From a virus: a stretch of DNA of 24,513 bases. The stretch lies in the IMG/VR virus record IMGVR_UViG_3300050140_000030, positions 1-24,513 of that record; one strand, given 5' to 3'. Within the stretch, counting starts at the first letter, position 1. Each line of letters opens with the position of its first letter. Shown here piece by piece: positions 1-24,513 of the stretch. The notes under the pieces were generated by a model that was given only the letters and a program-made list of their open reading frames with translations, was not told the DNA's origin and searched no databases. The position numbers and the translations under genes were made by a program.

Positions 1-120
1 CTGGGCCACCGGCCTCAGATAACCAACCACACGGCTGTAGACCTCCGTCCTGCTACGTTTCTCGGCAGGGATGATGACACCGTTGTCCAGGACAAGATCG
101 CCGTTCGCGAGTTCAACCAT
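1..120 (-). CDS. NrdD C-terminus-like small protein (partial)
   Basis: An open frame begins at an ATG at 120 and runs off the window edge, so only 40 codons are visible. The residues EVYSRVVGYLRPV near the edge match the conserved C-terminal signature of class III anaerobic ribonucleotide reductase (NrdD), which normally continues with a W-N-x-G-K segment. Full NrdD is about 600-700 aa, whereas this gene reaches the signature after about 25 residues. It is therefore a stand-alone C-terminal-like protein and not the whole enzyme. The upstream operon neighbour (113-385) carries a zinc ribbon, as the NrdD C-terminal region does, so the pair may be a split or decayed version of that region. The start overlaps the previous gene by 8 nt. 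The similarity is clear by eye; the function is unknown. Confidence 0.55.
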   Translation of the reverse strand, partial: MVELANGDLVLDNGVIIPAEKRSRTEVYSRVVGYLRPVAQ

Positions 121-385
121 TGGCTGCCACCTCACTGATGTCCGCTCCGCAGTTGGTGCACACCATCGGGTTCTGGTGTACGAAATCTGCTGGGTCGCTG
201 AACCCGCCTGGAGACCGATAGCCTTCCGGCTTGTCATCGATCGGACGGTGCCAGAAGTTGATACGTCCGCACTTTGGACAGACAGTTACTTTCAGCCCAA
301 CGTCCGCAAGCGTTGACCGACGGAAACGACCGCCGCTCCCTCGTTCGATGATATGTCCATTCGACGCTTTGTATGCTCGGCTCAT
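113..385 (-). CDS. Zinc-ribbon small protein
   Basis: This 90-aa protein has two Cys pairs, CPKCG near residue 36 and CTNCG near residue 76, typical of a rubredoxin-like or zinc-ribbon fold. The N-terminus is basic and glycine-rich. The ATG overlaps the stop of the preceding gene by 4 nt (ATGA), so it is probably translationally coupled. It lies just before the NrdD-tail-like gene. NrdD itself carries a C-terminal four-cysteine zinc site, so a functional link between the two is possible but unproven. It could equally be a generic phage zinc-ribbon protein. Confidence 0.65.
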   Translation of the reverse strand: MSRAYKASNGHIIERGSGGRFRRSTLADVGLKVTVCPKCGRINFWHRPIDDKPEGYRSPGGFSDPADFVHQNPMVCTNCGADISEVAANG

Positions 386-684
386 GGCATCACCACGTTT
401 CCTTCCAGGTCCCGAATGGGGTCAGGCGGGAATACCGGCAATCGTTTACGTTCGATCTCCACCATACCCATAAACTTCACCCACTCGGACACGTTCCAGG
501 GCAGACCGTTGTCGACGACGAGACGGATGCCCGCAATCGCGTCAGCGCCCATGTACGGATACACCCTACCGGCTCTCAGCATCAACTCGTCAACTGTCGG
601 CTGGTTCATGTGGACTTCCAGGACAAACCCCCAGATATTTGCCCCGGTACGGCGAATCATGGCCAGCTCGTCGAGGACGTTCAT
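382..684 (-). CDS. Hypothetical small early protein
   Basis: This is a 100-aa protein of unknown function, coupled to both neighbours by 4-nt ATGA overlaps. It is mixed alpha/beta in composition, with a hydrophobic, Met-rich start (MNVLDELAMIRR) and a proline-rich tail (FPPDPIRDLEGNVV). No signal peptide, membrane segment or metal motif is visible. The overlapping starts and continuous open frame support a real gene in the accessory operon. Confidence 0.6.
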   Translation of the reverse strand: MNVLDELAMIRRTGANIWGFVLEVHMNQPTVDELMLRAGRVYPYMGADAIAGIRLVVDNGLPWNVSEWVKFMGMVEIERKRLPVFPPDPIRDLEGNVVMP

Positions 685-920
685 CGCCGCGCCTTCCGCT
701 TCAACTTCATGTGGAAGTACGCCTTGCGATAGGTGGACATGTCGCCGGTCATCTGTCCGAGGCTGCGAAGAGTAAACAGGACTTCCCGTCGGATCAGGAA
801 CGGCCAGTGCTGCACTAGGATAGTGCTGCGGGGTAGTTCGTACCTCACCGTGTCCAGCGGCTCAACGATCTGTCCGCCGAACAAGATCGTGGACAGGAGG
901 TCACGCTCCCAGACGGTCAT
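681..920 (-). CDS. Hypothetical small basic protein
   Basis: A 79-aa protein with a strongly basic C-terminus (HMKLKRKARR), which suggests nucleic acid or membrane contact. No recognised domain. The start follows a short AAGG site and overlaps the upstream stop by 4 nt. It belongs to the run of coupled small genes from 4245 down to 1. Confidence 0.55.
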   Translation of the reverse strand: MTVWERDLLSTILFGGQIVEPLDTVRYELPRSTILVQHWPFLIRREVLFTLRSLGQMTGDMSTYRKAYFHMKLKRKARR

Positions 921-1144
921 GCCTTGTCCTCTGGATTATGCTGGCGATAGCAAGCGAGCATAGCGTTATTGACGTCAAGCCCGCACATCAACCGCTGATA
1001 TGCATTTGGCTCTTGATCCACGCCCATGATTTCCAGTAGGTGACGATACGAACCTTCTTCATTCCCATTTTGAACAACACAAGCGAACACCCACTGAATC
1101 TGTTCAAGGGTTGGCTTCTGCTTAATGACGGGTCGCTTATCCAT
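917..1144 (-). CDS. Hypothetical small protein
   Basis: A 75-aa, mostly helical protein with two cysteines. The start has a GGAAG ribosome site 8 nt upstream and overlaps the preceding gene by 8 nt. The sequence NAYQRLMCGLDVNNAML looks like a compact helical bundle. No family is recognised and no function can be inferred beyond membership of the early accessory operon. Confidence 0.55.
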   Translation of the reverse strand: MDKRPVIKQKPTLEQIQWVFACVVQNGNEEGSYRHLLEIMGVDQEPNAYQRLMCGLDVNNAMLACYRQHNPEDKA

Positions 1145-1394
1145 TGTGTTCTTCCTTGATCTTCTCCGCCACTACTGTTCGCATGAGCGCAGAAGCAGCG
1201 GCAGTATCCATCGTCTTCAACTGGATTGCCATGCTCACGTCAGTAACGCCCGTCATCCGGATTCCCTTCCAGTTGTGTTTGATCTCCTCCGGTGTTCGTT
1301 TGTCCAATTCACACTCAAAGAGGCCGTTCTCCGTATTCATCGTGTCCACGCGAGCTATCGCGTATTCGGTCCCGTCATCAAGTACGAGCTTCAT
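1137..1394 (-). CDS. Hypothetical small protein
   Basis: An 85-aa protein that starts with beta-rich sequence (MKLVLDDGTEYAIARVDT) and ends in a charged helix (EKIKEEHNG). No cysteine motif or membrane segment. It overlaps the preceding gene by 4 nt. The layout, a short beta-barrel-like N-terminus plus a helical tail, is common in small phage early proteins. Function unknown. Confidence 0.55.
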   Translation of the reverse strand: MKLVLDDGTEYAIARVDTMNTENGLFECELDKRTPEEIKHNWKGIRMTGVTDVSMAIQLKTMDTAAASALMRTVVAEKIKEEHNG

Positions 1395-1615
1395 GGAGTT
1401 ACCTCTACGATGCTCGCAACGCGTTCGAGCTCAATCAGGGCATCAATATATCCGTCCGGCGCTTGCCAATCCTGAAGGCGCACGATGAGCGTGAGTGGTT
1501 CGTCTACTGACGGTTTCCTGATACCAACTAGGATCCCTGAGTTCGACCATGCCCGTACTGGTGGCTTGCATTCGCCGGGTTTGCTACAGAAGGTTACCCT
1601 GTAAGTGGGCATCAT
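1391..1615 (-). CDS. Hypothetical small protein
   Basis: A 74-aa protein starting at the first of two adjacent ATG codons, behind a good AGGAG site inside the end of the upstream gene. It overlaps that gene by 4 nt. The N-terminus has two cysteines, FCSKPGEC, and the rest is beta-rich with a helical IDALIELERV segment. No family recognised. Confidence 0.55.
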   Translation of the reverse strand: MMPTYRVTFCSKPGECKPPVRAWSNSGILVGIRKPSVDEPLTLIVRLQDWQAPDGYIDALIELERVASIVEVTP

Positions 1616-1809
1616 GCTGTCTCCTTTGCTATGACTTCGAGTGTGTAGCCTGGATGCAAGACAATCAAGAGGTTATCTGGAAACTTCTCATGAAAGACTC
1701 GTCCCATCTCGTATACGCTCTCGTCGGACATACTCTTTGCCAGCGTCAATACAAGACTGTCGCCCGGCTCCAACTTGACCTTCTTCAACTCTTCGAGCTC
1801 GATTGTCAT
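1612..1809 (-). CDS. Hypothetical small acidic protein
   Basis: A 65-aa protein with an N-terminal ELEELKKVKLEPGDSLVLTL segment, consistent with a small beta domain, and a central helix. No catalytic or metal motif. It is coupled to both neighbours by 4-nt overlaps. Function unknown. Confidence 0.55.
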   Translation of the reverse strand: MTIELEELKKVKLEPGDSLVLTLAKSMSDESVYEMGRVFHEKFPDNLLIVLHPGYTLEVIAKETA

Positions 1810-2090
1810 GCCGTCACCTTCTTGTTCAACTCCTGGACAACGAGCATGCGATAGTATCGCCGTGCGTTGTGGTATGGCTCAGCTCCAGTAACAGGATCGC
1901 CTTCGTCTTGCTCCTTCTGCATCATCCGGAAGTGGTCGACTGGAATGTCTATCGTGACATCCTTGCCCTGAGGCATCCAGGGGGCATAGCAGATCCATCG
2001 TCCTTCTTCAATGGCAAACTTCCAGCGCCAGTAGTGCCGGAAGGAGACCGTCATCTTCTCCTGCTGCGGGGGCTTGATGTTCTCGATCAT
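1806..2090 (-). CDS. Hypothetical aromatic-rich protein
   Basis: A 94-aa protein unusually rich in Trp and Tyr in its first half (FRHYWRWKF, RWICYAPWMP), with a helical C-terminus (NARRYYRMLVVQELNKK). The aromatic and basic composition could suit nucleic acid binding, but no known domain is recognised. The start overlaps the preceding stop by 4 nt. Confidence 0.55.
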   Translation of the reverse strand: MIENIKPPQQEKMTVSFRHYWRWKFAIEEGRWICYAPWMPQGKDVTIDIPVDHFRMMQKEQDEGDPVTGAEPYHNARRYYRMLVVQELNKKVTA

Positions 2091-2455
2091 GACTGCGCCT
2101 TCCCCGCGAGTTCATCGAGGACTTCCTGCTTCCGGCACTCCAAGCTCAGGCGATCAATCACACTGGACGCCGGAAGCTCAGTGAGCATCCTGTCCAGGGC
2201 AGTGACCTGAGACATCAGGTCCGCACGTTGCATCTGCACTTGTTCGCCCACGAGCAAGAAGTCGGCAGCTGCGTCAGCGTCACTCATGTTGTCATAGACG
2301 AGAGACGCCATTGACATGTAACTCACGTGATGGCTCCCTTTTATCTGAACGAAGACGCAACCATTCCACTTATCCAACACCTTGCCATGCGATAGATGCC
2401 CTGGATACCTCGTACTCCAGAAGCCGACACGATCGCCTACCTTCGGCTCGTTCAT
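2087..2455 (-). CDS. SH3/KOW-like domain small protein
   Basis: Start chosen at the ATG that overlaps the upstream stop (ATGA) behind AGAAGG. A longer upstream reading would run 108 nt into the previous gene and is rejected. The product is 122 aa. Residues 1-45 (KVGDRVGFWSTRYPGHLSHG, then VFVQIKG) look like an SH3-like or KOW-type beta barrel. The C-terminal half is helical (LMSQVTALDRMLTELPAS). It could be a small nucleic acid or protein-binding adaptor; this is inference from fold appearance only. Confidence 0.55.
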   Translation of the reverse strand: MNEPKVGDRVGFWSTRYPGHLSHGKVLDKWNGCVFVQIKGSHHVSYMSMASLVYDNMSDADAAADFLLVGEQVQMQRADLMSQVTALDRMLTELPASSVIDRLSLECRKQEVLDELAGKAQS

Positions 2456-2925
2456 GGCTGCACCTTCTCGGCTGCGGCCCAACGTCCCTGAAACATGTTC
2501 TCGTACTCTTCGCGTGTCATATAGCCGTAGGATTTCTTCCACTCTTCGCCAGATTTCTTCCACTCTGTGTCAATCCCGCAGAGTTCTCGCGTGACGCTCA
2601 CCTGCGTATCGAACTGAGGATTGACGAACTGTCCCGGCGTCGTTTCCAGTGAGGCGACCAGTGGACGCCACTTCACCAGAAGATCGATGCAGTGGGCCAA
2701 GGACTCGGTTGCGTGAGCGAGTTGCTCTTTGACCGCCGGCAGCCGATGACTATACCCGCCCGCCGCGTGGAACCTGCGAGCTACGGCTACGGCTTCGTCC
2801 TTGGCTGATTCAGCAATGAGCAGATCGGCTACCGCAATAGCCCTGTAACCCTTGGCCATGTCCAGCTGTGACATGAGGCAGAAGTGTTCTGTGTCGGTCA
2901 TGATCACGAGCTTGCCAAGGCGCAT
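2452..2925 (-). CDS. Hypothetical helical protein
   Basis: The start at 2925 is set by a TGATG overlap with the upstream stop and an AGGTGG site. The longer frame to 3033 is a shadow of that upstream gene. The 157-aa product is largely helical and charged, with an HFCLMSQLDMAKG segment near the start. It ends in AAEKVQP, whose codons also supply the ribosome site of the next gene. No family recognised. Confidence 0.55.
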   Translation of the reverse strand: MRLGKLVIMTDTEHFCLMSQLDMAKGYRAIAVADLLIAESAKDEAVAVARRFHAAGGYSHRLPAVKEQLAHATESLAHCIDLLVKWRPLVASLETTPGQFVNPQFDTQVSVTRELCGIDTEWKKSGEEWKKSYGYMTREEYENMFQGRWAAAEKVQP

Positions 2926-3113
2926 CACTTCGCCACCTGTCGGACCATGCCGGAACCGGTCAACACCAGAGAACGCTCGTCGAACTCGCGGCAAATCACT
3001 TGTTCCGCTATGATCCCCGGACGAACGGCGCACATCATGGTCTCACGATGCAGGCGGGCGTTCAGGACACACGTCTGGCGCTTGCAGATCTCGCAGAGAA
3101 TGGCACGTTTCAT
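2925..3113 (-). CDS. Small Cys-containing protein
   Basis: A 62-aa protein beginning MKRAILCEICKRQTC, with a CxxC pair, a third Cys at 15, and further cysteines at 28 and 41. It may bind one zinc ion, but the spacing does not fit a textbook zinc finger. The start follows AGAAGG and overlaps the upstream stop by 4 nt. Function unknown. Confidence 0.55.
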   Translation of the reverse strand: MKRAILCEICKRQTCVLNARLHRETMMCAVRPGIIAEQVICREFDERSLVLTGSGMVRQVAK

Positions 3114-3490
3114 GCCTGCACCTTCTCGGGTGGCATAGCATAGATACCGTATTCGCCTGGCTCAAACATGCATGGAGCATTGACGCCCTTGCAGAAGTTA
3201 TCGGGGCAGATACCGCCAAGGTCACAATCATCGCACGGATCGTCATCCTCTGCCCATTGCGGCACAGTCAATAGTGCGATTGGATCGCCACTGACCCGAC
3301 GCTCCAAAGCCGCTGCCCGCTTCTCGTAGATGGTGGCAACCTTGCGGTGCAATTGAATGTCCGCATCAGCATCATCTTTGACCAGCTCGCGGTACATACG
3401 ACATTCGTGCACGGCTTCTTTGATGCACCACGCCATCATAAGCACGAGGATCAGGATGCAGACGGCAGGAACAACCATCGCGACCATCAT
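3110..3490 (-). CDS. Membrane-anchored Cys-rich protein
   Basis: This 126-aa protein has one N-terminal transmembrane segment at about residues 3-22 (VAMVVPAVCILILVLMMAW). A charged helical middle follows, then a compact cysteine cluster near residues 86-107 (CDDC, ICPDNFC, PC). The layout suggests a membrane-tethered metal-binding or disulfide-bonded domain. It overlaps the antirepressor stop by 4 nt and ends PPEKVQA, with the same codons forming the next ribosome site. Possible roles are superinfection exclusion or another membrane function; this is not shown by sequence. Confidence 0.6.
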   Translation of the reverse strand: MMVAMVVPAVCILILVLMMAWCIKEAVHECRMYRELVKDDADADIQLHRKVATIYEKRAAALERRVSGDPIALLTVPQWAEDDDPCDDCDLGGICPDNFCKGVNAPCMFEPGEYGIYAMPPEKVQA

Positions 3491-4245
3491 GCCTGTACCC
3501 CCTGGATCAGCTGGCGGATGAAGTCGAGGCCTTTTTGAAACACGACCGTCTTGTAGTACACGTGGGTGTCTCCGGACGGATCGTTCCAGCTGCTCTCGAT
3601 GACTCGGAAGTATCCGGCGTCGACGTACCGCTGGTACGGCCGGTTGTTCTCCTGGAGGATCGACTTCTTACGAAGCAGATCAAATAGGTTCGTACGGCCG
3701 AGTCCGGGAACGGCTAGCGTCTTGGCGACCGTGCCGATGTCGGTGGTGTCGCTCGAGCTAGCCACGGTGTCAAAGAAGGCGACCTTCGGGGCCTCGAGTG
3801 CCAGCTGCACCTGCTGCTTTTCGATCTTCTCCGCCTGCTGGGCTGCCAGGTACAACGCCTGGCTGAACGTCGTCGGCACCGTGGACGATACTTGCACAGA
3901 CGGGATACTGTAGGTACCTTCCGCATGGAGTGCGGGCAGTACCGTGCTGGCAATCCATTCGCGTAGGGCGAAGGCCTTCTGCTTCCGCGATCGGATGATC
4001 AGCGTGAAGATCCCTGTCTCGGAAACGGCCGTCATGTTCTGCCGGCCGCCAGGGGTGGACATTGAAAGTGCCCCCTTTTCGTCGTCGTTCAGGCGCGCGA
4101 CTTGCGTCTTCCAGTGGGGAATGCCGAGGACTTGCGCGACGTCCTGGGCTACGAACCAGATCTTGCCCTCGATGATCGACGTCCGCACCGGCTCATGTCC
4201 GGCAAACTTGAACGTCGTGATTGCACTTGCTGTCGTTTCCTCCAT
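3487..4245 (-). CDS. Phage antirepressor, BRO-N plus KilAC domains
   Basis: The start is set at the ATG at 4245, 5-6 nt after the GGAGGC of a start-associated repeat. The longer frame to 4320 reads through that repeat. The 252-aa product has an N-terminal BRO-N domain at about residues 10-110, with characteristic IWFVAQDVAQVLGI, ETGIFTLIIRS and LREWIASTVLPAL segments. A KilAC-type (phage antirepressor C-terminal) domain follows at about 150-250 (TVAKTLAVPG, LFDLLRKKSILQ, FRVIE). Proteins of this type, such as P22 Ant and P1 Ant families, inactivate or compete with prophage repressors and switch towards lytic growth. It sits between the helicase-loader gene and the accessory operon. Confident on family; the target repressor is unknown. 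Confidence 0.88.
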   Translation of the reverse strand: MEETTASAITTFKFAGHEPVRTSIIEGKIWFVAQDVAQVLGIPHWKTQVARLNDDEKGALSMSTPGGRQNMTAVSETGIFTLIIRSRKQKAFALREWIASTVLPALHAEGTYSIPSVQVSSTVPTTFSQALYLAAQQAEKIEKQQVQLALEAPKVAFFDTVASSSDTTDIGTVAKTLAVPGLGRTNLFDLLRKKSILQENNRPYQRYVDAGYFRVIESSWNDPSGDTHVYYKTVVFQKGLDFIRQLIQGVQA

Positions 4246-4250
4246 TCCAA

Positions 4251-4267
4251 GCCTCCAAGGTCTCAGA
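4251..4267 (-). repeat. Start-associated repeat copy R1
   Basis: Minus-strand TCTGAGACCTTGGAGGC lies directly before the antirepressor ATG at 4245. Its last part, GGAGG, is the ribosome site. The upstream TCTGAGACCTT is conserved beyond what translation needs. Other copies lie before the genes starting at 7088, 8187 and 8789, with variants at 6529 and 9046. Confidence 0.8.
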
Positions 4268-4280
4268 TGTGGTGCTCGTG

Positions 4281-4940
4281 CTACATACGGCGCTGTGACT
4301 CTCCTGTCAGCGCGATCCACGTACAGGCCTCATGCCACCGGTCAGCGCAGCAGGCCAGTGCACCGCCGCGGTAGGTCTCCCAGTCGGTCGGGAGAACGTT
4401 CGTTGTGATGATCATCGGGCGTCGGTGAGTATAGCGAGCGTTGATGACACTGTAGAACGCTGATACCGCGTCCTGGTTGCCACCTTCCCGCCCAACGTCG
4501 TCCATGATGAGCAGTTGCGCTTTCGACGCCTGCATGATCGCCGCCTGTGCCCGCCGCCCGTCGTCGCCGTAGATGCAGCTCGTGAGACGGAAGAAGTCCG
4601 GGACACTCCAGGCACTCAGCCATGTGTTTGCCTCGGGCAGCTCGCCGTTCTTGAGGAAGTCCAGCCATGCCATGGTCTTCGCATACTCCAGCGCCACGTG
4701 CACGGCCGTCGTGGACTTTCCGGTGCCCTTTGGTCCCTCGATGAGGATGCTGCTGCGCGCGCCATCGGAGAAGCGGCAGAATGTGTCCACCTCGTCGAGT
4801 GCACGGCACCGCTTTGGATCCCAGAGCAGGTAGATCGAGCCCAGGGCGGGGGTCTTGCGGACAAAGTACACCAGCTGGTTCATCCAGTCGGCGAACTGCT
4901 CCCTGCGCAGGCCTACCATCTCTTCGCTGAGGTCATTCAT
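4281..4940 (-). CDS. DnaC/IstB-like AAA+ helicase-loader ATPase
   Basis: The start is taken at MNDLSEEM (4940), which has GAGG 7 nt upstream and an 8-nt overlap with the rep gene. Two earlier in-frame ATGs at 4946 and 4955 are less well placed. In the 219-aa product, Walker A is GPKGTGKST at about 69-77, Walker B is LLIMDDVG at about 143-150, a sensor-I-like IITTN is at about 177-181, and an arginine-finger-like R is near 201. Size and motifs fit DnaC/IstB-type AAA+ proteins that load the replicative helicase at a phage origin. No helicase gene is in the window, so the host DnaB may be recruited. Following directly after the winged-helix protein supports an initiator-loader pair. Confidence 0.85.
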   Translation of the reverse strand: MNDLSEEMVGLRREQFADWMNQLVYFVRKTPALGSIYLLWDPKRCRALDEVDTFCRFSDGARSSILIEGPKGTGKSTTAVHVALEYAKTMAWLDFLKNGELPEANTWLSAWSVPDFFRLTSCIYGDDGRRAQAAIMQASKAQLLIMDDVGREGGNQDAVSAFYSVINARYTHRRPMIITTNVLPTDWETYRGGALACCADRWHEACTWIALTGESQRRM

Positions 4941-5625
4941 GGGCATCCTCGTCATGGTCCGGGTCGTAGCCGCCGACGTGTGCGTGAACAGGCATAGCTT
5001 TTAGCCCATCCCATGCCTCGGGAAACGTCCCGCGAGCACTTGGGCTCATGGCTGCCAGTTCAGCGGCCGTCTTCTTCCTTGGTTTGTCCTGGCTGGGTTC
5101 GGTCTTGTCTGGCTTTTTGGAACCATTAAAGGAGGGCCTTACTGTAACATCCTTGTAACTACTGTGTAAGGAGGCATTTTCCCCGCCATTAATCAGGGGT
5201 TGGATGCCGTCTGTGGGTTGTAACTTGGTTGCGCGATGGGTTCTCGACTGGGTTGTCATTGTGAGAGGGCGTTGATAAACGCTCCAATTGATGAAGGTTA
5301 TCAGACTTGGTGACTGGGCTCCCGACTTGGCTCTCTGGTGGGTCCATGTCTGGGCAGCTACCAGCTTGTCGATTGTCGAGCGCACAATCTGACGAGTACA
5401 ACCTTCGCCGCACTGCGTTGCAAGGTCTCTCTGGGAAATGACAAATTGTCCCGGAAGGATGTGATAGAAGCGTCTCTTGTACAAACAGTCGTACTCCATT
5501 CTCGCAGCAAGGAGAAAACCCTGGAGGAAGACGCTGCGCTCGACGCAGGTCAAGAAATTGAACGTCTGACTGTAGATTGTCTTTGTGTAGAGAGCGATCC
5601 AGGGACCCTTAGTGTCAGGAGTCAT
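4933..5625 (-). CDS. Replication initiator-like winged-helix protein
   Basis: The start at 5625 overlaps the HNH stop (ATGA). The earlier ATG at 5655 lies inside that gene. Residues about 1-120 have the shape of DnaD/O-type phage replication proteins: an N-terminal WIALYTKTIYSQTF segment, then LPGQFVISQRDLATQCGEG and RQIVRSTIDKLVAAQ, the helices of a winged helix, then a beta wing (SPSLITFINWSVYQ). A long disordered, Thr/Ser/Lys-rich linker follows, with a C-terminal acidic tail (DPDHDEDAHE). The neighbour is a DnaC-like ATPase. It probably binds the origin and recruits the loader. The origin is not identified; lambda O-like genes often carry it internally, but no clear iterons were seen here. 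Confidence 0.75.
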   Translation of the reverse strand: MTPDTKGPWIALYTKTIYSQTFNFLTCVERSVFLQGFLLAARMEYDCLYKRRFYHILPGQFVISQRDLATQCGEGCTRQIVRSTIDKLVAAQTWTHQRAKSGAQSPSLITFINWSVYQRPLTMTTQSRTHRATKLQPTDGIQPLINGGENASLHSSYKDVTVRPSFNGSKKPDKTEPSQDKPRKKTAAELAAMSPSARGTFPEAWDGLKAMPVHAHVGGYDPDHDEDAHE

Positions 5626-6317
5626 GGCAATTTCCCGTGGAACTTCCCGTGGCATGAATGGCAGAGGACGATCAAATCTGCCATGTCCTCATGTCCTCGC
5701 CGCTCATAGGTCCGATGATGGACATCCAGAAGTCCACCCGAACCGCAGAGTTGACAACTGAAGTGAGCCTGTTTCAGTTTTCTGTTTCGCGTTTCAAGCC
5801 ATTCTTCAGTGAGTAAATAATCCAGATATGGCATTGTCCGGAGAACCTGAAGCCGTTTGGCCTTACTCTCTTCCTGGGATTCATACTCGCCATAGCGATG
5901 ACGTTGCTCAATTTCTTGACACGCCTTACAGATCGGGGGTCCCCATCGCCCCACCTGTTTCAGGGCTTCTCTGCTCTTGATATCGATATCGCCCCCACAA
6001 GATGCGCATTTAACGTCCAGTAGTATTTCGGCTGGCAAGAGCGACAGTAGCTTTTGGACGTTCTTTGAATCTCCGACAACGACCGAAGCGATTACTGCAG
6101 CCGGCACGTCCGAGAGATGCCAGTAGACATACGCCGCCCGATTGAGCAACTCGTCTTCTGGGGACTCCATCAGATATCGGCGGGCAGCCTCATTGAGAAC
6201 GTCCTTGGCCGATTTGACCGCATCAGTTGCCAACCGGATCTGTTCATGAGCAACTTGCAATGTCTTCAAGGTGGATAATGCGTAGGCTTCTTCGAGCTGG
6301 GGATTAACTAGGCTCAT
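5622..6317 (-). CDS. HNH endonuclease-like zinc protein
   Basis: The 231-aa protein has a helical N-terminal 95 residues, a four-Cys zinc site (CASC at 104-107 and CKAC at 130-133), and a C-terminal HNH region. That region shows CQLCG at 188-192, the HH pair at 200-201, and a final LCHSCHGKFH at about 218-227. The pattern fits a zinc-containing HNH nuclease with D in place of the central N. The gene begins the replication block and overlaps the initiator gene. It could be a homing-type nuclease or a recombination/replication nuclease. No ribosome site precedes the ATG, and a 16-codon frame ends 4 nt upstream, so translation may be coupled. Confidence 0.75.
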   Translation of the reverse strand: MSLVNPQLEEAYALSTLKTLQVAHEQIRLATDAVKSAKDVLNEAARRYLMESPEDELLNRAAYVYWHLSDVPAAVIASVVVGDSKNVQKLLSLLPAEILLDVKCASCGGDIDIKSREALKQVGRWGPPICKACQEIEQRHRYGEYESQEESKAKRLQVLRTMPYLDYLLTEEWLETRNRKLKQAHFSCQLCGSGGLLDVHHRTYERRGHEDMADLIVLCHSCHGKFHGKLP

Positions 6318-6321
6318 AGCG

Positions 6322-6372
6322 CTAGATGAGAGCGAAATGCTGCTGAGGTAGTGCTGTTGGTGTACGGGTCAT
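6322..6372 (-). CDS. Possible 16-aa leader peptide
   Basis: A short frame, MTRTPTALPQQHFALI then stop, starts 8 nt after AAAGG and ends 4 nt before the HNH gene's ATG. The HNH gene lacks its own ribosome site, so this peptide could deliver ribosomes to it by coupling. Its ribosome site lies in one arm of a 9-bp inverted repeat. Very short frames occur by chance, so this is tentative. Confidence 0.35.
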   Translation of the reverse strand: MTRTPTALPQQHFALI

Positions 6373-6430
6373 CTCGTTACCTTTCCCGCTACCACAAAAG
6401 ACGTGACGAGGGGCTGGATTGGGTAACGAG
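6373..6430 (-). promoter_or_regulatory. Inverted repeat that could mask a ribosome site
   Basis: Perfect 9-bp arms CTCGTTACC (6373-6381) and GGTAACGAG (6422-6430) are separated by 40 nt. In the minus-strand transcript the downstream arm includes the GG of the AAAGG ribosome site and the nucleotides up to the leader ATG. Folding would hide this start. This is a possible translational switch for the leader and HNH gene. Confidence 0.4.
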
Positions 6431-6529
6431 GCAATGGAAGGTTGCATTCTTCCTCAGAACGGTAGCTGGCCGTCTGCCATGCCCCTCGTAAATAAGTGTG
6501 ACCACATGCTGAAAAAAGTCAAGCGCCAT
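6389..6529 (-). CDS. Small hypothetical protein (46 aa)
   Basis: The ATG at 6529 follows a variant start-associated repeat (GACCTTGGAGGC, then ACCAA, then ATG), which supplies GGAGG. The product is short and basic (MALDFFQHVVTLIYEGHGRR). Its stop lies inside the inverted repeat controlling the next frame. The well-placed ribosome site is the main support. No function can be inferred. Confidence 0.45.
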   Translation of the reverse strand: MALDFFQHVVTLIYEGHGRRPATVLRKNATFHCLVTQSSPSSRLLW

Positions 6530-6533
6530 TTGG

Positions 6534-6613
6534 TGCCTCCAAGGTCGTTCCGTCACCGTAGCACAGACGGCGAAAAAATACAAGTGCCCGCCGTCGTGCC
6601 AGAGACCTTGGAG
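6534..6613. repeat. Inverted pair of start-associated motifs
   Basis: CTCCAAGGTC (6536-6545) and GACCTTGGAG (6604-6613) form perfect 10-bp inverted arms 58 nt apart. The left arm is the ribosome-site motif of the 46-aa gene. The right arm is an orphan copy on the plus strand with no gene start behind it. It may be a leftover of an inversion or module exchange. Confidence 0.55.
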
Positions 6614-6635
6614 TAGCTAACACGCCGCCGGGCAA

Positions 6636-6650
6636 CTGGTAGAGTACCAG
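6636..6650. other. Perfect hairpin CTGGTA-GAG-TACCAG
   Basis: A 6-bp perfect stem with a 3-nt loop in the non-coding stretch between the 61-aa gene and the 46-aa gene. A palindromic GCACGTGC (6668-6675) lies nearby at the gene's end. There is no T run, so it is not a clear terminator; it could be a protein-binding site. Confidence 0.4.
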
Positions 6651-6664
6651 ACACCAGGCAAGTG

Positions 6665-6850
6665 TCAAGCACGTGCCTGTTCATGGATCTGCACTGGGCG
6701 CTGGCAGTATCTGCGATACAACTGCCACAGCTCTTCTGTCTCCTGGACACGCCCGTTGCGACGAGCTGCCGGGACACGCGAACGAATGACCGCCTCGAGT
6801 GCGCCCGGCGACTTCCATATTCGGCCGAGTTCAGCGTAGGTAAGGAGCAT
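6665..6850 (-). CDS. Small HTH-like protein
   Basis: A 61-aa protein beginning MLLTYAELGRIWKSPGALEAVIRS, which resembles the first helix-turn-helix of small plasmid or phage DNA-binding proteins, followed by a basic helix (ELWQLYRRYCQR). The ATG directly abuts octad array A (6851-6922) and has no purine-rich ribosome site. Translation could be coupled to the gene ending 10 nt upstream. No alternative in-frame start exists before the upstream stop codon. Confidence 0.45.
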   Translation of the reverse strand: MLLTYAELGRIWKSPGALEAVIRSRVPAARRNGRVQETEELWQLYRRYCQRPVQIHEQARA

Positions 6851-6922
6851 GTGACCACGGTCACGAGTGACTCAGTGACAACGTGACATCGGTCCTGTGG
6901 TCACAAGCGACCGAGCGACTGG
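6851..6922. repeat. Octad array A (8-bp period), candidate partition site
   Basis: Nine consecutive 8-bp units in exact register: GTGACCAC, GGTCACGA, GTGACTCA, GTGACAAC, GTGACATC, GGTCCTGT, GGTCACAA, GCGACCGA, GCGACTGG. The core GTGAC/GTCAC appears in both orientations. The array lies across the 3' end of the 75-aa gene (6861-7088) and stops at the next gene's ATG. The same unit and period occur at 8943-9006 and 10246-10293, next to the RHH-ParA genes. Confidence 0.85.
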
Positions 6923-7088
6923 TGAAATTGTTGAGCAATTGAACGGCCCTGTCGCGATCGTGGCTGCAGGCTTCGTAGAGCAGCCGGATCTCGGCGAGCA
7001 TATTGAGCAGCTGCTTGTTCTCTCGGCGCAGTCGAGCGTTCTCTACGCCCGCGGCAAATGCCGCGTCCCTATATAGGTTAGTGCGCAT
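6861..7088 (-). CDS. Coiled-coil small protein
   Basis: A 75-aa protein starting at an ATG 5-6 nt after the GGAGGC of a start-associated repeat. Residues about 15-50 form a charged, leucine-spaced helix (ENARLRRENKQLLNMLAEI), likely a coiled coil for dimerisation. The last 17 or so residues (VACDHRTDVTLSLSHS) are encoded by octad array A, so protein and DNA-site functions overlap there. Function unknown. Confidence 0.6.
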   Translation of the reverse strand: MRTNLYRDAAFAAGVENARLRRENKQLLNMLAEIRLLYEACSHDRDRAVQLLNNFTSRSVACDHRTDVTLSLSHS

Positions 7089-7093
7089 TCCGT

Positions 7094-7112
7094 GCCTCCA
7101 AGGTCTCAGATG
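7094..7112 (-). repeat. Start-associated repeat copy R2
   Basis: Minus-strand CATCTGAGACCTTGGAGGC, then ACGGA, then the ATG at 7088. It is identical to copy R1 over this stretch. Confidence 0.8.
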
Positions 7113-7133
7113 TGGGACTAGTTCGTCAAGTAG

Positions 7134-7586
7134 TTACTTCTTGCACGATTCCCGTATAACCCACCCACTTTTACCAAAATAATCACCAGACTCTATGCGC
7201 ACTTGGTATGCCGCAAAACTCTCATCAATAACAAGTGCCTTGGTTTCCGCATCCACAAGATAAAGCTGCCCGTTCGCCTCCATTTCTCCTAGTCCCAGGT
7301 AATCCTTGGCAATTGAAAGTTTTGTGCATTCGTCAAAATCGGCTTTTGTCGGACTCACGAAACCAGTGACAGTGATGATGTCTCCAACCTCAATACCAGT
7401 CGAGGCAGGTTGCGTGGTCGTTACTGGAGCAGTCGTCGGCGGTGGTGCCGAGAAACTACTGGCGCATGACCGTAGGAGTGACACGATGATAATGAAAAAG
7501 AAGAGGAACACGATGACGCCGACAATAATGGCGCCCTTTGCTACGCCCGGCGGGAGACTTTCAAGATCTTGGTGTTGTTTGTTCAT
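7134..7586 (-). CDS. Single-pass membrane protein with extracellular beta domain
   Basis: The 150-aa protein starts behind AGGAG. A transmembrane segment covers about residues 18-38 (GAIIVGVIVFLFFFIIIVSLL). A Pro/Thr-rich linker follows (about 46-62), then a beta-rich domain containing VGDIITVTGFVSP and a final FGKSGWVIRESCKK, which resembles an SH3-like or OB-like fold. The topology suggests the domain lies outside the membrane. It sits just after the XRE regulator gene in the early operon and may act in superinfection exclusion or cell-surface change during lysogeny; this role is inference. Confidence 0.65.
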   Translation of the reverse strand: MNKQHQDLESLPPGVAKGAIIVGVIVFLFFFIIIVSLLRSCASSFSAPPPTTAPVTTTQPASTGIEVGDIITVTGFVSPTKADFDECTKLSIAKDYLGLGEMEANGQLYLVDAETKALVIDESFAAYQVRIESGDYFGKSGWVIRESCKK

Positions 7587-7595
7587 TACATTCTC

Positions 7596-7793
7596 CTAGT
7601 TGGATTCCGTCAGTTCTTCCAGGCTAAGCCCGGTGAGTTTCTTCAGCTTCTGTGCATTCACCAGCGTCGGGTGCGACACGCCCTTCACCCACCTCCAGGT
7701 GGCGTTGTAACTCGTTCCCATTTCCTGCGCCAGCCACAGGACGGTCTTCCCGTTTTGTGCTAGCCAGTTCGCGATCTTGGTCTGTTTCTCCAT
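7596..7793 (-). CDS. XRE/Cro-CI family HTH regulator
   Basis: The start at 7793 is set by AGGAG 5 nt upstream. The longer frame to 7889 overlaps another gene. In the 65-aa product the helix-turn-helix is clear: IANWLAQNGKTVLWLAQEMG then SYNATWRWVKGVSHPT, ending KLKKLTGLSLEELTESN, the typical single-domain Cro/CI layout. With no effector or oligomerisation domain it resembles a Cro-like regulator or a minimal repressor. Targets are unknown; the start-associated motifs and the 8810-9045 region are candidates. Its first 170 nt overlap a longer frame in another phase (7624-8187). Confidence 0.82.
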   Translation of the reverse strand: MEKQTKIANWLAQNGKTVLWLAQEMGTSYNATWRWVKGVSHPTLVNAQKLKKLTGLSLEELTESN

Positions 7794-8187
7794 GCTTCTC
7801 CTTTCCCGCCAACTGGGCGGCCAACTTATGCAAATAACGGTTCCATGCGATGCCTTCCGTGCCGGCGCCAGGTCCGTGCTGCCCGCCACCGTCGATCACG
7901 TACCACAGACCGTCGAACCGGTTCTGCCGGCAGCGGACTGCCTGATCACGCTCCTTGCCCTCCCGCCACTCCTGGCCGGTCAGCTGGACATCCTGCAGCC
8001 GGTAGAAGTTGCGGCGCGGGATTCCGGACAGAATGCTGAAGAGCACCGTAAGAGGCTCCGCAGAACCAGCCGTGACGCTGACGACCAGGCCGATATTGCC
8101 GTCCTCGCTACTACCGTCGACGATCCGGACTTCCTGGTGCAGGTACTGTTTCCGCAACTCCATGATGTTGAACTGTTCTTTCGCCAT
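7624..8187 (-). CDS. Hypothetical protein, 3' part overlapping the XRE gene
   Basis: The ATG at 8187 follows start-associated repeat R3. The frame is open for 187 aa. Residues 1-70 look like a beta-rich domain (QEVRIVDGSSEDGNIGLVV, NFYRLQDVQLTGQEW). Residues 90-125 contain GLWYVIDGGGQHGPGAG. The last 55 or so residues are read across the XRE gene in another frame and look like shadow sequence (charged, low complexity). Either two genes truly overlap by 170 nt, or a frameshift removed an earlier stop near 7800. The N-terminal two thirds are well supported; the true C-terminus is uncertain. Confidence 0.55.
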   Translation of the reverse strand: MAKEQFNIMELRKQYLHQEVRIVDGSSEDGNIGLVVSVTAGSAEPLTVLFSILSGIPRRNFYRLQDVQLTGQEWREGKERDQAVRCRQNRFDGLWYVIDGGGQHGPGAGTEGIAWNRYLHKLAAQLAGKEKHGETDQDRELASTKREDRPVAGAGNGNELQRHLEVGEGRVAPDAGECTEAEETHRA

Positions 8188-8192
8188 GCCAA

Positions 8193-8210
8193 GCCTCCAA
8201 GGTCTCTGAT
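8193..8210 (-). repeat. Start-associated repeat copy R3
   Basis: Minus-strand ATCAGAGACCTTGGAGGC, then TTGGC, then the ATG at 8187. It has one difference (CAGAGA for CTGAGA) from R1 and R2. Confidence 0.75.
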
Positions 8211-8226
8211 GGGTTGCCCGCGTTTG

Positions 8227-8242
8227 GCCCCACGGGCGGGGC
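8227..8242 (-). other. GC-rich hairpin after the 71-aa gene
   Basis: GCCCC and GGGGC arms with a 6-nt loop lie just after the stop of the 8249-8464 gene on its transcript. There is no T tract, so it may be a pause or processing site more than a true intrinsic terminator. Confidence 0.3.
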
Positions 8243-8248
8243 AGATAA

Positions 8249-8464
8249 CTACTCTTCCTGAACGGCTACCCAGAGGTGCTCAGCTTCGATATACTCCAGG
8301 CGCGAACCATCCGTGTAGACGGCTACTTCATTGCGGTTCGCCGGGTCCGCGGCTACTGTTGCATCCTGGTCGTACCCCTCGCCATGAATCGCGAGGTTCC
8401 ACCAGTCTTGTTCTCCCTCTGGTAGTGCATTCAACCGTCTCTGTGCCTTCTCTGCGTATGTCAT
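8249..8464 (-). CDS. Hypothetical small acidic protein
   Basis: A 71-aa acidic protein behind a strong GGGAGG site. It begins MTYAEKAQRRLNALPEGEQDWW and continues with beta-like NRNEVAVYTDGSRLEYIEAEHLWVA segments. No metal motif, signal or membrane segment. Second gene of the early leftward operon. Function unknown. Confidence 0.6.
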   Translation of the reverse strand: MTYAEKAQRRLNALPEGEQDWWNLAIHGEGYDQDATVAADPANRNEVAVYTDGSRLEYIEAEHLWVAVQEE

Positions 8465-8486
8465 GTCCTTGCCTCCCTAAAGCTGA

Positions 8487-8789
8487 CTAGTGGTCTGTGA
8501 TAATTACTGGGTTGAGAGTTAGGTAGCGGTGAACCAGTTGACGAACTCCTGACTGCCCGGTGCCCAGCTCTGCGGGATAAGAGAATCTACGAGTGGTGAA
8601 GTCGACTTCGCGCTCTCCGTAGTGAACGATAACCACGACATCATAGAACTCGTCGCCAGGCACCTGCATCAAGAAATCGACGATCATGTGGGCATGTCTC
8701 GTGTGATATTTACGGCCCGGGTAGGAATCATGATAACTGCTCTGAATCCGTTTGCCTGCTGCCAGCGTGATAATTACTCTTTCTTCCAT
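8487..8789 (-). CDS. Hypothetical first gene of the leftward operon
   Basis: The start at 8789 is behind GGAGGC of start-associated repeat R4; the frame further upstream reads through that repeat. The 100-aa product is beta-rich with many Tyr and His residues (SYHDSYPGRKYHTRHAHMIV; FYDVVVIVHYGEREV). It is divergent from the RHH-ParA operon, with about 256 nt between their starts. Being first behind the leftward control region, it may be expressed early. No family recognised. Confidence 0.6.
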   Translation of the reverse strand: MEERVIITLAAGKRIQSSYHDSYPGRKYHTRHAHMIVDFLMQVPGDEFYDVVVIVHYGEREVDFTTRRFSYPAELGTGQSGVRQLVHRYLTLNPVIITDH

Positions 8790-8942
8790 CTCGAGCCTCC
8801 AAGGTCTCAGACAATTCCTGCTTGTGCCCGTAGTGTATCCACTCTGTATATATCTTCCAGCAGTCAACAGTGAAAGAACTGTGAACACTTCCCAGTATAG
8901 ACAGGATGCCGGAGCAGTCCATTACAACGCAGACATGCGAGT
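8790..8942 (-). promoter_or_regulatory. Leftward control region
   Basis: Gene-free stretch upstream of the leftward operon. On the minus strand it contains TTGACT, AT-rich GATATATACAG and GGATACACTAC, all upstream of repeat R4 at 8795-8811. No pairing of these has ideal 16-18 nt spacing, so the exact leftward promoter cannot be fixed, but the AT-rich composition and the divergent layout support one here. Confidence 0.4.
8795..8811 (-). repeat. Start-associated repeat copy R4
   Basis: Minus-strand GTCTGAGACCTTGGAGGC (last 17 nt in this interval), then TCGAG, then the ATG at 8789. The flanks differ from R1-R3, so conservation is confined to the motif. Confidence 0.78.
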
Positions 8943-9006
8943 GGTCACATGGTCGCATGCGCCCACTGTCACATCGTCACAAGGTCACTTGCGACAAAGT
9001 GACCGA
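8943..9006. repeat. Octad array B, candidate operator/centromere
   Basis: Eight consecutive 8-bp units: GGTCACAT, GGTCGCAT, GCGCCCAC, TGTCACAT, CGTCACAA, GGTCACTT, GCGACAAA, GTGACCGA. Six of the eight keep the GTCAC/GTGAC core or differ from it at one position. The array overlaps the -35 box and spacer of the rhh-parA promoter, so a bound RHH protein would repress the operon. RHH partition proteins such as ParG and omega bind short, regularly spaced boxes of this kind. Confidence 0.85.
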
Positions 9007-9017
9007 CGTGCTATACT
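8989..9017 (+). promoter_or_regulatory. Promoter of the rhh-parA-rhh operon
   Basis: TTGCGA (8989-8994), a 17-nt spacer, and TATACT (9012-9017), a good sigma70-like pair 29 nt before the first ATG. The -35 box and most of the spacer lie inside octad array B, which points to autoregulation. Confidence 0.75.
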
Positions 9018-9023
9018 TGCGCG

Positions 9024-9040
9024 GACCTTGGATTGGAGGC
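9024..9040 (+). repeat. Variant start-associated repeat R6
   Basis: GACCTTGGATTGGAGGC, then ACGTT, then the ATG at 9046. Compared with the leftward copies it carries a 5-nt insertion within the motif. It is the only copy feeding a gene start on the plus strand. Confidence 0.6.
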
Positions 9041-9045
9041 ACGTT

Positions 9046-9261
9046 ATGGCATCAGGGTTCTGTTCCAAAACCGTCCATCTCACCGATCCGATCCTCATCC
9101 AGCTCGTCGAGACCGTCGCACATGTCCGCAAGTGCAGCGTCGAGCATGTCATCAGCGACGCGGTCGCCTATCGCTACGGCAGCCAGTCGCCGATCGTCGA
9201 GGACACGCTTCCTCTGGACGACGTGCGGCTCATCACCGAAGGCGACGGCGATGCCGAATAG
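9046..9261 (+). CDS. Ribbon-helix-helix-like DNA-binding protein (first of two)
   Basis: A 71-aa protein with the ATG 5 nt after GGAGGC. Residues about 8-45 (KTVHLTDPILIQLVETVA, then CSVEHVISDAVAYRYG) match the strand-helix-helix layout of MetJ/Arc-type RHH proteins; the C-terminus is acidic. It is the first gene behind an array-covered promoter and overlaps parA by 11 nt. It probably binds octads as repressor and/or centromere adaptor. Family assignment is by pattern; which RHH protein binds which array is not known. Confidence 0.6.
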   Translation: MASGFCSKTVHLTDPILIQLVETVAHVRKCSVEHVISDAVAYRYGSQSPIVEDTLPLDDVRLITEGDGDAE

Positions 9262-10006
9262 CTGCCCGGTCATCGGCGTGGCCAACCAGAAAGGTGGAGT
9301 GGGTAAGTCCACGATCGCATTCCACCTCGCTCACTATCTGGCACAAACGAAACGCGTCCTCCTGGTGGATCTCGACCCGCAAGGGGATCTCACGGAGCTC
9401 TTCGTCGACCCCGCGGTGATCGCAGCCGACCACTGCATCATGGAGGCATTCGGCGACACCGTACCGGTGCCCCTGCCCGTCGCGCCCAACCTCGACCTCC
9501 TGGGCGCAAATATCGCACTCTCCCAGAAGGAGGCCAACAAGGATCAGGATGTGCTGCCCTCCGTCCGCTGGGCACTCTCCGAACTCCCCGGGTATGACGT
9601 CGTGGTCATCGACGTGCCCCCGACCTTGGGGCAACTCTTCGCCGCCGGCATGATCGCCTCGAGCTCGGTAGTCATCCCGGTTCTTCCGGACGCCTGGTCG
9701 GACATGGCCATCGGCGGACTGATGAAGAGCATTGTGGGCCTGCGCTTGAAGTGGAACCCCACGCTCAGCATCGTTGGCATCGTGGTCAACCAGGTGCGGA
9801 CCAACACCACCGACGACGCCGAGATGATCACTGCCATGCGCGCCCACTACAAGGAGGCCATGTTCGACACCGAGCTGCCGCTGTACGTCGCCATCAGGGG
9901 AGCGGTGAAGCGCCACATCCCGGTGTGGCGATGGCAGCCGGCGAGCAAAGCAGCCGCGGCGTACCTCGCGCTCATGGCAGAGATCGAAGGGCGAGTGTGG
10001 GCATGA
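9251..10006 (+). CDS. parA: ParA-family partition ATPase (type Ib-like)
   Basis: The start is set at the ATG at 9251, giving a 251-aa protein that begins MPNSCPVIGVANQKGGVGKS. The upstream open frame is not coding. The deviant Walker A motif is KGGVGKST at 14-21, Walker A' is LLVDLDPQGD at about 38-47, and Walker B is YDVVVIDVPP at about 113-122. It has the small size without N-terminal HTH typical of type Ib ParA, which pairs with small RHH centromere-binding proteins instead of ParB. It would move replicons along the nucleoid by ATP-dependent DNA binding. It lies between two RHH genes and arrays B and C. Presence on a phage genome suggests plasmid-like lysogeny. Confidence 0.92.
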   Translation: MPNSCPVIGVANQKGGVGKSTIAFHLAHYLAQTKRVLLVDLDPQGDLTELFVDPAVIAADHCIMEAFGDTVPVPLPVAPNLDLLGANIALSQKEANKDQDVLPSVRWALSELPGYDVVVIDVPPTLGQLFAAGMIASSSVVIPVLPDAWSDMAIGGLMKSIVGLRLKWNPTLSIVGIVVNQVRTNTTDDAEMITAMRAHYKEAMFDTELPLYVAIRGAVKRHIPVWRWQPASKAAAAYLALMAEIEGRVWA

Positions 10007-10257
10007 CCAGGCCGAAGAGTTTCCTCGAGCAGCCGGACGAACAGGGTACCGTGCAGTGCCACTTCCGCGTCCCGCCCGAGGAACGCGAGCAACTGCAGAT
10101 CTGGTGCATCAAGCGACACCGCCCGATGTCGACTTGGCTGCGGGATGCCATGCATGAGAAGTTGGCACGCGAGCTCGAGGAGTACATGCGACATCCGTCC
10201 GCGCCCGCTGAGGAGGAACCGCCGGACATCGGCAGCCTGCTCCTGCGTCACACGTGA
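10003..10257 (+). CDS. Ribbon-helix-helix centromere-binding protein candidate (second)
   Basis: An 84-aa protein whose ATG overlaps the parA stop (ATGA). Residues about 15-60 contain GTVQCHFRVPPEEREQLQIW and STWLRDAMHEKLARELEEYM, a clear strand-helix-helix pattern. The N-terminus is basic, the C-terminus acidic with Pro. Its position directly downstream of a small ParA is that of the partner protein (ParG/ParB-like) in type Ib partition operons. Its last codons lie in octad array C. Confidence 0.72.
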   Translation: MTRPKSFLEQPDEQGTVQCHFRVPPEEREQLQIWCIKRHRPMSTWLRDAMHEKLARELEEYMRHPSAPAEEEPPDIGSLLLRHT

Positions 10258-10293
10258 CCGTGCGACCGTGGTCACATGTGACACCGGTCAGTA
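10246..10293. repeat. Octad array C
   Basis: Six 8-bp units: CGTCACAC, GTGACCGT, GCGACCGT, GGTCACAT, GTGACACC, GGTCAGTA. It overlaps the end of the second RHH gene and a possible promoter. Unit and period match arrays A and B. Confidence 0.82.
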
Positions 10294-10297
10294 ATAC
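10269..10297 (+). promoter_or_regulatory. Possible promoter under array C
   Basis: TGGTCA (10269-10274), a 17-nt spacer, then TAATAC (10292-10297). The -35 match is modest, the -10 is good. The whole site lies in or next to array C, so it would be controlled by the RHH protein. It would drive the structured, apparently non-coding stretch that follows. Confidence 0.45.
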
Positions 10298-10331
10298 TCG
10301 CAGAGATTTGGAATGCCCACAAGGGTTGTAT

Positions 10332-10479
10332 CCTCAATGAGGTCAGCAGGCACTATGCCGCGCTGCCTCCGAGGACAGCGGGTGCCAGCCACACCCGCAA
10401 CATATGGTGCGTACCGACCCTCGCAGGGAACTGGCGCACCAACCCATGCCCCGTATCACCTCACTCGTGCGTGCGGGGC
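10332..10479 (+). ncRNA. Candidate structured small RNA or leader
   Basis: No convincing gene lies between the RHH gene and the lipoprotein. Five successive inverted repeats occur on this strand. They are CCTC-AAT-GAGG (10332-10342); CGCTG-CCT-CCG-AGG-A-CAGCG (10361-10380); GCGGGTG-CCAGCCA-CACCCGC (10378-10398); a nested hairpin with GGTGCG/CGCACC outer arms and CCCT-CGC-AGGG core (10406-10440); and GCCCCG/CGGGGC (10448-10479) followed by CCTTT. The density of paired elements behind a possible promoter suggests a structured RNA. The last hairpin may be its terminator or just precede the next promoter. No known RNA family is recognised. Confidence 0.4.
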
Positions 10480-10481
10480 CT

Positions 10482-10510
10482 TTGCATTTCGCGACGGGTG
10501 AGCGTATGCT
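10482..10510 (+). promoter_or_regulatory. Promoter of the lipoprotein gene
   Basis: TTGCAT (10482-10487), a 17-nt spacer, TATGCT (10505-10510), then AGGGAGG and the ATG at 10533. This is a good sigma70-like promoter with a short leader. No octads lie in it, so the lipoprotein can be expressed independently of the partition operon. Confidence 0.72.
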
Positions 10511-10532
10511 ATCGAATCATAGGGAGGCAACC

Positions 10533-10967
10533 ATGCACAGAGGGAGAGTATTCGCGCTGATTCTTGTGGTTCTACTCCTGACATTTATCGCGGGCTGTGC
10601 CAGCCCTGCAGTGAGTATCCCGGAAGAACCTGCGCCAATCGCTGCGCCCGTTGTGACCGATTCCACATGGGTGATCACGGTCACGGGCATGACGAAGAAC
10701 AAGGATCTCAAGTATCTCACCGGATCCGACAGCGTGAAGTTCACCGGCAACTACCTGACCATAACCGCTGGCGGCAGTTCGACATCCCAGTCTGTCGAGG
10801 GAACCGTCCCTGCCACCTACACAGTAACCGGCACGATGGTCTCCTGCGAGTTCCAGAACGCGGGGAAGTACGGCTGGCTCGATGTCACCATCACGAAGAA
10901 CGGCGCGTGGGCCGCTCAATCGACAACGTCGGCAGCTTATGGCATCGTAATGGCATCGACGTACTAG
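10533..10967 (+). CDS. Secreted lipoprotein
   Basis: The ATG at 10533 is behind AGGGAGG. The 144-aa product has a lipoprotein signal peptide: basic MHRGR, a hydrophobic stretch, and the lipobox FIAGC with Cys22. A Pro-rich linker follows, then a beta-rich domain of about 100 residues (STWVITVTGMTKNKDLKYLT; GTVPATYTVTGTMVSC). It has its own promoter and sits between the partition cassette and the lysis genes, the usual place of a moron gene expressed from the lysogen. Possible roles are superinfection exclusion or surface modification; these are inference from position and export signal. Confidence 0.8.
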   Translation: MHRGRVFALILVVLLLTFIAGCASPAVSIPEEPAPIAAPVVTDSTWVITVTGMTKNKDLKYLTGSDSVKFTGNYLTITAGGSSTSQSVEGTVPATYTVTGTMVSCEFQNAGKYGWLDVTITKNGAWAAQSTTSAAYGIVMASTY

Positions 10968-11176
10968 GATCCTGACGGGGGTTGGTTCACGCGCTGTCCA
11001 CGCAGGCGCGCTATTCAGAAGCCGGACGTACAAACCACATCTCTCTTCGCGAGATCTCTTCCTGGGGCCTCTTTTTGATGTTCCGGTCTGCCCAGGGGGC
11101 AATCTGACGCCAAACTGCGACGCCCGACCTGAAAAAGCATCGGGCGAGGATCTCTTCCTGCTCCTGGCAGGTGAGG
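10968..11176. terminator. Convergent intergenic region with possible terminators
   Basis: The rightward lipoprotein gene and the leftward holin gene converge here. A 7-bp stem CGCCCGA/TCGGGCG (11121-11146) has A-rich/T-rich sequence in its loop. A CCTGG...CCAGG pairing spans CTTTTT near 11070-11096. A 12-bp direct repeat GATCTCTTCCTG occurs at 11053 and 11149. None is a textbook T-tailed hairpin, so terminator calls are tentative. The region could also hold an attachment site. No gene is seen. Confidence 0.35.
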
Positions 11177-11572
11177 CTACAACTTCAACTCTTCTGTCGG
11201 CGTTGTCGCCGGGACGATCGGCTTGCCAGCATCAATAATAGGTATGGCCTTGTCAACGTAGAGCACCTGCTTCAAGTCTACCGTCGCTTTCTTTTCGACC
11301 GCAGTCTCCAACAGGTACGGCGACCAAATCTGCTTAAAGGCGAACTCTGCCTCGCCAAGGACGGCTCCCAGGATATACGGGAGATTTCCGGCCGCAATCA
11401 CCTTGGCCAGCGATCCGTCCAGCCACATGACGAGGATGGCCAGACCGATTGACAGCGCGAAGGCGATCAACTGCTTGATACGTCCGTCCCAGTTCTTCTT
11501 GAGCAGGACAGACGCGATGATCGGCGCAAAGAAGCCAATCACCCATATCCACATACTCGGTAGATTGTTCAT
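11177..11572 (-). CDS. Holin-like membrane protein
   Basis: The ATG at 11572 follows AGGAGG, which lies in the end of the lysin gene. The 131-aa product has two clear transmembrane helices at about residues 7-24 (MWIWVIGFFAPIIASVLL) and 33-54 (KQLIAFALSIGLAILVMWL). A weaker hydrophobic helix follows (NLPYILGAVLGEAEF), with a charged C-terminus. Size, topology and position next to the lysin fit a phage holin that permeabilises the membrane for lysis. Last gene of the late operon in this direction. Confidence 0.7.
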   Translation of the reverse strand: MNNLPSMWIWVIGFFAPIIASVLLKKNWDGRIKQLIAFALSIGLAILVMWLDGSLAKVIAAGNLPYILGAVLGEAEFAFKQIWSPYLLETAVEKKATVDLKQVLYVDKAIPIIDAGKPIVPATTPTEELKL

Positions 11573-11580
11573 GGTACCTC

Positions 11581-12330
11581 CTATTTGCCTAGATACGTGA
11601 GTAGACGATAGATTGTCCACTCCATAGCGCCCCACGACACAACACCAGTAGGGTCATGTCCCGGGTCAATGATCTTGAGGTCAATAAGTTTCAGTTCAGC
11701 CTTCGTCAATACTCTAGGTGCAGGTACTACAACTGGTTTCTCCATGAATGCTGCTCCCCAATCCGCTTGCCTCGTTTCGTTGATATCAACCTTTTCACCG
11801 CCCATTATCGTTCCGTTTAAGTCGGTCATCTGGACGAAGTTGGCATGGATGGATTCTTTATGGTAAGACCATGCGCCTGTCTGCCAAAACCACGTTGCAG
11901 TCTTACTCGCCCAGCATCTGTCGATGAGGTTGATACCGCCATAGACACCGACACGCGGAAGGCCGAGGACTTCGGCTGCACCGCGAAGATACTCGTCGAT
12001 AGAGGGTTGGTGAATAGGCCGTGCGTCGAAGTCTACCGCGAAGTAGATGGGCCTATCTTCGGGAAAGCCCGCAGCCCGCGCCTGTGAAAGCGCCACAAGA
12101 GCATCTGCGTGTCCTGCGGCACGTCCCTCTTCAGGACGATGCTCATACTGTTCGTAGACAAGCACCAGACCAAGATTGTGAGCCTTGATGTCATCCGCTT
12201 CCTCTTTCGTGATGACCTTTGTGCCGAAGATGGCGCAAACGTATCTTGCTACGAATACGCCTGCCGCCCTCAATGCATCCAAGTCGGGCCTTGCTGACGC
12301 GTAGTCAAATCCTTTCTTGATGTCATTCAT
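11581..12330 (-). CDS. DUF1906-type glycoside-hydrolase-like endolysin
   Basis: The start at 12330 overlaps the upstream stop (ATGAATG). The 249-aa product has the pattern of DUF1906 (Rv2525c-like TIM-barrel glycosidase-like proteins): GFDYA at the start, FVARYVC, LVLVYEQ, a catalytic-type IYFAVDFDA, GVYGG, WFWQTGAW, and a late VDINE. It would cut cell-wall glycan during lysis. The C-terminal 45 residues contain no recognised cell-wall-binding repeats. The upstream gene is a coiled-coil membrane protein and the downstream one the holin, giving a compact lysis cassette. Confidence 0.82.
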   Translation of the reverse strand: MNDIKKGFDYASARPDLDALRAAGVFVARYVCAIFGTKVITKEEADDIKAHNLGLVLVYEQYEHRPEEGRAAGHADALVALSQARAAGFPEDRPIYFAVDFDARPIHQPSIDEYLRGAAEVLGLPRVGVYGGINLIDRCWASKTATWFWQTGAWSYHKESIHANFVQMTDLNGTIMGGEKVDINETRQADWGAAFMEKPVVVPAPRVLTKAELKLIDLKIIDPGHDPTGVVSWGAMEWTIYRLLTYLGK

Positions 12331-12809
12331 CTTGCCACCATTCTTTTTGCAATCGCCAGCATGTATGCCATCCATGCCAAGGCGCCGGTCAGCAATATCC
12401 ATACGAACTTCTCCAGGATGTTGAAGACCAATTGCAGCCACGGCTTGCTCCTTTCTTTGCGGTCCTGCTCCACTTTTGCAATAGCCTCTTTCTTCTCGAT
12501 CTCTTCCCGCGTATGGCGCGCCAGTTCTTCTTTCTGCCAGCTCAAGATAGCGGTCATCTGTTCCTGACTGGTAGCAATGAGCTTGTCCTGGTTATCCATA
12601 CGGCTGCTTTTTTCCTTCGCGTCACCAACGAGTGACGTGACGTCTTTTGTCAGGATGGCGAGGGCTGTGTTTAAGTCGGAGACATTCTTGTTCGTCTCGG
12701 CGATCTGCATTTCCCGCTCATGTCTCATGTCTTGGATTTCACGCTCCACCTTCGCCTTGGCGTCTTCGGTGCGCTGTATGCACACCGCCTTGACTTTGTC
12801 GTCTGGCAT
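12327..12809 (-). CDS. Coiled-coil protein with C-terminal membrane anchor (lysis-associated)
   Basis: 160 aa behind an AGGGGG site. Residues about 15-120 are highly charged coiled coil (KAKVEREIQDMRHEREMQIA; ARHTREEIEKKEAIAKVEQD). Residues about 125-155 carry one transmembrane helix (LEKFVWILLTGALAWMAYML). This order, coiled coil then C-terminal TM, is that of XhlA-like phage proteins, though it is longer than typical XhlA (70-90 aa). It could be a second holin, an antiholin, or a spanin-like partner. The overlap with the lysin gene supports a lysis role. Confidence 0.6.
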   Translation of the reverse strand: MPDDKVKAVCIQRTEDAKAKVEREIQDMRHEREMQIAETNKNVSDLNTALAILTKDVTSLVGDAKEKSSRMDNQDKLIATSQEQMTAILSWQKEELARHTREEIEKKEAIAKVEQDRKERSKPWLQLVFNILEKFVWILLTGALAWMAYMLAIAKRMVAR

Positions 12810-12818
12810 TTCAACCCC

Positions 12819-12908
12819 CTATCGCGAGCACAGTAGCATCACGTCCATCAGTATCACCGCAACAAGCACGGTCAACGCCACAATCTTCAACCACACTGGG
12901 AACTTCAT
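12819..12908 (-). CDS. 29-aa single-TM peptide in the lysis cassette
   Basis: The frame starts right after the upstream stop (TAG-ATG). It encodes MKFPVWLKIVALTVLVAVI followed by LMDVMLLCSR. Nearly the whole peptide is one transmembrane helix with a basic N-terminal edge. Its stop sits in the ribosome site (TAGGGGG) of the coiled-coil membrane gene. Placement and composition suggest a tiny holin, antiholin or lysis regulator. The gene is very short, but the tight fit between two genes argues against chance. Confidence 0.55.
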   Translation of the reverse strand: MKFPVWLKIVALTVLVAVILMDVMLLCSR

Positions 12909-13250
12909 CTACAGCTCCAGTGGTTTAACAACCACTTCAACCGGCTTGGCAATGACTTCAACTGGAATAGTGTGAAGTACCAGCAACTCAGCGACTATTT
13001 CAGCAAGGTTGGCCTCTATCACTGTTTTCTGTGCTACCTTCTCCACTATTGCGGCAGCCACCTTCCCCCCAGTCTTCATCACCACGACGTCCTTATCAGG
13101 AACAACTACCCCGCCGACTGCTACGCGGAACGCTTCGATTGCGGCGTCTGTTCCGGTCACTTTCCACGTTCGGAGAGGTTCTGCTGAGATGGTGTCCAGT
13201 GAACCGACTGACAGGTCAAGGTAAGCATCAAAGCGTGCGCGTATGTACAT
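12909..13250 (-). CDS. Hypothetical Val/Lys-rich protein
   Basis: The start at 13250 (MYIRARF) follows AAAGGAAGG. The frame can also open at a TTG six codons earlier, but this overlaps the ribosome site. The 113-aa product starts with a beta-rich 50 residues (LSVGSLDTISAEPLRTWKVT) and ends in a Val/Lys/Glu-rich helix or low-complexity stretch (PVEVIAKPVEVVVKPLEL). It lies between the tail-tip gene and the lysis cassette. Function unknown; it could be a minor tail or tail-lysis linker protein. Confidence 0.55.
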   Translation of the reverse strand: MYIRARFDAYLDLSVGSLDTISAEPLRTWKVTGTDAAIEAFRVAVGGVVVPDKDVVVMKTGGKVAAAIVEKVAQKTVIEANLAEIVAELLVLHTIPVEVIAKPVEVVVKPLEL

Positions 13251-13251
13251 G

Positions 13252-15780
13252 TCACACCTTCCTTTCAAGAATATCTATCCGTCGTGTCTCTTCCTGAAGT
13301 CGTGTCATCAACGTGTCCATAGCCTGACCTACTGCTATGGTTTTGCCGTCTTGTCTGTAGTCGATTGAGCGGACAGTGAAGTTCGTGCCGTCCCCGTTGA
13401 CGGTGTCGCCCACGGAGAGGTCAGTTGCCAGCGAGACATCACGCGTGTACTGCTCTCGCGCCACGGAGACGATGGGCAGCAGTCCATCGGCGTATACTTG
13501 TGCGCCTGCTGCTGAGTTGAAGTTCTCCGCAACGACAAATGCCCTCGACCCTGTTCCGGCTCTGACAGTGGCTGGCAGAGGGTTATCGACGACGAGTACC
13601 AGTGTGTCCACGTAGTTGTCTCCAGTGAACGTGAGCGCAATCGTCTGGAGAGTCACAGGATTGCCAGTGCGGATCATCGTGTTCAGCGGCACGTCCACCG
13701 CCTCGAAGAGATTGAAGGACGAACTCCACATGAAGTAAGAAGACACCCAGCTGTAGTCATTTACTGTGGTGTAGTCGTAGACTGTGGTGTAGTCGTAGAC
13801 TGTGGTGTAGTCGTAGACTAATTGCAAAAGAGTAGCCGTCAGAACTGAGTTTGGCTGGCTACCGCCAGTTGGCACGCGTATACCGATAGAATAATCACCA
13901 TTAGGGTAAGCACTATTCGGAGGGTCATAAACACATGCAAGTAATGATGCCCCACTAGGCAATGAACTTACGGTTGCAGGACTTTGATATATCTGACCAG
14001 AACCGAGAGCAGCGACGGCGACGGCGACCCAATAAGTCCAAACATAGCCGTCATAGCCGGAATAGGAACCCCAAACGATGGTGTACTGTGTCAATGAAAC
14101 AACCTGATAATGAGATCCCGTCTGTACCTGATGCGACCCAGTCAATACCTGATGCGACCCAGTCAATACCTGATGAGAACCAGTTTGTTGATATACCTGC
14201 ACTTGAATATTGCACTGGATGCACTGAACTCCGTAGTCCGCGCCAATGAGGTACAAGTCCTTGAACTCTATCCTGACCGTCGTTACTTGGCTCCCTTGCG
14301 ATGCACTCGTAGGTACGTCAGCCTCGAAGGTGTCACCGATGGTACTGCGCCATGCGTCTTGCCAGATAACCGCTCCACCAGCATCCAAGAGGGTCACACG
14401 ATAGGAGCAGTTTGCAGTCGTGTTCCCTGTTACCGACATGACGTACTGGACAGGTGAAAGTGTGATGTTCTTCGTGAGCGTATCCGTAGAAACCGTACCA
14501 GGAGGATTAAGAACGAAGCCCGCGCCGACCTGTCCATTGAAGTAATGAGTAAACTCCAGTTTGTTGTTCGCGTCCTGCTGGAGCGAGATGAGGACAGTCG
14601 TTGCCGTAACAGGGTTCCAGCCGAATTGAACTCTGTCAAAATACTGGAACAGGGTACTCAGTCCCGCCCGTGATGCGTTCCCTACCGATTTCAACATACC
14701 CAACGCGCCACTTGGAACCGGCAACAGGGTCGTGGCTACCTGTGTGACATCTGTCACTGTGCCCGTCCAGCTGGCTGCGTTATTGAGGGTCAGGATGGTG
14801 GCGGGTGTCGGATATTGCTTGACTGTATAATGTGCCACGACTGCGTCATAGATGTCCTCGTCCCGCTGCCAAGCCGTGAGCGGGTCAATGCGTTGCATAT
14901 GATAGTCTGGTATTTGAGTACTGACGTCCAGCGGGAACACATACAGGTTGCCATTGCGAACACTTGCCTGCGCCAGAGCCTGGATCATGAGCTGTTCGAT
15001 GACATCTATGGGTGTGATGTTCATAAGTAGTTGTGGATAGGTTGCCTGTGCCAGCAGACTCGCGTTGACGATATTCAGGGAGGGTACAATCAACTTGATA
15101 GCGTCAGATGTTGCACCATAGGCTGTCTGGAGAGTCATGATTGCAGTAGTCAGGACGTACTTCTCTGTGGCATCACAGACGTACTGGTACAGGCCGTTTG
15201 CGGCGATCACTGTCTTGATGGTGAATTGGTATTGTTTGAGGCCGCGTTCCCTGACAACCGCTCCTATGGAACTACTCAGGAGCGTTGCACAGGTGAAGTC
15301 CAGTGTCGGCAGGGCAGGCAATAGTTCATCATGCAGCACCACGTCGAAGGCATCCAGCTTGGCATCAGCTGAGTACACATCTATCCCGTATTCTGTGAGT
15401 TCATAGGCCATGACGTAGGTTTTCGGAGACGTCATGGTGGTCCCAACCAAATCAGTCGTCTGAACAGAGAGGATGTGAGACCCGCGTTCCAAAGGAATGC
15501 TGACAGTGTAAACAAGAACGACAAAGTTGGCAGTAACGGTAATGTTGCCCGAGATACTTGTATCCGTTCTTGTCGCGGTTAAGACTCCATCGCTCCAACT
15601 GAGAAAGCGATAGTTGATATTCGAAACAGCCGTTACCGGTGAGCCACTATTTCCGGCATCCACGACCTGAGGAGACGCCCCCACGACAGAACCATTCGCT
15701 CCAGCCGTATAGGTCAGAGTGAACGGATTGGAGTAGAATCCTCGAAGGAAGGTATGGCGCAGGAAAGAGAGGTTATTCAT
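13252..15780 (-). CDS. Large tail-tip/hub-like protein with InlB-like and tandem repeats
   Basis: An 842-aa protein in the distal tail module. Residues about 20-90 match a divergent InlB-B/bacterial repeat (FTLTYTAGANGSVVGASPQV; NYRFLSWSDGV; ITVTANF). Residues about 110-340 look like a tail hub/Tal-type region (DAFDVVLHDELLPALPTLDF; PIDVIEQLMIQALAQASVRN). A beta-rich region follows, with two short tandem repeats at about 532-560 (TGSHQVL units) and 652-676 (VYDYTT units). The C-terminus returns to a beta-rich domain ending in a coiled coil (LMTRLQEETRRIDILERKV). It probably sits at the tail tip and contacts the host surface. The ribosome site (GGGGTGGG) is weak but close to the ATG. Confidence 0.65.
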   Translation of the reverse strand: MNNLSFLRHTFLRGFYSNPFTLTYTAGANGSVVGASPQVVDAGNSGSPVTAVSNINYRFLSWSDGVLTATRTDTSISGNITVTANFVVLVYTVSIPLERGSHILSVQTTDLVGTTMTSPKTYVMAYELTEYGIDVYSADAKLDAFDVVLHDELLPALPTLDFTCATLLSSSIGAVVRERGLKQYQFTIKTVIAANGLYQYVCDATEKYVLTTAIMTLQTAYGATSDAIKLIVPSLNIVNASLLAQATYPQLLMNITPIDVIEQLMIQALAQASVRNGNLYVFPLDVSTQIPDYHMQRIDPLTAWQRDEDIYDAVVAHYTVKQYPTPATILTLNNAASWTGTVTDVTQVATTLLPVPSGALGMLKSVGNASRAGLSTLFQYFDRVQFGWNPVTATTVLISLQQDANNKLEFTHYFNGQVGAGFVLNPPGTVSTDTLTKNITLSPVQYVMSVTGNTTANCSYRVTLLDAGGAVIWQDAWRSTIGDTFEADVPTSASQGSQVTTVRIEFKDLYLIGADYGVQCIQCNIQVQVYQQTGSHQVLTGSHQVLTGSHQVQTGSHYQVVSLTQYTIVWGSYSGYDGYVWTYWVAVAVAALGSGQIYQSPATVSSLPSGASLLACVYDPPNSAYPNGDYSIGIRVPTGGSQPNSVLTATLLQLVYDYTTVYDYTTVYDYTTVNDYSWVSSYFMWSSSFNLFEAVDVPLNTMIRTGNPVTLQTIALTFTGDNYVDTLVLVVDNPLPATVRAGTGSRAFVVAENFNSAAGAQVYADGLLPIVSVAREQYTRDVSLATDLSVGDTVNGDGTNFTVRSIDYRQDGKTIAVGQAMDTLMTRLQEETRRIDILERKV
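13751..13820 (-). repeat. 18-bp tandem repeat encoding VYDYTT units
   Basis: ACTGTGGTGTAGTCGTAG (plus strand) occurs three times without gaps (13763, 13781, 13799), preceded by a degenerate unit. It encodes a six-residue Tyr-rich unit inside the tail-tip protein. Identical DNA copies imply recent expansion or slippage. Confidence 0.85.
14102..14185 (-). repeat. 21-bp tandem repeat encoding TGSHQVL units
   Basis: Four units beginning ACCTGAT (plus strand), two of them identical (ACCTGATGCGACCCAGTCAA, then T), one with three extra bases and one diverged. The unit encodes seven residues in the tail-tip protein, about 95 residues before the VYDYTT repeat. Confidence 0.82.
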
Positions 15781-15789
15781 CCCACCCCG

Positions 15790-16197
15790 CTAGCTCGTCC
15801 CCAGCCCTATCTTCGCCTTTTCAGCTTGGCCCCATGCCACGCACTCTTCGACGTACGCAACGTACGCTGATGATTCGTCGCTCGGAGCTATGCGCAGCAT
15901 CTTTATCTCATCATCGAGACTGTATCTCTGCCTGATTTGCTCCACAACGCGTGCATTGATCAGCAGCACGTGAGGGCTGGCGCTCTTGATGGCGTCCAAT
16001 AGCTCCGGCGTCAATATCGCGCCCTCCACCGTGATCTCCGGTGGCTGGACTGGCAATGCAGCAGTATCAGGCAGGTACACGTACGTCCTGCCGTCAACGG
16101 TGGCCAGCTCCGTCCCGAGACGCTCCATCCCGTCTACGGGGAGCAAGATTTCCACCGTTCGCAAATTGTCGATAAACTTTCCGTAAGCGTAAATCAT
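15790..16197 (-). CDS. Likely tail-fibre chaperone/assembly protein
   Basis: A 135-aa protein behind AGGAGG, formed at the stop of the receptor-binding gene. The N-terminal 60 residues are beta-rich (TVEILLPVDGMERLGTELA). The C-terminal half is helical, with SPHVLLINARVVEQIRQRYS and ESSAYVAYVEECVAWGQAEK, similar in layout to tail-fibre assembly proteins. Phage fibre chaperones are usually encoded just after the fibre gene, as here. The call rests on context and composition only. Confidence 0.45.
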   Translation of the reverse strand: MIYAYGKFIDNLRTVEILLPVDGMERLGTELATVDGRTYVYLPDTAALPVQPPEITVEGAILTPELLDAIKSASPHVLLINARVVEQIRQRYSLDDEIKMLRIAPSDESSAYVAYVEECVAWGQAEKAKIGLGTS

Positions 16198-16206
16198 TCC
16201 AGCCTC

Positions 16207-17733
16207 CTACAAAAGATATAAGGCAGAGCGGAACCCGATATTGTTGTACGAGTCCGCCCGGCCGGTGTTCAAAGGGAGCGCCCACACACCCGCGTTCGAC
16301 GCATCGTCCCAGTGCCCACCCGAACGCGGACACATCTCATTAGACCTGGCATCGTATAGCTGGTCGTTGCCAAAGAGGTTTGACCCACCAACGCCGCCAG
16401 CCAATGGGATTCCTAAACCAGCAGCCGCCCAGGCATTACCGCTTACTGCTTCGCTGAACACCTGGGCAGCGCTACCATAGACTTTTGCCGTGTTGGACGC
16501 GAGCACTGCACCATAGGTTGCCCCGATGTCGTCATAGTTTGCTGCCAGTCCGCTTGCTCCGAACAAGTCGGTAGCCAGAGTATTGCTGCCTGTCAGTGCC
16601 TTCATGGCCTTGACAGTCTTGAGGATAAAATAATCAGTACCGTTCGACCCTAAGCCGAATCCGACTTCCCAGATCAATCCGTTCAGGTCGCAAACCCCGC
16701 TATTTTGTCCGTTGTGCGTGGTCTTGCTGAAGTAGTTAGCGGACCCGGTCTTACCGACGTTGTACGTCCCATTGCCGTCGCTGACATACAGGATGGTTCC
16801 GTCTTGTGCGTCGCCCAGGGCATTGTTGTTGCAGCCCTTGGGGAACATGCTGTTGACCATATACCATGCACAGTTCAGCGTGGATGTGGCTGCCTGACCA
16901 TGCGCGAGAGCCAGCAGCGCGAGCCCCGCCTGAATGAAACGGCTGTTGGCGAAGAAACTGGCGCCCCTCGTCTTGCTTGCGGCTTGCGAGCCTCCGAGGT
17001 TGTTGGCGGGTGCGCCCGTCAGAGCAGAATACATGGCCGCCGACAGGCTGCCACGTTGTGCACTCGTCAGCACGATGCCGTTCTTGATACTGGAGGCTAT
17101 CCCCCCGTTGTTACTGCAGATGTACTTGTCGACGAACACGCCGGGCTGGATAAACCCGCCATCATAGAACATGCGGTGGAGAGCATAGCCATCGGCATTT
17201 GCCGTTGCGACGTCAGCATAAGCGGAGAGCGGCTTGATAGTGACGACGTTGATCGCGTTTCCATTGGAGCCAGTCCCGAACTTGTAGAAGAACGCCGGGA
17301 TCCACACCATGGTCGAGCCATCGGAAAATTGATAGTTCCCGTAGCTATCGCTGGTCAGATCACGCGTTCCGTTGAGTTCTACCATGCCCGCTGGAAGAGC
17401 CCCTGGACAGATACCGACGCCAAACCCCATCTGACCAGGGGTACCGATATGGTTGATTGGAGCCTTCACCGCAAACCCATCTGCCTCTCCGGCGCTGATA
17501 TCGTGGTAGATTGCCGTTCCATTGGTATGTGTTGCCGCCGTGGAACTCTCATATCCTCTCGTCACCGTCCACGTCGTGCCTGCGACTACTGTGACCAGCA
17601 GGGCCTCGGTATCTATAGAGGCGATGAACGGAGCAGCAGGGAACGTGGTAGAAGAAGCAACCGTGATACTTGTGCCGACCGTATCCGTAATGGCCGCTGC
17701 AAGGGCCGTCTGTGCAAAGTTTTTATGATTCAT
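16207..17733 (-). CDS. Lectin-fold (FGE/C-type lectin-like) receptor-binding tail protein
   Basis: A 508-aa protein behind AGGAGG. Residues about 5-75 form an N-terminal attachment repeat common in phage fibres (TSITVASSTTFPAAPFIASI; TTWTVTRGYESSTAA). The remainder has the formylglycine-generating-enzyme-like C-type lectin fold: MVWIPAFFYKF, FVDKYICSNNGG, WYMVNSMFPKG, CDLNGLIWEVGFGL, and a C-terminal CPRSGGHWDDASNAGVWAL, then NNIGFRSAL. This last segment has the pattern of variable regions in diversity-generating retroelement target proteins (GGxWxxxxNAGVxxL...NNNIGFR). It probably recognises the host surface. No reverse transcriptase or template repeat was seen in the window. Confidence 0.75.
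   Translation of the reverse strand: MNHKNFAQTALAAAITDTVGTSITVASSTTFPAAPFIASIDTEALLVTVVAGTTWTVTRGYESSTAATHTNGTAIYHDISAGEADGFAVKAPINHIGTPGQMGFGVGICPGALPAGMVELNGTRDLTSDSYGNYQFSDGSTMVWIPAFFYKFGTGSNGNAINVVTIKPLSAYADVATANADGYALHRMFYDGGFIQPGVFVDKYICSNNGGIASSIKNGIVLTSAQRGSLSAAMYSALTGAPANNLGGSQAASKTRGASFFANSRFIQAGLALLALAHGQAATSTLNCAWYMVNSMFPKGCNNNALGDAQDGTILYVSDGNGTYNVGKTGSANYFSKTTHNGQNSGVCDLNGLIWEVGFGLGSNGTDYFILKTVKAMKALTGSNTLATDLFGASGLAANYDDIGATYGAVLASNTAKVYGSAAQVFSEAVSGNAWAAAGLGIPLAGGVGGSNLFGNDQLYDARSNEMCPRSGGHWDDASNAGVWALPLNTGRADSYNNIGFRSALYLL
16228..16356 (-). other. Candidate retroelement variable region (VR)
   Basis: It encodes from DQLYDARSNEMCPRSGGHW through NNIGFR. Codons at positions that are usually Asn in templates of this family read CAC, GAC, GAT, CCT, ACC, GAC and TAC here. 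Each could arise from AAC or AAT by changes at A only, the mark of adenine-directed mutagenesis. The positions are inferred from remembered family patterns, since the template is not in the window. Confidence 0.45.
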
Positions 17734-17741
17734 TTATCCTC

Positions 17742-17876
17742 CTAAGTAAGCGTGGCCACATAAACCCTGCCATCAATAAGCACAATGATCTCCGGTGTCC
17801 CAACCGGACTATCGATGATAATAAACACCTGACACTGTTCAGCGTTATTCACAACATTCACAGAGGTGATGGTCAT
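17742..17876 (-). CDS. 44-aa beta-rich tail-module protein
   Basis: The frame starts MTITSVNVVNNAEQCQVFII with an ATGA overlap to the Dit-like gene and ends at the AGGAGG of the receptor-binding gene. The sequence is all beta-like (TPEIIVLIDGRVYVATLT). It is too short for most gene callers but fits exactly between its neighbours. It could be a small adaptor or fibre-attachment protein. Function unknown. Confidence 0.6.
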   Translation of the reverse strand: MTITSVNVVNNAEQCQVFIIIDSPVGTPEIIVLIDGRVYVATLT

Positions 17877-19108
17877 ACATCCGTCCTCTGTACTTCCACG
17901 TACCATCGAGCGGCAAGTCCCTGACTCTGTGCGATGGTCACGGATGTTGAACTGATGGGAATGTCCACACCGCCAAGGAGTGCTGAGATGTCAGCTCCAC
18001 TGGCATTGAGGAGTCGCTTGTTAGAACCCTTGATTATCTCTCCTGCGTACCTATTGCCAACAAACAAGGTGTTGAACAGCAAGCTCAGGCTGGAGTAAGC
18101 GAGGGCTTGGTACTCTGCGCTCGTCAGGGCGTAACCAAACTCAATCAGGTGGGCAATACTGCCTTCCAAGTTTCCGAGGGTCAGCTGTAGCCACGTCAGG
18201 AGTGCGAGCGTTCCAGTCCCGACGACCCATGAACCACCCACTGGATGAACCGCGAGCGTGACCGCGTTGGCTGCGTCATGGATAACGACGACATCCAACA
18301 CCGTGCCAGCTGTCCATGCCGAGGTCGGGAAGGTGATGCTGACCGTGGTGGTGTCATCTGTCCACGTCAGGACATTCGTCGAAGTGTTGAAGGCAAGCGT
18401 GTTATGTGCCGATGACCAGATGGTAAGGGCTGCGCCTGCACCGCTTGCACGTGTCATTTTGATTTGCATCGCCACTGCTCTCACCGTAGAGGCTGGTGGC
18501 GTCCACACTGCTACGTCCTGTGCCGTATCAGAGGACAGATAGAGACCGTTGTCATAGATGGGGACGTTGATAAGATAGGTCACACTGGCGTGAACCTTGG
18601 AAGCAGCTCGCGTGAAGGTGACTGACTGGCCAACAAAGTCTACGAGGGTGTTCGACAACGGGCAGTAAAAGAGCGGCGCGAGGAAGTGGATAACCGGGTA
18701 GGCCGGGGCGTTGCCCGCCTGGGAGAGCCCGGCGATGGACTGGTTTCCCCATAAAAAGCCACTGGAAGGATAGCGCACGATCGGTCCCTCGAGGACAGGC
18801 GAGACGAAGACGGTCAACTCATACTGACTCTGCTGATACATGTTACTTGGAAATGCTGGCACCTGAACTCTACATTTTCTCCACGAGACGTTATCAAGTG
18901 AGAGCATGACGATGTCGTGCCAGCGGATACTCATCGGGTCCGCAATGACGCCGCTGATGACCCACGTCTGCCAGTCCTGGCCGAGCGGGATTGCGCCGTT
19001 GATATCAGTCAGGGGAACGTGATATGTCGTCAGGTCTTGCGGGTCGGTTCTGGTATAGCGAGCCTTGACCAGTTGGATCAGGGAACCGTCACTGTATTTT
19101 CCGTACAT
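17873..19108 (-). CDS. Dit-like distal tail protein with LamG-like domain
   Basis: A 411-aa protein behind GGAAGG, directly after the tape measure gene. The first 130 residues are beta-rich (HDIVMLSLDNVSWRKCRVQV; QYELTVFVSPVLEGPIVRYP), consistent with a distal tail/baseplate protein. Residues about 160-340 resemble a LamG/concanavalin-like sandwich (ASTVRAVAMQIKMTRASGAG; LDVVVIHDAANAVTLAVHPV), which often binds glycans. Position and length favour a Dit or evolved Dit with a carbohydrate-binding insertion. The Dit assignment is mainly positional. Confidence 0.55.
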   Translation of the reverse strand: MYGKYSDGSLIQLVKARYTRTDPQDLTTYHVPLTDINGAIPLGQDWQTWVISGVIADPMSIRWHDIVMLSLDNVSWRKCRVQVPAFPSNMYQQSQYELTVFVSPVLEGPIVRYPSSGFLWGNQSIAGLSQAGNAPAYPVIHFLAPLFYCPLSNTLVDFVGQSVTFTRAASKVHASVTYLINVPIYDNGLYLSSDTAQDVAVWTPPASTVRAVAMQIKMTRASGAGAALTIWSSAHNTLAFNTSTNVLTWTDDTTTVSITFPTSAWTAGTVLDVVVIHDAANAVTLAVHPVGGSWVVGTGTLALLTWLQLTLGNLEGSIAHLIEFGYALTSAEYQALAYSSLSLLFNTLFVGNRYAGEIIKGSNKRLLNASGADISALLGGVDIPISSTSVTIAQSQGLAARWYVEVQRTDV

Positions 19109-19109
19109 T

Positions 19110-22100
19110 TTATGCCCTTCCTAACCCGTTGATAACTGACCCGACGCCGGGCGCAACTTGACGCACCGCGGACGTGAGCATATCTAGTTTCAGGCCGAGT
19201 TGCCGAAGTCCAGCTGCAGTATCTCCGCCACCCACCTGATTAGCGAACGCAGCGAACTGACTCTGTGGCACGACTGCCTCAGGGCCATTTTCGGCAATCA
19301 GGCCGATATGGGGCGTGGTAAAATACCCGCCGTTGGCGTGCGCCATAAGCATTCGACTACTTCCCCCGCCAAACAGCGGAGGAATAACGGGCGCGACGGA
19401 AACACTCGTATAACTACCATCGGGCTTTACTGCCGTAATCTTGTAGTCTCCGCCAGCAGTGGCGACCGTCGTCCCAACACTGAGCCCTGCTGGAGCCTTA
19501 CCATTGGATTGAACCTGTACCGTAGCCTGTTGAAGGGCAAGTAACTGTGCTTGAAGCGCCAGTGCATCGCCATACAGGGCATTGCCGAGCTGTGCGCCAA
19601 GGGTTGCATACTCGGGCAAACTATCTGTAAGCATTTTAAGGATTTGGTCATTCGTGTTGGTTGCTAGAAGTGCCTCAGCAGTAGCGTTTACATTTGCTGT
19701 CGCCAACTTCTGGTCATAGAAGGTGTTAATGGAGATGAGACGGTCATCCTCAGACTTCTGGAAAGCAATCAGCGCGTCTTTGAGCTGTTGTATCTCAGCG
19801 TTCCCCGACTTCGTGGCTGCTGCCAGTACCTGGTCATAATAGGCATTGGTGGCAGTGAGTTGGGTAGCATAGGATGACTGGGCCGCGGTGAGCGTATCTT
19901 TGAGTGACTGAATCTGAACGTTCCCCGACTTCTGTGCGGCTGTCGTCATGGCGGCATAGGACGTCTGAGCAGCAGTGACCTGATCTTTGAGTGATTGGAT
20001 CTGAGCGTCCCCCGACTTTTGTGCCTTCGCTGTTTCAGCGTCATACGTGTCCGATGCCGCCTGTTTCTGCTTCTGGAGGCTCGCCAGTTGGGTATCATAT
20101 GCTTCCTTGGCAAGTTCCTTGTCGATAGCCTTCTGTGCTGCCAAGATAGAAGGGGCGTCCTTCGCATTGGAGAAAGTGTCTCGGAGACCAGAGAGCGTAT
20201 CTGTGTTCTGTGCTGCCGTTTGTGTATCTTGAAGTGCCTGAATCTGAGCGTCCCATTGTCCAAGTGCAGCGGCTTTCTCTTTACTGATTGCGTCCAGCGT
20301 CAAATTGAGTTCGTCCTGGCGCTTGTTGATGATGTCATCCAGGGCGTTGACGGTGGCAGCCTTTTCCGTGTCAATCGCATCCAGCGTCGAGGTAAGTTCG
20401 GTCTGACGTGCCGTTATCATGTCGTTGAGGGCATTGACCGTTGCGTCCCGCTCTGCGTTGAGAGCATTGACAGCTTCAGTCTTCATCTTACCAATTGTAT
20501 CAAGGTCGGAGGTCAACTTATCCTGACGCTTGGTTATCATGTCATTGAGGTCGTTGATTCCCGTGTCACGCTCTGTGTTGAGGTCGTTGACAGCCTTAGT
20601 CTTCTCAAGGTTGTAGTTGTCAATGATGATAGAAGTCAGCGCCGAAAAGATGTTCTTCTGCTTGCTGACATAATCAGCCAGAGAGGCGATATATTTGTCC
20701 TGCGCGTCCTTTTGTGCCTGCAGCGTCTTGTCAGCGGCGTCTTTGTCGGCTGCTGCCTTTGACGTTCGGGCGTCATCATAGACTTTCTTGGCTGCCAGAG
20801 TATATGCCTCGTCGGCCTTTAGCTTCGAGCCACCATCGGCGATCGCCGCATCGCGTGCCTTCGCGAGGTCGTAGATCTGACCCTCAACCACCGTATGGCT
20901 CAGCTTGTATGTCTTATCATCCAGGTCTGAGTTGATCTTCAGAACTTCCGCAGCGTGCGCCTGAGCTGCCTTCAGTGCCTTGTCGGCTGCCGCTTTCTCT
21001 TCGGGCGCCCTGGCATCGCGCGCCTGTTGCTCAGCTGCCGCTATCGCGGCTGCCGCTGCGGCTGCCTCCTTTTTCTGTTTAGCGATTGCGTCCGTCTGTG
21101 CCGTAGCCTGTTTGTTCATCGCCGCGCCGCGCACACCGTCGATGTTGCTCTGCAGCTGCTGCTGAATGACCAGACGGTCCTTCGCTCGCGCTGCTTCATA
21201 TGAGGTGATCTGGTCCTGTGTCCATTCCGCTGATTCTTTGCCGACCTGCAGGTTCTTGGCGGTGTCCTTGTCGAACTGGTCCAGTTTTGTTCTGAGAGCC
21301 TGAATGTTGTCCGTCGATGCATTAGTTGTCAGTTTCGGGTTCATGGCCGCGTTGTAGTCCCGCCAGGCGTTGGCAGCTGCAATGACCACGACTGTGAGGG
21401 CGGCCACGGCAAGCATGATCGCCCCGATAGGCGTCAGTGCCAGCACGCCGTTGGTAACGATCAAGACGTCTTTGAGAGCGGCAACAGCGATAGCGATACC
21501 ATCGACCACGCCCGTCACAACCTTGAAAGCCAGGAATGCCCCAAGAACGCCGCCCAATACCGGAGTGATTAAATCCCAGTTCTTGGCAATGAAGGTGGCA
21601 ATATCGACCATCCAGCCGAAGACAATCTTGGCATTTGTAAAGAAGGTGGTGATCGCCGCCCCGACATCGTCGGCCCATTTCTGTAGAGAGCCGTTGGCCT
21701 TCCATTCTTCGACTTTTGCCAGCACAGCGGTGATGCCCTGCTTGAAGAAGTCGAACATGGACCCAACGCGGACAGTACCGTCATCCGAGAACCCGGCGAT
21801 AGTTCTGAGAATGTCCTCGCCTGTGTCCTTCATGCCCTTGATGAGACCACCCAGCGAGTTGGCCTGTAATACTGCCCCTGCCTTGAACCGCTTGTCCATG
21901 AGAGAAAGCAGGGCAGTATTGAACGCAGCTTGGTTGACGATCGTACCCTTCTGGTTCGCGATCTCGATGCCAGCTTCTGTTTTAGCGCCCTCTGCGAGGA
22001 CCATGGCCTTGTTGATACCGTAAGCAGACAGGGCCTTGGTTTGCCCGAGCAGGAAACGCCCGTACGCCTCTGCCGCGCTCGCAACGTCTCCATTGGTCGC

Positions 22101-22517
22101 AGCGGCCATGTTGGCGACCTGTGGCAAAACTGTTTTGGCGTCCTGGCCGAACTTTGTCAAAGCGACGGTGGCAGCAAGCAGCTCGTCATCCGTGAACGGG
22201 GTCTTAGAAGCAAGGTTCAGTGCGGATGCGACCGCCTCACCCGCTGCTTTTGATGAACCCATGAGCGTCGTGAGCGACATCCGGTATTTCTCGATGATTT
22301 GCCCGCTGGCCAGGGCAGCAGCGCCCCCGGCCGAGAAGGCAGCGACGGCGGCAACACCAACAGCCCTGAGCGCCGTGCCGATCGGGTTCATGACAGCATC
22401 GAGATCCTTCGTCGATTTCTGGAAGTTTTTCAGTTCCGACTGGACCTTCTTGATCTCCGTCGTGAACTCGGCGCTGTTGGCCCCGATGGAAACTATGAGT
22501 TTAGCGAGCGTCGCCAC
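19110..22517 (-). CDS. Tape measure protein
   Basis: A 1135-aa protein with a GTG start behind AAAGGTGG, overlapping the frameshifted chaperone frame. The N-terminus (residues 1-45) is coiled coil (FTTEIKKVQSELKNFQKST), followed by an Ala/Gly-rich hydrophobic stretch. Hydrophobic segments lie at about residues 305-385 (ITPVLGGVLGAFLAFKVVTG; IMLAVAALTVVVIAAANAW). The central 450-900 region is long coiled coil with 40-residue repeats and SGNxQIQSLKD repeats. At about 0.15 nm per residue, the tail would be near 170 nm. A C-terminal globular part (PPLFGGGSSRMLMAHANGGY; GLIAENGPEAVVP) is the common terminal segment of tape measures. Confidence 0.93.
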   Translation of the reverse strand: MATLAKLIVSIGANSAEFTTEIKKVQSELKNFQKSTKDLDAVMNPIGTALRAVGVAAVAAFSAGGAAALASGQIIEKYRMSLTTLMGSSKAAGEAVASALNLASKTPFTDDELLAATVALTKFGQDAKTVLPQVANMAAATNGDVASAAEAYGRFLLGQTKALSAYGINKAMVLAEGAKTEAGIEIANQKGTIVNQAAFNTALLSLMDKRFKAGAVLQANSLGGLIKGMKDTGEDILRTIAGFSDDGTVRVGSMFDFFKQGITAVLAKVEEWKANGSLQKWADDVGAAITTFFTNAKIVFGWMVDIATFIAKNWDLITPVLGGVLGAFLAFKVVTGVVDGIAIAVAALKDVLIVTNGVLALTPIGAIMLAVAALTVVVIAAANAWRDYNAAMNPKLTTNASTDNIQALRTKLDQFDKDTAKNLQVGKESAEWTQDQITSYEAARAKDRLVIQQQLQSNIDGVRGAAMNKQATAQTDAIAKQKKEAAAAAAAIAAAEQQARDARAPEEKAAADKALKAAQAHAAEVLKINSDLDDKTYKLSHTVVEGQIYDLAKARDAAIADGGSKLKADEAYTLAAKKVYDDARTSKAAADKDAADKTLQAQKDAQDKYIASLADYVSKQKNIFSALTSIIIDNYNLEKTKAVNDLNTERDTGINDLNDMITKRQDKLTSDLDTIGKMKTEAVNALNAERDATVNALNDMITARQTELTSTLDAIDTEKAATVNALDDIINKRQDELNLTLDAISKEKAAALGQWDAQIQALQDTQTAAQNTDTLSGLRDTFSNAKDAPSILAAQKAIDKELAKEAYDTQLASLQKQKQAASDTYDAETAKAQKSGDAQIQSLKDQVTAAQTSYAAMTTAAQKSGNVQIQSLKDTLTAAQSSYATQLTATNAYYDQVLAAATKSGNAEIQQLKDALIAFQKSEDDRLISINTFYDQKLATANVNATAEALLATNTNDQILKMLTDSLPEYATLGAQLGNALYGDALALQAQLLALQQATVQVQSNGKAPAGLSVGTTVATAGGDYKITAVKPDGSYTSVSVAPVIPPLFGGGSSRMLMAHANGGYFTTPHIGLIAENGPEAVVPQSQFAAFANQVGGGDTAAGLRQLGLKLDMLTSAVRQVAPGVGSVINGLGRA
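19720..20620 (-). repeat. Internal coding repeats of the tape measure gene
   Basis: Two families. One is a 40-residue (120-bp) repeat containing NALNDMITxRQxxLTSxLD, seen about 120 nt apart near 20401 and 20521 and as a partial unit near 20320. The other is the SGNxQIQSLKDxxTAAQ unit, seen three to four times between about 19760 and 20020. Such repeats allow tail length to change by unequal recombination. Confidence 0.75.
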
Positions 22518-23372
22518 TGTTCACCACCTTTGTACCACCAAAAGCCTCTGTTAGCAGTTCAACCGTCGCCAGCATCTGTTCAGCCGTCTGTTCATGTTTC
22601 ACCGGCCGGTCATACAGTAAGAAGCCGCTCATTTCGACAGGAGGACTGTCTGGCGAACGCTGCAGGTTACATAAGGTCGAACAGATTTTTGCACTCTGAT
22701 AGTCACTATTGACCTCGCTCCGATGTTCTTTTGTATCCCACGCACGCCAAAGCGACTGCCATTCGAGAGGCGTACAGGTCAGGAATTCGTCAGAGGTAAG
22801 GCCGAAGAGACATCTTCCGATAGCCCAGAGCTCTGTAGCGCTGGGCTCTTCGCGTTTGGGTCGTCGGCCGCGGCTTCTGTGTCTTTGCCAGGCTTCATCA
22901 TGTGCTTCTGCCAGACTTGGACGATCAGCAGGAGCAGCATCGGATAGGCGTCCGCGTCCAACTGGAGTTCGAGGTCCTCAATAGTTACCTCTCCAGGGAG
23001 AACCGTCGTCTTCTGATGTTCTGGCCTGTTCACCACGTCTTCCCAGTGAGCGAGAACGTAGATCGCTGCCACGACGTCCGGGACCATGTCCGCGATGTCG
23101 ACCCGGTCTTTCAGGTCCAGGAGGCTATCCGAGTCGACGAGCTCATCTGCCGACAACTGCCCTACCTCGACGCCCAAGGCCTTCGCGTGCGCCTCGTTCG
23201 TCCTGGCTGCCGCGCTGCCTGCCTGCAGCTGGTGCTGCAGAAGCAGGATGAGAGAGGTCATCGGCTTATGCGTGATTGTCTTGTACCACGTCGGCGCCAT
23301 CAGGGAGAGGCGTAGATGCCTCTCCCTTCCGAGCAGCTCGACCGGTACGCTATCAACCGTCGAGAAGCCCAC
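22501..23372 (-). CDS. Frameshifted tail assembly chaperone G-T
   Basis: This is a fusion of the G frame (23372 to 22854, 173 codons) and the -1 frame (22854 to 22501), about 290 aa in total. The shift occurs at CCCAAAC read as C-CCA-AAC. The -1 frame is open for 117 codons and contains DEFLTCTPLEWQSLWRAW, the signature of siphovirus T-domain chaperones (DEFWxxTPxEW pattern). It ends inside the tape measure start region. As in lambda gpG/gpGT, both forms would coat the tape measure protein and recruit tail tube protein during tail assembly. Confidence 0.88.
22779..23372 (-). CDS. Tail assembly chaperone G
   Basis: A 197-aa protein, zero-frame product, starting at GTG 23372 two nt after the tail-tube gene stop. 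It is alpha-helical, with IADMVPDVVAAIYVLAHWED and DADAYPMLLLLIVQVWQKHM segments typical of gpG-like chaperones. The last 24 residues follow the slip site and are replaced in the G-T form. Position between the major tail protein and tape measure is the invariant location of this gene. Confidence 0.85.
   Translation of the reverse strand: MGFSTVDSVPVELLGRERHLRLSLMAPTWYKTITHKPMTSLILLLQHQLQAGSAAARTNEAHAKALGVEVGQLSADELVDSDSLLDLKDRVDIADMVPDVVAAIYVLAHWEDVVNRPEHQKTTVLPGEVTIEDLELQLDADAYPMLLLLIVQVWQKHMMKPGKDTEAAADDPNAKSPALQSSGLSEDVSSALPLTNS
22822..22860 (-). promoter_or_regulatory. -1 programmed frameshift signal
   Basis: In the transcript the slippery heptamer CCCAAAC (22860-22854) is in zero frame as C-CCA-AAC. 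Six nt later a 7-bp stem AGCCCAG/CTGGGCT (22847-22841 with 22828-22822) follows, with a 12-nt loop. Slip site, spacing and stem match canonical -1 signals. Confidence 0.85.
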
Positions 23373-23373
23373 G

Positions 23374-24087
23374 CTATGTGGCCTTGGCGACGAGGATGGA
23401 GTAGGTCACAGCCACCTTTCCCGTCTCCTGGACGATGATCGTGACCGGTGTGATGGACCCAGCCGCGCCCAGGGTGATGGCGCTCGAGTCAGCGCCGCTG
23501 GTAACGACTGCGCCATTGACGGTAATGACTCCTGCGGCAGCGGTCGGCTTGACGGTCACCGAGTTGACAGTATTCGCCTGACTGTTCACGAATGTACCAG
23601 GCGTTCCTGAGGCTACCGGCACGTTCACCCCGGCTGGAGTAAAGACGAAGAACGTGGTCGTGAGACCAGCAGAGAGCGTCTTGTTGAGGGTGACGGCCCC
23701 ACTGACCTTCATGTTGCACGTGAACGTGAGAGCATCGCCCTTCTCGGTAAACGGGCCGGGTAGAAACTCCGTCACGACAGCCGAAAAGGTGAAGCTCGCG
23801 CCCCAAGCTGTGGGGAAGACGATCACGTATGGATGAACCAGGCCATCTGCCTGATCGGCCAAGAGTCCTGTCTGTCCAGGGTCAGCCAAGATCAGGTTAC
23901 CCGTCACCTTGACATCATCAGAGCTGCGCATGCCTCCGATGAACTCGGCCATACGGCCGACGCTGTCATGGTTCGTGACGTCGATTGTCGTGCTCTTGAA
24001 GTTTGGCGGCGTCAGGTTTATGACCTCTGCGATCGCGACGCCAGCGCGGGTGAGTTGTACACCAAATGAAGTTTTTGCTTGGGACAT
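23374..24087 (-). CDS. Major tail tube protein with Ig-like C-terminal domain
   Basis: A 237-aa protein behind AGGAGG. The first 150 residues form the tail-tube fold (TSFGVQLTRAGVAIAEVINL; GRMAEFIGGMRSSDDVKVTG; FTFSAVVTEFLPGPFTEKGD). The last 85 residues form a beta-sandwich of the cadherin-like/Ig-like type found on phage structural proteins (SVTVKPTAAAGVITVNGAVV; VTIIVQETGKVAVTYSILV), which decorates the tail surface and may bind glycans. Position before the chaperones supports the call. Confidence 0.88.
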   Translation of the reverse strand: MSQAKTSFGVQLTRAGVAIAEVINLTPPNFKSTTIDVTNHDSVGRMAEFIGGMRSSDDVKVTGNLILADPGQTGLLADQADGLVHPYVIVFPTAWGASFTFSAVVTEFLPGPFTEKGDALTFTCNMKVSGAVTLNKTLSAGLTTTFFVFTPAGVNVPVASGTPGTFVNSQANTVNSVTVKPTAAAGVITVNGAVVTSGADSSAITLGAAGSITPVTIIVQETGKVAVTYSILVAKAT

Positions 24088-24097
24088 TGTGAGCCTC

Positions 24098-24490
24098 CTA
24101 GCTCTGTGTGTACCAGATGAAAAAGTCTGAAATCACTGCGAAGAGCGTTGTCGCTGCGTCGTAGAGTGGAATCATGTTTTCGACCGGCACGACCTGCACG
24201 TCAGCATTCGCCGACGGCCACGTTTCCAATGCTGCTACGACCTGGTTGTTGATTGCTTTAGCGCTTCCAAAGGATGAAGCGTAGGATGATACTTGGACAC
24301 GCGGGTGTCTCAGACTGCTGCGCCCTTGGTGCGAATAGTCCGGGATGTCGTCGATCTCCTGCCACACCACGTAGGGGGTCAAGATGCCCTGTGCGATCGT
24401 CACTGCCGCGATATGCGTCACAGGAACGAGCGCGGTCAGGGCCGTGAAGGTACTCAGGCGTGAGAAGATCGCTGCGTCAAGGTCCGTCAT
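24098..24490 (-). CDS. DUF3168-like tail completion/terminator protein
   Basis: A 130-aa protein with the DUF3168 pattern: MTDLDAAIFSRLSTFTALTA at the start, TPYVVWQEIDDIPDYSHQG, RHPRVQVSSYASSFGSAKAI, and PLYDAATTLFAVISDFFIWY at the end. These proteins cap or terminate siphovirus tails and lie directly before the tail tube gene. It overlaps the upstream gene by 4 nt. Confidence 0.85.
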   Translation of the reverse strand: MTDLDAAIFSRLSTFTALTALVPVTHIAAVTIAQGILTPYVVWQEIDDIPDYSHQGRSSLRHPRVQVSSYASSFGSAKAINNQVVAALETWPSANADVQVVPVENMIPLYDAATTLFAVISDFFIWYTQS

Positions 24491-24513
24491 ATCTTGATGT
24501 TCTCCAGTTCTTC
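24487..24513 (-). CDS. 3' end of an upstream head-tail gene (partial)
   Basis: Only the last residues EELENIKI and the stop are present, overlapping the DUF3168-like start. An HK97 gp10-like head-tail connector protein usually occupies this position. Sequence alone cannot identify it. Confidence 0.45.
   Translation of the reverse strand, partial: EELENIKI

Follow-up and report, generated by a model that had tools for sequence, protein, structure and literature searches.

The window analysed here, a 24.5-kb viral contig (24,513 nt), contains three arrays of short repeats that surround a compact operon with overlapping frames (Table 1). The operon encodes, in this order, a predicted ribbon-helix-helix (RHH) protein (RHH1), a ParA, and a second predicted RHH protein (RHH2), and it was compared with its counterparts in the related records L005, L006, L007 and L179 (record G005). 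The preliminary description had read these genes as an RHH-ParA-RHH cassette. Pfam and PHROG secured the ParA portion of that reading, while the RHH portion leans on predicted topology, on weak Foldseek rankings and, in the case of RHH1, on a profile match that is itself weak. The identity of ParA is certain, as the protein matches Pfam AAA_31 (6e-27) and phrog_164 (3e-50) and retrieved Thermus Soj (1wcv, 4e-28) as its top PDB hit. KGGVGKS occupies residues ~14-20 and the Pfam match begins at residue 7, so that the sequence has the features that would be expected of a type Ib ParA, namely short length, a Walker A motif near the N-terminus and no N-terminal HTH.

The fold of the two flanking proteins is assigned with low confidence from AlphaFold topologies of modest to low confidence and from non-significant Foldseek lists. 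Arc/CopG proteins top the RHH1 list, none of them significantly, and RHH2, a predicted strand-helix-helix protein with no significant fold or family match, ranks weakly with AmrZ/Arc. Sequence searches of Pfam, PHROG and the PDB returned no significant RHH family for either protein, profile searches with both disclosed no further relatives, and RHH1 found no match among annotated phages. RHH1 does have homologues in L007 (85%) and L006 (54%), as well as a weak profile match (E=0.0035) to RHH-like partners of related ParAs. RHH2, whose gene follows parA with an ATGA overlap, starts with a tail that resembles the SKFFEQPETE of the RHH partners in three other ParA loci (L009-L011), a similarity of 8 columns with an hhalign probability of 2%. 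In type Ib systems, the partner is a small RHH protein encoded after parA whose N-terminal tail stimulates the ParA ATPase. We consider RHH2 a likely candidate for the centromere-binding partner of ParA.

Table 1. Features in and around the RHH1-ParA-RHH2 operon, in window positions
Feature	Positions	Strand	Description
61-aa conserved gene	6665-6850	-	ATG (6850) abuts array A; homologues 72-84% identical
Array A	6851-6922	.	9 octads, orientation ><>>>(<)<>>; in 3' end of leftward gene
75-aa charged coiled-coil-like protein gene	6861-7088	-	Last ~20 codons are array A
65-aa HTH regulator (Cro-like)	7596-7793	-	Weak PHROG transcription-regulator matches; kept in L005, L006, L007 and L179
Leftward promoter-like site	8894-8921	-	TGGACT-16-TATACT; ~20 bp from array B; L007 sequence matches
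Array B	8943-9006	.	8 octads, orientation <<.<<<>>; upstream of RHH1, overlaps operon promoter
Promoter-like site P_par	8989-9017	+	TTGCGA-17-TATACT; last two array B octads in its -35 and spacer
RHH1	9046-9261	+	71 aa, predicted ribbon-helix-helix; first operon gene; helices 15-28, 32-47
ParA	9251-10006	+	251 aa; Walker A KGGVGKS near N-terminus; without N-terminal HTH
RHH2	10003-10257	+	84 aa; N-terminal tail KSFLEQPDE, then predicted strand-helix-helix (E17-21, H25-38, H42-63)
Array C	10246-10293	.	6 octads, orientation <>><><; starts in last RHH2 codons

The three arrays had been described as runs of 9, 8 and 6 units in mixed orientation and 8-bp register, and this held to the exact coordinate. 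Their octads share the core G(T/C)GAC(C/A) (GYGACM), placed in either orientation within one strict register per array; across the 23 units, core positions 3 and 5 never vary and all but one have A at position 4 (22/23). Chain scores for GTGAC/GTCAC reached 25.5, 21.5 and 19.0 at A, B and C, respectively, against a maximum of 9.5 among 60 Markov shuffles, and a scan of periods 6 to 12 returned these arrays as its sole hits, all at period 8. A motif-free scan at period 8 ranked A and B first and second (46.4 and 45.9; ten shuffles, 27.8-34.3), with array C, in an 8-unit frame, scoring 35.0, barely above the shuffles. The motif trained on array B alone scored A at 50.9 and C at 42.1, the next-best place in the window yielding 8.3. 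Neither the chain-score nor the motif-free scan uncovered a period-7 array around the cassette, and Tandem Repeats Finder recovered only a weak part of array B. It is the register that constitutes the signal. The bare hexamer GTGACC shows no strong enrichment in the window, where it occurs 24 times against 16.9 expected and 7 of 100 shuffles reach 24; hexamer density alone, not being significant, was rejected as evidence for the arrays.

Array B stands between divergent promoter-like sites and carries the operon promoter in the window, in L007 (TTGTGA-17-TATACT) and in L006 (TTGCGC-17-TACACT). Arrays B and C had both been said to overlap promoter-like sites. The site at B passes the promoter scan, and the one at C is a sub-threshold match only. 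Judged by its sequence, array B, in spanning P_par, could be an upstream repeat centromere that doubles as an operator, as is typical of type Ib loci. Array A does lie within the end of a leftward gene, as proposed, about 2.0 kb from B, and the homologues of this 75-aa gene in L005, L006, L007 and L179 have an array at the 3' end in each case.

According to the preliminary description, the reading of these arrays as partition sites would fall if relatives that keep the parA operon lacked them. For A and B this check did not refute the reading, as both are kept, holding position and register in diverged phages, whereas array C is kept in the closer relatives L005 and L007 and missing from the more distant L006, where no clear counterpart was found. 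L005 is 98.9% identical to the right part of the window and diverges left of 9470. Within this diverged part, array A is 97% identical to that of the window (2/72 mismatches) against ~75% (~25% divergence) in its flanks (P=2e-7), and its 21 codons carry no synonymous change, compared with 8/36 outside (Fisher 0.04). L007 shares 76% DNA identity with the window around RHH1 and has the same unit pattern in array B, whose cores have changed less than the spacers (5/48 vs 6/16, p=0.02); its array C remains in register with an altered unit order, and its array A is degenerate. At the place of array A, the counterparts in L007, L006 and L179 are diverged or have a switched word. The fetched remainder of the L006 and L007 records revealed no further arrays.

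In L006 (64% ParA), the two best period-8 places of the motif-free scan coincide with the A and B positions, and the word at both is TGGYSC, as opposed to GYGACM in the window. A position weight matrix built from L006 array B scored L006 array A at 38.5, with the next-best place at 9.1 and array A of the window at only 9.7; in turn, the window motifs give a weak match at L006 B and next to none at L006 A. The word has thus switched jointly in A and B with register and position unchanged, which is expected of sites read by one trans-acting protein. Equally, that a motif derived from B alone finds A argues for one trans-acting specificity per genome reading both arrays. The window and L007, which use the same word, have identical predicted RHH1 strands, and that of L006 is altered (SKTVHLT to SRTYHIA); RHH2 differs in all three.

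Elsewhere in the window, a stereotyped leader, TGAGACCTTGGAGGC, precedes at least five leftward genes (minus strand, near 4256, 6540, 7099, 8198 and 8800), with 10 matches at two or fewer mismatches vs 1.6 expected. L006 and L179 have ACAAYCGATCTAGGAGGATCG instead and L007 is mixed, a second coordinated switch of a motif, which may be an operator or a translation signal. Tandem 18-bp and 21-bp repeats (YDYTTV, TGSHQVL) occur at 13752-13819 and 14125-14184 in a large leftward tail-like gene, and a BRO/Ant-type antirepressor (3487-4320; 68-83% in relatives) is consistent with a temperate phage.

Not all relatives retain an intact cassette. In L007, parA is interrupted with the arrays still present. 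In L005, parA lacks its N-terminal part, the start being replaced at a junction in an L006-like array B. Around this point (near 2072 of L005, 9470 of the window), sequence like that of L006 on the left meets sequence like that of the window on the right inside array B/parA, either as a natural recombinant or as an assembly chimera. RHH1, parA and RHH2 are all absent from L179, which keeps array A plus one short residual array; the left flank of this empty locus corresponds to the region upstream of B and the right flank to the region after RHH2. Since these are metagenome assemblies, the broken parA genes and the empty locus may stem from chimeric joins or assembly error, and the arrays outlive ParA if the joins in L007, L005 and L179 are real. 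On the reversed L179 record (13079-13457), the gene beside array A consists of degenerate repeats (SPETRxKMSAAHTGH...) resembling the repeat regions of some HNH endonuclease proteins.

Among known systems, parABS of the cluster A mycobacteriophage RedRock comes closest. RedRock lacks an integrase and has two parS loci, each composed of eight direct 8-bp repeats that ParB is reported to recognise; plasmid stabilisation is reported for the cassette, and Miko and Rachaly possess a third parS (PMC7157519). Applied to RedRock as a positive control, our scan recovered both parS arrays (54.4 and 51.3), one before parA and the other beginning at the parB stop codon. The window resembles RedRock, Alma and Miko, whose prophages are extrachromosomal, in its temperate-phage setting, in which no integrase was found, and in encoding a small ParA followed by a small, here putative, DNA-binding partner. 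Moreover, 8-bp arrays flank these genes on both sides, B and C in our case, with the right-hand array beginning where the partner gene ends, and the extra parS loci of Miko and Rachaly and the diverse specificities of the group find parallels here. In contrast, RedRock has direct repeats of TCGAGTNN and one partner gene, whereas the window has GYGACM units in mixed orientation, two RHH genes and the distal intragenic array A. By BLASTP, RedRock ParB did not match RHH1 or RHH2, and RedRock ParA showed only weak similarity to the window ParA.

Plasmid pSM19035 (delta/omega, type Ib), a further similar system, pairs its ParA with an RHH ParB, omega, that reads contiguous short non-palindromic repeats in varied orientations, at least four of which are needed for ParA activation, at parS sites lying over promoters (PMC9499535). 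Its three promoter-overlapping parS loci act as operators and centromeres (PMC9499535, PMC5016525). The omega site is, however, a 7-bp WATCACW heptad, in place of which the window has the 8-bp GYGACM; the delta and omega genes are separate, and RHH1 and RHH2 lack a detectable sequence match to solved structures. ParF-ParG-parH of TP228 offers a further likeness in its RHH centromere protein acting as ParA partner, its upstream repeat site and its autoregulation. It differs in that parH consists of degenerate tetramer boxes separated by AT-rich spacers (PMC7308502), and we did not find a second RHH gene or a distal array described for TP228. Among the ParA loci that we fetched, L009-L012 and L018 have 9-bp-period arrays downstream of parA, beside ParA and an RHH-like partner. 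The related ParAs, the partner, the nearby in-register array and the SKFFEQP tail, akin to KSFLEQP of RHH2, bring them close to the window, from which the 9-bp period, the GTTTAC word and the location of the array beyond a downstream gene set them apart. Their units are GTTTACNNN, in direct or mixed orientation, and these arrays are likely centromeres of another phage or plasmid group. L008 (34% ParA and an RHH-like partner) yielded no array clearly above shuffles. None of the ParAs retrieved by the genome scan exceeded ~35% identity, and no host emerged from it.

Collectively, these data make it fairly probable that the locus is a RedRock-like or type Ib-like partition cassette belonging to a temperate phage that probably maintains its prophage as a plasmid, with the octad arrays as candidate binding sites of the cassette RHH protein(s) for autoregulation and segregation. 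The strict 8-bp register and mixed orientation would suit RHH binding, by analogy with known RHH systems. Each octad would be occupied by an RHH dimer, with polymerisation over the contiguous array in the manner of omega on its heptads, and RHH bound to B would repress P_par. RHH2, judged by an N-terminal tail like those of ParA partners and by the position of its gene behind parA, would couple the bound arrays to ParA, with B, C and A acting as centromere sites. RHH1, as it has no such tail, is probably an extra dedicated repressor reading the same word. Array A may be a further centromere or a roadblock or loop site in the leftward operon; looping from A to B and C and possible control of the leftward genes, both put forward in the preliminary description, are retained as proposals. 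Neither a tyrosine integrase nor a large serine recombinase was found in five related records, all of which may be fragments, so that this absence is weak evidence for a plasmid prophage.

Alternatively, the arrays could be transcriptional operators only, through which the RHH proteins, by cooperative binding and A-B looping, would control the leftward and rightward transcripts of the phage, ParA being dispensable. The situation of array B between divergent promoter-like sites and of array A inside an operon ~2 kb away would fit such a role. Arrays also persist despite the damage to parA in L007 and L005 and the absence of the cassette from L179, so that regulation may be their function, either in place of partition or alongside it. 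However, an assembly artefact could account for the broken parA, the window and L006 both retain an intact RHH-ParA-RHH operon whose frames overlap, and RedRock-type cassettes of the same layout work in partition (PMC7157519); regulation alone is a rather unlikely account. We regard as improbable that the octads are bound instead by the 65-aa HTH regulator, whose gene lies between arrays A and B. This protein is present in L179, which has arrays but neither RHH gene, and its recognition-helix region is alike in the window and L007, which share the word, and different in L006. Yet the arrays flank the RHH genes, and the HTH protein of L005 is L006-like even though array A of L005 has the window word; besides, Cro-like HTH dimers bind half sites that form palindromes with a spacing of roughly one helical turn, unlike the contiguous, non-palindromic 8-bp units placed here in either orientation. 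Very improbable is a reading of the arrays as iterons for a replication initiator or as products of the local sequence, for example of coding repeats. Plasmid origins do also contain short repeats at regular spacing, and array A is coding sequence. Against this, mixed orientation at an 8-bp spacing is not iteron-like, the silent sites of array A are conserved, B extends over a promoter and C over the operon end, and the replication loader genes (DnaC/DnaD-like) lie outside the arrays. The omega-heptad, iteron and coding-repeat readings were all rejected on period, position and silent-site conservation.

Returning to the partition cassette, its class is already known; new here are the second RHH gene before parA, the mixed orientation at 8 bp, the distal intragenic array and the joint word switch. 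In a more far-reaching and rather less probable reading, both RHH proteins recognise one and the same octad word, and word and readers would switch together across the phage population as a natural series of orthogonal centromere specificities. Such a series might be lost when the cassette is excised and the arrays are left, the leftover arrays perhaps being served in trans, causing incompatibility with related prophages or acting as decoys for them. The locus extends 8-bp-array partition cassettes of plasmid prophages, known from mycobacteriophages, to an unrelated group of uncultured phages. It also offers a natural specificity experiment, with two words at identical positions and in the same register, so that the RHH recognition code and partition incompatibility become testable by swapping RHH genes and arrays.

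Follow-up and report, generated by a model that had tools for sequence, protein, structure and literature searches.

A phage tail-protein gene with an adenine-mutated variable repeat and no adjoining retroelement cassette

Results

Genomic setting and fold of the variable protein

The window, which is the whole stretch of DNA analysed here, is an entire linear IMG/VR record of 24,513 bases and probably a genome fragment. Its minus strand carries a tailed-phage structural operon (Table 1), of which the 1135-aa protein is probably the tape measure. Two contigs (L117 and L151) overlap the right end of the window with 99-100% identity and add about 9 kb, which takes in capsid, protease, portal and large terminase and reaches the small terminase. 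The window had no matches in Rfam or tRNA scans. The motif CTGAGACCTTGGAGGCnnGG occurs four times in the window, always on the minus strand (4247-4266, 7090-7109, 8189-8208 and 8791-8810), with 0.07 occurrences expected; at least two of the four copies lie directly 5' of an early-gene start, and the motif may be a common promoter or ribosome-binding element. The 842-aa protein (13252-15780, minus strand) contains short GSHQVLT-like and VYDYTT-like peptide repeats, the latter corresponding to an 18-nt tandem repeat at 13752-13819.

Table 1. Features of the tail operon and of the variable repeat locus, in window positions.
Feature	Positions	Strand	Basis or remark
Operon, transcription order, first half: tail terminator, major tail protein, 1135-aa protein, 411-aa protein		-	
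Operon, transcription order, second half: 508-aa variable protein gene, 135-aa gene, 842-aa protein, endolysin		-	
DGR variable protein gene, 508 aa, C-type-lectin fold, in tail operon	16207..17733	-	ORF, profile and fold match
170-nt flank 5' of VR	16336..16505	-	67.6% identical to L004
Variable repeat (VR), 115 nt	16221..16335	-	16/17 mismatches to L004 template repeat at template adenines
IMH-like 3' end of VR, GGGTTCCGCTCTGCCT	16221..16236	-	Comparison with TRs; putative role, by analogy with BPP-1 (PMC3240598)
Cassette-less junction, 9 nt, GAGGCTGGA	16198..16206	-	Cassette site of relatives
135-aa gene	15790..16197	-	Adjoins far end of cassette in relatives; travels with VR gene

Searches of Pfam and NCBIfam found no family for the 508-aa protein itself, and the 135-aa gene product had no family match. 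With the 508-aa protein as query, IMG/VR gave 80 relatives. A profile built from a 37-sequence alignment matched 5vf4 (E 1e-6) and no other solved protein, and the variable regions of the two aligned with each other. 5VF4 is TaqVP, the variable protein of a diversity-generating retroelement (DGR) (PMC6328139). When the structure of the 508-aa protein was predicted (mean pLDDT 76) and used in a fold search, TaqVP was recovered (E 4e-12) together with the Major Tropism Determinant (Mtd) of BPP-1 (1yu0-1yu4, E 3e-4 to 2e-3). An earlier, sequence-only reading of this DNA had described a lectin-fold tail protein with a GGxW...NAGVWAL...-type C-terminal layout. The fold matches bear out the former, and the ORF does end in GGHW...NAGVWAL...NNIGFRSALYLL. 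Because of its likeness to TaqVP and Mtd and its tail-operon context, the 508-aa protein probably binds receptors.

The variable repeat and the templates of relatives

The closest cassette-bearing relatives, L004, L006 and L007, possess a second, imperfect 115-base copy of the repeat downstream of the gene end. This copy, the template repeat (TR), is preceded by an Avd gene and followed by a reverse transcriptase (RT) gene. The Avd protein matches PF22296 (E 4e-15) and NF033474 (E 9e-21), and the best PDB match of the RT is 8ub7 (E 2e-48), which we take to be the BPP-1 DGR RT.

The sequence-only reading had suspected a retroelement-like variable C-terminus and had called for a search for a template with adenine-specific mismatches, and such a template was found in L004 (L004:6280-6394). 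Compared with this TR, which belongs to a relative in another record and has adenines at 32 of its 115 bases, the window VR shows 17 mismatches, and template adenines account for 16 of these (hypergeometric P = 6e-10). The L002 VR differs from the same TR at 19 positions, all of them adenines (P 1e-13), and cognate VRs compared with their own TRs gave 21/22 (L007) and 22/22 (L009) mismatches at adenines. Six codons that had been proposed to be adenine-mutated versions of AAC or AAT are indeed AAC or AAT in the L004 template: residues 474 (AAC to CAC), 476 (AAC to GAC), 477 (AAT to GAT), 487 (AAT to CCT), 490 (AAC to ACC) and 496 (AAC to TAC). The repeat that had been placed at 16228-16356 is present, its true extent being 16221-16335. 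Within the IMH-like stretch the template has one mismatch, GACT versus GCCT. These comparisons demonstrate that the window VR is a true DGR-derived variable repeat.

Positions that are not adenine in the template identify its lineage. At these the window VR is identical to the L004 template in 82 of 83 cases, compared with 80/84 for L007, 72/79 for L009 and 70/79 for L010, and all non-adenine sites diagnostic of TR lineage match the L004 TR in both the window and L002. However, the 170-nt flank just upstream has a lower identity to L004 (67.6%) than to L007, L009 or L010. The VR alone therefore appears to have been overwritten from an L004-type template. Such VR-only overwriting would fit homing, the alternative being an exchange with crossovers at both VR edges.

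Cassette, junction and hairpin

In the relatives, the VR gene is followed by a hairpin-avd-TR-RT cassette, which in L004 spans the 1,649 nt from the variable protein's stop codon to the start of the following gene (L004:5834-7482). At this site the window has a 9-nt spacer that matches neither cassette end, followed by a next gene whose start is a diverged allele. L002 and L179 have the same cassette-less junction, which is therefore no single-assembly error.

As the sequence-only reading had stated for these 24.5 kb, neither an RT (PF00078) nor a TR or other second repeat copy was found in the window. There was no avd match in the window either, the 9-nt junction standing where relatives have avd beside the VR gene. 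Extending the search beyond the window, as had been suggested, showed both RT and template in relatives, but the overlapping sister contigs, which extend about 9 kb to the small terminase gene, yielded neither. No contig in IMG/VR connected an L004-type TR to the flanks of the window's siblings. Several relatives of the window's phage (32-42 kb) have neither the variable protein nor an RT, and they are thus uninformative on RT location. Four other records (L033, L040, L043 and L050; 29, 41, 99 and 66 kb) encode relatives of the variable protein and have no RT in the record.

Candidate sources outside this group were discarded. Matching the TR pattern to 84,980 genomes of bacteria and archaea yielded a single, fortuitous hit, L178, which lies within an autotransporter-like gene and is accompanied by neither RT nor avd. 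In L115 the DGR core is complete, but the RT identity is only about 64% and the genomic context is unrelated.

Folding of the 3' flanks revealed a hairpin with a GRNA tetraloop 3' of 38 of the 47 RT-linked VR genes, with 0.9 expected from shuffles. This folding search was used instead of a search for perfect stems, which had recovered 11 of the 47 and missed most real hairpins owing to bulges. It found no GRNA-loop hairpin 3' of the VR gene in the window, L002 or L179. Two local features of a complete DGR, avd and this hairpin, are thus absent beside the gene. In BPP-1 homing is efficient only with such a hairpin, although some hairpin-independent activity remains (PMC3240598), and the absence of one after the window's gene weakens the case for homing in trans.

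Changes of the variable repeat on near-identical backbones

In the 12,301 bases aligned between the window and L002, 8 SNPs lie outside the VR, in addition to a cluster at 10239-10361, where about 17 differences lie near the L002 contig end and L179 agrees with the window. The VR itself has differences at 19 of its 115 positions; 18 of these are template adenines, and at several sites the window and L002 each differ from the template and from one another. L003 is 100% identical to the window over 6,575 nt. Its contig ends inside the VR, probably by an assembly break of the kind possible at hypervariable sites.

L179 shares the cassette-less junction and has one SNP relative to the window in 6.7 kb downstream of the VR, while both its VR and the preceding stretch of about 160 nt belong to the L004/L008 type; judged from these alignments, a recombinational swap of the L179 VR segment is proven. 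The L179 and L008 VRs are one base apart, although the phages otherwise differ. L004, L005 and L008 have identical 170-nt flanks and different VRs. Most of the TR and RT of L005 has been deleted between short matching stretches (GGGAACTG and GGGCACTG), and L008 has no cassette. L005, whose endolysin region is about 98% identical, has its VR gene, hairpin, avd and 135-aa gene located after the lysis genes (L005:3385-5888), so the cassette changes genomic position. The L008 VR domain is joined to a different N-terminus and has different neighbouring genes (L008:2760-4403); by this arrangement, it is apparently a horizontally swapped binding tip.

Near-identical cassette-less sisters thus differ within the VR, so the VR undergoes renewal although no retroelement adjoins it. 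The 508-aa gene is a DGR target gene by its adenine-confined VR, its lectin fold and the restriction of variation to the VR.

Action at a distance within the family

Two related records show VRs remote from their RT. In G086 (the 48-kb record holding L149), a second variable protein lies about 15 kb from the TR and RT and has 14 of 14 mismatches at adenines; in G085 (the record holding L081), the distance is about 19 kb and the count 17 of 17. Distant action therefore occurs in this family.

Discussion

The window gene resembles the BPP-1 DGR (Mtd, Avd, bRT) in that it encodes a lectin-fold tail protein and carries an adenine-confined VR at its 3' end, and in the fold match of its product to Mtd. 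The relatives of the window share with BPP-1 the order of VR gene, hairpin, avd, TR and RT, and an Avd that matches NF033474. Unlike in BPP-1, no avd, TR, RT or hairpin adjoins the window gene. TaqVP, from a prophage DGR of Thermus aquaticus, is the best profile and fold match and its VR aligns with that of the window; however, the TaqVP gene adjoins its own DGR, and the window protein is longer and has a different N-terminal part. DGR targets that are remote from an RT or lack one have precedents in bacteria and gut prophages. Distal second VRs have been reported in gut prophages (PMC12629997), and Treponema denticola has targets far from the core element as well as target genes in isolates without RT and TR (PMC4891356). 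The T. denticola targets are in bacterial chromosomes, whereas here the target is in a phage and near-clonal cassette-less siblings show differences confined to the VR. Phage DGRs with a distant VR, such as G085 and G086, share the action at a distance, but they still encode an RT, and none was found for the window's phage.

We consider it likely that the 508-aa gene encodes a DGR variable protein whose VR homed from an L004-like template and is renewed from outside its locus, mainly by homing in trans together with recombination. The VR would have been copied by adenine-mutagenic homing from a template nearly identical to that of L004. Since neither the avd-TR-RT cassette nor the recognition hairpin adjoins the gene in the window's lineage, a source external to the locus would have to supply new VR sequences. 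The principal route would most likely be homing in trans by an L004-type DGR, whose RT presumably acts from elsewhere in the genome or from a co-resident relative, with recombination swapping whole VR segments as a supplementary route. The general interpretation of the sequence-only reading, an adenine-mutated VR with its element distant or lost, is thus supported. Its choice between a distant element and a fossil protein holds as to the lack of a local cassette; a simple frozen fossil is argued against by the variation among sisters, which is confined to the VR.

It is plausible, although we would stop short of calling it probable, that the cassette is permanently gone and that ready-made VRs arrive by homologous exchange with cassette-bearing relatives, with no homing. 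This differs from our preferred explanation in the route and agrees with it on renewal from outside. The swapped segment of L179, set in window-like downstream sequence, speaks for exchange, as do the near-identity of the L179 and L008 VRs and the missing recognition hairpin. However, the window and L002 differ there only inside the VR and are identical on both sides, so that a donor with a window-type flank would be needed, and this flank was found elsewhere only in the cassette-less L002 and the VR-truncated L003. For the difference between these two VRs, homing in trans is somewhat more likely than recombination alone.

A VR that no longer changes in the window's lineage after loss of the cassette is improbable. 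The missing cassette and hairpin would suit it, and so would the RT-less T. denticola isolates (PMC4891356), but L002 and L179, near-clonal sisters sharing the cassette-less junction, carry different VRs, which largely refutes it. It is less probable still that a cassette present beside the gene was skipped in assembly. In its favour, VR and TR are repeats and the VR is where the L003 contig breaks off, but three records have the identical junction, two of these coming from different named samples, and neither the 9-nt spacer nor the diverged start of the next gene fits such an error. Phage tail tips often evolve quickly, and the VR might be imagined as a receptor-binding tip of this ordinary kind, with no part played by a DGR. 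The confinement of mismatches to adenines of another genome's template (P 6e-10 in the window, 1e-13 in L002) already refutes this, relatives carry complete avd-TR-RT cassettes, and we give it practically no credence.

Large metagenomic DGR surveys seek an RT adjoining the VR, and Roux et al. state that their own survey approach would miss remote targets (PMC8144416). The present case shows near-clonal phages among which cassette-less alleles circulate with several different VRs, and it opens two questions to testing: whether a VR without a recognition hairpin can still be rewritten in trans, and whether phages acquire diversified binding tips from relatives that have a retroelement. A bolder version, which we regard as unlikely, is that the lineage has no DGR or hairpin of its own and that its receptor-binding patch is rewritten by retroelements that belong to other phages, or to prophages, within the same cell. 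If this were true, targeted hypermutation would be a shared resource of the phage community.
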